Origin: Fibrobacter sp. UWB4
Lineage (GTDB): Bacteria; Fibrobacterota; Fibrobacteria; Fibrobacterales; Fibrobacteraceae
Assembly: GCF_002210345.1 (NCBI RefSeq)
Contig: NZ_MWQI01000001.1
Span: 682,001 to 746,000, forward strand
Reading direction: 5' to 3'
Length of the DNA: 64,000 bases
Shown here piece by piece: positions 1 through 64,000 of this stretch; the first letter of the stretch is position 1, and each line of letters opens with the position of its first letter. The notes under the pieces were generated by a model, which saw nothing but the letters and a program-made list of their open reading frames with translations, searched no databases and was not told where the DNA came from. Made by a program: the position numbers and the translations under genes.

Positions 1-950
1 CTGTTGTCGATTTTGAAACCTTCTACAGGACCTTCTTCATAGTAGAATAGCTCTTCGCTTTTGTCGCGGTCGCTCAACAGAAATTCTGCACTTTCTTCTT
101 TGCACATTTTTTCGTTGATATTTCCAAAACGTTCATGTCTTGTGCATGTTTTACCATTACTTGAAAAAGTTTCAAAGTAATTCATGCCTGTTGAATCGAA
201 TTTTGCATAGCCGTCAACTTCAAAAATTTGATTACCGATAGAAAAAGAAAACCTTTCAACTGGATTTGGAGCTTGATGTGAAATCTCCTTGATGACTTGA
301 GTTTTGAAAAGAGAGTCTATGTAAAGGTCTCCGATATCAAATCCCAAATTATCATCAAGGATATGATCGTAATTTGCACCAAGCTCAATTGCGTTGTCTA
401 TACTCACTCTAGTCGTGATATATAGAGAGTCTGGAGTGATTGTAAATGTACGTGTTATACCGCTCAAGTGAGCGATGAATTTTGAACACTTTATTTCTGT
501 TTCACCGAGAATCCTTTCGCAACCGGTAAGTTCCCAAACACCGTAAATGCCATTGTGGTTATTGCTTAAAGACAATGTTTCAACATTTATGTATGCGTCA
601 AGAAACTGTTGCTCATTTGGATCTTCAGAAACTTGTTTTTCTGTAGGTCCTATCCAAAGGGAATCTCCAACAACCCTAAATGAACTGGGTTCTAGTGATT
701 TTAGATTTTCTTCCCATGCAAAAGTTTTTGTATCGGGGTGGTAATTGCAGGAGTATGTCCCTACGTATGCTTTTTTTGTATCCTCTTCAAATCTGAACGG
801 AGTCACAAACGTATAACCTTCGCCGATATCAACATTTGACTGAGTTGATGGTTTTGTGGTTTGAGTATTGTCGAGACCCGATGTCGGATTGTCATCGCTG
901 CAAGCGACAAATATGAACATGCCACATAAAACTGCGTAAGCCTTTCTCAT
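1..950 (-). CDS. Putative surface lipoprotein, C-terminus beyond the window
   Basis: The frame is open from an ATG at 948-950 to the left edge of the window, so the 3' end of the gene is missing. The protein begins MRKAYAVLCGMFIFVACS, a lipoprotein signal peptide with lipobox FVAC, then an Asp/Asn/Thr/Ser-rich linker of the kind that tethers Fibrobacter lipoproteins. The remainder (about 316 residues seen) has no domain I recognise. It is divergent from the small gene at 1010. Its role is unknown; secretion and lipid anchoring are inferred from the signal peptide only. Confidence 0.8.
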   Translation of the reverse strand, partial: MRKAYAVLCGMFIFVACSDDNPTSGLDNTQTTKPSTQSNVDIGEGYTFVTPFRFEEDTKKAYVGTYSCNYHPDTKTFAWEENLKSLEPSSFRVVGDSLWIGPTEKQVSEDPNEQQFLDAYINVETLSLSNNHNGIYGVWELTGCERILGETEIKCSKFIAHLSGITRTFTITPDSLYITTRVSIDNAIELGANYDHILDDNLGFDIGDLYIDSLFKTQVIKEISHQAPNPVERFSFSIGNQIFEVDGYAKFDSTGMNYFETFSSNGKTCTRHERFGNINEKMCKEESAEFLLSDRDKSEELFYYEEGPVEGFKIDN

Positions 951-1009
951 ATTAAAACCCTTTTTTATTTAACGGTAATATATTAAATTTGTCTTTCAAG
1001 GAGGCTGTC

Positions 1010-1258
1010 ATGGCTAAAAAGAAAGATAAAGCGTTCAGCAAGGTTGCTGAAACCGCCAAAGAAAGCGATGCGATGCGCATGCTCCGCATAGACGGCTCCC
1101 AAAACGGAGCCACGTTACGGACAAGAGTTGTCCGAGACAAGACAAAGTACAAGAGAAATTTGAAACACAAGAAGTCTCTTGGTTTCTGCTATGGATTGAA
1201 ATCCCTCGCCGATGCGGGGGATTTCCCTTTTTTATGGGGTGCGGTCGTATGTGAATGA
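1010..1258 (+). CDS. Small basic protein of unknown function
   Basis: An 82-residue Lys/Arg-rich protein starting MAKKKDKAFSKVAETAKES. The start at 1010 was chosen because AAGGAGG lies 5 bases upstream; a longer frame beginning at 989 has no such site. The segment TRVVRDKTKYKRN is strongly basic, which suggests nucleic-acid contact but proves nothing. Two oddities: codons around 1086-1115 include a hairpin (GGCTCC/GGAGCC), and a full intrinsic terminator (1199-1233) lies inside the frame, before the stop. The true C-terminus may therefore end earlier in another frame; TGA at 1197-1199 in the frame one base on would stop just before the hairpin. Confidence 0.55.
   Translation: MAKKKDKAFSKVAETAKESDAMRMLRIDGSQNGATLRTRVVRDKTKYKRNLKHKKSLGFCYGLKSLADAGDFPFLWGAVVCE
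1199..1233 (+). terminator. Intrinsic terminator
   Basis: AAATCCC pairs with GGGATTT around a short loop and is followed by CCCTTTTTT. It overlaps the 3' end of the small basic-protein frame. Confidence 0.65.
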
Positions 1259-1322
1259 ATCCGTATAGAATTTCATATTTATATTTGTGATGAAAATTTA
1301 TATTTGACAAAAAAGGTTTCTT

Positions 1323-2915
1323 ATGCGGTTTGTGCTATTTGGAATTATGAGCATTGCGATGGCGCTCGGTGCTTGTTCTCAATCGGTTTCGTCAACTGAA
1401 GATGATGATCCAGCTTCTTTAAATGGCCCCAAGAAAAATAAGGTCAGCTCCAGTAGCAGAATTAATGAAAAAAGTTCATCGAGCCGTTCCACGGATAAAT
1501 CTGACGAAGAAGATTGTTCTGGCGAGTCGGGTGAACCCTGGGATGGAACGACCGCAAAGGATTTCGCTTGTGGTACGGGAACTAAGCTTAGCCCGTACAT
1601 CATATTGACGGCTGAACAGCTTGCTCGCTTGTCTTTCTTGGTAAATGCTAGTGAAAAGGCTTATAGCGGCAAGTATTTCAAGCTTGGTGCAGATATCTTG
1701 CTCAACAAGGGAAAAGTTATTGATAGCAAGGGCGCTCTTGTGGCAGATTCGACGAAACTTCACAAGTGGACACCTATCGGCAATTCAAGTGTGTCCTTTG
1801 ACGGCAACTTTGATGGCGATGGTCATACTATAAGCGGCATGTTCATCAACACGACAAGTACGCACAATGGACTGTTTGGAAATAGCCAGGGAACCGTGCA
1901 AAATTTGACCGTGGACAATTCTTGGGTGTACGGTGGCAAATATACTGCGGGGGTTGTGGGTGCTAATGTTGGAATGGTTTTGAAAATAACGAATCAGGCT
2001 AGTGTATCAGGAAAGGACGAATGTATTGGTGGTGTGATTGGTAGTTCAGGTCAAAAAAATTATAGTGATAATTCAGTTATCAAAAATGCAGTCAATAAAG
2101 GAATTATTATTGGCGAAAAAAATGTTGGTGGCGTAGCTGGATGTGCTACTTATGTAACTGTTGATGGTGCTGAAAATTTAGCGCCTATTGAAGGCTATGG
2201 TTATGTCGGTGGAGTCTTTGGTGGAATCGGCAGCTCATCAAAGAATGATGTGAAAAATTTAAAGAATAGTGGTGACATTACTGGTAAACATTTTGTAGGA
2301 GGGGTTGCTGGACACTGTGGAGGACTTACAACAGTTTATTCAAATAATCAGCCGTCCTCATATTCTTGTTGGAAATCGGAGTCTTGGCCATGCGGTTCTG
2401 TTCAGATAGCTTATAATGAAGGGGCTGTTACCGGAATAAGATATGTTGGTGGAATTATTGGAGAAGTTTGTCATGGGTTTATTTCAAGTTTAAGTAATAA
2501 AGGTGATGTTGTAGGTGAAGGCGGAACAGGAGGAATAGTTAGTTCCATGTCCTATACAAAAACTACAGCCGTTTATAATATTGGAAATGTTTATGGGAGG
2601 AATTACGTCGGTGGAATCATTGGCTATAATCAAGAAGGCGTTACAAACTCCGCATATTCCACAGGTAAAGTTGATGGCGATTCCTTAGTTGGCTTGATGA
2701 TTGGCTACAACTACAATACCACGATGGCTGATTACTACTACCTAGAACGTGGCAAGCAGGAACCTTTTGGCCTCAATAACGGCGGTGGAGTCGCAACGCC
2801 TAAAACTGAAGACGAAATGAAATCAAAAGATTTCGCTAAACTCCTTGGTGATGAATTTGTCTATAACTCTGGCCTAAATGACGGCTATCCAGTACTCAGC
2901 TGGGAAAAGGAATAA
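1323..2915 (+). CDS. Lipoprotein with GLUG-type repeats
   Basis: A 530-residue lipoprotein: signal peptide MRFVLFGIMSIAMALGACS with lipobox LGAC, then a Ser-rich linker (SSSSRI, KSSSSR) over about residues 35-60. From about residue 130 to 500 it is built of glycine-rich repeats of the GLUG kind (YVGGVFGGI, FVGGVAGHC, YVGGIIGEV, YVGGIIGYN, each about 25-40 residues apart), which form elongated beta-solenoids in known surface proteins. A surface adhesin or carbohydrate-contact role is plausible but not shown. It is followed convergently by the toxin-antitoxin pair, only 3 bases from its stop. Confidence 0.75.
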   Translation: MRFVLFGIMSIAMALGACSQSVSSTEDDDPASLNGPKKNKVSSSSRINEKSSSSRSTDKSDEEDCSGESGEPWDGTTAKDFACGTGTKLSPYIILTAEQLARLSFLVNASEKAYSGKYFKLGADILLNKGKVIDSKGALVADSTKLHKWTPIGNSSVSFDGNFDGDGHTISGMFINTTSTHNGLFGNSQGTVQNLTVDNSWVYGGKYTAGVVGANVGMVLKITNQASVSGKDECIGGVIGSSGQKNYSDNSVIKNAVNKGIIIGEKNVGGVAGCATYVTVDGAENLAPIEGYGYVGGVFGGIGSSSKNDVKNLKNSGDITGKHFVGGVAGHCGGLTTVYSNNQPSSYSCWKSESWPCGSVQIAYNEGAVTGIRYVGGIIGEVCHGFISSLSNKGDVVGEGGTGGIVSSMSYTKTTAVYNIGNVYGRNYVGGIIGYNQEGVTNSAYSTGKVDGDSLVGLMIGYNYNTTMADYYYLERGKQEPFGLNNGGGVATPKTEDEMKSKDFAKLLGDEFVYNSGLNDGYPVLSWEKE

Positions 2916-2918
2916 ATA

Positions 2919-3215
2919 TTATTTGTCGAATAAGTCCGCGTGAGTGCCTGTGCGGATTAATTCGAGGATAAGTATGTTTTCTCTTTTTTGGTAAATCAGA
3001 AGCCAATCGGGGCGAATATGGAGTTCTCTGTGTCCTGCCCAGTTGCCGTCAAGAGCGTGGTCTCGATAGCGTTCTTCTAAAGGGATGTTATTTGCGAGCT
3101 TTAATATGACGGAATATAGTTCATCCATGTCGTAGTTTCTTTTTTTTGCTCGCTTGATGTCCTTTTTATATTGTGATGTCCATTGGATTTTGTAAAGAGG
3201 CTCTTTCTCTACCAA
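2919..3215 (-). CDS. RelE/YafQ-family toxin
   Basis: A 98-residue basic protein with the RelE/ParE-fold signature of YafQ-type mRNA interferases: WTSQYKKDIKRAKKRN near the N-terminus, then DHALDGNWAGHRELHIRPDW (residues about 53-72) and a C-terminal ELIRTGTHADLF. Family toxins cleave mRNA on the ribosome; DHxLxGxWxGxRExHIxPDWLLIY is the characteristic YafQ stretch. It overlaps the antitoxin gene upstream by 7 bases, the usual translationally coupled antitoxin-first order. Confidence 0.88.
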   Translation of the reverse strand: MVEKEPLYKIQWTSQYKKDIKRAKKRNYDMDELYSVILKLANNIPLEERYRDHALDGNWAGHRELHIRPDWLLIYQKRENILILELIRTGTHADLFDK

Positions 3216-3490
3216 GATTTCATCTCCCGAATGGCTTCGTTGACGGTATAGGTTTTAACTTTTGATGGATTTTTCAAAAATTTCTCGTAGATTTTGTCGC
3301 CTTCTTTCATTGCTTTGATTGTCTCGCGATTAGGGGTGTTTATGCCAATTTCAAAAGGAATTCTACCTTCGCGTAATACTTGCTTGGTAAATACGTTATA
3401 GAGGCCTGAAATAGTCATTCCCACTTGTTCGCAAAATTCCGCGATGCCTTTTTTGTCTTCATCATCGAGTGTAATTGTTAGATTTGCCAT
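3209..3490 (-). CDS. RelB/DinJ-family antitoxin
   Basis: A 93-residue protein with the ribbon-helix-helix N-terminus of RelB/DinJ antitoxins (MANLTITLDDEDKKGIAEFC) and the family's IPFEI motif at about residues 64-68. It would neutralise the downstream toxin and repress its own operon. The start has AGGA 7 bases upstream. The C-terminus overlaps the toxin start. No operator palindrome was examined closely enough to report. Confidence 0.87.
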   Translation of the reverse strand: MANLTITLDDEDKKGIAEFCEQVGMTISGLYNVFTKQVLREGRIPFEIGINTPNRETIKAMKEGDKIYEKFLKNPSKVKTYTVNEAIREMKSW

Positions 3491-3572
3491 TTTGCTTCCT
3501 GTGATATTTAATTGTTTTACACATTAAATATATGTAAAAATTACTTAAAAAGCAATGTTTACTATTGAACAA

Positions 3573-3605
3573 AAAAATCCATCGGTAAAACCGATGGATT
3601 TTTAA
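3573..3605. terminator. Bidirectional intrinsic terminator
   Basis: AAAATCCATCGGT pairs perfectly with ACCGATGGATTTTT around AAA. A T-tract results on either strand, so it can end transcripts from both sides, mainly aconitase coming from the right. Confidence 0.7.
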
Positions 3606-3612
3606 TGCTTTT

Positions 3613-3647
3613 GATCCTTCGAAACCTTGCGGTCACTCAGGATGACG
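3613..3647. repeat. Dispersed CTCAGGATGAC-type palindromic repeat
   Basis: GATCCTTCG...CTCAGGATGACG is one copy of a short repeat that recurs at about 21695, 36526, 44260, 44450 and, inside ligA, at 55635-55728. It resembles REP/BIME-like intergenic palindromes. Confidence 0.6.
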
Positions 3648-3696
3648 AACGGCGCACTCGCGATGGCTTATGCTATTGGGGAATGCGCCGGATCGC

Positions 3697-5970
3697 TTAC
3701 TTATTGTTCGCGCGGATGAGGTTGAGAGCGGAACCTGCCTTGAACCATGCCCACTGCTGTTCGTTGTAGGTGTGGCTCAGGGCTATGTTATCGACGGAGC
3801 CATCCTTGTGGTGGGCGACGAGCGTGAATTCGGAACCCGGAGCGAACTTGGTGAGGCCAACGATATCGAACACGTCCTGTTCCTGGATCTTGTCGTAGTC
3901 GGCTGCGTTCTTGAAGGTGAGGGCGAGCATGCCCTGCTTCTTGAGGTTCGTCTCGTGGATGCGGGCGAAGCTCTTCACGATCACGGCCTTCACGCCGAGG
4001 AAGCGCGGTTCCATAGCGGCGTGTTCGCGGCTGGAGCCTTCACCGTAGTTTTCGTCACCAATGACGATGGAACCCGTGCCCTTGGCCTTGTAAATCTTGG
4101 CAAGTTCAGGGACTTCCTTGTATTCACCGCACTGGCAGAGAACCTTGTTGGTTTCGCCGTTGAAGGCGTTCACGGCGCCGATGAGCATGTTGTTCGAAAT
4201 GTTTTCGAGATGACCGCGGTAGTTGAGCCACGGACCGGCCATGGAGATGTGGTCGGTGGTGCACTTGCCCTTCGCCTTGATGAGGAGCGGGGCGCCCGCG
4301 ATGTCCTTGCCGTCCCAAGCCGCGAACGGAGCGAGGGCCTGGAGGCGCTTGCTTTCGGGGTTGATGGAAACGGTGATGTTGGAACCGTCAGCAGCTGGAG
4401 CCTGGTAGCCGGCATCCTTGACTTCGAAACCCTTCGGCGGGAGTTCGCACTGTTCCGGCGGGTCGAGCTTCACGGCCTTGCCATCGTTATTCACGAGGGT
4501 GTCGGTCATCGGGTTGAAGCGGATATCGCCAGAGAGGGCGGCAATCACAGCCATGAGCGGGGAGGCAACGAAAGCGTGTGTGTTCGGGTTGCCGTCGGCG
4601 CGCTTGGCAAAGTTGCGGTTAAAGCTGTGGACGATGGTGTTGAGTTCTTTCTTGTCGGCACCGGCGCGATCCCAGCGGCCAATGCAAGGACCGCAAGCGT
4701 TTGTCATGATCGTTGCACCGAACTGCTTGAACAAGTCAATGAGGCCATCGCGTTCAGCAGTGTAGCGAACTTGTTCGGAACCCGGGTTGATGAGAAGCGG
4801 GCACTTCGGGGAAAGACCCTTGGCGAGAGCCTGCTTGATCATGTTGGCGGCCATGTAAAGGTCTTCGTAGCTGGAGTTTGTGCAAGAACCGATGAGGGCG
4901 GCGCTTACGACCGGCGTAGATTCCGGCTTGGTTTCGGTAGCTTTGAGGGAGTCTGCCATGTCGGTCACAGCGAATGCACGGTCCGGGCTGAACGGGCCGT
5001 TGTAATGCGGGATGAGCGTGTTGAGGTCGATTTCCACAACGCGGTCAAAATACTTTTCCGGTTCGGCTTCAACTTCCGGGTCGGCCTTGAGGTCGGCGGC
5101 AATCTTGTCGGCGGCATCGGCGACGTCGGCACGGCCTGTTGCGCGGAGGTAGCGGCTCATGGAATCGTCGTAGCTGAAGGTGGAGCAGGTAGCGCCCACT
5201 TCGGCACCCATGTTGGCAATCGTTGCCTTGCCGGTAGCGGAGAGGCTGCGTGCGCCTTCGCCAAAGTATTCGATAATAGCGTTCGTGCCACCCTTAACAG
5301 TGAGGATGCCGGCGAGCTTAAGGATGATGTCCTTAGCCGTTGCAAAGCCCTGGAGCTTGCCAGTGAGCTTCACGCCGATCATCTTCGGGTACTTGAGTTC
5401 CCACGGGAGACCGACCATGGCGTCCACGGCGTCTGCACCGCCCACGCCAATCGCGAGCATACCGAGGCCGCCTGCGTTCACGGTGTGGGAGTCGGTACCG
5501 ATCATCATTCCGCCCGGGAAGGCGTAGTTTTCGAGCACCACCTGGTGGATGATGCCAGCACCCGGGAGCCAGCAGTCAATGCCGTACTTGGCGGAGACTG
5601 ACTGCAAGAAGTCGTACACTTCCTTGCTTTCTTCCTTGGCGCGCGGGAGGTCCTTTTCGACACCTTCGCGAGCGATAATCAAGTGGTCGCAATGCACGGA
5701 ACTCGGCACAGCCACGCGGGACTTGCCTGCAGTCGTGAACTGGAGGAGGGCCATCTGGGCGGTTGCGTCTTGCATGGCAACGCGGTCCGGGTGGAATTCG
5801 GCAAAATCAGCGCCGCGCTTGTAGGTTCTGTTTTCTGCGCCATCGATCAGGTGGCTGTAGAGAATCTTCTCGGCGAGAGTGAGCGGGCGGCCAAGCTGCT
5901 TGCGGGCAACAGCGACGCGGGCAGGAATGCGAGCGTATGTGGCCTGGATCATGTCGAAATTAAAAAGCAT
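3697..5970 (-). CDS. acnA: Aconitate hydratase
   Basis: A 757-residue aconitase that isomerises citrate and isocitrate in the TCA cycle using a [4Fe-4S] cluster. The cluster ligands are visible in LIGSCTNSS (about residue 362) and [10 protein letters not shown] (about residue 427, two Cys). The N-terminus ([16 protein letters not shown]) and the C-terminal swivel domain ([15 protein letters not shown]) match the mitochondrial-type aconitase subfamily. The start has GAGGTAA 5 bases upstream. It is monocistronic, divergent from the lipoprotein at 6083. The gene is GC-rich with a strong codon bias, as expected for a highly expressed central-metabolism enzyme. Confidence 0.95.
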
Positions 5971-6082
5971 AGTTACCTCATGAATTTTTCGAGCGAAAAG
6001 ATAGAAATTTTAAAGGCGTGGAAAAGGGAAGAACGTGTAAAAGCACGATGCGTACAATTTTGTATTTTCAATGTAGTCGAAT

Positions 6083-6865
6083 ATGGAAAAGTCCAACCTC
6101 AAAAAGATATCATCTTTGTTCTTGAATTGGTTTCTTGGTGCCGCAACTTTTGCTTGCGTTGCCTGTGACGGTAATTCTTCGATTCCGTTCATCGATGAAA
6201 GCATTTACGATGCCGAGAAAAACACATTGACCGATCTCCGCGACGGGCAAGTTTACCGCACCACGACCATTGCTCCCGAAGGAACGGGCTATTCCAAAGT
6301 ATGGATGGCGCAAAATCTGAATTACCGCTATAATTTGAAGTCTGTCAATGGTGGCCTTGCCGATACGTCAAGTTATTGCGTCTATAACGACCCGGAGAAA
6401 TGCAAAACGTTGGGACGGCTTTATACATGGCCTGCCGCCATGGATAGCGCCGCTTTGTTCAGTACCGATGGCAAGGGTTGCGGTTATACGCGGGATTGCA
6501 AGGCTAGCGAGGTCGTTCGCGGTGTATGCCCCAAAGGTTGGCACCTCCCTAGCATGGAAGAATTCGAAGCTCTGTTAAAAGCGGTGGGCGGCAGTTCTAT
6601 CGCTGCGTTAAAGCTGAAAGCGACTAGCGGCTGGACTGAAAACGGCAACGGTGCGGATGCCTTTGGATTTGCGGCATTGCCGGCTGGTTACAGGGATGCC
6701 GATGGACATTTCGGTTTTCAGGATAGCTGTGCGTATTTTTGGAGCACGACTGAAGTCTATTTCGCCAATTCTTACTTTATGGACATGTATTTTCGCAACA
6801 ACTCTGCGGATATCCCTGGTGATAACAAGGATATTGCTTTTTCCGTCCGCTGCGTGAAAAATTGA
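6083..6865 (+). CDS. Lipoprotein with Fibrobacter major paralogous domain
   Basis: A 260-residue protein with a lipoprotein signal ending FACVAC (cleavage before Cys about 28). The rest is one copy of the 'Fibrobacter succinogenes major paralogous domain' (TIGR02145 type): GQVYRTTTI near residue 52, VWMAQNLNY, GRLYTWPAAM, then CPKGWHLPSMEEFEAL and the closing YFWSTTE...SVRCVKN. The family is abundant in Fibrobacter surface proteins; its molecular function is not established. Paired cysteines suggest disulfides. The start lacks a clear Shine-Dalgarno site. Confidence 0.85.
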   Translation: MEKSNLKKISSLFLNWFLGAATFACVACDGNSSIPFIDESIYDAEKNTLTDLRDGQVYRTTTIAPEGTGYSKVWMAQNLNYRYNLKSVNGGLADTSSYCVYNDPEKCKTLGRLYTWPAAMDSAALFSTDGKGCGYTRDCKASEVVRGVCPKGWHLPSMEEFEALLKAVGGSSIAALKLKATSGWTENGNGADAFGFAALPAGYRDADGHFGFQDSCAYFWSTTEVYFANSYFMDMYFRNNSADIPGDNKDIAFSVRCVKN

Positions 6866-6896
6866 TTTTATATTTAGACCTATAATTGGAGGACGT

Positions 6897-7208
6897 ATGA
6901 AACTTTATACAACAGATTATATCACGGGCAAAGAAATCGAAACGCTTCAAATGGTAAGAGGGAGCGTTGTTTTTAGCAAAAATGTTGTGCGTGATATTTT
7001 TGCGGGACTCAAGACTCTTGTGGGTGGTGAAATCGCTGGCTATACTGAAATGCTTAACGATGCTCGCAATATCGCTATTGGGCGTATGGTCAGCGAAGCG
7101 ACTGCTATCGGTGCAGATGCGATTGTCAACGTTCGTTTTGCCACAGCCTCGGTGATGGCTGGATCCGCAGAAATCATTGCTTACGGGACTGCCGTAAAAT
7201 TCAAATAA
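6897..7208 (+). CDS. YbjQ/UPF0145 family protein
   Basis: A 103-residue protein matching the YbjQ (UPF0145) family in length and pattern: TTDYITGKEIETLQMVRGSV at the start, a central ARNIAIGRM, then GADAIVNVRFATASV and AYGTAVKF at the end. Members form small pentameric domains annotated as putative heavy-metal-binding; the biological role is unclear. GGAGG lies 5 bases before the ATG. It may be cotranscribed with the lipoprotein 31 bases upstream. Confidence 0.85.
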   Translation: MKLYTTDYITGKEIETLQMVRGSVVFSKNVVRDIFAGLKTLVGGEIAGYTEMLNDARNIAIGRMVSEATAIGADAIVNVRFATASVMAGSAEIIAYGTAVKFK

Positions 7209-7214
7209 AAGAAA

Positions 7215-7246
7215 TGTCGTATGGATAAATTCCATACGACAAATTT
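7215..7246 (+). terminator. Intrinsic terminator after ybjQ
   Basis: TGTCGTATGGA pairs with TCCATACGACA across a 5-base loop and is followed by AATTTT. Confidence 0.65.
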
Positions 7247-7332
7247 TAATCTTAAGAGGAAACGTTCGGTTATTCCGAGGACGGACGTCTTTTGTGAAAT
7301 GAACTCGGAATGTACGCGAAAATGCGCGGACT

Positions 7333-8085
7333 TTACTTCCCGGCGATTTCCTTAGCCTTTGCTTCGATTTCTGCGATAGCCTTGGCGCGGCCTTCGGCGG
7401 TGTCTGCGTTTGCAAGCACGATATTCACGAACACGGAACCTGCGACAACTGCGTACACATGCTTCGATAGCACTTTGGACTGTTCGCCGTTGCGGATGCC
7501 AAAGCCGCCAAGAACCTTGGCACCACCCTTACCGACTGTGTCGATAAAGTCGAGTGTTGCCTGGTCAATCGTTGTTTCGCTGCCGGTAGTCCCTGCGCGG
7601 AGTGCGGCGTAGATGTACTTGAAACCTGCGGATGCCATCGTTTCGAGACGTTCCTTGGTCATGCTCGGAGCGGCAACCGGAATGTTTTCGAGACCATGCT
7701 TCTTGCAAGCTTCGGTGAGGCCTTCGTCATGGTCGAACGGAAGGTCCGGAATGATGCAAGCAGAAACGCCTGCGTCCTTGCACATCTTGACGAAGTTTTC
7801 GACGCCCGGCGTAAAGGCGAGGGAGCCGTAAGTCATGATGTAAATCGGCGTTTCGGGGTGGCGTTCGTGAATCTGCTTCACGATGGCGAGGCCCTGCTTG
7901 GTGGAATAGCCTTTTTCGAGTGCGATGGTGGAGGCGGTCTGGATGGCTGGACCGTCGGCGCTCGGGTCGCTAAAGGCAAGCTGGATTTCAAGAATGTTCG
8001 CGCCACCCTTCACGAGGGCATCGGCGATGGCAACGGACGTTTCCGCATCAGGGAAACCCGCAATAAGATGAGACATTAAGTTCAT
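7333..8085 (-). CDS. trpA: Tryptophan synthase alpha subunit
   Basis: A 250-residue TIM-barrel enzyme that cleaves indole-3-glycerol phosphate to indole for TrpB. Family motifs are visible: LEIQLAFSDPSADGPAIQ (catalytic Glu/Asp region, residues about 33-50), PIYIMTYGS, IPDLPFDH and the phosphate-binding GGFGIRNGEQ near residue 195. The N-terminus is a little shorter than Escherichia coli TrpA, starting directly at MNLMSHLIAGFPD. It is last in the trpCF-trpB-trpA order, 107 bases after trpB, with a repeat-rich spacer between them. Confidence 0.95.
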   Translation of the reverse strand: MNLMSHLIAGFPDAETSVAIADALVKGGANILEIQLAFSDPSADGPAIQTASTIALEKGYSTKQGLAIVKQIHERHPETPIYIMTYGSLAFTPGVENFVKMCKDAGVSACIIPDLPFDHDEGLTEACKKHGLENIPVAAPSMTKERLETMASAGFKYIYAALRAGTTGSETTIDQATLDFIDTVGKGGAKVLGGFGIRNGEQSKVLSKHVYAVVAGSVFVNIVLANADTAEGRAKAIAEIEAKAKEIAGK

Positions 8086-8118
8086 AATAAATTCTCGCGG
8101 CTTTGCCGCTGTTGAAAA

Positions 8119-8201
8119 TGTTTTAGTAGGAAGTTAGAAGTAGGAAGGATAATTTGGGACATTACTGTCTACCGTCTACTTCCTACTGTCTACTATTTAT
8201 T
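8119..8201. repeat. Short tandem degenerate repeats (TACTTCCTACTGTC type)
   Basis: The trpB-trpA spacer holds degenerate repeats of TAGAAGTAGGAAG on one side and CTACTTCCTACTGTCTAC on the other, so it could fold back. The same vocabulary recurs at 13478-13520, 14483-14600 and 20205-20240. It does not look coding. Confidence 0.5.
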
Positions 8202-9461
8202 CATTATCTCCGCGTCGTGGATGTCTTCGTTGTTTTCAAGGCGCTTGAGTTCGGCTTTGAGGAATTCCTTCCACTTTTCGGGGCGGAACACCGGGCTTGT
8301 GATGAAGATGTCCTTGTCACCGCGGCCACTCATGTTGATGACGAGCGCCTTGTCTTTCGGGAGTTCCTTCGCAATCTTCATGGCGGCAGCACCGGCGTGA
8401 GCGCTTTCGAGTGCGAACAAAATGCCTTCGTTACGGGCAAAGAACTTGACTGCTTCAAGAGCTTCCTTGTCGAGGATTGCCGTGAATTCCACGCGACCGG
8501 ATTCACCGAGGGCGGCGAGCTGCGGGCCAATGCCCATGTAGTCGAGACCAGCCGAAATGGAGCGCGTTGGCATGGATTGACCGTCTTCGTCAATGAGGAA
8601 GCGGCTCTTGTAACCCTGCACGATGCCTTCGCGGCTTGCGTTACCGGTCATGCGGGCTGCGTTTTCGCCGACGTTCGGACCAATGCCACCAGCCTCTGCA
8701 CCGATAAGGCGCACATTCTTGTCTTCGATAAACGGCGTGAACACGCCGATGGAGTTGCTGCCGCCACCCACGCAAGCGACAACGGCTGCGATGTCGATGT
8801 TACGTTCGGCTGCCTGGCGCTTGACTTCTTCGCCGATGATGGACTGGAACGTGCGAACGATATCCGGGAATGGGGCAGGGCCGAGTGCGGAACCGAGCAC
8901 ATAGTGCGTGTTCTGGAAGTTTGTGGCCCAGTCGCGCATGGCTTCGTTCACGGCATCCTTGAGTGTGCGGCTACCGCTTGTGACCGGCACGACCTTTGCA
9001 CCGTACATTTCCATCGTTGCCACGTTCGGCTGCTGACGACGGACGTCAACTTCGCCCATGTACACGACGCATTCGAGGCCGAGCTTAGCGCATGCAGCTG
9101 CGGTGGCGAGGCCGTGCTGGCCGGCTCCCGTTTCGGCGATGATGCGGGTCTTGCCCATTTTCTTCGCGAGGAGGCATTGACCGATTGCGTTGTTGATCTT
9201 GTGGGCGCCCGTGTTGGCGAGACCTTCGAGCTTGATGTAAATCTGCGCACCGCCCAAAAGTTTGGTTGCCGTCGGGGCAAAGTACAACGGAGTTTCGCGG
9301 CCAATGTAGTCGCGCTGGATGATGCGGAGTTCTTCAAGGAATTCCGGATCGTGGATGTACTTGTTGAATGCCGCTTCGAGGTCGTCGAGCGGGCGGCGGA
9401 TGATTTCGGCAACGTACTTGCCGCCGAACTTGTCAAAGAAACCGTTATTAGAAGTAATCAT
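8193..9461 (-). CDS. trpB: Tryptophan synthase beta subunit
   Basis: A 422-residue PLP enzyme joining indole and serine to make tryptophan. The PLP lysine is in TGAHKINNAIGQ (about residue 90), the phosphate loop is VACVGGGSNSIG (about residue 230), and the catalytic-region ETGAGQHG is intact. The C-terminus runs about 15-20 residues beyond many family members. It is preceded by the Trp-rich leader peptide and attenuator at 9493-9621, so its expression, with trpA, should follow charged tRNA-Trp. Confidence 0.96.
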   Translation of the reverse strand: MITSNNGFFDKFGGKYVAEIIRRPLDDLEAAFNKYIHDPEFLEELRIIQRDYIGRETPLYFAPTATKLLGGAQIYIKLEGLANTGAHKINNAIGQCLLAKKMGKTRIIAETGAGQHGLATAAACAKLGLECVVYMGEVDVRRQQPNVATMEMYGAKVVPVTSGSRTLKDAVNEAMRDWATNFQNTHYVLGSALGPAPFPDIVRTFQSIIGEEVKRQAAERNIDIAAVVACVGGGSNSIGVFTPFIEDKNVRLIGAEAGGIGPNVGENAARMTGNASREGIVQGYKSRFLIDEDGQSMPTRSISAGLDYMGIGPQLAALGESGRVEFTAILDKEALEAVKFFARNEGILFALESAHAGAAAMKIAKELPKDKALVINMSGRGDKDIFITSPVFRPEKWKEFLKAELKRLENNEDIHDAEIMNK

Positions 9462-9492
9462 AGTAGGTTCTGGGTTTAGGTTTAAAATTCAA

Positions 9493-9532
9493 GGCAAAAA
9501 ATAAAGGCCTTCGGTAAGTCCGAAAGCCTTTT
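9493..9532 (-). terminator. trpBA attenuator terminator
   Basis: Read on the minus strand, AAAGGCTTTCGGA...CCGAAGGCCTTT forms a strong hairpin followed by ATTTTTT. It lies 33 bases after the leader-peptide stop and about 30 bases before trpB, the classic position for a ribosome-mediated attenuator. Confidence 0.85.
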
Positions 9533-9564
9533 ACAAACACTTGATGAAATCAGCAAAACGGACT

Positions 9565-9621
9565 CTATTTTGTAGAGCCCCACCACCAACGGTTGAAACG
9601 GATTGCAGAATTCATCTTCAT
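9565..9621 (-). CDS. trpL: trp operon leader peptide with three consecutive Trp codons
   Basis: An 18-residue reading frame, MKMNSAIRFNRWWWGSTK, with TGG-TGG-TGG at 9580-9588. Three tandem Trp codons in a short frame immediately before a terminator hairpin and trpB are diagnostic of transcription attenuation: a ribosome stalled on uncharged tRNA-Trp would favour an antiterminator. No strong Shine-Dalgarno is visible before the ATG, so an internal start at the second Met is possible. It is a regulatory peptide with no expected function of its own. Confidence 0.88.
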   Translation of the reverse strand: MKMNSAIRFNRWWWGSTK

Positions 9622-9679
9622 GTCTTAAAATTTAGGAAGCCTTGGTAAATTTGGCAAGGGAATAGGGAAAAATTGACAT

Positions 9680-9711
9680 AAAAAATAGGCTTCCGATAAT
9701 GCTCGGAAGCC
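9680..9711 (-). terminator. Terminator of upstream, decayed attenuator copy
   Basis: On the minus strand GGCTTCCGA...TCGGAAGCC is followed by TATTTTTT. It shares the preceding sequence TTTCATCAAGTGTTTG with the trpB attenuator 150 bases downstream, showing that the two are duplicates. Confidence 0.75.
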
Positions 9712-9753
9712 ATCTTAGCAAACACTTGATGAAACCAGTGAATCCGTTCCGTT

Positions 9754-9801
9754 TTACGGGAACCCCTCCCGCAAGCGGTCTGAGTGGATTACCGATTTCA
9801 C
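9754..9801 (-). pseudogene. Degenerate trp leader peptide (Trp codons lost)
   Basis: A 15-codon frame starting GTG that aligns with the functional leader peptide downstream. Where trpL reads CGT TGG TGG TGG GGC, this copy reads CGC TTG CGG GAG GGG, so all three Trp codons have changed. The peptide would be MKSVIHSDRLREGFP. The terminator hairpin after it is intact. It can no longer sense tryptophan; it may be a relic or may respond to something else. Confidence 0.6.
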
Positions 9802-9892
9802 CTTTACGTATACCAATATATAATGTAAGTTATTGATTGTCAATAGGTTACGATAACTTTTTTGTAAATTTTTGGTATGGTTTTGGGGCGGT

Positions 9893-9926
9893 ATAGAAAA
9901 TGCCTATCTTGAGAGATAGGCTTTTT
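9893..9926 (-). terminator. Intrinsic terminator after trpCF
   Basis: GCCTATCT and AGATAGGC pair across CTCA, followed on the minus strand by ATTTTCT. A run of A on the other side makes it potentially bidirectional. It separates trpCF from the trpBA leader region. Confidence 0.6.
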
Positions 9927-9949
9927 GCTTAATTGCGATTTCCTGATTG

Positions 9950-11500
9950 CTATTTTGCGGCGATTGCTGCAAACAGCGATTTCATCTTGTCGTGATTCTT
10001 GATGCCGGGGGCGTCTTCGATGCCGCTTGAAACGTCGATGAGTTCGGGGTGGAACTTTTCGCAGATGGTAACGACGTTTTCGGGATTGATGCCGCCGGCG
10101 AGCCAGAGCGGGGTGCCGCTTGCTTTTTCGCGGAGGAGCGATTCGGGGATGGTCTTGCCTGTGCCACCGGGGATGCCTTCGACTTTGGCGTCTAGCAAAA
10201 TGCGGGGTTCGCCGTTTTTGCGGAGTGCCTCTACTTTGTCAAAATCGGAAGCTTCGCCGACACGGGCTGCGCAGTAGTAGGGGAGCGCGTTGTTGGATGA
10301 GACTGCGTCGGAATTGTGCGGGGCGATTCCGTGGAACTGTACGGCGTCGAGCACACCTTCTTGGGCGAGCTTGATGGCGGTTTTGCCTTCGACGGAACTC
10401 GGGTCGGTAATCACGCCAACGAGAAGCGGAGTTACGTCATTGCGAGTGGAGCGAAGCGATCTATTGAAACTGCGCACGAATTCTTCGGTGGTAAGTCTCT
10501 TGGTGGTGCTGAACACGAATCCGAGCATGTCGGCGCCGAGTTCGGCGGCGAGGAGACCGTCTTCTTCATGGGTGATGCCGCAGATTTTCACGAGCGGGCG
10601 GTGCGCGTTTTGCGATGAGACTGCGCGAGTCTCGTTATGAGCAAACTTGCGCTCGGCGAATTTTTTCCAGAACTGCCCGCGAGCGTTTTCGCAGCCGCTT
10701 TCGAATGCGCTCACTACGTCTTTTGCGAGCGGCGGATTCTTGGCAACGGCTTCACCGACAAGAATTCCCGTGAAGCCGAGATTGCGGGCGTATGTCGCGT
10801 CGGCGGCGCTCAGAATGCCCGATTCAAAAACGGCTTTGGCGGGGAGCTTGCTGCGTACGCTTGCGGGAATCAGCGGATCTGTGTGGAATGTGGCGAGGTC
10901 GCGGGAATTGACGCCTGCGACAATCGTCTTGGCGGCTGCATCACCGAGAGCTGCTGTCACAACGGCAAGCTTGCGGAAATCGTCAGCTTCGCGGACTTCA
11001 ACGAATGCCTGAATGCCGAACTTCTGCGCGCGCTGTGCCATTTTCACGAGCTGTGCATCGTCCAAAATTCTGGCAATCAAAAGTACCGCATCGGCACCGC
11101 AGCGGTAAGCGATGTCAATTTCGTCTTCGAATAAAAGGAAGTCTTTGCGGAGAACGGCGCATGTGTGCAATCCCTGCTGACGGCGGCGTTCCATCAAGTC
11201 CGCTACAGCAATCAAGTCGCGAAGTGATCCCTTGAAAAAGTTCATTTCAGTCAATACGGAAACAGCTTGGGCGTGTGCTTCGGCATAAGTTGTTGCTAGT
11301 TCCACCGGATTCAAGTTCGGCGCAATGTCGCCCTTGGATGGCGATGCTCGCTTGACTTCGAGAATGGCTCCTGCATTACCCAAAAATTCAGTATGACCAA
11401 CGCGACGCGCCTCGGGAATATCAATGTTGAAATTCAGTCCAAGTCTATCAATGTCTTCGCGGCGCATCCGCACGATTTTTTGCAAAATATCTTCGCTCAT
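9950..11500 (-). CDS. trpCF: Indole-3-glycerol phosphate synthase / phosphoribosylanthranilate isomerase fusion
   Basis: A 516-residue fusion catalysing two consecutive tryptophan steps. Residues about 1-265 are the TrpC barrel (ILEVKRASPSKG near residue 48, VLRKDFLLFEDEID, GVNSRDLATF, FESGIL). Residues about 300-516 are the TrpF barrel (VKICGITHEEDG with catalytic Cys, DAVQFHG, RILLDAKVEGIPGGTG, LAGGINPENV). The fusion order is as in enterobacteria. Residues about 347-355 (SLRSTRNDV) derive from a dispersed palindromic repeat inserted in frame. It is cotranscribed or coordinated with trpBA downstream. Confidence 0.95.
   Translation of the reverse strand: MSEDILQKIVRMRREDIDRLGLNFNIDIPEARRVGHTEFLGNAGAILEVKRASPSKGDIAPNLNPVELATTYAEAHAQAVSVLTEMNFFKGSLRDLIAVADLMERRRQQGLHTCAVLRKDFLLFEDEIDIAYRCGADAVLLIARILDDAQLVKMAQRAQKFGIQAFVEVREADDFRKLAVVTAALGDAAAKTIVAGVNSRDLATFHTDPLIPASVRSKLPAKAVFESGILSAADATYARNLGFTGILVGEAVAKNPPLAKDVVSAFESGCENARGQFWKKFAERKFAHNETRAVSSQNAHRPLVKICGITHEEDGLLAAELGADMLGFVFSTTKRLTTEEFVRSFNRSLRSTRNDVTPLLVGVITDPSSVEGKTAIKLAQEGVLDAVQFHGIAPHNSDAVSSNNALPYYCAARVGEASDFDKVEALRKNGEPRILLDAKVEGIPGGTGKTIPESLLREKASGTPLWLAGGINPENVVTICEKFHPELIDVSSGIEDAPGIKNHDKMKSLFAAIAAK
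10435..10461. repeat. CGTCATTGCGAG-type palindrome inside trpCF
   Basis: CGTCATTGCGAG...GCGAAGCGATCT inside the TrpF domain is translated on the minus strand as RSLRSTRNDV. The same repeat class lies inside aprA (31990-32027) and over the trpE stop (47062-47093). Confidence 0.65.
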
Positions 11501-11583
11501 AATTCCTCTACGCCAATTGTAGAAAAATTTAAGGCGCGTTCTAATAAAATACTGTTTTAGTAGGAGTTTTGGAGTTGTCTATA

Positions 11584-11616
11584 GAGGACTCTTTGAGTTG
11601 GGAGGTCCTCTTTTTT
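11584..11616 (+). terminator. Terminator-like hairpin upstream of the pectate lyase
   Basis: GAGGAC...GTCCTC is followed by TTTTTT on the plus strand, 53 bases before the lyase start. It could attenuate transcription into the lyase or be a leftover terminator. No ligand-binding fold was recognised. Confidence 0.45.
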
Positions 11617-11668
11617 GATGTTTTCCCTTGTCTTTCGGCATAAATTTAAGGAAAAAAAAGGATGTTTT

Positions 11669-13417
11669 ATGAATTATTTGTTCTCTAAATCGATTGGTGC
11701 TGTAGCAACATTTGCGGCTATGGCTGTGACAACGGCTGCGATTCCTGCGTTTGCTGTGACATCGCCTGATTTTCCGATGGCGGGTTTTGCCACGCAGAAT
11801 GGCGGCACTACGGGCGGCAAGGGGTATTCCGAGGTCACGGTCGACAACGTGAACGACCTCAAAACTCATGCCAAGGCGGGCAATAAGATTATCTACGTGA
11901 AGCCGGGGACTTACATGGGCCCGGTGGAAGTCGGTAGCAACGTGACGATTTACGGTTACCAGGGCGCCATTATCGCGCAGCCTACTTCGGGCAGTGCCAT
12001 GAAGCTGAGCGGCTCGAAGAACGTTATCATCCGTAACTTGAAATTCAAGGGCGTCGGTGCGCACGATGACGATGATGAAGATTGCCTCCAAGTGAATCAC
12101 GAATCCAAGAACGTGTGGATTGACCATGTCGACGTGTATGACGGTCACGACGGTAACCTGGACATTACCAATGCTTCGGACTACGTGACGATTTCTTGGA
12201 CCAAGTTCAGTTACACCTCTGCATCGACGGGCCACCAGTTCAGCAACTTGATTGGCAACAGCAAGACAAAGACGAGCGACCGTGGGCACCTAAATGTTAC
12301 GATTCACCACACGTGGTGGGCGGATGGCGTGGTGGAACGCATGCCGCGTGTGCGTTTTGGCAAGGTGCACGTGGCGAACAACCTCTTCGATAGCAAGAAT
12401 GCGAGCTATTGTGTGCGTGCAGCAGTCGAGGCTGATATCCGCATTGAAAGGAACGTGTTCATCGGCGTGCAGAAGGCGCTTGACCTTTACACGAGCGATG
12501 GTACCATTACGGCGGCGCAAATGATTGAAAATTACGAAGAGAACGTGAAGAAGAAGCAGGACGGTACGGGTACGGCGTTCAAGCCGAGCTATTCCATGAG
12601 CCTGACCGATGTGAGTACACAGGCAAAAGCTTACGCTTTGCGCGATTCCATTAAGTTGTACGCAGGAGCGACGCTCCCTGATCCGGGAAAATCTCAAACG
12701 GTGACGCCCGCATCTTCTTCTAGCGAAGCAGCGTCTAGTTCGAGTGTTGCGGTGTCTAGCTCCAGCGTCGCAAAGTCCAGCAGCAGTGTCGCACAGTCCA
12801 GCTCCTCGCAGGCTGTATCTAGTTCCTCGCAGGGGGAGGTTGTTTCTGGAACGGCGACGCTTACTAAGCACGGCTCGGGTAGCGCCAAGCAAGAAGTCAA
12901 GCAAGGTGAATCTATCGAAGAATTTTACTTTACCGTTGCTGGTGCCACGGGTGCGACTGTTACGGGACTCCCCGATGGTATTGTGGGGACAATGAAGGGT
13001 AGTGATTTTTACATCTCAGGTACGGTCTCTCAAAATGCTGCTGTGGGGGCGTACAACTTTACCGTAACGACAACTGGGGCTACGACAAATGCAACCAAGA
13101 GCGGAACTATTACGGTTATTGGTGCAAATGGAGAGGTTGCAGAGTCTAGCTCTAGTAAAGTCGAATCAAGCTCTAGCTCGGAGCAGGGCACGACTTCGTT
13201 GGATGTCGCTACGGTTGCTTCGCATTTCAATGTTTCTGTCAACGGTCGAGTTCTTACCGTACAAGGAACAACGCAGGCGGCGTATCTCCTGGATGCCCAG
13301 GGCAGGCTGATTACAAAAGTTCAGTCTTTGGGTCGCGAAAGCTTGATAACCGTTCCTCGTGCGGGCATGTACCTCTTGCGAGCCGGTAACGAAGCGCGTC
13401 GCATAACTGTTCGATAA
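11669..13417 (+). CDS. Secreted pectate lyase, polysaccharide lyase family 1
   Basis: A 582-residue protein: signal peptide (MNYLFSKSIGAVATFAAMAV...AFA), a PL1 parallel beta-helix to about residue 330, Ser-rich linkers, an Ig-like stretch, and a C-terminal domain ending LLRAGNEARRITVR. The Ca-binding and catalytic region is visible (DDDDEDCLQVNHES, GHDGNLDIT, HHTWWADGVVERMPRVRFG). The C-terminal domain resembles type IX-type sorting domains reported for Fibrobacter cell-surface enzymes. The start at 11669 is preferred because AAGGATG lies just upstream and the signal peptide begins there. Its job is cleaving pectin in plant cell walls. Confidence 0.9.
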   Translation: MNYLFSKSIGAVATFAAMAVTTAAIPAFAVTSPDFPMAGFATQNGGTTGGKGYSEVTVDNVNDLKTHAKAGNKIIYVKPGTYMGPVEVGSNVTIYGYQGAIIAQPTSGSAMKLSGSKNVIIRNLKFKGVGAHDDDDEDCLQVNHESKNVWIDHVDVYDGHDGNLDITNASDYVTISWTKFSYTSASTGHQFSNLIGNSKTKTSDRGHLNVTIHHTWWADGVVERMPRVRFGKVHVANNLFDSKNASYCVRAAVEADIRIERNVFIGVQKALDLYTSDGTITAAQMIENYEENVKKKQDGTGTAFKPSYSMSLTDVSTQAKAYALRDSIKLYAGATLPDPGKSQTVTPASSSSEAASSSSVAVSSSSVAKSSSSVAQSSSSQAVSSSSQGEVVSGTATLTKHGSGSAKQEVKQGESIEEFYFTVAGATGATVTGLPDGIVGTMKGSDFYISGTVSQNAAVGAYNFTVTTTGATTNATKSGTITVIGANGEVAESSSSKVESSSSSEQGTTSLDVATVASHFNVSVNGRVLTVQGTTQAAYLLDAQGRLITKVQSLGRESLITVPRAGMYLLRAGNEARRITVR

Positions 13418-13436
13418 TCTTATCTTAAAATAAATT

Positions 13437-13467
13437 GAAAACCCGTGCTCGTCCGAGTGCGGGTTTT
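13437..13467 (+). terminator. Intrinsic terminator after the pectate lyase
   Basis: AAAACCCGTGCTCG pairs with CGAGTGCGGGTTTT, followed by GTCCTTTTT. Confidence 0.7.
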
Positions 13468-13512
13468 GTCCTTTTTACTTCCTACTAACCACTGTTTACT
13501 AACCACTTCCTA

Positions 13513-14475
13513 CTAAATAATATAGTACCACTCGTCGCTTTGCTGGAGTTCTTCGGTCTTGTGCTTGCTATTGGTGGTTGAAACGTAATCCATTTCAAGA
13601 TTCTTGAGGCTGACGCGAGTGTTGGCCTCGATGGATCGCGTGATGAAGGCGTTGCCGCCGATAATTGCGTTTTCGCCAACAACGGTATCTCCGCCGAGAA
13701 TGGAGGCTCCCGCGTATATGGTTACGTTATCTAAAATTGTCGGGTGGCGCTTTTTGCCGGAAAGCTTTTGTCCGCCGCGAGTAGAAAGTGCGCCGAGCGT
13801 GACGCCTTGGTAAATCTTGACATTCTTGCCGATCACTGCGGTTTCGCCAATCACGATGCCTGTGCCATGATCGATAAAGAAGTATTTGCCGATGGTTGCA
13901 CCCGGATGAATGTCGATGCCCGTTTTGGAATGGGCATATTCGGTCATGAGTCGCGGGAGAACCGGAACGTGCAAAAGATAAAGTTCGTGGGCGATGCGGT
14001 AAATTGTTGTCGCCATGAGGCCGGGGTAGGCGAGGATAATCTCGTCAAGGCAACCGGCAGCGGGGTCGCCGTCAAAAGCGGCGTGTAAATCGGTTTCCAA
14101 GAATTCGCGAATTTGCGGAATCTTGGCGAAAAATTCCTTACAAATTCTATAGCTTTCGATTTTGCGCTCGTCCGAGGTCATGGAACCGCGCAATTTGCAG
14201 TAATCCAGCGCAATTGCCACCTGTTTGTGGAGGTGGTAGAACGTATCTTCGATAAGAACTGCAAAGCTATTTTTAGGGTTGTAAATCTTATGCGAACGAT
14301 CTCTGAAGTGTCCGGGGTAAACGACTCGAATCAGATTCTGCAAAATCGTCTGGATCTCGGCCTGGTCGGGTCGATTGTAAATATCGATATTGTCGATATG
14401 CTTGCCGCGATTGTAATCGTCGAAAATAATTTGTACGGCTTTTTCAACTTCAGATTCTTGGATAAGTTCGTGCAT
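13513..14475 (-). CDS. cysE: Serine O-acetyltransferase
   Basis: A 320-residue acetyltransferase making O-acetylserine, the acceptor for sulfide in cysteine synthesis. An N-terminal helical domain of about 175 residues is followed by the left-handed beta-helix with its catalytic stretch (TGIDIHPGATIGKYFFIDHG, then GIVIGETAVIGKNVKIYQG). It is longer than E. coli CysE and of the EpsC/plant-like long type. It is downstream of the encapsulin and its desulfurase. Serine acetyltransferase is a known neighbour of Family 2A encapsulins, which supports a shared function. A 127-base repeat-filled spacer separates it from the desulfurase. Confidence 0.92.
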   Translation of the reverse strand: MHELIQESEVEKAVQIIFDDYNRGKHIDNIDIYNRPDQAEIQTILQNLIRVVYPGHFRDRSHKIYNPKNSFAVLIEDTFYHLHKQVAIALDYCKLRGSMTSDERKIESYRICKEFFAKIPQIREFLETDLHAAFDGDPAAGCLDEIILAYPGLMATTIYRIAHELYLLHVPVLPRLMTEYAHSKTGIDIHPGATIGKYFFIDHGTGIVIGETAVIGKNVKIYQGVTLGALSTRGGQKLSGKKRHPTILDNVTIYAGASILGGDTVVGENAIIGGNAFITRSIEANTRVSLKNLEMDYVSTTNSKHKTEELQQSDEWYYII

Positions 14476-14482
14476 AGATTTA

Positions 14483-14600
14483 GTTAGAAGTAGGAAGTTG
14501 GAAGTAGACAGTTAGCAGTAGGAAGCTAGACGTGAAAAGAGTTGTTGCGGCTTGGCCGCCATTCTTTCTACTGTCTACTTCCTACTGTCTACTGACCACT
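14483..14600. repeat. Degenerate short tandem repeats between cysE and the desulfurase
   Basis: Runs of TAGAAGTAGGAAG, GTAGACAGT and, on the far side, TACTGTCTACTTCCTACTGTCTAC. The two halves are roughly complementary and could form a long hairpin. No gene is seen here. Confidence 0.5.
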
Positions 14601-14602
14601 AG

Positions 14603-16345
14603 TTACGCGAATGTCTTCAACGCTCTTACGAGGGCGTCGATGTCATCCGGTGAGTTGTACAATGCGAGAGTGGGTCGCACGGTACTTTCGTAGCCGAAAT
14701 GGCGGAGAACCGGCTGAGCGCAGTGATGCCCGGTGCGCACGGCAACGCCGTATGCGTCGAGTCTCTTGCCCACTTCTTCGTCGGAATAACCGTCGAGCTT
14801 GAAGGCGAGCGCAGAAGCCTTGTTGAGTGCGGTTCCCACAAGGTGGAGACCCTTGACAGTCTTCAATTCCTTGAGGCCGTACTGCAACAGTTCATGTTCC
14901 CAGCGGAATACGCACGGCATCCCGATTTCGGAGAGGTACTGGAGAGCTGCACCAAGGCCAACAGCGTCGGCGATGCTTCCGGTACCTGCTTCGAATTTGT
15001 TCGGAATTCCGTTGTAAATCGTGCGTTCGAACGTCACGTCCGCAATCATGTTGCCGCCGCCATGGTAAGGTCTTGCCGCTTCAAGCAATTCCTTCTTGCC
15101 ATAGACAACGCCGATACCGGTCGGGGCGAACACCTTGTGTCCAGAGAACACGAAGAAGTCTGCGTCGAGGGCTGCAACGTTTACCGGGATGTGAGCGATG
15201 GACTGAGCGCCGTCAATGAGGATTCTCACGCCGTGTCTATGAGCGATGGCGATGAGTTCTTCAATCGGGGTCACAGTGCCGAGCACGTTTGAAACATGCG
15301 TCACGGAAACGAACTTGGTGCGCTTCGTGAACAAAGCTTCGTAATCGTGCAGCTTGAGCTGGCCGGTAGAATCGCACGGAATCACCTTGATAATCGCGCC
15401 CGTTTCTTCGGCAATGAGCTGCCAAGGAACGATGTTGGCGTGATGTTCCAGGATGGAGACGATGATTTCGTCACCCGGCTGGAGCGTCGGCTTCACGTAG
15501 GCGTTTGCAACCAAGTTAATGGCTTCGGTCGTACCGCGAACGAAAACAACTTCCTGAGAAGACGGAGCGCCGATAAAGTCACGAACGATGTTGCGTGCAT
15601 TTTCGTAGGCGTCAGTCGATGCGGCCGCGAGCGTGTGAGCGCCACGGTGCACGTTGGAGTTTTCGTTTTCGTAGTAGTACTTGAGGCGGTCAATGACGAC
15701 CTGCGGGCGCTGCGTCGTTGCACCGTTGTCGAGCCAAACGAGCGGATGACCGTTGATCTGCTTCGAAAGAATCGGGAAGTCAGAACGGATTTGGGCAAGA
15801 GTCTTGGAACCGATGCGGATGGAATCGTTGCGAGAATTTGCGCCGCTGTTTGCAGAACCCGTCTTCACGGAATCGCCACCGAGAGAAGTCGGTGCATCGA
15901 TCTGGCGGCTAGCTTCGGCAGCCTGCGTCTTGGACACGACCTTCGGGGAGTAACCCTGAGCCGGTGCGGGGGCTGTCGGAATATCGCTCAGCTGCGATGC
16001 AAACTGCGATTCGGGAACCGCAGGGGCTTCAACCGTGTTGAGCCAGGTGTCTGTAGAACTTCCGCCGTAGGCAAACGGAGCCGAGGATGTCGGCTGGTCG
16101 CCATAGGTCGCAAAGGGGTGTTCCCAGTCGAAGGCTGGAGTCTGGCTAATGGCAGCGACACCTTGTGCGGCGCTTACACCCTGAGCGGCAGATGCATTCT
16201 GCGCTTCGGGAGCGGCGGGGGTTGCTGCGTATGCGCTATCCGTCAAATCCGGGAAATACGCATTTGCCAATTGCTCCAGTTCAGCCGCATTGGGAACTCC
16301 GGCGAGTTCTTCCAGCGATCTGGTTTCTGGATTATTCGTAGTCAT
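14603..16345 (-). CDS. Cysteine desulfurase with N-terminal encapsulin-targeting extension
   Basis: A 580-residue SufS-type enzyme that takes sulfur from cysteine as an enzyme persulfide. The catalytic domain starts near residue 185 (FPILSKQINGHPLVWLDNGA). The PLP lysine is in FVFSGHKVFAPTG and the active-site Cys in VRTGHHCAQPVL. The first 185 residues are a low-complexity Ala/Pro/Gln/Ser region with two ordered-looking motifs, AELEQLANAYFPDL (about 20-33) and FDWEHPFATYG (about 70). Such an extension is the known cargo-loading domain of Family 2A encapsulin desulfurases. The start at 16345 overlaps the encapsulin gene by 14 bases; a start at 16366 is possible but adds only MSRLANT. Confidence 0.92.
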   Translation of the reverse strand: MTTNNPETRSLEELAGVPNAAELEQLANAYFPDLTDSAYAATPAAPEAQNASAAQGVSAAQGVAAISQTPAFDWEHPFATYGDQPTSSAPFAYGGSSTDTWLNTVEAPAVPESQFASQLSDIPTAPAPAQGYSPKVVSKTQAAEASRQIDAPTSLGGDSVKTGSANSGANSRNDSIRIGSKTLAQIRSDFPILSKQINGHPLVWLDNGATTQRPQVVIDRLKYYYENENSNVHRGAHTLAAASTDAYENARNIVRDFIGAPSSQEVVFVRGTTEAINLVANAYVKPTLQPGDEIIVSILEHHANIVPWQLIAEETGAIIKVIPCDSTGQLKLHDYEALFTKRTKFVSVTHVSNVLGTVTPIEELIAIAHRHGVRILIDGAQSIAHIPVNVAALDADFFVFSGHKVFAPTGIGVVYGKKELLEAARPYHGGGNMIADVTFERTIYNGIPNKFEAGTGSIADAVGLGAALQYLSEIGMPCVFRWEHELLQYGLKELKTVKGLHLVGTALNKASALAFKLDGYSDEEVGKRLDAYGVAVRTGHHCAQPVLRHFGYESTVRPTLALYNSPDDIDALVRALKTFA

Positions 16346-17294
16346 AGTATTCGCCAACCTCGACATCTTCTAACACGGCGATAGCGTCGTCTGCGAGAAT
16401 TGCGGCAGAGCAGTACAGAGACAAGAGGTAAGATGCAACGCCCTTGTTGTCGATACCGCGGAAACGCACAGAGAGGCCACGGGAGTGTTCGTTCTTGAGA
16501 CCGGCCTGGAAGAGACCGATAACGCCGCGCTTGGCTTCGCCAGTACGGACGAGGAGAATGTTGGTCTTGCCACCCTGAGACTTCGGGTTCTTCACGCCAT
16601 CGACAAGGAGCTTGTCGGTCGGAACGAGAGGAATGCCGCGCCAGGTGAGGAATCTGCTACCGGCGAGGTCTACAACGACAGGCGGCACGCCACGGCGGGT
16701 GCATTCACGGGCGAATGCGGCAATAGCACGCGGGTGGGCGAGGAAGAAGGACGGTTCCTTCCAAACCTTGGAGATGAGTTCGTCGAGATCGTCCGGAGTC
16801 GGGCGGCCGTCGGCACGGAGCGGCTGGATGCGCTGAGAGTCAGCGATGTTTTTCAAGAGACCGTAGTCATCGTTGTTGATGAGCTGGCTTTCCTGACGTT
16901 CGCGGAGAGATTCGATAGCGAGACCGAGCTGTTCCTGAACCTGATCATACGGGGAGCTGTAAACGTCTTCGATAGCGGTGTTGACGTTGATGATCGTGGA
17001 GATGGAGTTGAGCTTGTATTCGCGCGGTTCGGTTTCGTATTCGACGTAGCCTTCCGGGATAATGTCAGACTTCTTGGTAGCGCTGCAAAGAACGTCGAGC
17101 GGTGTCTGGCCTTCGACGACCTTGTTCACGCGGAAAAGACCTGTTTCGAGACCCTTGAATTCAAGGAACTTGGTGAGCCACTTGGGCGTGAGCGCGCCAA
17201 ATTGCGGCTTGGTCTTGGTGACGTTCGCCAGGTTGTAAGCGGCCTTGGCGCCGAGGGCATTAATGCCCGTGTTCTTTTCTGCTTCATTTGCCAT
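16332..17294 (-). CDS. Family 2A encapsulin shell protein (SrpI-like)
   Basis: A 320-residue HK97-fold shell protein of the cysteine-desulfurase encapsulin family. Recognisable blocks include TPKWLTKFLEFKGLETGLFRV (to about residue 55, first 20 seen as one block), SPYDQVQEQLGLAIESLRER, DDLDELISKVWKEPSFFLAH, ECTRRGVPP and LSVRFRGIDNKGVASYL, close to the cyanobacterial SrpI pattern as I remember it. There is no cyclic-nucleotide-binding insertion, so it is 2A and not 2B. It should assemble into an icosahedral compartment around the desulfurase encoded immediately downstream. AAGAGG lies about 9 bases before the start. The upstream sulfurtransferase fusion ends 156 bases away. Confidence 0.92.
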   Translation of the reverse strand: MANEAEKNTGINALGAKAAYNLANVTKTKPQFGALTPKWLTKFLEFKGLETGLFRVNKVVEGQTPLDVLCSATKKSDIIPEGYVEYETEPREYKLNSISTIINVNTAIEDVYSSPYDQVQEQLGLAIESLRERQESQLINNDDYGLLKNIADSQRIQPLRADGRPTPDDLDELISKVWKEPSFFLAHPRAIAAFARECTRRGVPPVVVDLAGSRFLTWRGIPLVPTDKLLVDGVKNPKSQGGKTNILLVRTGEAKRGVIGLFQAGLKNEHSRGLSVRFRGIDNKGVASYLLSLYCSAAILADDAIAVLEDVEVGEYYDYE

Positions 17295-17450
17295 AATGGT
17301 TTACCTCTTATTGTTAGTTGTGTTTAAAACTATTTTTCCTAGTATTTAAGTGTAAATGTTAGAAAATAATAAGCTTATTTTGTTGTTACGAGAATCTGCC
17401 CTTGTCGAAAAATTTTTTTGACATAGCTTTTCCCTATTCAAAGCCCTACG

Positions 17451-18929
17451 TTATAGCCATGCACCTTCGTGCGAGAACATGATATCTTTCATCGCGTCGA
17501 TACCGCCTTTTAGGTTGTACAAAGGACCGGTGTAACCCGCTTCGCGCAAGGTGTTGATGGCAAGTTCGCTACGCTTGCCTTGTTTACAAATGAAAATCGT
17601 ATCCTTATTTGGATCGAGTTCCTTTTGTCTGCGAACGAGCTGTCCGATAGGAATCACGATGGCGTTCGGGAATCGCAAAATCGCACGTTCGTGCGGCTCG
17701 CGGACGTCAACAATTGTGATGTCGTCGCCGTTGTCGATGCGCTTGGCGAGTTCTTCGGGCGTGAATCCTTCCACAGGCGTTTCGTTTGTGGTCTTCAATC
17801 CGCAAAGGTCTTCGTAGTCGATATCTTCGACGTTTGTGATTGTCGGATTGTTACCGCAAATCGGGCAATGGCAATCGCGTTCGACCTTGAAAATTCTCGA
17901 AGATAAGTACAAACTATCCACGTGGAGAATTTTGCCGTTCAGGTGTTCACCGATTCCCAAGATGAGCTTGAGCGCTTCGTTTGCCTGGATGCTGCCGATG
18001 ATTCCCGGGAGCGGGCTGATGGCGCCGCCTTCTGCGCAGGAGGGGATGAGCCCTGCCGGCGGAGGGGATGGGTATTGGCAACGCAAGCATGGACCGCCAT
18101 CCAAGTTGAAAATGCCGACTTGGCCTTCGAACTGGTAAATCGCGCCGAACACAAGCGGAATGCCGTGCAGAGCGCAAGCGTCGTTGATCAGGTAGCGAGC
18201 CTTGTAGTTGTCCGTGCAGTCAATAACGAGATCGTAGCCTTCAATTTCGGCTTCGATGTTCGATGCGTCGAGCTGTTCCTTGACGGCTTCAAAGACGATA
18301 TTCTTGTTGATGTTTTTGACTTTGTCCTTTGCTGAGGCGACCTTCGGACGCTTGACGTCGCGTGTGCCGTGCAATACCTGGCTTTGCAAGTTTTCGAGCG
18401 AGACTTCGTCGAAGTCGATGGCCTTGATGGTGCCAACGCCTGCGGCGGCGAGATACTGGATCACCGGAGAGCCGAGTGCGCCAACGCCAATGACGACGAC
18501 TTTTGCGGCCTTGATGCGCTTTTGGCCCTTGACGCCGATGTCTTTGAGCATCAGGTGCTTGCCGAAGCGTTCAATTTCGCTATCGTCAAAAGCGACTTCC
18601 TTGCGTCTTTCGTCAGAAATCAAGCTTTCGACGTGTTTGCTTTGCGATTCTTCAATCGGTGCGCCGCCAGCAATCGCGGGCAAGAGCAAAATTTCGGAAT
18701 CGTCTTCAAGAGTGGCGTCCCAGAGTGTATCGACGTTCAAATTCTTGCCGTTGAGGTAGATCTTGATGAAACTTCTGAGCTTGTTGTTTTCATCAAAAAG
18801 GACTTTTTCTCCTTCTGGATAAGTACTTATTAAATTGGCGAGAGCCTTTCTAACCGTGTTTTCGGGGACGCTGACTTGCGCGTTTTTCCCGAAGAAATTC
18901 CTAAGGGTTGCTGATATATAAATTCTCAC
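17451..18929 (-). CDS. MoaD-like / E1-like adenylyltransferase / rhodanese triple fusion
   Basis: A 492-residue fusion of three sulfur-transfer modules. Residues 1-89 are a beta-grasp MoaD/ThiS-type carrier ending AIAGG. Residues about 110-365 are a MoeB/ThiF adenylyltransferase (GVGALGSPVIQYLAAAGVG nucleotide loop; Cys pairs around CRCQYP and CHCPICGN for zinc). Residues about 385-485 are a rhodanese with active-site Cys in FICKQGKRSE. Together they can adenylate a carrier C-terminus and deliver sulfur to it. The Gly-Gly is internal, followed by APIEES, so a thiocarboxylate would need proteolysis; JAMM proteases lie just upstream. It sits under promoter 19006-19050. Confidence 0.9.
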   Translation of the reverse strand: MRIYISATLRNFFGKNAQVSVPENTVRKALANLISTYPEGEKVLFDENNKLRSFIKIYLNGKNLNVDTLWDATLEDDSEILLLPAIAGGAPIEESQSKHVESLISDERRKEVAFDDSEIERFGKHLMLKDIGVKGQKRIKAAKVVVIGVGALGSPVIQYLAAAGVGTIKAIDFDEVSLENLQSQVLHGTRDVKRPKVASAKDKVKNINKNIVFEAVKEQLDASNIEAEIEGYDLVIDCTDNYKARYLINDACALHGIPLVFGAIYQFEGQVGIFNLDGGPCLRCQYPSPPPAGLIPSCAEGGAISPLPGIIGSIQANEALKLILGIGEHLNGKILHVDSLYLSSRIFKVERDCHCPICGNNPTITNVEDIDYEDLCGLKTTNETPVEGFTPEELAKRIDNGDDITIVDVREPHERAILRFPNAIVIPIGQLVRRQKELDPNKDTIFICKQGKRSELAINTLREAGYTGPLYNLKGGIDAMKDIMFSHEGAWL

Positions 18930-19005
18930 TTTTTTCTCCGTACATTAAAAAGTGGTTGTTCCGTACAAATTTTCCCACAATAGTTGTAGGATTTTTTCGT
19001 GCTGA

Positions 19006-19050
19006 AATATAGAACGCAAATTGTAATTTGTCCAATACTTAATTTTTATG
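19006..19050 (-). promoter_or_regulatory. Sulfur-regulon promoter A (carrier/E1/rhodanese fusion)
   Basis: Minus strand: AATTAAGTATTGGACA with -35 TTGGAC, an 18-base spacer and -10 TATATT. The region before the -35 shows ATA-N9-TAT. Identical design to seven other sites in this window. Confidence 0.75.
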
Positions 19051-19079
19051 CGGACTTATTGATTTTTTCTATAACAGAT

Positions 19080-19142
19080 GGCTGTTGGTCTGTGGTCAAT
19101 AGTTTATGGTTATTAGTCATTGGTCAATAGTCATTAGTTATT
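19080..19142. repeat. STRR-like repeats (GTCATTGGTCAATAG)
   Basis: About eight degenerate 7-base units (GGTCAAT, AGTCATT, GGTTATT) in tandem, reaching into the last codons of the JAMM gene, where they encode its PLNSNN tail. A similar run lies at 49916-49955 at the end of the CobW gene. Confidence 0.6.
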
Positions 19143-19541
19143 GCTATTGAGGGGCGGCATCGCCTTCTTGTAGCTTTTCACATCCACGACTTCGCCGTTT
19201 TGTACTGACATGATGACGTATTCGAGGCCGGGGAGCATGTATTTTTCGTCTTCTTTGGAGAGAATGGCGGGGCAGTCGGGGTGCGAGTGGTAAACGCCGA
19301 CAATTTCAAGACCGCGCGGATCAAGTTCTTGTTCCACGTGGTAAAGGTATAGTGGGTCTATTTTGAAGTGTACTGATTTTTGCCCTTGAAACTGGTTCTC
19401 GGCTTCGCGAATTTCGGTCACTTCGATTTCGCTCTGTTCGGACTTTTTACCCACCAAAATGCCACAGCATTCGTTCGGATATGCTTTTTTGGCTGCTAAA
19501 ACCATTTGTTCGTAAATGTTTTTACTATATTTGGCCATCAT
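19134..19541 (-). CDS. JAMM/Mec-type metalloprotease 1
   Basis: A 135-residue JAB1/MPN+ zinc protease. The full JAMM signature is present: a Glu in YPNECCGILVG (about residue 23) and HSHPDCPAILSKED (about residues 85-98), giving H-x-H-x7-S-x2-D. Small bacterial JAMMs of this kind trim residues from the C-terminus of ubiquitin-like sulfur carriers or release cysteine from them (Mec). It stands downstream of the second JAMM, separated by a terminator, and 205 bases upstream of the carrier/E1/rhodanese fusion whose internal Gly-Gly it might cleave. GGGGA precedes the start. Confidence 0.88.
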   Translation of the reverse strand: MMAKYSKNIYEQMVLAAKKAYPNECCGILVGKKSEQSEIEVTEIREAENQFQGQKSVHFKIDPLYLYHVEQELDPRGLEIVGVYHSHPDCPAILSKEDEKYMLPGLEYVIMSVQNGEVVDVKSYKKAMPPLNSNN

Positions 19542-19555
19542 TAAAATTTCCCCTA

Positions 19556-19606
19556 TAAAAAAGCGCCCCCGGAATCGGAATTTCAGAAGGATCCCAGGGG
19601 CGCCGT
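19556..19606 (-). terminator. Intrinsic terminator between the two JAMM genes
   Basis: Minus strand: GGCGCCCC...GGGGGCGC followed by TTTTTT, with an extended 5'-side partial pairing. Transcription from the tusA-thiS-moeB-JAMM operon probably drops here before JAMM 1. Confidence 0.7.
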
Positions 19607-19620
19607 TTGTACGGAGACCT

Positions 19621-20031
19621 TTACCCGATTACCAAGCCTTCGTTCGTGGCATTGTCGCCTTCGATATGGAACGAATTGAGCACCGGATTTTCACGATCCA
19701 TCAGCGAAAGAATCAAGTAGCTAGCCTTGCTGTCGAAAGCGAGGCGCTTGTCTTCTTGCGACGGGCGCGACGGGGACTCGGGGTGGGAATGCCAGTTACC
19801 AAGCGGGGATAGGCCGTTTTGGCGCATATCCTTGATGGCGGCTAAGTGTTCCTTGGGGTCAAGCGAAAAGTGCTCATTGGAATGGTCTATGTTCGTGAGC
19901 AAATAAACCTTTTCAATGTGCTTGTCGCTCCCCTCAATTTTCCCAGCAATCAGGCCGCAAGCCTCTTCGGGGAGGTTCTTCTGGGCATGCTCCAGGATTT
20001 TTTGATAATTATCTTTTGAAATTGTAATCAT
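19621..20031 (-). CDS. JAMM/Mec-type metalloprotease 2
   Basis: A 136-residue MPN+ protease with EACGLIAG (Glu about residue 23) and HSHPESPSRPSQED (about residues 80-93), a complete JAMM metal site. It shares its operon with a ThiS-like carrier ending GGGQ and an E1-like enzyme, matching the HcyD role described in Wolinella succinogenes, where a JAMM protease removes a C-terminal residue to expose Gly-Gly for thiocarboxylation. It is 208 bases downstream of moeB with a palindromic repeat between. Confidence 0.88.
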   Translation of the reverse strand: MITISKDNYQKILEHAQKNLPEEACGLIAGKIEGSDKHIEKVYLLTNIDHSNEHFSLDPKEHLAAIKDMRQNGLSPLGNWHSHPESPSRPSQEDKRLAFDSKASYLILSLMDRENPVLNSFHIEGDNATNEGLVIG

Positions 20032-20136
20032 TGAAATTCCTTTTTTTGTTGCTTGTCATTCCACTTCGTGGCTTGATTTTGCGGCTCAGCTATGCCAAAA
20101 CTCAAGCGTTTTGGCGCAACATTCGCCTTTTTTGTC

Positions 20137-20172
20137 ATTCCCGGCTCCGACCGTGAATCTCCTTCTTGTGTT
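20137..20172. repeat. GTCATTCCCG...GTGAATCTCC palindrome
   Basis: One copy of the main intergenic palindrome class of this genome. Other copies: 21294-21322, 24260-24355, 53763-53836, 58616-58650. Degenerate TACTTCCTAC repeats follow at 20205-20240. Confidence 0.55.
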
Positions 20173-20239
20173 GAAAGGGAGATGCCCGATTAAATCGGAC
20201 ATGACACTTCCTACCGTCTACTTCCTACTTCCGACTCGC

Positions 20240-21049
20240 TTAGTGCTTCATCTCACAGACGGCTTGTTCGTAGTCGATCAGATGGTCAATCGTCGGGTGG
20301 TCACCGCAGACTGCGCAATCCTTCGTGTTCGTCGGGAGCTTGATCTTGCGGAATTCCATCGTGAGCGCATTGTAGGTGAGCAAGTAGCCCGTGAGCAAAT
20401 TGCCGACACCGAGAATGTACTTGACGGCTTCCATAGCCTGCAAACTACCGATAACACCGCCCATAGCGCCGATCACGCCTGCCTGCTTGCAAGTCGGCAC
20501 GGCATCTTTTGGAGGGGGTTCCTTGAAGACGCAGCGGTAGCACGGACCTTGACCCGGAACGTACGTCATGAGCTGACCCTGGAAGCGGATAATGCCCGCG
20601 TGAGAGAACGGCTTCTTGGCCATGACGCATGCGTCGTTGATGAGGAACTTTGCCGGGAAATTGTCGGTTCCATCAATGATAAAATCGTAATCTTTGATGA
20701 GGTCCATGATGTTTTCGCTGGTGACGAACGTGTGGTACGTAATCACCTTGACATCTGGGTTCATCGCTTCCATCGTTTCCTTGGCGGACTGCACCTTGGG
20801 CTTGCCCACGTCCTTTGTCGCATGGATAATCTGGCGCTGCAAATTGGAAAGGTCAACGACGTCAGCATCGGCAATGCCGATAGTGCCAACGCCTGCGGCG
20901 GCGAGGTACATGGCGACAGGAGCACCGAGGCCACCTGCACCAATGACAAGCACCTTAGCATTCAAAAGCTTCTTCTGCCCCTTTGCACCCACTTCCTTGA
21001 GGATGATGTGGCGGGAATAGCGTTCGAGTTGTTCGTTAGTAAAAGCCAT
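20240..21049 (-). CDS. MoeB/ThiF-family adenylyltransferase (HcyF-like)
   Basis: A 269-residue E1-like enzyme with the dinucleotide loop GAGGLGAPVAMYLAAAGVG (about residues 37-55), the catalytic ATP-site stretch and two zinc Cys pairs (CYRCVF about residue 170 and CAVCGDHP near 250). It has no rhodanese domain. It would adenylate the C-terminal glycine of the ThiS-like carrier encoded immediately upstream; the stop of that gene overlaps this start. The pathway by analogy is sulfide transfer to homoserine, not molybdopterin or thiamine, because neither pathway's genes are nearby. Confidence 0.88.
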   Translation of the reverse strand: MAFTNEQLERYSRHIILKEVGAKGQKKLLNAKVLVIGAGGLGAPVAMYLAAAGVGTIGIADADVVDLSNLQRQIIHATKDVGKPKVQSAKETMEAMNPDVKVITYHTFVTSENIMDLIKDYDFIIDGTDNFPAKFLINDACVMAKKPFSHAGIIRFQGQLMTYVPGQGPCYRCVFKEPPPKDAVPTCKQAGVIGAMGGVIGSLQAMEAVKYILGVGNLLTGYLLTYNALTMEFRKIKLPTNTKDCAVCGDHPTIDHLIDYEQAVCEMKH

Positions 21050-21255
21050 TACTGACCACCTCCCATGAAGTAGAGGAATTCGACGTTGTCGCCGTCTTTG
21101 AGGGCGGTGGTTGCGAAATTGTTGTTTTCAACAAATTCATCGTTTACGGAAACGGTCACGTACTGCGGCGTTTCAACCTTTTCTTGTTCAATGAGTTCTG
21201 CGACGGTGAGGCCGTCTTTAACTTCTTTCTTGTTTCCAGCTACGGTAATAATCAT
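21049..21255 (-). CDS. ThiS/MoaD-like sulfur carrier (HcyS-like), C-terminus GGGQ
   Basis: A 68-residue beta-grasp carrier beginning MIITVAGNKKEVKDGLTVAE and ending LYFMGGGQ. Functional carriers end in Gly-Gly; the extra Gln here would have to be removed before adenylation, and a JAMM protease is encoded two genes downstream. This combination matches the protein-thiocarboxylate homocysteine route known from Wolinella. It overlaps moeB by one base and lies 67 bases after tusA with a palindromic repeat in the gap. Confidence 0.85.
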   Translation of the reverse strand: MIITVAGNKKEVKDGLTVAELIEQEKVETPQYVTVSVNDEFVENNNFATTALKDGDNVEFLYFMGGGQ

Positions 21256-21293
21256 GTTTGAAATTCCTTATGGGTTGAAATTTTTTTGATTTT

Positions 21294-21322
21294 GTCATTC
21301 CCGCCTCCGAGCGGGAATCTCC
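21294..21322. repeat. GTCATTCCCGCC...GCGGGAATCTCC palindrome
   Basis: A complete palindrome between tusA and the sulfur carrier, within the operon and immediately after the tusA stop. Confidence 0.6.
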
Positions 21323-21571
21323 TTAATCGCCTACTTTTTTAACGAACAGCGTAAAGGTCCCGTCCTGATTGTCGTTGAGCTTGAGGATTTCGTGACCTTC
21401 TTCCTTGAGGCTGCGCGGCACATTCTGCACCGGTTCGCCGTCGTTCAGGCGGATTGCGAGAATCTGACCTTCGTCAAGTTCTTCGATAGCGACTTTAGCC
21501 TTGACAAATGTAGTGGGGCATTTGACGTCGGTGACGTCGACGGTATCGTCTACTTTAATTTCTTCTGACAT
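21323..21571 (-). CDS. TusA/SirA-family sulfur-transfer protein
   Basis: An 82-residue protein with the family fold pattern and its sulfur-carrying Cys in DVKCPTTFVKAKVAIEEL (about residue 18); the second Pro of the usual CPxP motif is replaced by Thr. TusA-type proteins relay persulfide sulfur between rhodaneses or desulfurases and acceptors. It is first in the operon tusA-thiS-moeB-JAMM and stands directly under promoter B. GGAG lies 9-12 bases before the ATG. Confidence 0.85.
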   Translation of the reverse strand: MSEEIKVDDTVDVTDVKCPTTFVKAKVAIEELDEGQILAIRLNDGEPVQNVPRSLKEEGHEILKLNDNQDGTFTLFVKKVGD

Positions 21572-21603
21572 TTATTTATCTCCGTACTTTAATTTTGATG
21601 CTA

Positions 21604-21649
21604 AATATAGAATGCATTTTTTACTTTGTCCAATACTTAATTTTTATGC
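21604..21649 (-). promoter_or_regulatory. Sulfur-regulon promoter B (tusA operon)
   Basis: Minus strand AATTAAGTATTGGACA, 18-base spacer, -10 TATATT. The 25 bases upstream of the operator also match promoter A closely. Confidence 0.75.
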
Positions 21650-21694
21650 TGAGTTATTGAAATTTTCTATATGGTCGTTAGTTATTTGCTTTCT

Positions 21695-21801
21695 CGTCAT
21701 TCTGAACGAAGTGAAGAATCCAGTTATTTTTAATCTATGCAATAGAAACTTTACTGGATTGGGCTAAAGAGTTGTCTTCGGGACATGTCCCTCAGAATGA
21801 C
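21695..21801. repeat. Inverted pair of CGTCATTCTGA...AATCCAGT repeats
   Basis: CGTCATTCTGAACG...GAATCCAGTT is followed by an inverted copy ACTGGATT...CTCAGAATGAC, so the block could form one long hairpin beyond the metY stop. It may act as terminator for metY. Confidence 0.55.
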
Positions 21802-21823
21802 TCTCTTTTTTCGAGCTGTCCTT

Positions 21824-23053
21824 CTACGAAATCTGCTTTATAGCTTGTTCGAAATCTTCCTTGAGATCGGCAATATCTTCAATACCTACGCTGATGCGGA
21901 TGGAACCTTCGAACACGCCTGCGTTTTCTTTTTGCAGTTTGGTACTGTGCGTGAAAATTGTGCTATCCGGATGGATGACGAGCGTGCGCAAGTCGCCAAT
22001 GTTCGTGGCAATCGTAGCGTATTTTAAGTTGTTAATGAGCTTGAAAGCCTTTTCCTTGGAGCCTGCGTCAATGGAAATGATGGCGCCGCCCTTGCCGCCG
22101 AACTGCTTTTGAACGAGATCGTAATAGGGATTGCCCTTCAATGCGGGGTAGTTGATTTTGATGATTTCGAAACCCTGCAAAAATTCAGCGAGCTGTAAAG
22201 CGTTATCGCAAAGGCGTTCCATGCGAAGCCCGAGCGTTTCTAGCCCGAGAGAATTGAGGAATGCGGTAGCGGGGGCGAGACAACAGCCTATGTTGCGCCA
22301 GACGCCGTTGCGGAGCTTCGCGAGGTAAGCGAACTTGCTAAAGCGCTTGTATTCTTCCAAGCCCTTGTATTTAGCGTAATCCCACTTGAACTTGCCGCTA
22401 TCGACGATGATGCCGCTGATGGCACTGCCGTTTCCGTTGATGTACTTGGAAGAGGAGTGGACAACGATATCTGCGCCAAAATCAAAAGGATGAACAAGGT
22501 AAGGCGTTGCTGTCGTGCTATCGACAATCAGCGGGACACCTGCTTCGTGTGCGACATCTGCAACGCTTTGAATATCAACGACATTGAGTTTCGGATTGCC
22601 GATAAGTTCAGTAAAAACGGCCTTGGTCTTTTCGCTCAGTTGCGAGCGGACGCTTTCGGCGGTAACTTCTGTAACGTAACGGGTTTTAATGCCGAATGCT
22701 TCCAAATCGTGGAACAAGTCAATCGTGCCGCCAAACAATGCTGTACTTGCAATGACTTCGTCGCCGGATTGCAAAATGTTCAAGAGCGACATCGTTACGG
22801 CTGCCATGCCCGACGAGCAGGCTATGGCGCCAATGCCCTTTTCAAGAGATGCAATGCGCCTTTCGAAAGAATCTGTCGTGGGGTTTCCAATGCGCGTATA
22901 TGCAAAACCCGGAGCCCTATTGTTAAAAACAGCTTCGAGTTTCTCTGCAGATTCTTGCGAAAATGCACTGACTTGATAAATAGGGGTAAGTGTAGAGCCG
23001 GTACTTCGTTCACTTTCAAAATTATGATGCAATAAAGTAGTATTAAAATCCAT
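21824..23053 (-). CDS. metY: O-acetylhomoserine sulfhydrylase (MetY-type)
   Basis: A 409-residue PLP enzyme of the Cys/Met metabolism family. PLP-site features: YTRIGNPTTDSFERRIASLE (about residue 53), CSSGMAAVTMSLL, and the Schiff-base lysine in VVHSSSKYINGNGSAISG (about residue 205). The long insert with NIGCCLAPATAFLNSLGLETL is typical of O-acetylhomoserine sulfhydrylases. It would fix sulfide, or sulfur from the adjacent carrier thiocarboxylate as described for Wolinella MetY, into homocysteine. It has its own promoter C. Confidence 0.88.
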   Translation of the reverse strand: MDFNTTLLHHNFESERSTGSTLTPIYQVSAFSQESAEKLEAVFNNRAPGFAYTRIGNPTTDSFERRIASLEKGIGAIACSSGMAAVTMSLLNILQSGDEVIASTALFGGTIDLFHDLEAFGIKTRYVTEVTAESVRSQLSEKTKAVFTELIGNPKLNVVDIQSVADVAHEAGVPLIVDSTTATPYLVHPFDFGADIVVHSSSKYINGNGSAISGIIVDSGKFKWDYAKYKGLEEYKRFSKFAYLAKLRNGVWRNIGCCLAPATAFLNSLGLETLGLRMERLCDNALQLAEFLQGFEIIKINYPALKGNPYYDLVQKQFGGKGGAIISIDAGSKEKAFKLINNLKYATIATNIGDLRTLVIHPDSTIFTHSTKLQKENAGVFEGSIRISVGIEDIADLKEDFEQAIKQIS

Positions 23054-23092
23054 TAGTGTTCTCCGTACATAATCCTATAAATTTCGTAGGCA

Positions 23093-23136
23093 AATATAGA
23101 ACGCAAATCTGTAATTGTCCAATACTAATTTTATAT
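23093..23136 (-). promoter_or_regulatory. Sulfur-regulon promoter C (metY)
   Basis: Minus strand AAATTAGTATTGGACA, 18-base spacer, -10 TATATT; ATA-N9-TAT upstream. A 40-base leader precedes the ATG. Confidence 0.75.
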
Positions 23137-23171
23137 GGCTTTTTATAGGTGTTTTCTATAGGAAAATGGTT

Positions 23172-24230
23172 TTAAATCACGACAATTGGCTCGCGGATAG
23201 ACTTGTTTTGCAACAGGTAAGCGCTTTCGCCAACGGTTGCAAAAATGCGGTAAATGAATACGTCCACCTTTTCGCCAACGCTTACGCTAGCTTCGTCAAA
23301 GCCGCGTCTTGCGGTGAGCAATTCTCCGTTCACAAGAACTGTAATCTCAATGCCTGAACCTCGGAATGCGATATCGGTGACGACACCCTCTTCGGCGGAA
23401 TTCTTGTATTGCTGAACTTCAGTCTTTTTGGTGACCTTGACAAATTCAGGGCGTACAATCGCCTGTTCTACGCCTGCAATTTCATCAAAGCTATGGAACT
23501 TGCTGTAATCCTTGAAAATAGAGGGCTGCCCGAAGAATGAGGCAACGAACGCTGTTTTGGGCTTGTTATAGACATCTAGCGGCTTGCCTATTTGATCGAT
23601 GCGGCCCTTGTTCATGATAATAATCTCGTCGGCGACTTCGATGGCTTCGTCTTGGTCGTGGGTGACGAAAATGCTTGTGACTCCGAGCTTTGCGATCATT
23701 TCCTTGAGCCAGTGGCGGAGTTCCTGGCGGACTTTTGCATCGATGGCGGCGAACGGTTCGTCAAGTAAAAGCAATTGTGGGTTGGGGGCAAGTGCGCGGG
23801 CGAATGCGACACGTTGACGCTGACCGCCTGAAAGCTGGCTTGGATAGCGGTTCTCAAGACCTTCGAGGCCAATCAGTTTGACTAGTTCTGCAACGCGTTC
23901 CTTGATTTCTTTTTCGGATTTCTTTAAAACGCGGAGGCCGAATGCAATATTTTCGAAAACGGTCATGTAGCGAAATAAGGCGTAGCTTTGGAATACGAAT
24001 CCGATGCCGCGCTTGCTGGCAGGAACATTGTTGATGACCTTTCCGTCAATGATGATGTCACCGTTGTCGGGTGTTTCTAGCCCTGCAATCATGCGGAGAA
24101 TTGTCGTTTTGCCAGAACCGCTCGGGCCCAAAAGGCCAATGAGTTTACCCTTTTCGATACCGAAGGAAACATCGTCGGAGGCCTTGAAATTTCCAAAATG
24201 TTTGTTGATGTGTTTTAGTTCTACGTACAT
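23172..24230 (-). CDS. cysA: Sulfate ABC transporter ATP-binding protein
   Basis: A 352-residue ABC ATPase: Walker A GPSGSGKTT (about residue 35), signature LSGGQRQRVAFARAL, Walker B LLLLDEPFAAID, switch His in FVTHDQDEAIEVADE, and a C-terminal regulatory domain from about residue 240. It energises sulfate/thiosulfate import together with CysT and CysW encoded upstream. The 141-base gap to cysW contains two palindromic repeats. Sulfate specificity is inferred from its neighbours. Confidence 0.93.
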   Translation of the reverse strand: MYVELKHINKHFGNFKASDDVSFGIEKGKLIGLLGPSGSGKTTILRMIAGLETPDNGDIIIDGKVINNVPASKRGIGFVFQSYALFRYMTVFENIAFGLRVLKKSEKEIKERVAELVKLIGLEGLENRYPSQLSGGQRQRVAFARALAPNPQLLLLDEPFAAIDAKVRQELRHWLKEMIAKLGVTSIFVTHDQDEAIEVADEIIIMNKGRIDQIGKPLDVYNKPKTAFVASFFGQPSIFKDYSKFHSFDEIAGVEQAIVRPEFVKVTKKTEVQQYKNSAEEGVVTDIAFRGSGIEITVLVNGELLTARRGFDEASVSVGEKVDVFIYRIFATVGESAYLLQNKSIREPIVVI

Positions 24231-24259
24231 ATAATCTCCTGATTTATAATGCCTTCGGC

Positions 24260-24355
24260 TTTGCTGTCATGCCCAATTTAATTGGGCATCTCCTTTCTTC
24301 TTAACCATTTATTTTTGCGGGATAGGAGATTCCCGCTTTCGCGGGAATGACAAAA
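24260..24355. repeat. Two opposed palindromic repeats between cysW and cysA
   Basis: GTCATGCCCAATTTAATTGGGCATCTCC and, inverted, GGAGATTCCCGC...GCGGGAATGAC. A REP-like pair inside an operon can modulate mRNA decay; that is inference. Confidence 0.55.
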
Positions 24356-24371
24356 GACAAGTCCTATTCCT

Positions 24372-25193
24372 TTATTTTTTTTTACCTCGGTATTCTATTA
24401 AACTTCTTGCAATCAAGATGATGATGGCGAGCATCACGAGGATCGACGCTACGGCAAATGCGGGCACATATTGGAATTCGTTAAATAGAATTTCTACATG
24501 CAACGGAAGCGTGTTCGTCTTTCCGCGCAAATGACCCGAAATCACCGAAACTGCGCCGAATTCGCCCATCGCACGGGCTGCGCAAAGCACTACGCCGTAC
24601 AAGAAAGCCCATTTGATGTGCGGAAATGTAATCTTGCTGAAAATCGTCCAGCCCTTTGCGCCCATCAATGCCGCCGCTTCTTCTTCGTCGTTTCCTCGTG
24701 CTTCCAAAACGGGAATCAGTTCTCGCGAAATAAAGGGGAATGTCACGAAAATGGTGGCGAGCACGATGCCCGGCACCGCAAATACAATCTTGATGTCCCA
24801 ACTTTGCAATAGCGGATAAATCGGGCTTTGTCGACCAAATGTGAGCAAAAATATGAGGCCTGCGATAATTGGCGAAACGGTCACAGGCAAGTCAATCAGC
24901 GTCGTGAGAATCTTTTTGCCCTTAAACTGAAATTTGGTGATGGACCATGCGGCACTCAATCCAAATACCGTATTGATCAACACGGCGAGTAGCGTTGCTT
25001 CGAGCGTGAGCCAAATCGCTTTAACCGTGTAATCGTCGGCAACTGCTTTCGCGTAAACGGCTGCGCCTTGCTTGAATGCTTCGGTGATGACTGTTATGAG
25101 AGGGAGCAAAAGCATAAGCACTACGAAAATAATGCTGATGCTAATCAAGAACCATTTGGTAATTTTAGAAGAAGTTGTTTCTTTATTCATCAA
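24372..25193 (-). CDS. cysW: Sulfate ABC transporter permease
   Basis: A 273-residue inner-membrane permease with about six hydrophobic segments. The cytoplasmic EAA-type loop that contacts CysA is visible as EEEAAALMGAKGWTIFSKI (about residues 168-186). The second permease motif MGEFGAVSVISGHLRG is typical of CysW. Its start overlaps the cysT stop by four bases, so the two are coupled. Confidence 0.93.
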   Translation of the reverse strand: MMNKETTSSKITKWFLISISIIFVVLMLLLPLITVITEAFKQGAAVYAKAVADDYTVKAIWLTLEATLLAVLINTVFGLSAAWSITKFQFKGKKILTTLIDLPVTVSPIIAGLIFLLTFGRQSPIYPLLQSWDIKIVFAVPGIVLATIFVTFPFISRELIPVLEARGNDEEEAAALMGAKGWTIFSKITFPHIKWAFLYGVVLCAARAMGEFGAVSVISGHLRGKTNTLPLHVEILFNEFQYVPAFAVASILVMLAIIILIARSLIEYRGKKK

Positions 25194-26023
25194 GCTCCTC
25201 CCTTCAAAATTTTAGTGTTTCTAGTTTGAACTAAATTGACGAGGAAAAGCGTGACGAAAGAGGCGATGAGCATTACGAGTGCAATTGTCGTTGCGCTCGC
25301 GTAATCGTATTCCTGCAATTCAGACATGATGATTAGAGGTACAATTTCTGTTTCGAACGGCTTGTTGCCTGCGATAAAGACGACGCTTCCGTATTCACCG
25401 AGGCAGCGACCGAACGCAAGTCCAAATCCTGTCAATGCGGCGGGAATGATTTCCGGGAAGATAATCTTCCAGAAAATGCGGCTACGCGAGGCTCCGAGAA
25501 CGCCTGCAGCTTCTTCGTAAGCGGGGTCTAGTTTTTCGAGCACCGGTTGCACTGCGCGTACGACAAACGGGATGCCGATGAATACGAGCGCAACCGTAAT
25601 GCCGATTTGCGTAAATGCAATCTTTATGCCGAACTTCGCAAAGAATCCGCCAATGAGCCCTGTATCTGCTGTGAGGGCGGTCAATGCGATGCCTGCCACA
25701 GCTGTCGGGAGTGCAAACGGGAGTTCAATCATGCCATCAATCAAACGCTTGAGCGGGAATGTGTATTTTACAAGAACCCATGCAAGGACGATGCCCATGA
25801 TGGCGTTGATTAATGATGCGACAAATGCTGTCACAAAGCTGACCTTGAAACTTGAAAGTACTCGATCACGCGTAATCGTTGCGATAATCTCGTCAAGACT
25901 CATCTGCGCCGAAAATACCACAAGCGATGCAAGCGGTATAAGCACAACTACGCTTAAAATGGCAAGCGTGATGCCTGTTGTAAGGCCAAAACCTGGTATA
26001 ACACTTCTATTTGTTTTTTTCAT
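25190..26023 (-). CDS. cysT: Sulfate ABC transporter permease
   Basis: A 277-residue permease starting MKKTNRSVIPGFGLTTG, followed by a first membrane segment. The EAA loop is YEEAAGVLGASRSRIFWKI and the CysT-type CLGEYGSVVFIAGNKPF lies near residue 205. The start at 26023 is preferred over a TTG at 26035 because the latter lies within the -10 box of promoter D. This leaves a predicted 5' leader of only about 4-6 bases, so translation may start with little or no Shine-Dalgarno contact. Confidence 0.92.
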   Translation of the reverse strand: MKKTNRSVIPGFGLTTGITLAILSVVVLIPLASLVVFSAQMSLDEIIATITRDRVLSSFKVSFVTAFVASLINAIMGIVLAWVLVKYTFPLKRLIDGMIELPFALPTAVAGIALTALTADTGLIGGFFAKFGIKIAFTQIGITVALVFIGIPFVVRAVQPVLEKLDPAYEEAAGVLGASRSRIFWKIIFPEIIPAALTGFGLAFGRCLGEYGSVVFIAGNKPFETEIVPLIIMSELQEYDYASATTIALVMLIASFVTLFLVNLVQTRNTKILKGGA

Positions 26024-26034
26024 ATGTGAACTCA

Positions 26035-26079
26035 AATATAGAACGCGTTTTTGCGCCTGTCCAATACTTAATTTTTATT
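26035..26079 (-). promoter_or_regulatory. Sulfur-regulon promoter D (cysTWA)
   Basis: Minus strand AATTAAGTATTGGACA, 18-base spacer, -10 TATATT ending 11 bases before the cysT ATG. Confidence 0.75.
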
Positions 26080-26124
26080 CAGTATTATCAAAAAATTTTA
26101 TAATAGATAAAGTAATTTATAGTT

Positions 26125-26155
26125 GGAAAAATCCTCGCTCGTTAAGAGCGAGGAT
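26125..26155 (-). terminator. Intrinsic terminator after sbp
   Basis: ATCCTCGCTC pairs with GAGCGAGGAT around TTAAC; on the minus strand it is followed by TTTTTCC. Confidence 0.7.
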
Positions 26156-26180
26156 GGAGCTTTTGTTGTTTGGAGATGTG

Positions 26181-27200
26181 TTATTTCTTTTCGTAAATCT
26201 GGTCGAAGATTCCGCCGTTGGAGAAGTGTGTGCTTTGAGCCTTATCCCAACCGCCGAAGTAGCTGATGTCAATCAGGTTCACGTTCTGGTCAAATTCCTT
26301 GTACTGGTCAAGAATGGCCTTGTTGGACGGACGGTAGTGATTCTTTGCGGCAATGTGTTGGCCTTCATCAGAGTAGAGGTAGTTCAAGTATTCGGTAGCG
26401 AGTTCGCGGGTGCCGCGCTTGTCAACAACCTTGTCTACAATAGCGACAGACGGTTCAGCCAAAATGCTCACGCTGGGGATGACGATTTCGTAGTCCTTGG
26501 GGTAGTCCTTGAGCGAGAGGAATGCTTCGTTTTCCCAAGCGAGCAAAACGTCACCCTGGCCGTTTTCGATGAATGTCGTCGTAGAGCCGCGAGCGCCAGA
26601 AGCGAGCACGAGTACGTTCTTGTAGAGTTTCTTCACGAATTCCTTGACCTTGGCTTCGTTGCCGTTGTACTGCTTTTCGGCCCATGCCCAGGCGGCGAGG
26701 TAGTTCCAGCGAGCGCCACCAGAAGTTTTCGGGTTCGGAGTGATGACACCGATGCCGTCCTTGACAAGGTCGCCCCAGTCCTTGAGATTCTTCGGGTTGC
26801 CCTTGCGAACCAAGAATACGATGGTGGAGGTGTATGGAGAGCTGTTGAGCGGGAATTCCTTGACCCAACCCGGTTCAATGAGACCTGCATCGCGAACGGC
26901 ATTCACGTCAAATTCGAGGGCGAGCGTGACAACGTCTGCTTCGAGGCCGTTTGCCACTTCCAAAGCCTGCTTGCCAGAACCGCCGTGAGACTGCGTGATT
27001 TCTACATCATTGCCGGTCTTCTTTTTCCAGTGTTCGGCAAAAGCCTTGTTGTAGTTGGCGTAGAGTTCACGAGTCGGGTCGTACGACACGTTGGTGAGTG
27101 TTTGCTTGCCGTGTTCGTGCTTTTCTTCAGAAGAAGAGCAGGCGGTGAAAGCGATGGAGAGAAGAGCGATGGATGCTATAGTAATTTTTTTGAAATTCAT
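26181..27200 (-). CDS. sbp: Sulfate-binding lipoprotein
   Basis: A 339-residue periplasmic-type binding protein with signal [20 protein letters not shown] and lipobox FTAC, so membrane-tethered. Family blocks of Sbp/Cys[39 protein letters not shown], and [18 protein letters not shown]. It captures sulfate for CysTWA. The start at 27200 was chosen for the signal peptide and the AGAGG upstream; a longer frame to 27272 has no support. It follows the porin and carries an inverted repeat in the gap. Confidence 0.93.
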
Positions 27201-27250
27201 GTTTAGAACCTCTTTTTGTTTAAATGTTTTGATTAATGTTTTGAAAGAAA

Positions 27251-27299
27251 CGCCCTCAGCGGAATGGATCAAAGAAGCTGTTATGCTGTGCTGAGGGCG
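27251..27299 (-). promoter_or_regulatory. Inverted repeat between porin and sbp
   Basis: CGCCCTCAGC and GCTGAGGGCG pair perfectly over ten bases around a 29-base loop. With no T-tract, it looks like an mRNA-processing or stability structure that could allow different porin and sbp levels. Confidence 0.45.
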
Positions 27300-27318
27300 C
27301 TCGGGGATGTGCTAAGTT

Positions 27319-28338
27319 TTATTTGAGCGATGCCGTGAATCGTGCGGCAAGAGCGACGTTGGATGCCTTCTTTTCGCTATAGACGTTCACCTGGATTTTA
27401 GAATAATCGTTGATTTTCTTGATGAAGCTTACTGTCCAAGCGATTCCATCGGCTCCTTCCTGCAACTCGTCGCGATTAGAGATGTATTCCAGTTCAGCGT
27501 ATAGATTGCTCAAGAAACCTGCGGTCGGAATTTCCAAGCCGACGAAAAACGGAATGTATCGCGAATCCTGTGCATATTCAGATTTGATGGCGTTATTGGC
27601 TTTTAGGTTCTCGCCATCGCCGGTAGCGATGAATGCGACTTCACCGTAAAGGCCAAGATCCTTTTGAAAGTAGTAGCTTGCGCGACCTGCGACACGGTGC
27701 GTTAGCTGAGCTGTATGCTGGATCGGGTCAAGTGCGTTCACTCGATAGGCTGCACTCACCTTGGCTTCGCCAAATTTAAGCGCTTCTTCAAGGCGGACAT
27801 AACCTGTGTTGAACTTGGCATCATAAGTGCCAAGCAATGCCTTGAATGTTGAAATTCCTTTTTCGTAACCGAACTCTACTGCATCATGCTGGTAATCGCG
27901 GGCGAGGAATCCACGCTTGTTGAGAGCTACATCGACATAAGTACCGAAGTTGCCGCCAACACTCCAGTCGGTACGGAAACGACCAAATTGAATATTGAAC
28001 TTGCCGTATTCGGTACCCCACTTGTAGTTGGCATAGTAGGTATCTGCAGTAATCTTGTCGTAGTTCTTGTCTTCAATCGTATTGCCGAAAGCAGGACTGA
28101 AAATGCGCAAGTTAATTACGGCGCTGAGACGATCAGAGTCGTATTTTGCACCAAAGTTTGCTCGCAAGAAGGAGTTGTCGAGCGTGTTGTCGGCATCGTT
28201 GTCGTAAAGCGATTTGATGGCTTGTGCTTGGACGTTTCCTGTCAGCTTAAAAGTTTTTTCGTTAGCAGATTCTGCAGCAGAGCAAATGGATGATACCAGT
28301 GCTGTAGTAATCAAGATTTGGGATATTGTCTGGTTCAT
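27319..28338 (-). CDS. Outer-membrane porin-like beta-barrel
   Basis: A 339-residue protein with signal peptide (about residues 1-22, ending SICSA) and alternating amphipathic strands throughout, e.g. TYYANYKWGTEYGKFNIQFG and KVSAAYRVNAL, ending in Lys after ...LAARFTASL. The pattern suits an outer-membrane beta-barrel. Its position under sulfur promoter E and just before the sulfate-binding protein suggests it passes sulfate or organosulfur compounds. I do not recognise a named porin family. Confidence 0.75.
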   Translation of the reverse strand: MNQTISQILITTALVSSICSAAESANEKTFKLTGNVQAQAIKSLYDNDADNTLDNSFLRANFGAKYDSDRLSAVINLRIFSPAFGNTIEDKNYDKITADTYYANYKWGTEYGKFNIQFGRFRTDWSVGGNFGTYVDVALNKRGFLARDYQHDAVEFGYEKGISTFKALLGTYDAKFNTGYVRLEEALKFGEAKVSAAYRVNALDPIQHTAQLTHRVAGRASYYFQKDLGLYGEVAFIATGDGENLKANNAIKSEYAQDSRYIPFFVGLEIPTAGFLSNLYAELEYISNRDELQEGADGIAWTVSFIKKINDYSKIQVNVYSEKKASNVALAARFTASLK

Positions 28339-28396
28339 TCGTAGACTCCTTATTGTTGTTTTTGTTGTTGTATGTTTTATTTTTTTTGTGCGGCAA

Positions 28397-28440
28397 AATA
28401 TAGAACGCGTTTTTCTGTTTGTCCAATACTAAATTTTTAT
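28397..28440 (-). promoter_or_regulatory. Sulfur-regulon promoter E (porin-sbp)
   Basis: Minus strand AATTTAGTATTGGACA, 18-base spacer, -10 TATATT. Confidence 0.75.
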
Positions 28441-28519
28441 GCTGAGTTATCGTTTTTTGTTATTATTGCAAATTAAAATTAATTTATTAGATAAATTTAA
28501 TATAAAGTGAAAGTTGTGT

Positions 28520-28561
28520 AAAAAAGAAACGCCATTCCGAGGCGAAACCTGAGAATGGCGC
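28520..28561 (-). terminator. Intrinsic terminator after cysN
   Basis: Minus strand: CGCCATTC...GAATGGCG followed by TTTCTTTTTT, closing the sir-apr-cysDN operon. Confidence 0.7.
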
Positions 28562-28581
28562 TAGGTGTTGTATGTGAAAAG

Positions 28582-30267
28582 TTAATGCAATACGACTTTA
28601 CGATATGTATTAAATGAAGCCCACTTGCGGAAGAATTCTTCACGGCCTGCGATACCTGCTTTTTCGTATTCGTTGAGCAGCTGCTTCACGTCTTCATCGG
28701 AATGGACCTTGATTTCAAAGCCGCGCCCGTTGATGACGGGAACGTTGCCGTAGCGGTATTCTTCTGCCGTGGTAATTTCTGCAATGCGCTTGCCGCGAAC
28801 CTTGACGGCGACACTGTCGCGCAAGATGATGATGTCGAAATCGTCAGGGTAGTGGTAGCTTTCGCCTGAGGTGGGTATTTCGTCGCCTACAGTGTAGTGT
28901 TGCTTTACGGGTTGCTGTTTTACGACAGAGAGCGTTGATGTGTCGTAGAAAAATTCTTCAAAAATTTCTCCGCGACCATGGCGCTCGCCTTGCACGAATG
29001 CTGCCTTTTCGAGAGTTTGAAGTTGCTTTTCGTAGAGTCCTTCCACAACGCCACAGGCGGCTGTCGCGTGCGTTACGCGGTCAATGAGAATGAGCTCGCC
29101 AAGCGTTTTGTGCTTTTCAAAAAGATCAACGACAATGGCTTCGGCAAAAACAATTTCGCAGACGGCGATCCCGTTCTTGGAAATGCTTTCGGCTTCCAAG
29201 TGCGCTCCCGAATTTACGTCAATGGCGTAGTCAATTTTCGTGAGTGTTCCGGGAATAATCTTTGTCCCGATTTTGACGAGGTAGTCTTTGCCTAGCGAAA
29301 GTGGCTCGTCATCCATCCACAAGAGCGAAGCCTTGATTTTCTTGTAGCTACCGATGCTTGCATCTCTAGCGAGTACGCAACCTCTTGATACGTCAACTTC
29401 GCGATCAAGCGTGATCGTTACCGGTTCGCCAGCGTGGGCTTCTTCGACATTCTTGTTTGTGTAGAGAATGCTTTTGACGGATGCTTTTTCGTAACTCGGG
29501 AGTGATTTGATGACATCTCCGACTCGAACTGCTCCTGATTCAATCTGCCCCTGGAATCCGCGGAATGTACGGTCGGGACGGCTCACGCGCTGCACGGGCA
29601 TGTAAAATCCCTTTTCTTGCGCAGAGCTTGATGTATCGACATTTTCAAGGTATTCAAGCAATGCGGGGCCTTGATACCATGCAATATTTTTCGATTTGAT
29701 GGTGACGTTGTCGCCTTCCGTTGCCGAAAGCGGAATAACTTGGATGTTGCTCAAGGAATGGGTTTGTGCAAGTTCTGCAATTTGCACCTTGATTTTATTG
29801 AATACCTCTTCGCTGTAACCCACAAGATCCATCTTGTTCACGGCAAAGACGAAGTGGCGGATGCCCATCAGTCTGCAAATGCGGGCGTGTCTACGCGTCT
29901 GCACGAGAACACCCTGCGATGCATCTACGAGAATCACGGCGAGGTCGGCAAATGATGCACCTACCGCCATGTTGCGTGTGTATTCTTCATGCCCCGGTGT
30001 ATCGGCAACAATAAAACTGCGATGGTCCGTTGTAAAATAGCGGTACGCGACATCTATGGTAATGCCTTGTTCGCGTTCAGCCATGAGACCGTCGAGCAAA
30101 AGCGAATAGTCAATCTTTCCGCTGCGGCTACCGACTTTACTATCCAATTCCAATGCTTTTTCTTGGTCGGTGTAAAGCAATTTGGAATCGTAAAGAATAT
30201 GACCGATAAGGGTTGATTTTCCGTCGTCAACGCTACCGCAAGTAATAAACTTCAATAAACCTTTCAT
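28582..30267 (-). CDS. cysN: Sulfate adenylyltransferase subunit 1 (GTPase)
   Basis: A 561-residue EF-Tu-like GTPase that drives CysD-catalysed formation of APS from sulfate and ATP. G motifs: CGSVDDGKSTLIGHIL (residue about 10), DTPGHEEYTRNM, NKMDL. No APS-kinase (CysC) domain is fused at the C-terminus, unlike many CysNC proteins, so APS is probably the end product, consistent with the APS reductase genes upstream. It overlaps the cysD stop (TAATG). Confidence 0.94.
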   Translation of the reverse strand: MKGLLKFITCGSVDDGKSTLIGHILYDSKLLYTDQEKALELDSKVGSRSGKIDYSLLLDGLMAEREQGITIDVAYRYFTTDHRSFIVADTPGHEEYTRNMAVGASFADLAVILVDASQGVLVQTRRHARICRLMGIRHFVFAVNKMDLVGYSEEVFNKIKVQIAELAQTHSLSNIQVIPLSATEGDNVTIKSKNIAWYQGPALLEYLENVDTSSSAQEKGFYMPVQRVSRPDRTFRGFQGQIESGAVRVGDVIKSLPSYEKASVKSILYTNKNVEEAHAGEPVTITLDREVDVSRGCVLARDASIGSYKKIKASLLWMDDEPLSLGKDYLVKIGTKIIPGTLTKIDYAIDVNSGAHLEAESISKNGIAVCEIVFAEAIVVDLFEKHKTLGELILIDRVTHATAACGVVEGLYEKQLQTLEKAAFVQGERHGRGEIFEEFFYDTSTLSVVKQQPVKQHYTVGDEIPTSGESYHYPDDFDIIILRDSVAVKVRGKRIAEITTAEEYRYGNVPVINGRGFEIKVHSDEDVKQLLNEYEKAGIAGREEFFRKWASFNTYRKVVLH

Positions 30268-31166
30268 TAGAAATAGCCCTCCCTCTTGCGGCGTTCCATG
30301 CTGCCGGCGGCTTCGTTGTCAATCACGCGCGATGTTCTTTCCGAAGATACGGCGCTCAAAGTTTCGTCAATGATTTCGTCAAGCGTTGTAGCTGTTGATT
30401 CTATGCCGCCTGTAAGCGGGTAGCAACCGAGCGTACGGAATCGCACTGACTTGATTTCTGGCTTTTCGCCTTCACGCAAAGGGAATCGTTCGTCATCGAC
30501 CATGATGATGTTGCCATCGCGTACAACGACTGGGCGTGGGGCTGCAAAGTAAAGCGGGACGATGTCAATATTTTCGCGCTTGATGTACTGCCAAATATCT
30601 TTTTCGGTCCAGTTCGAAATCGGGAAAACACGGATGCTTTCGCCCTTGTTGATTTTGGTGTTGTAAAGCTTCCACATTTCCGGACGCTGGTTTTTCGGGT
30701 CCCAAGCGTGTGCTGAATTGCGGAACGAAAAAATGCGTTCCTTGGCGCGGGACTTTTCTTCGTCGCGGCGACCTCCGCCAAATGCGGCTGTAAAACCGTA
30801 CTTGTTCAGTGCCTGCTTTAATGCCTGCGTCTTCATGATGTCGGTATAGGCAGCACCGTGGTCAAATGGGTTGATGCCCTGTTTGACGCCATCCTGGTTG
30901 ATATGCTCCAGCATTTCAATGCCGTATTTTTTTGCAATCCTATCGCGAAATTCAATCATTTCGCGGAATTTCCAGGTCGTATTGACGTGCAAAAACGGGA
31001 AAGGAGGCTTTTCGGGGTAGAAAGCCTTGATGGCTAAATGCAGCATGACAGAACTGTCCTTGCCAATGGAATAAAGCATCACCGGCTTTTCGCATTCAGC
31101 GGCGACTTCGCGGATGATGTAAATGGCTTCGGCTTCCAGCTCGTCGAGGTGTGAAAATTCGCTCAC
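30267..31166 (-). CDS. cysD: Sulfate adenylyltransferase subunit 2
   Basis: A 299-residue PP-loop ATP pyrophosphatase-type enzyme forming APS with CysN. The PP-loop [17 protein letters not shown] is near residue 35; [19 protein letters not shown] and the C-terminal RKREGYF are family hallmarks. The start is the GTG at 31166 ([15 protein letters not shown]) because AGGAG lies 8 bases upstream; the longer ATG frame would run into aprB. It is 10 bases downstream of aprB. Confidence 0.93.
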
Positions 31167-31176
31167 TGTGAAACTC

Positions 31177-31491
31177 CTAGTATTTATTTGATTCTTTAGG
31201 GTCAATGTCAATGGATTTGACGCTCCCGTCTGGGAATTCCACAATCCAGCGAATTAGACCGTTTACTTTTTCGGTATGTACCTTGCTTCCCTTGCCGCCA
31301 ATGTCTTCACCGAGGAAAAATTGGATGGCGTGAACAGGGCATTCCTTGATGCACGATGTGCAACCCCAGCAATCTTTGGGGTATTTGATAAATGCTTTTT
31401 TGTCTTCATTTATCTTGATTAGCGTACCGGGGCATACGTCGTGGCATCTCCTGCAGCCGATACATTTGCTTTGATCAATGCTGATGCTCAT
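31177..31491 (-). CDS. aprB: APS reductase beta subunit, 2x[4Fe-4S] ferredoxin
   Basis: A 104-residue ferredoxin with two cluster motifs, [13 protein letters not shown] and [14 protein letters not shown], then a short tail. It resembles the electron-transferring AprB partner of AprA, with a shorter C-terminal extension than dissimilatory sulfate reducers. It would pass electrons to the AprA flavin for reduction of APS to sulfite. It overlaps aprA by 17 bases. Confidence 0.87.
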
Positions 31492-33235
31492 AGTTCTTTT
31501 GCCCTTCTGCGGTAAGGTCGCGCAAGATGATTTTGATTTCGCCGTTTTCGAGGCGGGAATTCACGTACTTGCGGAAATGTTCGTTGTCCTTTTCGGGGTA
31601 GTCCAGGTTTTCTGCAAAACTATGCCAACGTGTTTCGTGACGTGCCTTGAGGTGGGCTATCACGCTCTTGCAAACTGTTAGACGTTCCTTGAGTTCGTAG
31701 ATGTACATCACTTCTTGCAAATCGGCTGCGCTAAGCTTGTCTGTAAGGCTTTCAATTTCGTCAATTTTTTCTTTGGCAATATTGAGATGCTTTTCGCTGT
31801 AGCCATAGCCCGTCTTGATTCCGCCTGCATATTCGTCCATGGCTATTTGCATGGCTTCTTCAAGTTGTTCTGTAGTGTACAGCGAGTTTTTCTGCGATAA
31901 ATATGTTTCGATTTCTGCGACATGTCGGGCGATTTCTGCTTCCTTGATGGTTGCTTTGGCGTCTACGTCTTCGCGAGGATCTGCATCTACGTCATTGCGA
32001 ACCCCCTGTAAGGGGGTGCGGCAATCTACCGCATTGATATATTCCACCGCCGACTTTGCCGCAATTTCGCCTTCGGCAAGTGCGCCCGTCACATACTTTT
32101 GCGGACATCCGCCTGCAACATCGCCAGCTGCGTAAAGCCCTTCGATGGTTGTGGCGCGCTTAGTATCGACCCAGTAACCGCTAGCCGTGTGGCCGCCTAC
32201 AATGTAAGGTTCAGTACCTTCAATTTCGACATTTGCTTTGGAGGGCGTTTCGTTTTCGAGCCAGCGAATTGTTTGCGAAGGAGCCATGTTCAGGTACGCC
32301 TTTAAAAGCGATTCTTCTTGTACGGCCGAAATTCCTTTTGTCCTCAAGTAGCAGGGACCTCGACCGGCTAAATTTTCAGCAACGGTTCCGTAAACGCGTT
32401 CGGAAGTTGAAATGCCGTATTTCGTTTCGTAAACTTCTCCGAGCGAATTCACCTGCTTTGCTCCAACGCCTTGCGCGAGAGTTCCCGTCGGGGCGATTGT
32501 GTCCTTGCAACGGAGCGCAATAAAACGCATCTCGAAAGTTGTCATCTCGGCACCGTGACGGATTCCCATGGCGTAGCCCGCACCCGTGTTGAATGGCGGA
32601 TACCACATTTTGTGCCTTGAAAATCCTGGATTGTTCGGGCGGTAAAGCCCTGCTGCTCCGCCGGTAGCGATAATGACCGCTTTTGCTTCAATAGCATAAA
32701 ACGTTCCGTTTTCAATGCCGAAACCGAAAGCTCCGTCAATGCGGTTGTCATGTACCGAAAAGTCGATGACATTCACATGATTTAGCACTTGCACAAATGG
32801 CAATTTTGCGACAGCGGCTGCAAGAATCGGCTTGATGTTTTCACCGTTAATCTTGATGTTGCGATTCCCGCGCGTGACGTATTTGCCGTCCTTGTCTTTT
32901 AAGATGACAAGTCCGAGCTTTTCCAAATGCGCTGTGACTTCATTGAACTTCTCGGAAATGGAATACAGGAGGTCTTCACGCACGATTCCATCGGCGTCTT
33001 TCTTTGCGTATTCCACGTAATCCTTTGGCGTACGGCCTTCGGTGATGTAAGCGTTCAGTGCGTTTACACCGGCTGCAAGGCAACCGCTTCGCTTGATGTT
33101 CGCCTTTTCGACGATGAGAATTTTCAAGTCTTGCGATTTGCCCGAATTCCGTGCTGCGGCTGTAATGGCTGCGTAACACCCAGCAGTCCCGCCACCGATG
33201 ATTAGCAAGTCTGTTTTTATTTTTTCAATATTCAT
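31475..33235 (-). CDS. aprA: Adenylylsulfate (APS) reductase alpha subunit
   Basis: A 586-residue FAD enzyme with an N-terminal dinucleotide loop (LLIIGGGTAGCYAAITAA) and AprA-type motifs KRSGCLAAGVNALNAYI, NTGAGYAMGIRHGAEMT and GHTASGYWVDTK. It reduces APS to sulfite and AMP. The operon and the absence of dsr/qmo genes point to an assimilatory role. Residues about 403-415 (CRTPLQGVRNDV) come from a palindromic repeat inserted in frame. Its start overlaps the sulfite reductase stop (TAATG). Confidence 0.92.
   Translation of the reverse strand: MNIEKIKTDLLIIGGGTAGCYAAITAAARNSGKSQDLKILIVEKANIKRSGCLAAGVNALNAYITEGRTPKDYVEYAKKDADGIVREDLLYSISEKFNEVTAHLEKLGLVILKDKDGKYVTRGNRNIKINGENIKPILAAAVAKLPFVQVLNHVNVIDFSVHDNRIDGAFGFGIENGTFYAIEAKAVIIATGGAAGLYRPNNPGFSRHKMWYPPFNTGAGYAMGIRHGAEMTTFEMRFIALRCKDTIAPTGTLAQGVGAKQVNSLGEVYETKYGISTSERVYGTVAENLAGRGPCYLRTKGISAVQEESLLKAYLNMAPSQTIRWLENETPSKANVEIEGTEPYIVGGHTASGYWVDTKRATTIEGLYAAGDVAGGCPQKYVTGALAEGEIAAKSAVEYINAVDCRTPLQGVRNDVDADPREDVDAKATIKEAEIARHVAEIETYLSQKNSLYTTEQLEEAMQIAMDEYAGGIKTGYGYSEKHLNIAKEKIDEIESLTDKLSAADLQEVMYIYELKERLTVCKSVIAHLKARHETRWHSFAENLDYPEKDNEHFRKYVNSRLENGEIKIILRDLTAEGQKNYEHQH
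31990..32027. repeat. CGTCATTGCGA...GCAATCT palindrome inside aprA
   Basis: CGTCATTGCGAACCCCC...GGGGGTGCGGCAATCT has a 6-base CCCCCT/AGGGGG core stem and is translated on the minus strand into a loop ending RNDV, the same frame as the copy in trpCF. Confidence 0.7.
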
Positions 33236-34095
33236 TACTTGTTATAAACTTCTCGTATTTTTTCTGCGAAAACATCATGACCGATACGGTCAATTGTGTA
33301 CTTGAAACGTTCGCCACTCTTGGCGTTGTCCGCAAAGAACTGGATGGCGGCATCGCAAATATCCAAAAGTTTTTGTTTGTCTTCGATGAACGGAATAATG
33401 GTTTCGCCCTTGTTGATGCTGTTGCCGAAAAGTCCGCCAAACGATACGATGTATCCGTGTGTATCGCTCCAGGCGTCGGTGGGGCAGGACTTGTAGCAAC
33501 GACCGCAGTAATTGCACTTTTCTTTGTCGAAAATGACTTTTTTGTCTTCGATTTTGATAGCGCCCCTGCGACAAACTTTTGCACAGAGCCCACAACCGAT
33601 ACACTTGTCTTGCAACCAATCCACCTTGATGGCGCCCTTGATGCCGACGTCGTTTTCTTCGGCTTTGAGGCAGTTGTTCTGACAACCCGTTACGCCGAAT
33701 TTAAACTTGTGTGGAAGTTCGCGGGCAAAATAGCGGTCGTCCAGTTCCTTGGCGATGGCGTAGGTGTCAATGCATCCGCTTGGGCAGATGGCTTCGCCTT
33801 GGCATGCCGTCACCGTTCTCACGCGTGCGCCGCAAACGCCTGGTTCAACGCCACCTTCAGCGAGTGCGTTTTTTACATCGTCAACTTGATCCAGCTTAAT
33901 AAATGGAATTTCAACGCTCTGTCTTGAGGTCAAGTGTACGTGACCGTCGCCGTATTTGTCAGCGACTTCCGCAATTTTTGCAAGCTGTGTTGCGGTAAGG
34001 TTTCCGCCGACCACGCGCAAACGAAGCGAGAAGTTGTTCTTCTGCTTCTGACGCATGAATCCGCCTTTCTTGAGTGTAGAATAATCTGCTGCCAT
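33235..34095 (-). CDS. Small siroheme sulfite reductase with fused ferredoxin domain
   Basis: A 286-residue enzyme likely to reduce sulfite to sulfide. Siroheme/[4Fe-4S] ligands are visible as CQGEAIC (C-x5-C) and CQNNC (C-x3-C), followed by a two-cluster ferredoxin insert (CIGCGLCAKVCRRG, CNYCGRCYKSCP). The size fits low-molecular-weight or Asr/Fsr-like sulfite reductases and not CysI. The start at 34095 has GGGAG upstream; a further 9 residues in frame are not supported. First gene of the operon sir-aprA-aprB-cysD-cysN. Confidence 0.87.
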   Translation of the reverse strand: MAADYSTLKKGGFMRQKQKNNFSLRLRVVGGNLTATQLAKIAEVADKYGDGHVHLTSRQSVEIPFIKLDQVDDVKNALAEGGVEPGVCGARVRTVTACQGEAICPSGCIDTYAIAKELDDRYFARELPHKFKFGVTGCQNNCLKAEENDVGIKGAIKVDWLQDKCIGCGLCAKVCRRGAIKIEDKKVIFDKEKCNYCGRCYKSCPTDAWSDTHGYIVSFGGLFGNSINKGETIIPFIEDKQKLLDICDAAIQFFADNAKSGERFKYTIDRIGHDVFAEKIREVYNK

Positions 34096-34121
34096 AGAAT
34101 GTCTCCCATTTTTTAGGGACA

Positions 34122-34166
34122 AAGATAGACTGTACTTTTATTTTTGTCCAATACTAAATAAATATA
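34122..34166 (-). promoter_or_regulatory. Sulfur-regulon promoter F (sir-apr-cysDN)
   Basis: Minus strand TATTTAGTATTGGACA, 18-base spacer, -10 TATCTT. Confidence 0.72.
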
Positions 34167-34229
34167 GTGTATGATAAGATTAATTTATTAGTAACATAAA
34201 ATGAATTTGAATATTAAAAATTTTGATAA

Positions 34230-34279
34230 CTGGTGATTGTATTTTTGTATTGGACACTGCTAAATATCAATTCTATAAT
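34230..34279 (+). promoter_or_regulatory. Sulfur-regulon promoter G (rhodanese-TusA-DsrE gene)
   Basis: Plus strand TATTTTTGTATTGGACA, 18-base spacer, consensus -10 TATAAT. It is divergent from promoter F, about 80 bases apart, so one regulator region may serve both. Confidence 0.72.
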
Positions 34280-34312
34280 TACAGTTGGAAATAGAAACAA
34301 AAAGGCTTATCC

Positions 34313-35317
34313 ATGTCTGAAGTGAAGAATTTTTCTGCGAAAGATTTTTACAAGATTGATTTGAAAAACTCAACGTTGCTCGATGTTCGCGAACCAAGCG
34401 AAGTCCTTGTACGGCCTGTGAATGGCGCAATCCAGATTCCATTTTTTGAACTTTCAAAAAGAATAGATTCTATCCCCAAAGACAAGCCTGTTTACGTGTT
34501 CTGCACAACTGGAGACCGTTCTGAACAGGTTGCCGAAATTCTTGCCGATCGTGATTTTGACGTGTATAATGTCGAAGGCGGGCTTAACGCCGTACCTAAG
34601 GCTCATTTTGTAGATGCTAAAAATCTTAGCTGCCCAGGGCCGATCGTAAAGGTTGATGAGGTGGTGCGTGACGCTTTAGTCGGCGATGAAATCCAGGTCG
34701 AAGCGACTGAAAAAGCTTTTGCGCTCGATGTCAAAACTTGGTGCGAACGTACCGGAAATGAATTGAAATCGCTCAATGAAAAAGATGGCGTTATTTATGC
34801 GACCATCATCAAGCGAAATGCTCCCGTCGCTGAAAAACGGGAATTTGAACATGCGAAGACTTTTGTCGTTTTCAGTGGCGATTTAGATAAGGCGATTGCG
34901 TCGTTCATCATGGCAAATGGCGCTGCCGCAATGGGTCGCCCGGTGACAATGTTCTTTACGTTCTGGGGCGTAAGCCTTTTGCGTAGACCTGAAAAGGTTC
35001 GCGTCAAAAAATCGTTCATCGGTAAAATGTTCAGTTTGATGCTCCCGCGTGGTTCCAAAAAGCTTGGACTTTCTCGCATGAATTTTGGCGGTCTTGGCGC
35101 AAAGATGATTCGTGCGGTGATGAAACAGAACGGAGTCTCTTCACTCGAAGAACTGATTGAAAACGCAAGGCAAAAAGCCGTAAAGTTTGTCGCTTGCCAA
35201 ATGTCGATGGAACTGATGGGAATCGCTCCCGAAGAACTGATTGACGGCGTAGAACTTGGCGGTGTCGCGACAATGCTTGGCTCCACCGAAAAATCGGACT
35301 TGACCTACTTTATTTAG
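34313..35317 (+). CDS. Rhodanese / TusA / DsrE-like three-domain sulfur-transfer protein
   Basis: A 334-residue fusion. Residues about 8-95 are a rhodanese (LLDVREPSE, active-site Cys in FCTTGDRSE). Residues about 100-170 are a TusA domain with intact motif [14 protein letters not shown]. Residues about 180-334 are a DsrE/DsrF-like domain ([20 protein letters not shown] ... [14 protein letters not shown] with a conserved Cys). The three could relay a persulfide along one chain. It is transcribed from promoter G and its stop overlaps the convergent sbp stop by 4 bases. Confidence 0.88.
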
Positions 35318-36330
35318 CGAATTTGGTCGAAAATAGCTCCATCGGCAAAGTGCTTGGCTTGCGCCTTGTCCCAACCGCCAAAATGCTCAATCGTAATCAG
35401 GTTGACGTTCTGGTCAAATTCCTTGTACTCGTCAAGAATCGCCTTGTTTGTCGGACGGTAATGATGCTTTGCCGCAACAAGCTGCGCTTCATCGGAGTAT
35501 AGATAATTCAGGTATTCCGTCGCTAGTTTACGTGTGTTGCGTTTGTCTACAATTTTGTCTACAATCGCGACAGAAGGCTCTGCCAAAACGCTCACACTCG
35601 GCATCACGATTTCATATTCCTTGGGGTAATCCTTGAGCGAAAGGAAAGCCTCATTTTCCCAAGAAAGCAACACGTCGCCCTTGCGTTCTTCAATGAACGT
35701 GTTTGTAGAACCGCGCGCACCCGAAGCGAGGTCAAGAACATTCTTGTAAAGCTTCTTCATGAAACCTTTGACTTGCTCCTCATCTCCGTTAAACTGTTTT
35801 TCTGCATAAGCCCAAGCCGCGAGATAATTCCAGCGCGCACCGCCCGAAGTTTTGGGATTTGGCGTGATGATGCCGATGCCGTCCTTGACGAGATCGTTCC
35901 AGTCCTTGATTTTCTTGGGATTCCCCTTGCGCACGAGAAACACTATCGTCGAAGTGTAAGGAGCGCTGTTGCGTGGAAATTCCTTGACCCAGCCGTTTTC
36001 AATAAGCCCAGCGTCACGGACAATGTTCACATCGTATTCCAGTGCGAGCGTGACCACATCTGCCTCAAGCCCGTTCACCACCTCAAGCGCCTGCTTGCCC
36101 GAACCGCCATGAAACTGCGTAATCTTCACATCTTTGCCGGTCGTCTCTTTCCAATGCTTCATGAAAATATGATTGTAATTGGAATAGAATTCACGCGTCG
36201 GATCGTAAGACACATTGACAAGCGAGTTGTTCTCAATCTCGGGAGCCTTTTCCGAACTGCAACCGAAAAAACAACCCGCGCCCGCCACCAGCGCCACTGC
36301 AAAAACTGTCTTGAAAAAATGCAGATTCAT
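35314..36330 (-). CDS. Second sulfate-binding lipoprotein
   Basis: A 338-residue paralogue of the Sbp at 26181, very similar along its length (same [20 protein letters not shown] and [18 protein letters not shown] blocks), with its own lipoprotein signal ending CFFGC. It has no permease genes beside it and presumably feeds the same CysTWA complex. No GTATTGGACA promoter was found upstream; GAAGGA serves as ribosome-binding site. It may bind a different oxyanion or be expressed under other conditions. Confidence 0.9.
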
Positions 36331-36375
36331 AGTGAAATTCCTTCTTATTGAGAATGATAGTAATATTTTTGCAAT

Positions 36376-36456
36376 GTCACCCCGGACTTGTTCTCTTTGA
36401 CCACTTATGCTTTAGCATTTATGTGGTCATGATCCGCGAATGGGGACGGGGTCGCC
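36376..36456. repeat. 81-bp compound palindrome, copy 1
   Basis: GTCACCCCGGACTTG...CTCTTTGACCACTT...AGTGGTCATGATCCGCG-like...GGGGTCGCC. The same arrangement, an outer palindrome interrupted by a second hairpin, recurs at 45193-45272. Confidence 0.55.
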
Positions 36457-36481
36457 TATTTCAATATGAATTTATTTTATA

Positions 36482-36660
36482 ATAAGGAAGGGGGAGGAAT
36501 CCCCCTCGCTTCAGCCTTGCCCATTGCGTCATCCTGAGCGTTAGCGAAGGATCCAGTTAAGTTATAACACTGGGCAAGTCTTCCGCTACCTCCTCTGCGG
36601 GGCTCAGACGCCGCCCCGCAACGCCTGGCTAGCCCTGCCCAACCCGCCCTTTTTTGCATG
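36482..36660. repeat. GC-rich repeat block upstream of the restriction-modification genes
   Basis: Holds a CGTCATCCTGAGCG...GAAGGATCCAGT repeat followed by a GC-rich stretch with GGGGC...GCCCC pairing and ending CGCCCTTTTTT, terminator-like. No convincing gene: a 60-codon frame across it reads through repeats. It marks a sharp fall in GC content at 36660. Confidence 0.5.
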
Positions 36661-36730
36661 ATTTTTCTTAGTATGTCATTTTATGCCATTCTAAAAAATC
36701 TAAATTTTAAAGAGAAAAGGATGAAATTCT

Positions 36731-37771
36731 ATGACTCCATATTCTCGACATATAGATAAAACTTTAGCAATCAAGATTACAGAAAAACCTGTAGTTTTAG
36801 ATTTATTTGCTGGATGTGGTGGTCTTTCTCTGGGATTTGAATCTGCTGGGTTTGAGACTATTGGCTATGAAATGGTTGCGGAGGCGGCTGAAACATATAA
36901 CAAGAATCTTAAAGGACGCTGCTTCTGCGAAAAACTTTCTCCAGGATTTATATATCCCCAAAACAAAAAAATAGATATTGTGATAGGCGGACCTCCGTGC
37001 CAACCTTTTAGTGTTTTTGGAAATCAACTTGGAATGAAAGATGTTCGAGATGGTTTTCCTATATTCATAGACGCTGTTAAACGAATAAAACCAAAAGTTT
37101 TTATGTTTGAAAACGTGCGAAACCTCGCTTTTTCGCATAAAGATTATTTGGAATTGATTTTGACAGAATTAAGAAATCTTGGATATATAATTTCTTATAA
37201 GGTGATGAACGCGTCTAGATTTGGTGTACCGCAGAATCGTGAAAGACTTATTGTTGTTGGACACAAGTCGCAATTTATTTTCCCGAAAGAATTACAGAAA
37301 TCAGTAACTGTTGGAGATGCTCTTGGAGACATTATGGAAATGGTGACTGATGAAAAGATGATCTTGACACCTCGGCAAGATGAATATATTGCCGCATACG
37401 AAAAAAAATCCCATTGTGTTCGTCCTCGGGATTTGCACCCCGAGTTGCCGTCAAGAACCGTTACCTGTCGAAATTTGGCTGGTGCCACAAGCGATATGCT
37501 TCGCGTGAAATTGAAAGATGGACGTCGCAAACGGATTTCAGTTCGTGAAGCCGCGAGACTACAGTCGTTCCCGGATTGGTTTGATTTTGCTGGCAATGAA
37601 AGTCGGCAGTTTTATCAAATAGGAAATGCAGTTCCTCCAATGTTGGCTCATCATATAGCCTTAGCAATAAAAGAGACTTACTATAAGCCTTGTAAATCGT
37701 TGTCGGAAATACAGTCGATTAATGAAGCTGAATGTTATTCTTATGATTTGTTTGCGAGGGTGGGAACATGA
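36731..37771 (+). CDS. DNA (cytosine-5) methyltransferase
   Basis: A 346-residue C5-methyltransferase. Motif I VLDLFAGCGGLSLGF (about residue 23), motif IV GGPPCQPFSVFG with catalytic Cys, motif VI ENVRNL, motif VIII region QNRERL, motif IX-X REAARLQSFPDW and QIGNAVPP. It would protect the cognate site of the endonuclease encoded downstream; the genes overlap by four bases (ATGA). The pair is markedly AT-rich against its neighbours and flanked by a repeat block, which suggests horizontal acquisition. The target sequence cannot be read from the protein. Confidence 0.93.
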   Translation: MTPYSRHIDKTLAIKITEKPVVLDLFAGCGGLSLGFESAGFETIGYEMVAEAAETYNKNLKGRCFCEKLSPGFIYPQNKKIDIVIGGPPCQPFSVFGNQLGMKDVRDGFPIFIDAVKRIKPKVFMFENVRNLAFSHKDYLELILTELRNLGYIISYKVMNASRFGVPQNRERLIVVGHKSQFIFPKELQKSVTVGDALGDIMEMVTDEKMILTPRQDEYIAAYEKKSHCVRPRDLHPELPSRTVTCRNLAGATSDMLRVKLKDGRRKRISVREAARLQSFPDWFDFAGNESRQFYQIGNAVPPMLAHHIALAIKETYYKPCKSLSEIQSINEAECYSYDLFARVGT

Positions 37772-38766
37772 TAAAAAAGTTTACGGGTGAAAAATCTGAT
37801 AAGCTGCAAAATCTTTACCAAGATATGCTCGTCATTTTGGAGTGTGTTGGAATTCCTACAGAAGATTTGACGGATAGGGCGAAAGAAAAAATGGTTGGGG
37901 CTTGCCTTGCTGTAGGAAATGTCAGAAATGAATTAAGTGAAATTTGTTGCTTGCCGAAAGAAAATGCATTGAAAACGCGTGATATCATTAATTTCGAAAA
38001 CGAAAATTTTGGAGAACACATTTCTTCTGGTTCTTATGATGATATTCGCCGCAAGGATTTGTTGCGTCTAAAAGAAGCGAATGTAGTTTTGAGTTCTTCA
38101 TCTTTTGATAAGCAGGCGACGAATGATCCTAGTCGTGGGTATATTTTGAATCCTCATTTTGTTGAGCTTGTTTGTCATTATGGAAAAAAATCTTGGGCTA
38201 ACGCGTTGTCTGAATATCAGGTTCAAAATGACTCCTTGAAAGAGATGCTTGCTCGCAAGCGAAACCTTGAAAAAATACCCATAAAGTTGCCCAATGGTAT
38301 AACATTGTCTCTTTCTGCCGGAGAACATAATGATTTGCAAAAAGCGATTGTAGAGCAGTTTTTGCCTTTATATGGTTTTGGTGCTGAAATTCTATATATT
38401 GGGGATACATCAGATAAATACCTTTTTGTTGAAAAAGAAAAATTGGAGCAAATTCATTTCTTTGAAATTGGACATGAGGAATTACCCGATGTAATTGCGT
38501 ATAGTAGTCAAAAAAACTTATTGTATCTTATTGAGGCAGTACATAGTGCTGGTCCAATGAGCGAAATTCGAGTCAATAAGTTAAAAAATGCTTTGAAAGA
38601 TAGCGGGTGTACTGCACACGTTGTTTTCTTTACGGCATTTCTCAACAAGAAAACGTTCCGCAAATGGTGTGAACAAATCGCTTGGGAAACAGAAGTTTGG
38701 ATTGCTGAAAATCCAGAGCATTTAATTCATTTCAATGGACACAAATTCTTGGATTTGTATAAGTAA
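37768..38766 (+). CDS. Restriction endonuclease, BsuBI/PstI family
   Basis: A 332-residue protein whose C-terminal half matches the BsuBI/PstI endonuclease family: LPDVIAYSSQKNLLYLIEAV followed by HSAGPMSEIR, giving the Asp...Glu nuclease core, with HVVFFTAFLNKKTFRKW and EVWIAENPEHLIHFNG after it. The N-terminal half (residues about 1-170) is helical and probably the DNA-binding part. Coupled to the C5-methyltransferase upstream. AT-rich like its partner. Confidence 0.85.
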   Translation: MIKKFTGEKSDKLQNLYQDMLVILECVGIPTEDLTDRAKEKMVGACLAVGNVRNELSEICCLPKENALKTRDIINFENENFGEHISSGSYDDIRRKDLLRLKEANVVLSSSSFDKQATNDPSRGYILNPHFVELVCHYGKKSWANALSEYQVQNDSLKEMLARKRNLEKIPIKLPNGITLSLSAGEHNDLQKAIVEQFLPLYGFGAEILYIGDTSDKYLFVEKEKLEQIHFFEIGHEELPDVIAYSSQKNLLYLIEAVHSAGPMSEIRVNKLKNALKDSGCTAHVVFFTAFLNKKTFRKWCEQIAWETEVWIAENPEHLIHFNGHKFLDLYK

Positions 38767-38810
38767 AAACATTAAAACTTTAGTTGCGTAATTGTAGGGA
38801 TCTTTTCCCC

Positions 38811-39407
38811 TCACTTCACAATCCCGATGGCGCAATACAATAGCGAGAGTCCCATGAGCGTGTAGAAAATTCTGTGGTGCTTTTTGAAAAGCCCTTGCAG
38901 TAAAACGCCTGCGAAAAGCCACGCCAAATTGCAGATGGGGCCTGTAAGCGGCAATAGTATGCTGAACAGCAGCAAGTGCGGAAAATCCTGGTGGTAGGGG
39001 AGCATGTAGGTCGTGATTGCCGTGAGGCAGAACACCATGATTTTGACGTTCGTGAGTTGCACGAAAAGACCTGTGCGGAAGCTTCCGGTTGTGCGGCTGT
39101 TGCGGATTTCTTCGAGAGGCTTGAACGCTTGAATTAAAAGGCTTATGGCGAGGTATGCGATGTAGGCTGCGCCAACGAATGAAAATACCTTGATGAAATT
39201 TTCAAACGCGCTGCTGATAAAATAAACGATAAAAACGGATACTAGTGAGACGATTGTGTATCCGGTGAAAAGTCCGTACCACTGCTTTATGGCGGCGCTT
39301 TTCCCGCTGCCCATCGCTACCGAGAGAGAACAGAGGTTCGCGGGTCCCGGGGTAATTCCCGAGACGAATGCATAAAGTAAAAAAGAAAGTGCGATTTCTA
39401 GTGACAC
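38811..39407 (-). CDS. LysE/RhtB-family exporter
   Basis: A 198-residue inner-membrane protein with about six hydrophobic segments and the family start LYAFVSGITPGPANLCSLSV (about residues 11-30), including the conserved GxTPGP. Members export amino acids or related metabolites; the substrate here is unknown. It starts with GTG at 39407 and follows bioB by 19 bases, probably in one transcript, which may mean export or uptake linked to biotin-related metabolism, though that is speculation. Confidence 0.85.
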   Translation of the reverse strand: MSLEIALSFLLYAFVSGITPGPANLCSLSVAMGSGKSAAIKQWYGLFTGYTIVSLVSVFIVYFISSAFENFIKVFSFVGAAYIAYLAISLLIQAFKPLEEIRNSRTTGSFRTGLFVQLTNVKIMVFCLTAITTYMLPYHQDFPHLLLFSILLPLTGPICNLAWLFAGVLLQGLFKKHHRIFYTLMGLSLLYCAIGIVK

Positions 39408-39426
39408 TAAGCGACCTGTTCGATGC

Positions 39427-40416
39427 TTATTCGTCTTTGCTTTCTACGGCCCACGTGAAACCCGCATTTTCGATTTGGCGGAATGTGGCTTCTAGGCTTT
39501 GACCGCCTTCGGTGAGGTACCCCGAAGCGAAAATGGAATCGGCGACTTTGAAGAGTTCCTTTTCGTGTCCTTTGAAATAGACTTCGCGACCGGCGGCGCA
39601 GCGGATGTCCGATTTCGGGAGCAATAGACGGGCTAGGCAAAGGATTTTGATGCCGTATTCGAATGTGAGCCCGGAAATGTCGCGGTTGGCGAGGCGTGTG
39701 CCTTTGACCGGCAACAAAAAGTTTATGGGGACGGATTCTGGATTGATGGCGACCAAGTCAAAAAGCATATCGACCACGTCTTCTTTTGATTCGCCCATGC
39801 CGATGATGCCGCCACAGCATATTTCAAAGCCGATGTTCTGCAACATGCGAATGTTTTGGATGCGTCGCTCGTATGTGTGGGTGCTGCAAATTTCGGGGTA
39901 AAAACGGCGGCTCGTATTCAGGTTGTGATTGATGCGGTCAAGGCCTGCCGCCTTTAAAATGCGGGCTTGGTGTTCGGTCAAGAATCCGATGGAACAGCAA
40001 ATGTGCGTGCCCGATTTCTTCATGTGCGCAATGCGTTCGGCGAGTTCTTCAATTTCTTTGTCTGTGAAGCCCATGCCCGAAAGCCCGATGCAATGCCTAG
40101 ACAGGTGGAATTCATCAACAAGATTATTATCGCCGTAGAGCTTGTCGTCCGAAACGCTTTTGTATTTTTCAATGGGCGCTTGGGAATCGCGAGATTGGGC
40201 GCAATAGGCGCAATTTTGAGTGCAGTTGCCGCTACGGACATTCGTCAAAAGCTGGATGTTGACACGATTGCCTTTGTATTTCGTGCGTAATTTGAATGCT
40301 GCTTCAATTAGCAAGTCAAGTTGATTATCCGGAAAATTTAAAATTTGCAAACATTCTTCGCGAGTAAGGGTTTTGCTTTCGTCCCAGTCTTTTGTCAAAT
40401 AATCTGTAATTGTCAT
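39427..40416 (-). CDS. bioB: Biotin synthase
   Basis: A 329-residue radical-SAM enzyme inserting sulfur into dethiobiotin. The radical-SAM cluster motif is CTQNCAYCAQS (about residues 53-63); downstream are ICCSIGFLTEHQ, NHNLNTSRRFYPEI, CCGGIIGMGES and FLLPVKGTRLA. The start at 40416 was chosen because TTTAGGA precedes it and the upstream in-frame region overlaps the -10 box. A palindrome in the promoter spacer (40465-40484) is a candidate operator. BioB itself consumes cluster sulfur, so it fits the surrounding sulfur context. Confidence 0.95.
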   Translation of the reverse strand: MTITDYLTKDWDESKTLTREECLQILNFPDNQLDLLIEAAFKLRTKYKGNRVNIQLLTNVRSGNCTQNCAYCAQSRDSQAPIEKYKSVSDDKLYGDNNLVDEFHLSRHCIGLSGMGFTDKEIEELAERIAHMKKSGTHICCSIGFLTEHQARILKAAGLDRINHNLNTSRRFYPEICSTHTYERRIQNIRMLQNIGFEICCGGIIGMGESKEDVVDMLFDLVAINPESVPINFLLPVKGTRLANRDISGLTFEYGIKILCLARLLLPKSDIRCAAGREVYFKGHEKELFKVADSIFASGYLTEGGQSLEATFRQIENAGFTWAVESKDE

Positions 40417-40456
40417 TCCTAAACTACCGTCATTGAGCTTGTTGAATTTTGGTGAC

Positions 40457-40486
40457 AAATATAAAAGCCAAGTTAATGCTTGGCTA
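40457..40486 (-). promoter_or_regulatory. bioB promoter with palindromic operator candidate
   Basis: Minus strand -35 TTAGCC, 18-base spacer, -10 TATATT. The perfect inverted repeat AGCCAAG-N6-CTTGGCT fills the spacer at 40465-40484, where a bound repressor would block polymerase. Confidence 0.5.
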
Positions 40487-40535
40487 ATACAAAAAAGCTA
40501 TGGCTTGTAGGGGCGTTATTCAAGAAATTGAATGC

Positions 40536-41087
40536 TCAATGGTGATGGTGGTGACCTTCGAGCATTGAATCCATGTGGTGTGCGGGGGCTTGAACCTCGG
40601 AAACTGCCTTCGCCTTGGGCTTGTAGCCTGCAATTCCCGGGTCAACCATCCCGAAGATCATGGCAATGTGAGAAAGCACGAGAAATGCGGCGAGTAGAAG
40701 AATAGCGTATGTCGTTCTTTTCTGCTCGACAACTTTGCGGAATAAAAGTTTCAAGTTCAAAAGAGCGAGCAATATCATCGGAATGCCCGCAAGGATGTAA
40801 GAGAATATGGCTACGACGTCAATCCATGTTCTGAATTCACCAGCAGATGCTAGCGGAATGATGACGTTTGGAATGAAATAGACTATGATTCCAAAGAATG
40901 CGAGTCCCGCAAGAATCCCTGCGACGTGATTTACTTTGGAGAGTGTCGGGTGCGCATTTGGCGATTTGAGCAGGAACAATTCCGTGATGGCGATGGTCTC
41001 TGCGAGAATGACGGGGATTGCCATGAAGAGAATCAGGTTCCAGGGAGAATTCTGCATCAGCAGATCCATATAGTGAGTAGAGTACAT
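40536..41087 (-). CDS. Membrane protein with His-rich tail, function unknown
   Basis: A 183-residue protein with four to five hydrophobic segments (about residues 18-38, 52-78, 88-112, 122-145) and a charged tail ending MDSMLEGHHHHH. I do not recognise a characterised family; it looks like a small permease-type membrane protein. The terminal His cluster could bind Ni, Zn or Cu. Monocistronic. Confidence 0.75.
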   Translation of the reverse strand: MYSTHYMDLLMQNSPWNLILFMAIPVILAETIAITELFLLKSPNAHPTLSKVNHVAGILAGLAFFGIIVYFIPNVIIPLASAGEFRTWIDVVAIFSYILAGIPMILLALLNLKLLFRKVVEQKRTTYAILLLAAFLVLSHIAMIFGMVDPGIAGYKPKAKAVSEVQAPAHHMDSMLEGHHHHH

Positions 41088-41210
41088 GTTGTATCCTTTT
41101 TGTTATGGGTTTGACTTATTCTCCATCTCGTAAAGCAATGTACAAAAAGAAATTATCAAAAGTGTTATTGAAAATTTTGATATCTAGCGCTAAGAAAAAG
41201 TGTAATTTTT

Positions 41211-41813
41211 TTACACATATTTTGAAAGCGTTTTGACATCTTTACCGCTCCACGTGTAGAGCGCGAGCATGGGCTCGTGTTCGGTTTGCATGGAGTGAAT
41301 GTGATTGGACGGGTGCAGTACAAACTCTCCAGGACCGCGTACTTTTGAGATTCCGTCTAATGTCCAGATGGCGTGTCCGGACAAAATGACGTACAGTTCT
41401 GTGGCGGGGTGCAAGTGGGAGGGGTAAAAGGTATTTTTGCCGAGGAGCGTAAAGCCAAAACAGAAATGCTCGTCGTGATAGGGCGCTTCTGGGCCGAGAA
41501 TTTCTCCCCATCCCATTTGATCGGCCAAATCAGGCATGTCGGGGCGCGGCTCGTAATTGTATTTCCACGGCAAATAGGGGAGGGCGGGCTCCAAAGCTTT
41601 TAACAAATCTGCGGTTTCAGGATTCCCGTGCTTGATGGCTTCTCCAATGTAGCGGATTAGCGGCGAGTCGCTTTTTTCAAATTTTCCAATTGGCTTTGGA
41701 ATGTCTCGGACGGCGAAATTGGCGGCTTCGAGTCCGATTTTGTCGTCTATTTTGGCTCTCTTGAAAAGGAACTTTTGAGATTCTTCAATTAAGTTGTGGA
41801 TAACGTTTTTCAT
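41211..41813 (-). CDS. DMSP-lyase-like (DddL family) cupin
   Basis: A 200-residue single-cupin protein. Metal ligands are visible in SHLHPATELYVILSGHAIW (H-x-H-x3-E, about residues 132-150) and a second His in LHPSNHIHSM (about residue 168). The N-terminal helical part and the block HFCFGFTLLGKNTFYPSHLH match the DMSP lyase DddL family, which cleaves dimethylsulfoniopropionate to dimethyl sulfide and acrylate. DMSP is not an obvious gut or rumen substrate, so the true substrate may differ. Last gene of a sulfur-promoter operon, 7 bases after the methyltransferase. Confidence 0.78.
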   Translation of the reverse strand: MKNVIHNLIEESQKFLFKRAKIDDKIGLEAANFAVRDIPKPIGKFEKSDSPLIRYIGEAIKHGNPETADLLKALEPALPYLPWKYNYEPRPDMPDLADQMGWGEILGPEAPYHDEHFCFGFTLLGKNTFYPSHLHPATELYVILSGHAIWTLDGISKVRGPGEFVLHPSNHIHSMQTEHEPMLALYTWSGKDVKTLSKYV

Positions 41814-41820
41814 GGAACCT

Positions 41821-42780
41821 CTATTTTAAACTTGATTTTAACACGGCGACGGTATGGCCGATGACTTCGCCTTTTTTGAACGCTTCGTATGCGGCGGTTG
41901 CTGTAAGTTTTACAGAGTCTAGAGATTTTTCGATTTCAAAAGCGCGGCTACCAGAATCCTTGATGGAAACGCTTGCAAATGCTTTTTGCAAATCATCTGC
42001 GCGATAGAATCTAAATGGCCCGAGGCCTGCTTTTTCTTGTGCGGCGTATCCCGAAATAACATCTTCCGGCTCGGCTTGGACTTTCCAGGAATACGTGAAA
42101 ATTTCAGAACGGAGTCCGGCGAGTTCGCCAAGCTTGATGAACGCATTGAGCGGAACGCGCCCACCAAGCGTTGAATAGACGGCTCCGTTTTCTGCCAAGT
42201 AATCGCGGGCCTGCTTGAGCGCGAGGTAATGCAAGTCGAGCATTTGCTCGTGTACGAATTCGGGAATAGATTCTTCGCGCTTTTCCAAGTAATGCCCGCT
42301 ATTACGTTTGTCTTCAATCTTTGTGTTGTTTGCAAGCGGCACGTTGGGGAGGTTCTCGTAAATCACGTCGTAATTTCGCTTGCCGTTTTGGAGCGGTTGC
42401 AAAAGGTCGCCGTTGCCGAATTCAAATTCGATTTTGGAGGTCTCTTTGATATTGCTTCGAACGTTCTGTGCAGCGGCGGCGACAACGCTTCTTTGCAAAT
42501 CCGTGAAGCCTACGCGTTTTGCTCCCAAAAGCTCAATGCCGGTCAACACGTCAATGCCGGAACCTGTGCCGATGGAAACGAATGAATCAATGTCGTGACC
42601 CAATTTTTCACGAATCAGCTTGAATGCGGGGGCTGCAATGTAGGCAACCCAGTCGCTTTTAATGTCTTCTGTTTTCGGCAGGTAGGCGTGATCGGCAACT
42701 TCAATAGAGAGGTAATCTTTGATGCGCTTTGTCGCACCATTTAATGCAAGGTATTTATTGACATCTACAACGATACTCAT
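41821..42780 (-). CDS. Class I SAM-dependent methyltransferase
   Basis: A 319-residue protein with a Rossmann methyltransferase core: motif I VSIGTGSGIDVLTGIELLG (about residues 68-86), an acidic ribose-binding position in FTDLQ, and YDVIYENLPNVPLAN with an NLPN motif (about residue 140) reminiscent of the NPPY motif of N- and release-factor methyltransferases. The substrate is unknown. It overlaps metY2 by one base (TAATG) and is followed by the cupin, implying joint action, possibly on a sulfur or small organic compound. Confidence 0.75.
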   Translation of the reverse strand: MSIVVDVNKYLALNGATKRIKDYLSIEVADHAYLPKTEDIKSDWVAYIAAPAFKLIREKLGHDIDSFVSIGTGSGIDVLTGIELLGAKRVGFTDLQRSVVAAAAQNVRSNIKETSKIEFEFGNGDLLQPLQNGKRNYDVIYENLPNVPLANNTKIEDKRNSGHYLEKREESIPEFVHEQMLDLHYLALKQARDYLAENGAVYSTLGGRVPLNAFIKLGELAGLRSEIFTYSWKVQAEPEDVISGYAAQEKAGLGPFRFYRADDLQKAFASVSIKDSGSRAFEIEKSLDSVKLTATAAYEAFKKGEVIGHTVAVLKSSLK

Positions 42781-44135
42781 TACTTACCGCCTTTGGTGCT
42801 TGCCGCAATAGCTTGTTCAAAGTCAGCGATGATGTCGCGCGGGTCTTCGATGCCCACGGATACGCGAATCATATCTTCGGGGATGCCTGCGGCGAGTCTG
42901 TCCTTCGGTGAAAGCTGCGAATGTGTGCTTGTTGCCGGGTGCAAAACGCTTGTGCGGGCGTCGCCAACGTGAACTACGAGGGCGGCAACTTTCAATGCTT
43001 TGACGAAGGAACGGATGGCAGCTCTGCCACCTTTGAGACCGAATGTGAGCACACCGCTACCGCCTTGGTAATCAAAGTATTTGCGGATACGCTTGAAATA
43101 CGGACTAGATTTGAGTCCCGGATAGCTGACCCAATTCACGGCGGGGTGCTTGGACAAAAATTCAGCTAATGCGAGGGCGTTGTTGCTGTGCTGTGGCATT
43201 CGCAAATGGAGCGTTTCAAGGCCCAAATTCAAAAGGAATGCGTTGAACGGACTTAATGCGGCGCCGTAATCGCGCAAGAATTGAGCGCGAGCTTTCGCGA
43301 TAAATGCGGCACGTCCAAATTTTTGAGTATAGGAGGTGTTTGCGTATTGCGCATCCGGTTCCACGAGGTCTGGGAACTTACCGTTTTCCCAGTTGTAATT
43401 GCCGCCGTCAATGACGACACCGCCGAGCGCAACGGCATGGCCGTCGATGTACTTCGTTGCCGAGTGAATGACAACATTTGCTCCGAGTTTCAAAGGCTTT
43501 ACGAGGAATGGTGTCGCGAGCGTGTTATCGACGAGGAACGGAACGTCAAATTCTTTGGCGAGCTTGGAGAACTTTTCAAAATCCAAAATGCCCAAGGCAG
43601 GGTTGCCAATCGTTTCGCCGAAAATGAGCTTGGTGTTCGGGCGGAATGCTTTGCGGAGTTCTGCAATGGAATCTTCCGGGTTGATGAATGTCGTTTCAAT
43701 GCCGAGCTTGGAAAGTCTCACGCTGAGCAATGTGTAGCTGCCGCCGTAAATGGTTTTGCTTGCTACGATGTGGTCACCTGCTTTCACGAGGTTCGAAATC
43801 GCGAGGAGGACTGCGGCTTGTCCCGATGCGGTTGCGACTGCACCCACGCCACCTTCGAGTTCCGTGATTTTGGCTTCGAACGCCGCGACGGTCGGGTTTC
43901 CTGTGCGGGTGTATTTATTGCCCGATTGTTTGAGCGAAAAGAGGCGTTCCACTTCGTTAACGTCTTCGTACTTGTACGTCGTGGACTGGAAAATCGGGAG
44001 CACTCGCGGTTCGCCAATCTTGGGCTTCCAACCCGCCTGTAAACACTTTGTTGCAAAATTCCATGTGCTCGGATCAGTAACGTTAGCGGTATTTTTTGCA
44101 GATTCAATTTTCTTTTTTGATATATTCTTTGTCAT
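42780..44135 (-). CDS. O-acetylhomoserine sulfhydrylase, second copy
   Basis: A 451-residue Cys/Met-metabolism PLP enzyme. Features: YTRTGNPTVAAFEAKITELE, SKTIYGGSYTLLSV, the Schiff-base lysine in VIHSATKYIDGHAVALGG, and the long insert NTSYTQKFGRAAFIAKARAQ typical of MetY. It differs clearly from the copy at 21824. The start at 44135 has GAGGAG upstream; a longer frame would cover the promoter. First gene of the operon with a methyltransferase and a DddL-like cupin. It may use methanethiol or sulfide. Confidence 0.88.
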   Translation of the reverse strand: MTKNISKKKIESAKNTANVTDPSTWNFATKCLQAGWKPKIGEPRVLPIFQSTTYKYEDVNEVERLFSLKQSGNKYTRTGNPTVAAFEAKITELEGGVGAVATASGQAAVLLAISNLVKAGDHIVASKTIYGGSYTLLSVRLSKLGIETTFINPEDSIAELRKAFRPNTKLIFGETIGNPALGILDFEKFSKLAKEFDVPFLVDNTLATPFLVKPLKLGANVVIHSATKYIDGHAVALGGVVIDGGNYNWENGKFPDLVEPDAQYANTSYTQKFGRAAFIAKARAQFLRDYGAALSPFNAFLLNLGLETLHLRMPQHSNNALALAEFLSKHPAVNWVSYPGLKSSPYFKRIRKYFDYQGGSGVLTFGLKGGRAAIRSFVKALKVAALVVHVGDARTSVLHPATSTHSQLSPKDRLAAGIPEDMIRVSVGIEDPRDIIADFEQAIAASTKGGK

Positions 44136-44160
44136 TTTAAAAACTCCTCTTTCGCGCCAA

Positions 44161-44204
44161 AATATAGAACGCAACTATTACCTTGTCCAATACTAAATAA
44201 ATAT
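44161..44204 (-). promoter_or_regulatory. Sulfur-regulon promoter H (sulfhydrylase-methyltransferase-cupin operon)
   Basis: Minus strand TATTTAGTATTGGACA, 18-base spacer, -10 TATATT; upstream ATA-N9-TAT. Confidence 0.75.
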
Positions 44205-44234
44205 CGTGTATTATAGAATTAATTTATTGGTAGT

Positions 44235-44500
44235 GTTTGACGCTTGATTTTACTGGATCCTTCACGTTGTTCAGGATGACGAATTCGTCTTCTCGTCATT
44301 CCCCTAGTGGGGCATGACTTGTTCGATTTGGATATAGAAACATGCAAGCATGTTTCTGCATCACTCGGCTCGTTCGTCATTCCCCTGCGGGGCATGACTG
44401 CTGCGGTTATCCAATACGAACGCAAGCGTTCGTGCTGTCTAACCTTGCGCGTCATTCTGAGGCGAAGACGAAGAATCCAGTTATTTCTCGTATATCGAAA
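44235..44500. repeat. Cluster of palindromic repeats
   Basis: A non-coding block with ACTGGATCCTTCACG...TCAGGATGACG, two copies of CGTCATTCCCC...GGGGCATGAC, perfect small palindromes (AACATGCAAGCATGTT, GAACGCAAGCGTTC) and CGTCATTCTGAGGCG...GAATCCAGTT. No gene seen. Confidence 0.6.
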
Positions 44501-44617
44501 TAAGCGATTATCAGCAATTAGAAAAACTTATAGCTCTCCGCATTTTGCGTTTCATAGCACAAAAATCCGTGGGAGAATGCTGTCAATCATCCCCATAAAA
44601 TTCTTATATTTCGAGCT

Positions 44618-45181
44618 ATGGCATTATCAGCAAATATTACACGCGAAGGAGCGCTTGAACTCCTTAAAAAATACAACAAGGATCCGTTCCACCTTGAACA
44701 TGGCGAAATCGTAGAAAATACGATGCGTTACTTTGCTCGTGAACTCGGTTACGGCGAAGACGAAGAATTCTGGGGAATTGTCGGTCTCCTGCACGACCTT
44801 GATTTTGAATTGTGGCCGGAACAGCATTGCATCAAGGAACGCGAATTGATGCAAGAGGCGGGGCTTTCGGAAGAGCTGATTCATGCGACGACGAGCCATG
44901 GCTGGTCCATCACGGTGGATGTCAAGCCGGAACACGAAATGGAAAAAGTGCTTTATGCCGTTGATGAACTCACGGGCTTGATTGGTGCGGTTGTTTTGAT
45001 GCGCCCGTCCAAGAGCGTTCAAGATTTGGAACTGAAATCGGTCTTGAAAAAGTACAAGTCCCCGAAATTTGCGGCGGGCTGTTCCCGCGAAGTCATCGAG
45101 CGCGGCGCAAACCTCCTCGGTTGGGAATTGAACGACCTCATCTCCCGAACCATCGCCGCATTAAAAACCTTTAGACCGTAA
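44618..45181 (+). CDS. HD-domain hydrolase-like protein
   Basis: A 187-residue protein of the HD superfamily. Metal-binding residues are visible as FHLEHGEIVENTMRYFA (His about residue 25) and VGLLHDLDFELWPEQH (HD about residues 58-59), followed by HATTSHGW and a conserved Asp in YAVDELTGLIGA. Such small HD proteins are often annotated as hydrolases or phosphodiesterases; the substrate is not known. It stands alone with a terminator downstream. Confidence 0.82.
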   Translation: MALSANITREGALELLKKYNKDPFHLEHGEIVENTMRYFARELGYGEDEEFWGIVGLLHDLDFELWPEQHCIKERELMQEAGLSEELIHATTSHGWSITVDVKPEHEMEKVLYAVDELTGLIGAVVLMRPSKSVQDLELKSVLKKYKSPKFAAGCSREVIERGANLLGWELNDLISRTIAALKTFRP

Positions 45182-45192
45182 AAACAAGCATT

Positions 45193-45272
45193 GTCATGCC
45201 CGACTTGATCTCTTTGACTACTTGCAGCTATGCTGCTTAGTAGTCATGATCCGCGTATGGGGAGGGCACCTC
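45193..45272. repeat. 80-bp compound palindrome, copy 2
   Basis: GTCATGCCCGACTTGATC, CTCTTTGACTACTT, AGTAGTCATGATCCGCG and GGGGAGGGCACCTCC, in the order seen at 36376-36456. Confidence 0.55.
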
Positions 45273-45286
45273 CTTTTCATATGAAA

Positions 45287-45315
45287 AATGCGCTCCGAAT
45301 TCTCGGAGCGCTTTT
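45287..45315. terminator. Intrinsic terminator between the HD gene and trpGD
   Basis: GCGCTCCGA and TCGGAGCG pair around ATTC, flanked by AAAAAT and CTTTTG, so usable from both sides. Confidence 0.65.
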
Positions 45316-45321
45316 GTATGG

Positions 45322-45428
45322 AGATTCCCGCTTACTTCGACTGCGCTCAGCACAGGCTCCGGCGAGAATGACATCTTGCTGTCATGCCCGGCGCCTGTCC
45401 TCGCTTGACGGGGATGACCGGGCATCGC
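45322..45428. repeat. Palindromic repeats downstream of trpGD
   Basis: GGAGATTCCCGC...GGCGAGAATGAC with a CTTCGACTGCGCTCAGCAC insert, then GTCATGCCCGGCGCC...GGGCATCGCC. No gene. Confidence 0.5.
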
Positions 45429-45430
45429 CT

Positions 45431-47026
45431 TTATGCGTTTGTAGCGACTTTGACTTCTTCGATCTTCTTGAGAACGGAGCCGTCTTCCATAGCCTTAATC
45501 GCCTTGTCGAAGCCTTCCTTGATGCTTGCAGCCTTGTTGCTGATGTAAAGCGCTGCACCGGCGTTCAGGGCGCAAGCGTACTTGATGCCCGGGCGGCCCT
45601 TGCCGTTCAGCACGTCGAGAGCGAGGTTGAAGTTGTCCACGCCCGTACCGCCTGCGAGGTCTTCCGGGTCCACAGCCGGGACGCCGAATTCCTTCGGGTC
45701 AATGCGGTATTCGCGATACTCGCCGTCTTCCAAGATTTCTGCAATCGTTGTCGGGACGCACGGAGAAATTTCATCGTAGCCGTCATCAGAGATAGCGACC
45801 ATCACGCGCTTTGCACCGAGGGACTTTGCAGCCTTGGTGAACGGTTCGAGAATCGACTTGCTGTAAACGCCGAGCATGAGGTATTTGGCTTCGGCCGGGT
45901 TCGTGAGGGGGCCGAGCAAGTTCATGATGGTTTTCACGCCGAGGGCACCGCGAACCGGGCCGGCAAAACGCATAGCGCTGTGGTAGACAGGAGCCATGAG
46001 GAACACGAAGTTCGTCTTGTCGATGACAGAGGCTGCCTTTTCGGGAGTCATGTCCAGCTTGAAGCCGGCTGCGGTATAGAAGTCAGCGGCACCGGACTTG
46101 CTGGAAACAGCGCGGTTGCCGTGCTTGGCAATCTTGGCGCCACAGCTTGCTGCGATAAGGCCGGAGAGAGAGCTCACGTTGAAGCTACCCTTGCCGTCGC
46201 CACCGGTACCCACGATATCGGTGAGTTCGTCACCGCTGTACGGGAACTTGCGCTTCTTGCTGCTCAAAACCTTGGCACAGCCTGCAATTTCTTCGGTCAC
46301 GGGGCCCTTGCTGGAAAGTGCAGTAAGGATTGCAGCCATCTGGCGTTCGTCCATGATACCGTCCGTCAAGTCTTCCATGAACATTTCGGCGGTTTCGCGA
46401 GTCAAATCCTTGCCTGCGGTAAGCGTGTTCAGAATTCCGCGGATATCGAGCGGTTCGCGACGGTAGTTGAGGAATGCCTTGAAGAATTCGTCGGCGCGGC
46501 CGCTAGCGATGGATTCCGGGTGGAACTGCACGCCTTCAATCGGGAGCGTCTTGTGGCGAATACCCATGATGTCGCCGTCGGTAGCGCGGGCGGTCACTTC
46601 GAAATCGGCCGGGAGCGTAGATTCGTCGATGACCAGGCTGTGGTAACGCGTAAAGATGTTCTTCTTGCCGATGGTGCGGAAAAGGCCCTTGCCATCGAGG
46701 TCGATTTCTTCGGCAATGCCGTGCTTGATGAACTTGGCCTGCACAATCTTTGCGCCAAAGGCGTAACCGATAGCCTGGTGGCCGAGGCACACTCCCAAAA
46801 TCGGGAGCTTGCCTGCAAAGTGCTTGATGGCTTCGACAGAAATGCCTGCATCTTCCGGACGGCCCGGGCCCGGGCTTACAATGAGGCGGCTCGGGTTCAG
46901 TTTTTCGATGTCTGCAATGGTGCATTCGCGGCTACGGAGCACGCGGATTTCTTCGGTGGTAATCTTGGCCAAAGCCTGATAAACGTTATAAGTAAAAGAA
47001 TCGTAGTTGTCGATAATGATAATCAT
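45431..47026 (-). CDS. trpGD: Anthranilate synthase glutaminase / anthranilate phosphoribosyltransferase fusion
   Basis: A 531-residue fusion. Residues 1 to about 195 are the class I glutaminase (catalytic GVCLGHQAIG with Cys80, His in VQFHPESIASG) that feeds ammonia to TrpE. Residues about 200-531 are TrpD (GTGGDGKGSFNVSS, KHGNRAVSSKSGAADF, GPLTNPAEAKYL), which adds phosphoribose to anthranilate. The same fusion occurs in E. coli. It follows trpE by 65 bases and ends with trpE's attenuator-controlled transcript. Confidence 0.96.
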   Translation of the reverse strand: MIIIIDNYDSFTYNVYQALAKITTEEIRVLRSRECTIADIEKLNPSRLIVSPGPGRPEDAGISVEAIKHFAGKLPILGVCLGHQAIGYAFGAKIVQAKFIKHGIAEEIDLDGKGLFRTIGKKNIFTRYHSLVIDESTLPADFEVTARATDGDIMGIRHKTLPIEGVQFHPESIASGRADEFFKAFLNYRREPLDIRGILNTLTAGKDLTRETAEMFMEDLTDGIMDERQMAAILTALSSKGPVTEEIAGCAKVLSSKKRKFPYSGDELTDIVGTGGDGKGSFNVSSLSGLIAASCGAKIAKHGNRAVSSKSGAADFYTAAGFKLDMTPEKAASVIDKTNFVFLMAPVYHSAMRFAGPVRGALGVKTIMNLLGPLTNPAEAKYLMLGVYSKSILEPFTKAAKSLGAKRVMVAISDDGYDEISPCVPTTIAEILEDGEYREYRIDPKEFGVPAVDPEDLAGGTGVDNFNLALDVLNGKGRPGIKYACALNAGAALYISNKAASIKEGFDKAIKAMEDGSVLKKIEEVKVATNA

Positions 47027-47061
47027 GGTTGTAATCTCTTTTTTAAAGTTTTGGGGTGTTT

Positions 47062-47093
47062 CGTCATTGCGAGGCTGAAAGCCGAAGCAATCT
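47062..47093. repeat. CGTCATTGCGAG...GCAATCT palindrome over the trpE stop
   Basis: CGTCATTGCGAGGCTGAAAG then CCGAAGCAATCT. The trpE stop codon TAG (47092-47094, minus strand) is partly made of repeat sequence. Confidence 0.6.
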
Positions 47094-48537
47094 AGTTGTC
47101 ACCCTCCAGTACAGCCCTGATCGCTCCGAGCTTTTCATTCGTTTCTTCAAATTCGCGGTCAGCGTTCGATGCTGCCACAATGCCACCGCCTGCCTGGAGG
47201 CTGATGGTCTTGCCCTGCTTTAAGCAGCAACGGATAGCGATGCAGAAATCCAAGTCGCCGTCCGATTCTATGTAACCCACGGCGCCAGCGTAGAAGCGAC
47301 GCTTGATTTTTTCGAGACCAGAAAGAATTTCAATGGCGCTGATTTTCGGAGCGCCGCTCACCGTACCTGCCGGGAAGCTGGAGCGTAGCACTTCAATGGC
47401 CTTCTTGTTCTTGGAAACGCGGCCTTGCACGTCAGAGACCAAGTGGATCACGTGGCTGAACTTTTCGCATTCCATGTACTTGGTCGTTTCGACCGTACCG
47501 GCATCGCAAACGCGGCCGAGGTCGTTGCGGGCGAGGTCTACGAGCATCAAGTGCTCTGCGCGTTCCTTCGGATCGCCCTTCAAATTCTTCATCAATGCTT
47601 CGTCTTCTGCGTCGTCCTTACCGCGGCGGCGGGTACCTGCAATCGGGTGGATGGTGGCGATGCCTTCACGCACGCGGATCAAGCTTTCCGGAGATGCGCC
47701 GATGAACTGGTGCGTGCCGTAATCCAAGAAGAACATGTACGGAGACGGGTTCACCGTACGGAGGCGGCGGTAAATGTCGAGGGCTTCGATATCGCTTGCG
47801 AACTGGATGCGGCGGGATGGCACAGCCTGAACAATGTTGCCTGCCACGATGTGCTTCTGCAAAGCGGCGACCTTTTCCACGTATTCCTTGCGGGACTGTT
47901 CGAGGTCGGTCATCGTGATGCCCTTGCTGTACTGCTTTTCCGGAGCGAGGTAGCTGAAGTCAAGGTCGGCGAGGCGAGCCTTCACCTTTTCAATTGCGGC
48001 CTTCAGGTCAATCTGGTGTTCTTCGTAGTTCAGGGCGAACAAGTGAAGCTTTTCGGTGAAGTGGTCAAACACAATGTAAATGTGGCCCACCAAAAATTCA
48101 GCTTCGGGAATGTTGAGTTCGTCCACCTGCGGGGCGAGGCGAATTGTGTCGCAACGGGCGCAGAATTCGTAGCCGAGGTAGCCCACGCCCGAAGACGGAA
48201 TAGGAATCTGGTTAGGCGGCACCGTATTTTCGGCGGAAATCTTGAGCAAGGCGTCGAGAATGTCACCATCACCTTCAGCCAAGAATTCGCTTTCCTTGCC
48301 TTCCACGACAATGCTCACGTTCTTGTCGTTCTGGCGCAGGCGGAAACCTTCGTCCACCATCAAGGTCGAATAACGGCTGCGACCGTGGTCGAAGCTTGCC
48401 GATTCGAAGATGGCCTTTGCGCCGAGCTTCTTGGCGAGTGAAAACGGGGTGTAACGTTCGCCGGGGAGTGCAACGTAAATGCTGTCAGTACGCGGAGCGT
48501 AACCCGGGCGTTCGGTGATGTGAGTAATCTTAGTCAT
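47092..48537 (-). CDS. trpE: Anthranilate synthase component I
   Basis: A 481-residue chorismate-using enzyme that, with the TrpG domain encoded downstream, makes anthranilate. Family motifs: IVQAVPSRR, PSPYMFFLDYG, IGASPESLIRV, HPIAGTRRRG, DLARNDLGRVC, PAGTVSGAPKISA and QAGGGIVAASN. The feedback-site Ser of the LLES type is not clear in the N-terminus. Expression should be set by the attenuator at 48613-48748. It shares its operon with trpGD, while trpCF and trpBA lie 36 kb away. Confidence 0.95.
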   Translation of the reverse strand: MTKITHITERPGYAPRTDSIYVALPGERYTPFSLAKKLGAKAIFESASFDHGRSRYSTLMVDEGFRLRQNDKNVSIVVEGKESEFLAEGDGDILDALLKISAENTVPPNQIPIPSSGVGYLGYEFCARCDTIRLAPQVDELNIPEAEFLVGHIYIVFDHFTEKLHLFALNYEEHQIDLKAAIEKVKARLADLDFSYLAPEKQYSKGITMTDLEQSRKEYVEKVAALQKHIVAGNIVQAVPSRRIQFASDIEALDIYRRLRTVNPSPYMFFLDYGTHQFIGASPESLIRVREGIATIHPIAGTRRRGKDDAEDEALMKNLKGDPKERAEHLMLVDLARNDLGRVCDAGTVETTKYMECEKFSHVIHLVSDVQGRVSKNKKAIEVLRSSFPAGTVSGAPKISAIEILSGLEKIKRRFYAGAVGYIESDGDLDFCIAIRCCLKQGKTISLQAGGGIVAASNADREFEETNEKLGAIRAVLEGDN

Positions 48538-48612
48538 TTTAATCCTCTAGTTTATAAAACTCGTTTGCGTTTGCAAAGGCTTTAAGTCCCGGAGGATTTC
48601 GTCAATTTTCGG

Positions 48613-48646
48613 TAAAAAGGAAGGCCTCCGTGAGTCCGGAAGCCTT
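48613..48646 (-). terminator. trpE attenuator terminator
   Basis: Minus strand: AAGGCTTCCG...CGGAGGCCTT (one G-T pair) followed by CCTTTTTACC, 45 bases after the leader-peptide stop. Confidence 0.82.
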
Positions 48647-48691
48647 TGCCTAAAAATCTTGGGTGATTTGTAACAAATACCGGGCTCTATG

Positions 48692-48748
48692 TTAGAGTCC
48701 GCGCCACCAACGACGGTTCATAGTTGCACTTGTTACGAAATTCATCAT
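48692..48748 (-). CDS. trpL: trp operon leader peptide with two consecutive Trp codons
   Basis: An 18-residue frame, MMNFVTSATMNRRWWRGL, with TGG-TGG at 48704-48709, just before a terminator and trpE. As in the trpBA leader, the Trp codons follow Arg (NRRWW against FNRWWW), and the ACTCTA after the Trp codons is also shared, so the two leaders are probably related. A ribosome stalled at the Trp codons would favour read-through into trpE-trpGD. Confidence 0.88.
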   Translation of the reverse strand: MMNFVTSATMNRRWWRGL

Positions 48749-48832
48749 ATCCCAAAAATATCAATCAAAATTGCACATGGCAAGGGGTAAGTTCAAAAAT
48801 TTTTCAGAATCCTATAAATTTTCTCTGTAAAT

Positions 48833-49798
48833 CTACTTTTGTGGCATGTCTTGATCCAGGATGCACCATGTAGAGGGGCCTGTGACTGTTTTTGGGCGGC
48901 ACAAGCTTACCCTGACGCCTTCGGGGGTGCCCATGTTTCGCCTGATGCAGTCGAACGATTCGTTATAACGCTCCGCGCGGGCGTTGCAATTTTCGGCTGA
49001 TGTTTTTGAAGGATCGTTTTTATAGCCCCATGCCTTGCAGGTCTCGTTTTCGAAAATCCATGTGTATCCATCATCCGTAATTTTCACATTGTACTTTTCA
49101 ACGATAATTGTATCGACGTAGTAAGAGTTGATTTTGTTTTCGATTATAGTCAACGTGGAGTCGTCTTCGAATGTTTCTTTTGACCATAAAGAAGAAATTT
49201 CGATAAGCGAATCCTTGTCTGCGTCTGCGAATGGAACGTACAATCTGCCGTCTGCGTACCAGACGGTGATCGAGGAATCGTTCAGCTGGATTAACTGTTT
49301 TTCGGATTCGTTGTAATAAAAATCGTTATTCCCGACTGTAATCTTTCCCGAGTAAAATACAGTGCTGTCGCATGCGCCCCAAGAAAGCGATGGACGACAG
49401 TACGTGGACGGAGCAAGCATGAGCGAATCATCACGAACAACAAAAACGCTGGGTTGAACGTAGCGATCTCTACCCGGCTCCATCGTTATAATCCCGTTGT
49501 TGTCAATATGTGTATTCTTGCAGTAATCTTTGGAGGCGAATTTTAGAATAATATAATTTGCCCAGAATTCGCCGTATTTTTCCTTGTGTTGGCGCAATCC
49601 TTCGGCCGTGAAAATCTCTTCAGGCTTTAAAAAGCTAATTGTCTGAGACTTTATTCCTGTCGTATCGAAGGGGAGTTTGTCCATGACGGAATTTTGTGAA
49701 GTCTCGTCTTGCTGTAATGAAGATGGGTTGGACGAAGAATTATCGCAAGCGACAAACAAAAGAGTTGTTGCAACAATCAGCGGAAAAAATTTTAGCAC
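48833..49798 (-). CDS. Putative surface lipoprotein
   Basis: A 321-residue protein starting at a GTG (VLKFFPLIVATTLLFVAC) because GGAGG lies 5 bases upstream; a TTG four codons earlier lies on that site. Lipobox FVAC, then a Ser/Asn linker. The body has several Cys (e.g. CARAERYNESFDCIRR-like spacing near the C-terminus) and no recognised domain. It resembles the lipoprotein at 1-950 in its signal and linker. Function unknown. Confidence 0.75.
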   Translation of the reverse strand: MLKFFPLIVATTLLFVACDNSSSNPSSLQQDETSQNSVMDKLPFDTTGIKSQTISFLKPEEIFTAEGLRQHKEKYGEFWANYIILKFASKDYCKNTHIDNNGIITMEPGRDRYVQPSVFVVRDDSLMLAPSTYCRPSLSWGACDSTVFYSGKITVGNNDFYYNESEKQLIQLNDSSITVWYADGRLYVPFADADKDSLIEISSLWSKETFEDDSTLTIIENKINSYYVDTIIVEKYNVKITDDGYTWIFENETCKAWGYKNDPSKTSAENCNARAERYNESFDCIRRNMGTPEGVRVSLCRPKTVTGPSTWCILDQDMPQK

Positions 49799-49869
49799 AA
49801 ATGCCTCCAAACGTTTGAAGTAACGTAATCAATATATATAAAGGTTGAATAGAAAGTAAACTAAATATG

Positions 49870-49901
49870 AAAAAAATCCCGCGACTAATGTCGCAGGATT
49901 T
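49870..49901. terminator. Bidirectional intrinsic terminator
   Basis: AAATCCCGCGAC and GTCGCAGGATTT pair around TAAT, with A and T tracts on both sides. It closes the CobW gene on the minus strand. Confidence 0.65.
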
Positions 49902-49915
49902 CTTGTCTTACATTC

Positions 49916-49955
49916 TAATAACTATTGACCAATGACTATTGACCAATAATTAGTC
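49916..49955. repeat. STRR-like repeats (ACTATTGACCAATG)
   Basis: Three to four degenerate 7-base units at the 3' end of the CobW gene, matching the run at 19080-19142. Confidence 0.5.
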
Positions 49956-51257
49956 GTCCAAGCAGCTGTCCATGACCTGGATAATCTTCTTCTTGTCCAT
50001 GTGCTGGCCGATGAACACCAGGCGGATGATGCGGTCGCCGTATTTTTCGTCCCAGATTTTCTGGAGCTGCGGATTTTCGGCGAGCAGGCGAGCCTGTTCT
50101 TCCTTGCTTTCGGCTGCAAACCACTGACCGAAGTTTTCGGCGGAGGCCTGCTTGCCAGCCTGTTCAAACAAGAAGCTGTTGTCACGATCGTCGCTGAACC
50201 ATACAAGACCCTTGGTGCGGATGATGCTGGTCGGATAATCGTCGAGGAACTCTTCGAACTTTTCGCGGTTCAGCGGACGGTGCGTTTCGTACACGAACGT
50301 GCTGATGCCGTATTCGTCGCCATGCGGATGGTCCTTGTCGTGGTGGTGGCCGCAGTGGCAAATGCCATGTTCGTGGTCGCAATGGCTGTGGTCTTCGTCA
50401 TCGTGGTCGTGATGATGTTCATGTTCGTCGTGATCATCATCGTGGTCATGATGGTGTTCGTGTTCCTCATGATCGTGGTGATGTTCATCGTGATCGTCGT
50501 CATCGTCATCGTGGTTGTCGTGGTCCATGCCGTTGAGGCGGATGGCCCAGGCGCTAGATTCGGCGACCTTGCCAAAGTCGAACTGCTTCGTGTCGAGAAT
50601 TTCCTTCATATCGACCTTGCCGTAGTTCGTTTCGATCATCTTGGCGGTCGGCTGCAAAGCCTTCACGACGGCCTTCACGTGTTCCAGATCCTGCTTGTTC
50701 AGGCAATCGACCTTGTTCAAAAGAATCGTGTTGCAGAATTCAATTTGCTGGATGAGGAGGTTTGCAATATCGTCTTCCTCGAGGTCTTCCTCGAGGAGCT
50801 TCTGGCCACCGGCGAATTCGTCGGCGAGGCGCATCACGTCCACGACGGCGACAATGTTGTCCAAATGGCAGGCGAGACGCTGGCCGTTACGGCCCATCAG
50901 CTGGCTTCCGGCAGCGCAAATGGTCTGGGCTATAGGAATCGGTTCGCAAATACCGCTAGCTTCGATAAGAATGTAGTCGAACTTGCCCATTTCCAAAAGT
51001 TCGGCAATCTGTTCGAGCAAATCCGTCTTGAGCGAGCAGCAGATGCAGCCGTTCGACAGCGGAACAACCTTGCCCGAGTCTTCCTTGGTGATGTTTCCGC
51101 CCTTTTCAATCAAGGTCTGGTCGATGTTCACTTCGCCAATGTCATTGACGATGACGGCGACATGGTAGCCTTGCTGGTTGTTGAGAACGTAGTTGAGGAG
51201 AGTTGTTTTGCCGGCTCCCAGGTAACCGGTCAGGAGCGTTATAGGTACAGATTTCAT
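49950..51257 (-). CDS. CobW/COG0523 GTPase with histidine-rich metal-binding insert
   Basis: A 435-residue G3E GTPase. Walker A TGYLGAGKTTLLNYVL (about residues 10-25), the metal-binding CICCSLKTDL (CxCC, about residue 72), and the NKVDCL guanine-specificity motif are intact. Residues about 242-315 are a His/Asp-rich insert with more than 30 His and an added CHCGHH. The C-terminal CobW_C domain follows (ISTFVYETHRPLNREKFEEF). COG0523 proteins are metallochaperones, often for zinc (ZNG1-like), delivering metal to client enzymes. The client is unknown. Confidence 0.9.
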   Translation of the reverse strand: MKSVPITLLTGYLGAGKTTLLNYVLNNQQGYHVAVIVNDIGEVNIDQTLIEKGGNITKEDSGKVVPLSNGCICCSLKTDLLEQIAELLEMGKFDYILIEASGICEPIPIAQTICAAGSQLMGRNGQRLACHLDNIVAVVDVMRLADEFAGGQKLLEEDLEEDDIANLLIQQIEFCNTILLNKVDCLNKQDLEHVKAVVKALQPTAKMIETNYGKVDMKEILDTKQFDFGKVAESSAWAIRLNGMDHDNHDDDDDDHDEHHHDHEEHEHHHDHDDDHDEHEHHHDHDDEDHSHCDHEHGICHCGHHHDKDHPHGDEYGISTFVYETHRPLNREKFEEFLDDYPTSIIRTKGLVWFSDDRDNSFLFEQAGKQASAENFGQWFAAESKEEQARLLAENPQLQKIWDEKYGDRIIRLVFIGQHMDKKKIIQVMDSCLDD

Positions 51258-51382
51258 GCGTTAAAATTTACTAAAAATTGCAATTTTAGGCAATGTGACC
51301 CGGATTACAGATTGAAAAGCCATTCCAAATTGTACTATTAAACATCTTGCCTTTTTCTTAAATTTTTAATACATTTGTTTTA

Positions 51383-51536
51383 GGGATTGAAGCGAGGGCT
51401 TTTGAGCCGAGTTTTATTCCGAAACGAGCTGCTTTGGTTTAATACCCTTCCTTGAGGGTTGCAGATTGTAGCTTCGCTGTGCTAAATCTTTTAATCAAAA
51501 CAGTTCTGGGCGTCCTTCGGGGCGCCTTTCTTTTAT
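51383..51536 (+). ncRNA. Candidate small RNA
   Basis: A promoter-like TTGCCT-N17-TACATT ends about 8 bases before GGGATTGAAGCG (51383). The next 150 bases have no reading frame but several hairpins (CCCTTCCTTGAGGG; GAGCTGC...GCAG) and end in a UUCG-capped terminator, GGCGTCC-TTCG-GGGCGCC plus TTTC. Looks like a stand-alone structured RNA; I could not match it to 6S, tmRNA or RNase P. It could instead be a long leader for the lipoprotein gene at 51604. Confidence 0.35.
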
Positions 51537-51603
51537 TTTATCTTGTATTTTCCTTTGAGTTTTTTTATTTTCTGCTGGTTCGTAATAATTTTGGGAATAT
51601 GCT

Positions 51604-53736
51604 ATGAAGACGTTCCTTCGCAATATTTCTTGCATTCGTTCTGTTCGACTTGTTTCGGCGCTTTTGCTTTGTGGACTTATGTCCATTTTTTGCCTGATGG
51701 GCTGTAGCGAAGAAAACTCAAGCTTGGGTATCGATGTCTCGGAAAAGCCCGATCTTTCGGAACAGCAATTGGATTCCGTGTCGTTGTCCGATTACGACCA
51801 TTTGAAGGGTTATGTTGAGTATGTCGGTCGCGTTTCTGCAGTTACATTGTATGAACTTGATTCGGGACTTGTCTTTACGGGCCGAGAATTTACGGAAGCG
51901 GTGGATACGAGTAATGGATTTTTTGATTTTAAAAATTTGAAATTGCAGTCGCCCTATGCTTTGTTAAAATACGAAGCCGTTAGCTATTATCCTCCGCTGT
52001 GGGGCTTTGTCGATTTGAGCAAGAATGATTCCATTCACTTGAATACGATGATGAACCTTGAATATCGACGCGTGATGAAGCTAGTTAAAGATGGCTTGCC
52101 GACGGACTCTGCGGAAAAGCAGGCCCAGCACGAAATCATGAAGGATTTGTTTCAAAAAGTATATGACATAAAACCTTCAAACCAGATTTCAAATGACGAA
52201 GCGGATTCTGTTGCTAGTGCCATTCATCGTATTTATTCAAAATATCTTTTCCGTGATAAAATCGCTTATAAGTACGAATCGGACGGAACATGGGAAGTTG
52301 ATTCCGTGAAAATGTTTTTTGTGGATCAAGTTTATTTTAAATTGGCTGGACATAATAAGGAAAATTTTGATTTGTTGTTGGCTCGTTTGAGTTCGGACAT
52401 TTTTGGAAATATTGAAGGCATAGGCGAGTGTTCCGCAAAAAATGATGGCGAAGCAAAGCGAGTTGTCAATGAACTGAGTGATAATTATAGAATGCCATTT
52501 GTTTGTAAAAAAGATTCTGGGTGGACTTATCCGGGAGCTTTTTTCCAGGATACTTATGAGTGGGAAAAAGGCTATGATGGCGAAATGCGGAAGGGCGATT
52601 TCCATAACCCGTTCTGGTACGCTTACGATTCGCTTCAGGGAAAATGGATTGCTTCTCTAGATGACCCGATTGATGTGGCGTGTGTGTCGTCGAAGTTGGG
52701 TGCTGTTCGCAAGAGAGAGGCTACATATGCATTTGCACCCAAGTACCAAAAGTGCATTTTAAATGATGGTGAATATTACTGGACTTCCGCGGATTCAGAA
52801 GAAGAATACATCGAGTATGGAACCAAGGGCTTGGAATGTGATTCTTTAGGACGCGTCCAGAAGCTCTCCGTAGATCCGAACTTTTATGTTGTTTGCGAAG
52901 AAGGCAAGTTCCGCAAGGCGACCGATGCTGATATAAGGCTTGACTTGATTGAAAGAGAAAAGGCTGCAAATCCGTGTGGCGACGAAGATGATGACTTGCG
53001 TCAGGGAAAAGTGGATACGACGATTTATTATTCTTGCTATCATGGAGCATTGAAGATGGCGGGTGAACTGGACAAGTTCCTTGGAAAAGCCTGCAATCAT
53101 GGCTCGGAAGGATATTACAAGTACCAGAATTCCTTGTTCTATTGCAATGCCGCTCAATGGAAGTATTCCTCGGATTCTCTAGTGACCGAAACCGTGACCG
53201 ATGAACGGGATGATTCTAAGTACAAGACTGTCGGCATTGGGACGCAAATCTGGATGGCTGAAAATTTGAAGTTGAAGACGGATTCCAGCTGGTGCTATCA
53301 GGATCATGATGCAAATTGTGATAAATACGGCCGCCTTTACCAGTGGAATGGCAATGTTGGCGCCAAGGGCGAGAATGTTTGCCCTGAAGGCTTCCATGTT
53401 CCCTCAAGCAAGGATTGGGAAACTCTGAAATCTTTTGTCAACGGTGTCTTTGACTGGGATCATTATACACGTATTTTAGGCGCTAAGAAGGGTTGGGAAA
53501 AGAGGACCGAATGGTATATCGGAAATGATGACTTTGTCGGTTTCTCGGCGATTGCATCTGGTGTCCGCGATAGCAGTGGCCAGTATGCGGATGAGTTCGA
53601 TGTGGCTTATTTCTGCACAACGGATCATACGGACTCTACCTATACCGTTTATAAAATGCAGAAATATTTGCCCAATCTCGAAGGGGTTGAATCTCCCCAA
53701 AACAGCGCCTGCACAATCCGCTGCATCAAAGACTAA
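51604..53736 (+). CDS. Large lipoprotein with C-terminal Fibrobacter paralogous domain
   Basis: A 710-residue lipoprotein: signal ending CLMGC (about residue 35), a long N-terminal region of about 480 residues without recognised domains, and a C-terminal copy of the Fibrobacter major paralogous domain (VGIGTQIWMAENLKLK, GRLYQWN, NVCPEGFHVPSSKDWE, closing SACTIRCIKD). The N-terminal part begins with a possible carboxypeptidase-regulatory-like fold (LKGYVEYVGRVSAVTLYELD). Surface role likely; molecular function unknown. Confidence 0.82.
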   Translation: MKTFLRNISCIRSVRLVSALLLCGLMSIFCLMGCSEENSSLGIDVSEKPDLSEQQLDSVSLSDYDHLKGYVEYVGRVSAVTLYELDSGLVFTGREFTEAVDTSNGFFDFKNLKLQSPYALLKYEAVSYYPPLWGFVDLSKNDSIHLNTMMNLEYRRVMKLVKDGLPTDSAEKQAQHEIMKDLFQKVYDIKPSNQISNDEADSVASAIHRIYSKYLFRDKIAYKYESDGTWEVDSVKMFFVDQVYFKLAGHNKENFDLLLARLSSDIFGNIEGIGECSAKNDGEAKRVVNELSDNYRMPFVCKKDSGWTYPGAFFQDTYEWEKGYDGEMRKGDFHNPFWYAYDSLQGKWIASLDDPIDVACVSSKLGAVRKREATYAFAPKYQKCILNDGEYYWTSADSEEEYIEYGTKGLECDSLGRVQKLSVDPNFYVVCEEGKFRKATDADIRLDLIEREKAANPCGDEDDDLRQGKVDTTIYYSCYHGALKMAGELDKFLGKACNHGSEGYYKYQNSLFYCNAAQWKYSSDSLVTETVTDERDDSKYKTVGIGTQIWMAENLKLKTDSSWCYQDHDANCDKYGRLYQWNGNVGAKGENVCPEGFHVPSSKDWETLKSFVNGVFDWDHYTRILGAKKGWEKRTEWYIGNDDFVGFSAIASGVRDSSGQYADEFDVAYFCTTDHTDSTYTVYKMQKYLPNLEGVESPQNSACTIRCIKD

Positions 53737-53747
53737 ACTCCCGCCCT

Positions 53748-53836
53748 TGTCATCCCTGCTTGTCATTCCCGCCACCGAGCGGGATTCTCCTTGTGTACTT
53801 GTCATCCCGGCCTTGTGCCGGGATCACCTTCTTGTA
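53748..53836. repeat. Palindromic repeats between the lipoprotein and ligA
   Basis: GTCATTCCCGCCACCGAGCG then GGATTCTCC, followed by GTCATCCCGGCCTTGTGCCG then GGATCACC, in direct orientation. Either could serve as terminator for the convergent genes. Confidence 0.6.
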
Positions 53837-53847
53837 TTACAAAAAAT

Positions 53848-56094
<2,247 letters not shown>

Positions 56095-56291
56095 TCAATA
56101 AAAAACAGAAAATAATCACTTTTTCTCCTATGACACTTGTATCATTCTTTTTCTCTTGTTATATTTTTCTCACTTTTTAGATGTAGTCGTTAATCCAATG
56201 AGACCGAAAAAACATTCAAAATTCAGTTGTTGCCTCAAAAAAATCGACGCCTCATTTTGAAAAAACTTCTTTATACCGTGAAAGAATCTTT

Positions 56292-57470
56292 ATGAACGTA
56301 TTAGATAAAAATTCAAAGATTTATGTCGCTGGCCACCATGGGTTGGTCGGTTCTGCCATCTGGAACAATCTCAAGTCCCGCGGATACAACAACCTTGTCG
56401 GTCGCACCCACAAGGAACTTGACCTTACCGACCAGTATGCCGTCAAGAAGTTCTTTGACGAAGAACGTCCCGACGCAGTGGTGCTTGCCGCAGCCTTTGT
56501 CGGAGGCATCATGGCCAACTCGCTTTACCGCGCGGACTTCATGATGATGAACATGAAGATCCAGTGCAACGTGTTCAGCGAAGCCTACGCCCACAACGTG
56601 AAGAAGTTTTTGTTCCTCGGCTCTACTTGCATCTACCCGAAGAACGCCCCGCAGCCCATGAAGGAAGACGCCCTCCTCACGAGCGAACTCGAATACACCA
56701 ACGAGGAATACGCCATTGCAAAGATTGCGGGCCTCAAGATGTGTGAAAGCTACAACCTGCAATACGGCACTAACTACCTCGCCGTGATGCCCACGAACCT
56801 TTACGGCCCGAACGACAACTTCCATCTGGAAAACAGCCACGTGATGCCCGCCATGATGCGCAAAATCTACCTGGCGAAGCTCATCCACGACAATGACTGG
56901 AATAGCATCAAGGTCGATATGGACAAGCGCCCGGTCGAAGGCATCAACGGCAACGCTTCTCAGAATGAAATTCTGAAGGTCCTTGCCAAGTACGGCATCG
57001 AGAACAACAAGGTGACCCTCTGGGGCACCGGCAAGCCGCTCCGCGAATTCCTCTGGAGCGAAGACATGGCCGACGCATCCGTTCATGTGCTCTTGAACGT
57101 GAACTTCAGCGATATCATCGGCATCGAAAAGTATTCCAGCGTACATTACGGCGCAAGCGTCGATGGCGCAGTAGACCGTAACCACAGTGCAGGCCGTGGC
57201 GGCGCCATCCCGAAACTCGGCGAAATCCGCAACTGCCACATCAACGTGGGTACGGGCAAGGAACTCACCATCCGTGAACTCAGCGAACTCGTCGTGAAGG
57301 CGGTCGGTTTCGAAGGCGAAGTCGTGTTTGACGCCAGCAAGCCCGATGGCACCCCGCGCAAGCTCATCGACGTGAGCAAGCTCCACAGCCTCGGCTGGAC
57401 GCACAAGGTCGAAATCGACGAAGGGGTGCAGAAACTCTTCAACTGGTACAAGGAATCCCTCAATGGATAA
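56292..57470 (+). CDS. fcl: GDP-L-fucose synthase
   Basis: A 392-residue short-chain dehydrogenase that completes GDP-L-fucose synthesis from the product of Gmd. NADP loop GHHGLVGSA (about residue 15) and catalytic YAIAK in [16 protein letters not shown]. It is about 70 residues longer than E. coli Fcl, with inserts near residues 200-235 and 275-315, as in Bacteroidetes-type enzymes. It overlaps gmd by 8 bases. Codon use is GC-rich, unlike the polysaccharide genes that follow. Confidence 0.93.
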
Positions 57471-58560
57471 GCGTAACGTAGCACTCATCACAGGCGTCAC
57501 CGGTCAGGACGGCTCCTACCTTTCTGAATTTCTCCTCGCCAAGGGCTATGAAGTCCACGGCATCATTCGCCGCTCTTCGGTGGACTACCGTGAACGCATC
57601 GCCCACCTCGAAGGCAGGCCGAATTTCCACCTGCACTACGCCGACATGGGCGACTCCATGAGCCTCGTGAAGGTTGTGGGCAAGGTCCAGCCGACTGAAA
57701 TCTATAACCTCGCGGCCCAGAGCCATGTGCAGGTCTCGTTCGACTCCCCGGAATTCACTGCCGACGTTGATGCTACAGGCGTCCTCCGAGTGCTTGAAGC
57801 TGTGCGTACCAACCACCTCGAAAAGACCTGCCGTATTTATCAGGCTTCGACAAGCGAACTCTACGGCAAGGTCGAAGAAGTCCCGCAGAACGAGAATACC
57901 CCGTTCCACCCGTACAGCCCGTACGCAGTCGCTAAGCTTTACGGCTTCTGGATCATCAAGGAATACCGCGAAGCCTATAATATGTTCTGCTGCTCCGGCA
58001 TTCTTTTTAACCACGAATCCGAACGTCGTGGCGAAACCTTCGTGACCCGCAAGATTACGCTCGCCGCAGCCCGCATTGCCCAGGGAAAGCAGGACTGCCT
58101 GTACCTCGGCAACCTCGACAGCCTTCGCGACTGGGGCTACGCCAAGGACTACGTGGAATGCATGTGGCTCATTTTGCAGCACGACAAGCCCGAAGACTTC
58201 GTTATCGCGACCGGCGTTCAGCACACCGTCCGTGAATTTGCGACGCTCGCGTTCCACCATGCAGGCATTGAACTCCGCTGGGAAGGCGAAGGCGTGAACG
58301 AAAAGGGAATCAATATTGCTACCGGCAAGACCGTCGTTGCTGTGTCCGAAGATTTCTACCGCCCGACCGACGTGGTGAACCTCTGGGGCGACCCGACCAA
58401 GGCGAGGGCCGAACTCGGCTGGAACCCGCAAAAGACGACGTTCGAAGAACTCGTGAAGCTCATGGTCGAAAGCGACATGCGCAAGGTTGCCGCCGACGAT
58501 GCCGCAAGCCGCGTCCGCACGAACCTGGCCGAATACCTCGAAAAGGGCCTGGTGAAGTAA
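57463..58560 (+). CDS. gmd: GDP-mannose 4,6-dehydratase
   Basis: A 365-residue enzyme converting GDP-mannose to GDP-4-keto-6-deoxymannose. N-terminal loop [17 protein letters not shown], catalytic region [13 protein letters not shown], and the family blocks [26 protein letters not shown] and TRKIT. With Fcl it makes GDP-fucose for surface glycans encoded downstream. The order fcl-gmd is the reverse of the common one. Confidence 0.95.
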
Positions 58561-58615
58561 GAGGGAATGGTGGTTGCTGTTGAACAGTTCATTCGTGTCA
58601 AGGCAACCGCCTTAT

Positions 58616-58650
58616 TTGTCATTCCCGACTTGTTCGGGAATCTCCTTTTT
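58616..58650. repeat. GTCATTCCCGACTTGTTCGG palindrome
   Basis: GTCATTCCCGA and TCGGGAATCTCC pair, followed by TTTTTT, so it can terminate fcl-gmd transcription. Confidence 0.6.
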
Positions 58651-58731
58651 TGGATACCCAACCGTTTGCCAAATGGTGAATATTGCAAACCGTTGGTGAC
58701 AGAGTATTGGGCGGTGGGATAAAAAATTTGT

Positions 58732-59435
58732 ATGAAAAAAGTTCTTTCTAAAATTTGGGCTAATTTACCGTGGCTTTTTTATTTGCCTTGGACGATTGTC
58801 TTTAACTTTAAGCATCTACCTTTTAAACAGGCTTGTAAATTTCCTATTTGGCTCTATAATCCTCATTTTGGAAAATTTTCAGGAAAGGTAGTCATTTCCG
58901 GAAATGTTAAGTTTGGAATGATAAGACTTGGCGAAAAAAGAGTTTTTGTTTACCCTGGACGCGGCATTTCGATTGAAAATAGGGGTGTGATAGAGTTTTG
59001 TGGTAGATGCATAATTGAAAGTGATTCATATATATCTGTATCAAGTACAGGTTATTTAAAAATTGGTGATAACTTTGTTTCTCATGCTGCGTGTACCTTA
59101 ATTAGTCATTATAAAATGATTTTGGAGGACGATGTGTTGGTTGGTTGGGAATCTAAAATTATGGATACGGATTTTCATCGAATAAGTGTTGAAAACGGAG
59201 AACGACCTAAAGGTTATGGTGAGGTTAGGATTGGAAAGGGATGTTGGCTTGGTTTTGGAGTTATTGTAATGGCGGGGGTATTAATCCCTCCATTTTGTGT
59301 TGTTTCTGCAAAAAGCGTTGTAAAAAAAGCTTGCAAACATGTTCACCAAAAACGCTCTTGGCTGGATTTCCTGCAAAGCCTGTTAAACAGGGTGTATGGT
59401 TAAATCGTAACGATATGGATATATTATTTGAATAA
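58732..59435 (+). CDS. Hexapeptide-repeat acyltransferase, frameshifted at a poly-A tract
   Basis: Likely an O-acetyltransferase for surface polysaccharide, with left-handed beta-helix repeats (IIESDSYISVSSTGYLKIGD, VRIGKGCWLGFGVIVMAGV). The uninterrupted frame ends at 59403 with an atypical tail (KACKHVHQKRSWLDFLQ). The frame one base back, from the A7 run at 59322-59328, continues SLQTCSPKTLLAGFPAKPVK to a stop at 59435, which is the expected family ending (LLAGFPAKP). One extra A, or a -1 slip at the in-frame heptamer A-AAA-AAA, would restore it. Codon 197 sits on the tract. Confidence 0.75.
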
Positions 59436-59439
59436 AATT

Positions 59440-60972
59440 ATGCCTGAAAAAATCGGAAATAACAAGCGCGTTTTGAAAAATACAGTTTTTCTGTATGTCC
59501 GTATGTTGATTACGGTGTTTGTTTCGCTTTATACGTCGCGTGTTGTTTTACAGTATTTGGGTGTTGTTGATTTTGGCATTTTGAATGTTGTTGGTGGAGT
59601 TGTTTCGATGTTTAGCTTTATTACATCGACAATGACAAATGCATCGACAAGATTTTTTTCTTATGCGCTTGGGAAAGGGGATAAAGAAGACCTCGCTGCA
59701 ACATTTAAAACAACGATGTCTATTTATGTATTGCTCATTGTGATAATACTCGTAATTGCAGAGACTATAGGACTCTGGTTTGTTTGGAATAAGTTGAATA
59801 TTCCTCCAGAACGACATTCGGCTGCAATGCTTGTATATCAAATTTCGCTAATGATTTTTTGCTGTGGAATGCTAAGAATCCCGTATAATTCATCAATCAT
59901 TGCACATGAACGAATGAGCTTTTATGCATATACTAGTATCATTGAGGTCTCTTTGAAATTGGCGATTGTATTCATGCTTATGGTCGCCCCGTTCGATAAG
60001 TTGGTCTTCTACAACTTTATGTTCTTTTTGGTGTCTTTAGGAATAACATTCTGGTATGTGTTCTTCTGTAGAAAGTTTGAGGAATGCAAGTTTGGTTTTA
60101 ATCGGGACAAGGAAAAGTTCAAGTCGATCTTTAGCTTTGCCGGGTGGAATTTTACATCCAATATGGGTGATGTCGCTATAGACCAGGGAATTAATGTCCT
60201 AATCAATATTTTCTTTGGTCCTGCGATAAATGCTGCGAGAGGAATTGCGTTCCAAATTAAGGGACAGGTGGCTTCTTTTTGTACGAATTTCCAGATTGCT
60301 GCAGGACCGCAGATTACGAAGTATTATGCTGCTGGCGATTTGGATAATATGAATAGACTGGTTCTTCAGTCTTCTAAGATTTCATTTTATTTGATGTTCC
60401 TAGTTTCTGTTCCTACTTTTGTTGGAATGGAAATGGTTTTACAATTATGGTTAAAAGAAGTGCCTGATTACGCTCTGATTTTGACTCGATTGGTGTTGGT
60501 GAACATTGTTGTAAACTCTCTCGGTGGAACGATGAATATTGCTATCCAGGCTTCCGGAAAAATAAAAAAATATGTTTTGGCATTAACTGCAGGAAAATTC
60601 TTTACATTTGCTGTGGCTCTTGTTGCATTTAAATTTTTTGAAGGATCTCCTGAATATTCTGTTTATTGTACCATTCTGTATGCTTGCATAAGTATTTTTA
60701 TACAATGTGTCAACTATAGATTGGTTTCAAATAATTCAATTTTGCTCTACTTAAGAGAAGTTTTAGGGAAGGCTATAGTTGTTGCATTTTTGTCAATTGC
60801 TCTTGTTTATGTGTTGTATGCCAGAATTTATGATGCCGCGAATTATTTGTCGATATTATTGTTGATTGTATATTCGTTTGTTGTATCAACGATTGTTTGT
60901 TGTTGCTTTGGATTTAACAAAGACGAACGGCAGAAAGTTTTAACAATCATTCTTGGGAAATTAAAAAAATGA
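59440..60972 (+). CDS. Polysaccharide flippase (Wzx/MATE-like)
   Basis: A 510-residue membrane protein with about 12-14 hydrophobic segments, beginning MPEKIGNNKRVLKNTVFLYV and containing the usual first-helix pattern (LYTSRVVLQYLGVVDFGILN) of polysaccharide transport proteins. It would flip a lipid-linked oligosaccharide across the inner membrane. The ATG at 59440 is preferred to a TTG at 59428. AT-rich (rare codons) compared with fcl-gmd. Overlaps the next gene by four bases. Confidence 0.88.
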   Translation: MPEKIGNNKRVLKNTVFLYVRMLITVFVSLYTSRVVLQYLGVVDFGILNVVGGVVSMFSFITSTMTNASTRFFSYALGKGDKEDLAATFKTTMSIYVLLIVIILVIAETIGLWFVWNKLNIPPERHSAAMLVYQISLMIFCCGMLRIPYNSSIIAHERMSFYAYTSIIEVSLKLAIVFMLMVAPFDKLVFYNFMFFLVSLGITFWYVFFCRKFEECKFGFNRDKEKFKSIFSFAGWNFTSNMGDVAIDQGINVLINIFFGPAINAARGIAFQIKGQVASFCTNFQIAAGPQITKYYAAGDLDNMNRLVLQSSKISFYLMFLVSVPTFVGMEMVLQLWLKEVPDYALILTRLVLVNIVVNSLGGTMNIAIQASGKIKKYVLALTAGKFFTFAVALVAFKFFEGSPEYSVYCTILYACISIFIQCVNYRLVSNNSILLYLREVLGKAIVVAFLSIALVYVLYARIYDAANYLSILLLIVYSFVVSTIVCCCFGFNKDERQKVLTIILGKLKK

Positions 60973-62147
60973 TTAACAATGCTAAGAAAGATTGTTGCGG
61001 TTGTGGCGCATGCAAAGAGGTGTGTGCTAAAAATGCCATATCCTTAGTTGCTGATAACGAAGGCTTTTGGTATCCTAAAGTAGATTCTAGTTTATGTGTG
61101 AACTGTGGCTTGTGTGAAAAAGTTTGTCCTTCGTTAACGCCTCAAGAGAGTAAACTAGATAAAGCTAGTATATTTGGATGTAAAAATTTAAATGAAGATG
61201 AACAGATAAATAGTGCTTCGGGAGGAATTTTTCCTGTTATAGCAAAAAATGTCCTAGAAAGAAAAGGGGTAGTTTTTGGTGCCGCTTTTTCGAAAGACTG
61301 GATGGTCGAGCATAAGTATATTCAGTTGGAATCTGAATTAGATTTGTTGTGCAGGTCAAAATATGTTCAAAGTAATGCTTCTGTTTCATTTCCTATAGTA
61401 AAAGACTTTTTGCAGAAAGGAACCTTGGTTCTTTTTACTGGTACTCCATGCCAGTGTCTGGGCTTAAAAAATTATCTACGCAAGGATTATTCGAATCTTA
61501 TTCTTGTGGATATTATTTGTCATGGGGTTCCAAGTCCTATGGTTTGGAATCGTTATCTTAATGAAATGTCTACAAAATATGGTAGTTGTGTTGACGATAT
61601 AGAAGAAATTCGTTTTAAAATGAAGGATGGACATAGATTCCATTGGAAACATCCTGGTTTTTTAATAAAGTGGTCAAATGGTAAAGAGCTTAGAGTTTTT
61701 TCAAACGAAACAAGCTATGAGAATGGGTTTTTATCGAATTTGTTTACTCGACCATCTTGTGCGAACTGTAAAATGAAGTCCTTAGCAACAGTTTCGGATT
61801 TGACAATTGGAGATTTTTGGGGTGCTGAAATTGTTGCTCCGAAATTTATGGATAAAAATGGATTGTCTGTTGTCTTTGCTAATTCGGCGAGAGGACGTGA
61901 TTTGTTTGACGAATTAAAAACAAAACTGTCTATTTTGCCATTGCAAAAGGAGTGCGCAGTTCGTCATAACGCTAGAATCGTAAATCCCATAAAGATGCAT
62001 AGAAATAGAAACCGTTTTTTTGAAATGATTTTGCATCATTCTATTGATGAAAGTGTTAATGAATGCTTGAAAATGTCTTTTATGGAAATGGTAAGAAAAA
62101 AAATTAGTACGTTTAAACATATGTTGAAAATGGCTATTTTGAAATAA
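60969..62147 (+). CDS. Coenzyme F420 hydrogenase/dehydrogenase beta-subunit family protein
   Basis: A 392-residue iron-sulfur protein with two N-terminal cluster motifs (CCGCGACKEVCAKNA, CVNCGLCEKVCPSL) and the FrhB-like C-terminal domain (SGGIFPVIAKNVLERKG, GTPCQCLGLKNYL, DIICHGVPSPMVW, TIGDFWG). In polysaccharide loci such proteins commonly sit beside pyruvyltransferases, as here; F420 is not expected. The reaction is unknown, probably a redox step on a sugar or flavin. Confidence 0.88.
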   Translation: MINNAKKDCCGCGACKEVCAKNAISLVADNEGFWYPKVDSSLCVNCGLCEKVCPSLTPQESKLDKASIFGCKNLNEDEQINSASGGIFPVIAKNVLERKGVVFGAAFSKDWMVEHKYIQLESELDLLCRSKYVQSNASVSFPIVKDFLQKGTLVLFTGTPCQCLGLKNYLRKDYSNLILVDIICHGVPSPMVWNRYLNEMSTKYGSCVDDIEEIRFKMKDGHRFHWKHPGFLIKWSNGKELRVFSNETSYENGFLSNLFTRPSCANCKMKSLATVSDLTIGDFWGAEIVAPKFMDKNGLSVVFANSARGRDLFDELKTKLSILPLQKECAVRHNARIVNPIKMHRNRNRFFEMILHHSIDESVNECLKMSFMEMVRKKISTFKHMLKMAILK

Positions 62148-63232
62148 TGAAAATCGGAATAATATCTTCATACGCGTTCATCAAGAACAACAATAATTAT
62201 GGAGCGTTGTTGCAATACTTCGCGTTGCAAACCTATCTTCAAAAGATGGGGCATGAACCGTATTGGATCCGTACAATCGTTAGCCGCAATACGCCTTTAA
62301 ATTTATTAAGAAAGCTCTATCACTTTAAATCGTTAAGGTTGTTTGTCAATTGGATCTGCGTCCATCGTGGATTTGTAAAGTTTGTTCAAAAACATCTCAA
62401 AGTAACGGATGCTGAATACTCCAGTTTTAATGAAATTCAGCAGAATCCCCCATTTGCAGATGTTTACGTGACTGGTAGTGACCAGGTCTGGGGCAGTGAA
62501 AAACTGAAAGAAAACTACTTGCTCTTTGCACCCAAAGGTCGCAAAAAAATGGCCTATGCAGCAAGTTTTGGACGGGATTCGATTTCAGATGATATGGCTC
62601 AAACAATTAAGCCTTGGATAGATGACTTTTATGCAATCTCCGTGAGAGAATCCAGTGGTGTTGAAATTTGCAAAAAAATGGGCGTTGCCGCAGAGCATCT
62701 GATTGACCCAACGTTCTTGATAGGCTCTCTTGATTATCCGAGTTCTCACAAAAGGCGCTTTAGCAAACCTTATATCTATTGCTATTTTTTGAATGCTGGT
62801 TCCAGGGAGACTGTAAGATACGAAGAACTGAAGGCCTTTGCGCAAAGAAAGAATCTTGATCTCCGTATTTGTGCTGTTCAGGGTGCCGAAAAATTGTTCG
62901 AAAAAAAATATTTGGTTTTCCCGACTCCCGAAGAATGGCTTACCGACTATCGTCATGCTGAATATATTGTGACAAATACATTCCACGGGACTGTATTTGC
63001 TTTGATAAACCATAAGTCCTTTGCGTCTATTTTGCAGAAGGGGGCTACTTCAAAACAAAATTCCCGCTTGGCATCGTTGCTTGAAACTTTTGCTATGCAA
63101 AAACACTTGTGCTTGGATTCGGACAATTTGGATGAAGTTTTATTTAGGCCATTTGATTGGCCGATGTTTGAAAATGTGAAAAAAGGAATCGTTTCGAAAA
63201 CAGATGCTTTTTTTGAACGAAATTTGAGGTGA
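62147..63232 (+). CDS. Polysaccharide pyruvyltransferase family protein
   Basis: A 361-residue enzyme of the family that adds pyruvate ketals to sugars. Hallmarks: NNYGALLQYFALQTYLQKMG (about residues 17-36), VTGSDQVWG (about residue 107), SVRESSGVEICKKMG, and HGTVFALINHKSF near residue 280. It overlaps the previous gene by one base (TAATG) and is followed closely by the last gene, indicating one operon. Confidence 0.9.
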   Translation: MKIGIISSYAFIKNNNNYGALLQYFALQTYLQKMGHEPYWIRTIVSRNTPLNLLRKLYHFKSLRLFVNWICVHRGFVKFVQKHLKVTDAEYSSFNEIQQNPPFADVYVTGSDQVWGSEKLKENYLLFAPKGRKKMAYAASFGRDSISDDMAQTIKPWIDDFYAISVRESSGVEICKKMGVAAEHLIDPTFLIGSLDYPSSHKRRFSKPYIYCYFLNAGSRETVRYEELKAFAQRKNLDLRICAVQGAEKLFEKKYLVFPTPEEWLTDYRHAEYIVTNTFHGTVFALINHKSFASILQKGATSKQNSRLASLLETFAMQKHLCLDSDNLDEVLFRPFDWPMFENVKKGIVSKTDAFFERNLR

Positions 63233-63239
63233 TTTGTTT

Positions 63240-64000
63240 ATGAACAGAATATTTGTCTTTGTTTTGAAGGTCTTGCGAAAGCAGTTTCGAAAGAATCGTA
63301 ATGATCCTTTTTCTTGGCTCACAGATTCTTATTGCCAATATAAGGACCAGAATGCGAATGACTATATATTGAATCGCTTGAATCGCTATCAAGGTGGAGG
63401 CTTGATGCTTGCCAAGTGGGGGACTATTGAACTGAATCAAGTAATTGCCACTTATATGGCGAGACAAGGGTATTCTATAAATGATTATAAAGAAATGATT
63501 CAAGGTATTGTTCCAATTCCAGAAAACAAGCCAAATTTTTCGCTTTATAATAATGCAGGTGTTTTCCCGGCAACAGTCGAAATTGCAAACCGTTTCGCAA
63601 GAAAAGCTATGGAAGATTGCAAGTCTATTGATATTCTTGCTTCATATATGCATAACGAACATCGCATTGCTGAATTACAAAAAAATGCAACATGCGTAAA
63701 TCTAGATCCTTACTATGCGCCGTGGCTTTTTGAAAATCCGTGGACCAAGTGGCTTGAAGGGAAACGTGTTCTTGTTGTTCATCCATTTATTGAAAGTATC
63801 AAGTATCAGTATGAAAATAACAGGACAAAATTGTTTAAAAATCCTGACGTGTTGCCCTTGTTTTCTAATATTCAGTATATAAAGGCCGTTCAAACTCAAG
63901 CTGGGGAACAGTCTCAGTTCAAGGACTGGTTCGAGGCTTTGAACTATATGGAACAAGAAATAGACAAGAAGGAATATGATGTTGCGATTATTGGCTGTGG
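63240..64000 (+). CDS. Putative glycosyltransferase-like protein, truncated by the window
   Basis: Starts at the ATG at 63240, 7 bases after the pyruvyltransferase, and is open to the right edge (253 residues seen). Blocks such as KWGTIELNQVIATYMARQ, LEGKRVLVVHPFIESIKYQ and EYDVAIIGCG resemble the GT-D type (DUF1792) glycosyltransferase fold, where a nucleotide-sugar is handled near VLVVxPF. I am not certain of that family. Part of the AT-rich polysaccharide operon. Confidence 0.6.
   Translation, partial: MNRIFVFVLKVLRKQFRKNRNDPFSWLTDSYCQYKDQNANDYILNRLNRYQGGGLMLAKWGTIELNQVIATYMARQGYSINDYKEMIQGIVPIPENKPNFSLYNNAGVFPATVEIANRFARKAMEDCKSIDILASYMHNEHRIAELQKNATCVNLDPYYAPWLFENPWTKWLEGKRVLVVHPFIESIKYQYENNRTKLFKNPDVLPLFSNIQYIKAVQTQAGEQSQFKDWFEALNYMEQEIDKKEYDVAIIGC

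Follow-up and report, generated by a model that had tools for sequence, protein, structure and literature searches.

Does a run of seven adenines near the 3′ end of a Fibrobacter acyltransferase gene switch the modification of a surface polysaccharide, or does it adjoin an ordinary loss of the reading frame? We analysed this gene within a window of Fibrobacter sp. UWB4 DNA (the whole stretch that was analysed, 64,000 nucleotides; coordinates refer to it unless another locus is named), together with its homologues and the cluster in which it lies. A first-pass annotation of the same DNA had described a tract after which a −1 slip restores the usual end of the protein family, and had explained it by phase variation or programmed slippage. 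That observation is correct; its interpretation is too strong. The features discussed below are as follows.

58732–59403, + strand: frame-0 open reading frame of an LbH (hexapeptide) acyltransferase, Hexapep match at 165–198, last ~24 residues non-homologous
59322–59328, + strand: A7 run in phase A_AAA_AAA, from the third base of codon 197 to codon 199
59319–59355, + strand: interval holding the frame break according to the family profile, containing A7 and an A5 run (59348–59352)
59328–59435, + strand: −1 frame segment encoding the usual family C-terminus, stop 59433–59435; matches LLAGIPATVKKNGIYRNRKNDKIIID of a homologue from an F. succinogenes MAG (L010/L040)
59440–60972, + strand: Wzx-type flippase (weak MATE-family match), ATG 4 nt after the −1 stop and 36 nt after the frame-0 stop
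60969–62147, + strand: FrhB/FdhB_C ferredoxin-like protein, same cluster
62147–63232, + strand: polysaccharide pyruvyl transferase, same cluster

An acyltransferase gene with two possible C-termini

Sequence matches indicate that the gene probably encodes an LbH O-acyltransferase of surface-polysaccharide clusters. The hexapeptide-repeat beta-helix that marks these enzymes is found with Pfam, NCBIfam, PDB and AF2: the PF00132 (Hexapep) match has an E value of 6.4e-4 and lies below the curated cutoff, as do the NCBIfam WbbJ/LacA-like matches, and the AF2 model of the frame-0 protein is a beta-helix (mean pLDDT 82.8) whose beta strands exceed a pLDDT of 90 over much of residues 21–140. Among PDB chains, the likeness to 2wlc (polysialic acid OAT), 3srt (maltose OAT) and 1kqa (galactoside OAT) is one of sequence over residues ~96–199, whereas residues 1–95 are unmatched by these chains and the frame-0 protein is without the family C-terminus. 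The contig search places homologues at 55 loci, in Fibrobacter MAGs, in Bacteroidales and in some further phyla. The gene heads a surface-polysaccharide cluster, which bears out the surface-glycan setting first proposed for it, and the flippase, FrhB-like and pyruvyl-transferase genes that accompany it in the window have relatives close to the homologue at several other loci.

The A7 tract has exactly the position and phase that had been ascribed to it, within the codon context GTA AAA AAA GCT, and starts at the third position of codon 197. Frame 0 specifies 223 amino acids with the C-terminus ...VVKKACKHVHQKRSWLDFLQSLLNRVYG and a stop at 59401–59403. The −1 frame instead reads ...VVKK followed by SLQTCSPKTLLAGFPAKPVKQGVWLNRNDMDILFE, with a stop at 59433–59435, four bases 5′ of the flippase ATG at 59440; the family ending LLAGFPAKPVK reported there was recovered, and the profile score rises to ~254 bits when it is included. 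This −1 tail retains the terminal G-V/I-W/Y...D motif of the family, and the last C-terminal coil (AGxPxK-like) is absent from frame 0 and encoded in the −1 frame only. The frame-0 protein keeps the conserved Asp145/His149 region and misses the last coil with its AGxPxK motif; we take both elements to have roles in activity. The peptides SWLDFLQSLLNR and TLLAGFPAK would distinguish the frame-0 and −1 tails, respectively.

It is extremely unlikely that the frame-0 tail has newly evolved into a functional C-terminus and that nothing is broken. About 24 codons remain open past the tract and the model predicts a terminal helix at residues 209–222, but the tail is modelled at low confidence (pLDDT 50–67), the matches examined contain no homologue of it, and the −1 frame, which on this account goes unread, stays family-like for about 26 codons. 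The intact homologue L040 was modelled at a mean pLDDT of 51.0, against 82.8 for the frame-0 protein, and this poor model makes a structural comparison uninformative on the lost coil.

Position of the frame break and frequency of A7 tracts

Homology shows that the reading frame is broken near its 3′ end. Frame-0 homology stops at residue 197–201 in nearly all matches and at residue 209 at the latest (G019), as read from 150 relatives (50 with a match) and 62 homologues. Two of the homologues (L066 and L092) are cut by contig ends, which leaves 60 that can be evaluated; five of these are broken elsewhere, by a frame switch in L067 (at a G9 run), L088 (near an A8 run), L089 and L090 and by an in-frame stop in L041, and the remaining 55 formed the intact set used for resampling and for counting tracts near the site. 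L010, L011 and L012 duplicate L040, L046 and L054, and each gene was counted once. A family profile built from 16 of the 62 homologues scores frame 0 at 231.0 bits and a switch to the −1 frame at A7 at 253.6 bits. When 20 homologues at a time were drawn at random from the intact set to build 40 profiles, the −1 frame gained 18.0 ± 2.0 bits over frame 0 (range 14.1–21.7, positive in 40/40). None of the 60 evaluable homologues is broken at this place. The gene accordingly shows what marks a frameshift pseudogene, a singleton break with intact homologues elsewhere.

Attempts to pin the break to A7 by homology fail: −1 junctions throughout 59319–59355 score 251.9–254.8 bits, within about 3 bits of one another. 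The highest single score belongs to the A5 run at 59348–59352 (254.8 bits), and the difference between A5 and A7 is +0.7 ± 1.2 bits in favour of A5, positive in 27/40 resamples; the best junction is A5 in 27 of the 40 and A7 in 9. A 2-nt shift fits less well than a 1-nt shift, with a best score of 251.4 against 254.8 bits. On the profile scores, the break may therefore sit at A5 rather than A7. What favours A7 is only its prior mutability and the fact that the gene's one run of at least seven falls inside the interval, a coincidence expected about 6–7% of the time by our own arithmetic.

As a tract, A7 alone is not more than chance would provide. The probability of a run of at least A7 in this coding sequence is 0.40 by codon-order shuffling and 0.55 under a first-order Markov model, and 22 of the 62 homologous coding sequences contain one. 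The window has 33 homopolymers of at least seven, and A7–A8 runs also lie within the flippase, FrhB-like and pyruvyl-transferase genes. Three of the 55 intact homologues (L064, L074 and L087) carry an A7–A8 run within a few codons of the site, in frame. An alignment of four sequences shows no variation at K199, which lies at the tract, so that the adenines are in part a matter of coding constraint. By these counts (chance 40–55%; 22/62 homologues), the gene has no over-long or over-represented repeat tract of the kind found in SSR contingency genes.

Phase variation and recoding at A7

Slipped-strand mispairing at A7 could in principle toggle the C-terminus, and with it glycan O-acylation, reversibly. 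The product is a surface-modifying acyltransferase, and the only run of at least seven in the gene coincides with the ~36-nt break interval at the 6–7% chance given above. Elsewhere the gene shows no stops or frame breaks, which implies that the frameshift event is recent or that the product continues to be used. In Listeria monocytogenes inlA a tract of comparable length is reported, where the gain or loss of one A breaks the frame and an A6/A7 tract changes reversibly at about 1e-7 (PMC2831843), so that slow reversibility is conceivable here. The inlA tract, as reported there, lies at the 5′ end and comes with population data and measured reversion, whereas the tract here lies at the 3′ end and is known from one genome. 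Against switching, A7 runs are common in the family, mostly in open genes and partly from conserved lysine codons; this one is short and located at the 3′ end; the three intact homologues with A7–A8 near the site are simply in frame; and the break is perhaps elsewhere than A7. Judged by their listing, none of 11 literature matches appears to deal with phase variation in Fibrobacter, and our analysis contains no evidence for an on/off switch role. We regard such a role as distinctly unlikely.

A programmed −1 shift by the ribosome, or slippage during transcription, would instead yield both C-termini from one allele. The heptamer A_AAA_AAA is indeed present in the correct phase, as in the −1 heptamers A_AAA_AAA/G of IS elements and others (PMC4066793), and there are precedents for low-level or tract-driven rescue: the best unstimulated V_VV.A_AA.G heptamers are reported to shift at ~0.3% in E. 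coli (PMC4066793), and Citrobacter tssM is described as rescued by an A11 tract (PMC4256274). Unlike those −1 heptamer systems, this site lacks stimulators and conservation, and its family has no two-product architecture. RNA folding is unremarkable (z −0.35 for 59329–59400 and +0.63 for 59290–59410), giving no sign of a stimulatory RNA structure; no SD-like motif was seen by eye in 59300–59321; and, as noted, the break is conserved in 0/60 evaluable homologues. By the account in PMC1088944, moreover, selection against slippage-prone runs becomes evident mostly from 9 nt, which is longer than A7. A programmed recoding system is unlikely at this locus, and we assign the production of both C-termini in this way very little probability. 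The first-pass explanation by phase variation or programmed slippage is thus not upheld for a tract that is short and common, unaccompanied by stimulators, not matched by a break in the 60 evaluable homologues and rivalled by A5 as the site of the break.

Probable frame loss within an exchangeable cassette

The explanation that we prefer, at a probability of roughly 60%, is that 58732–59435 carries a loss-of-function frameshift allele or early pseudogene of a surface-polysaccharide O-acyltransferase within an exchanged cassette; it is argued from sequence comparison. Taking the assembled sequence as correct, a single indel from replication slippage in a short run of adenines, A7 (59322–59328) or A5 (59348–59352), would most likely have cost the gene its frame. 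Loss of the frame would remove the last beta-helix coil and hence, presumably, activity, leaving the cell without one O-acetyl group on its surface polysaccharide, and occasional ribosomal slippage may yield traces of the full-length protein. Against this explanation, the gene at this place is known from one genome, the rest of it carries no further damage, and the frame-0 product continues to be modelled as a beta-helix, with a low-confidence tail. The change looks like an ordinary loss of function in a fast-changing gene cluster.

Pneumococcal capsule genes offer the nearest parallel. In the O-acetyltransferase genes wcyO (33F-1) and wciG (35D, 33H), single-nucleotide indels in homopolymers are reported to arise repeatedly and to abolish acetylation, a loss described as demonstrated for 33H and inferred for 33F-1 (PMC6218050, PMC11934437). 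Those claims are backed, in the same reports, by Sanger sequencing, several isolates and serology or NMR, whereas the present case is one genome's sequence from a commensal genus, with a break near the 3′ end. The mutation, if real, would be a Fibrobacter counterpart of serotype change through loss of O-acetylation, placed in an exchangeable cassette, and pressure from phages or immunity on the O-acetyl group is a possible reason for it. The locus also carries a caution, in that a frame break adjoining a short A run does not alone demonstrate phase variation.

A homopolymer error in sequencing or assembly, with the true gene intact, is unlikely, if still the alternative that deserves most weight. 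By the GeneTack criteria a singleton break denotes either an indel mutation or a sequencing error, and homology-supported singleton frame breaks are expected to be mostly errors, as stated in PMC3711429. We have a single assembly with a break near a homopolymer, and a neighbouring gene is likewise broken beside T6 and A7 runs. Against an error, the assembly comprises 18 contigs at 99.99% completeness, and homopolymers of at least seven in the genes at 59440–63998 leave their frames open. In the conserved flanks, none of 124 relative ORFs (at least 120 amino acids, identity at least 60% over 70% of length) matched in the sequence of this genome shows a frame switch; some of these ORFs overlap in antisense and some genes enter twice, once from each of two relatives, so that the 44,412 unique bases they cover are the fairer measure. 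This speaks against a generally error-prone assembly. As a control for homopolymer errors it is weak, since the control bases hold 10 homopolymers of at least seven against 28 in the cassette, and with 14 bases of the cassette covered by close relatives, errors specific to AT-rich DNA could still occur there.

The cassette itself spans window position 58600 to about G000:C1:755500, between conserved fcl-gmd and WecG-side flanks, with the acyltransferase gene at its head. GC content drops from about 0.47–0.50 to 0.32–0.37 in the cassette. The flanks (fcl-gmd, and from about L117:11700 on) are 79–94% identical to G046 or G052, which are the closest relatives at fcl-gmd (92% and 94%, respectively) and both carry other genes at the place of the cassette. 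Beyond the window, the cluster continues with a GT-D-like protein, Wzy, AT3, several glycosyltransferases, another LbH protein and WecG/TagA. On our preferred reading the cassette is AT-rich, horizontally exchanged and of the Wzx/Wzy type, and its acyltransferases are decaying. Of two contig scans for a sister strain, the first returned 0 relatives and the second 55, none near enough; a plasmid search gave three distant matches only. Upstream of the gene, window 58610–58662 holds a dispersed repeat with the hairpin core ATTCCCGACTTGTTCGGGAAT, which has 32 further matches in the same genome.

Damage in the cassette appears to fall on acyltransferase genes. Just past the window, the AT3 acyltransferase gene at L117:4221–5212 (G000:C1:746221–747212) is broken by two stops between its matching halves, which score 82.7 and 42.2 bits, with a middle stretch at 3.2 bits in another frame; the halves match intact relatives of 325–330 amino acids, open frames of 328–337 amino acids are seen in relatives, and the breaks adjoin T6 and A7 runs. 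An LbH acyltransferase piece of 92 amino acids at L117:9557–9835, between two glycosyltransferases and with an A8 run upstream, looks 5′-truncated. The AT3 gene at L117:6432–7505 and the LbH gene at L117:10953–11585 are seemingly intact. In all, 3/5 acyltransferase genes are damaged against 0/8 others (hypergeometric 10/286 = 0.035), a post hoc comparison from one locus in which open frames and family matches were the sole grounds for calling the eight intact, and which we treat as a lead. It is a rather improbable extension of this lead that glycan acylation in Fibrobacter is selected for loss or switching, two of the breaks, near short homopolymers, acting as slow reversible switches and leaky slippage at A_AAA_AAA giving a low, partial acylation.

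Two further observations concern surface-glycan loci at large. In the window (60969–63232) and at L054, L055, L063, L087 and L124, an FrhB/FdhB_C ferredoxin-like gene has a polysaccharide pyruvyl-transferase gene close by, the pairing at L124 being judged from translations. Runs of G9–G10 occur in surface-glycan loci at L067:2526–2534, L090:161–169 and 4749–4757, L070:5846–5854 and L071:6536–6545. By title, none of the best 10 of 143 literature matches deals with poly-G tracts in Lachnospiraceae. Three of these runs (the one in L067 and the two in L090) lie where two open frames overlap in Lachnospiraceae-type MAGs, and they are much better candidates for phase variation than the A7 tract in the window.
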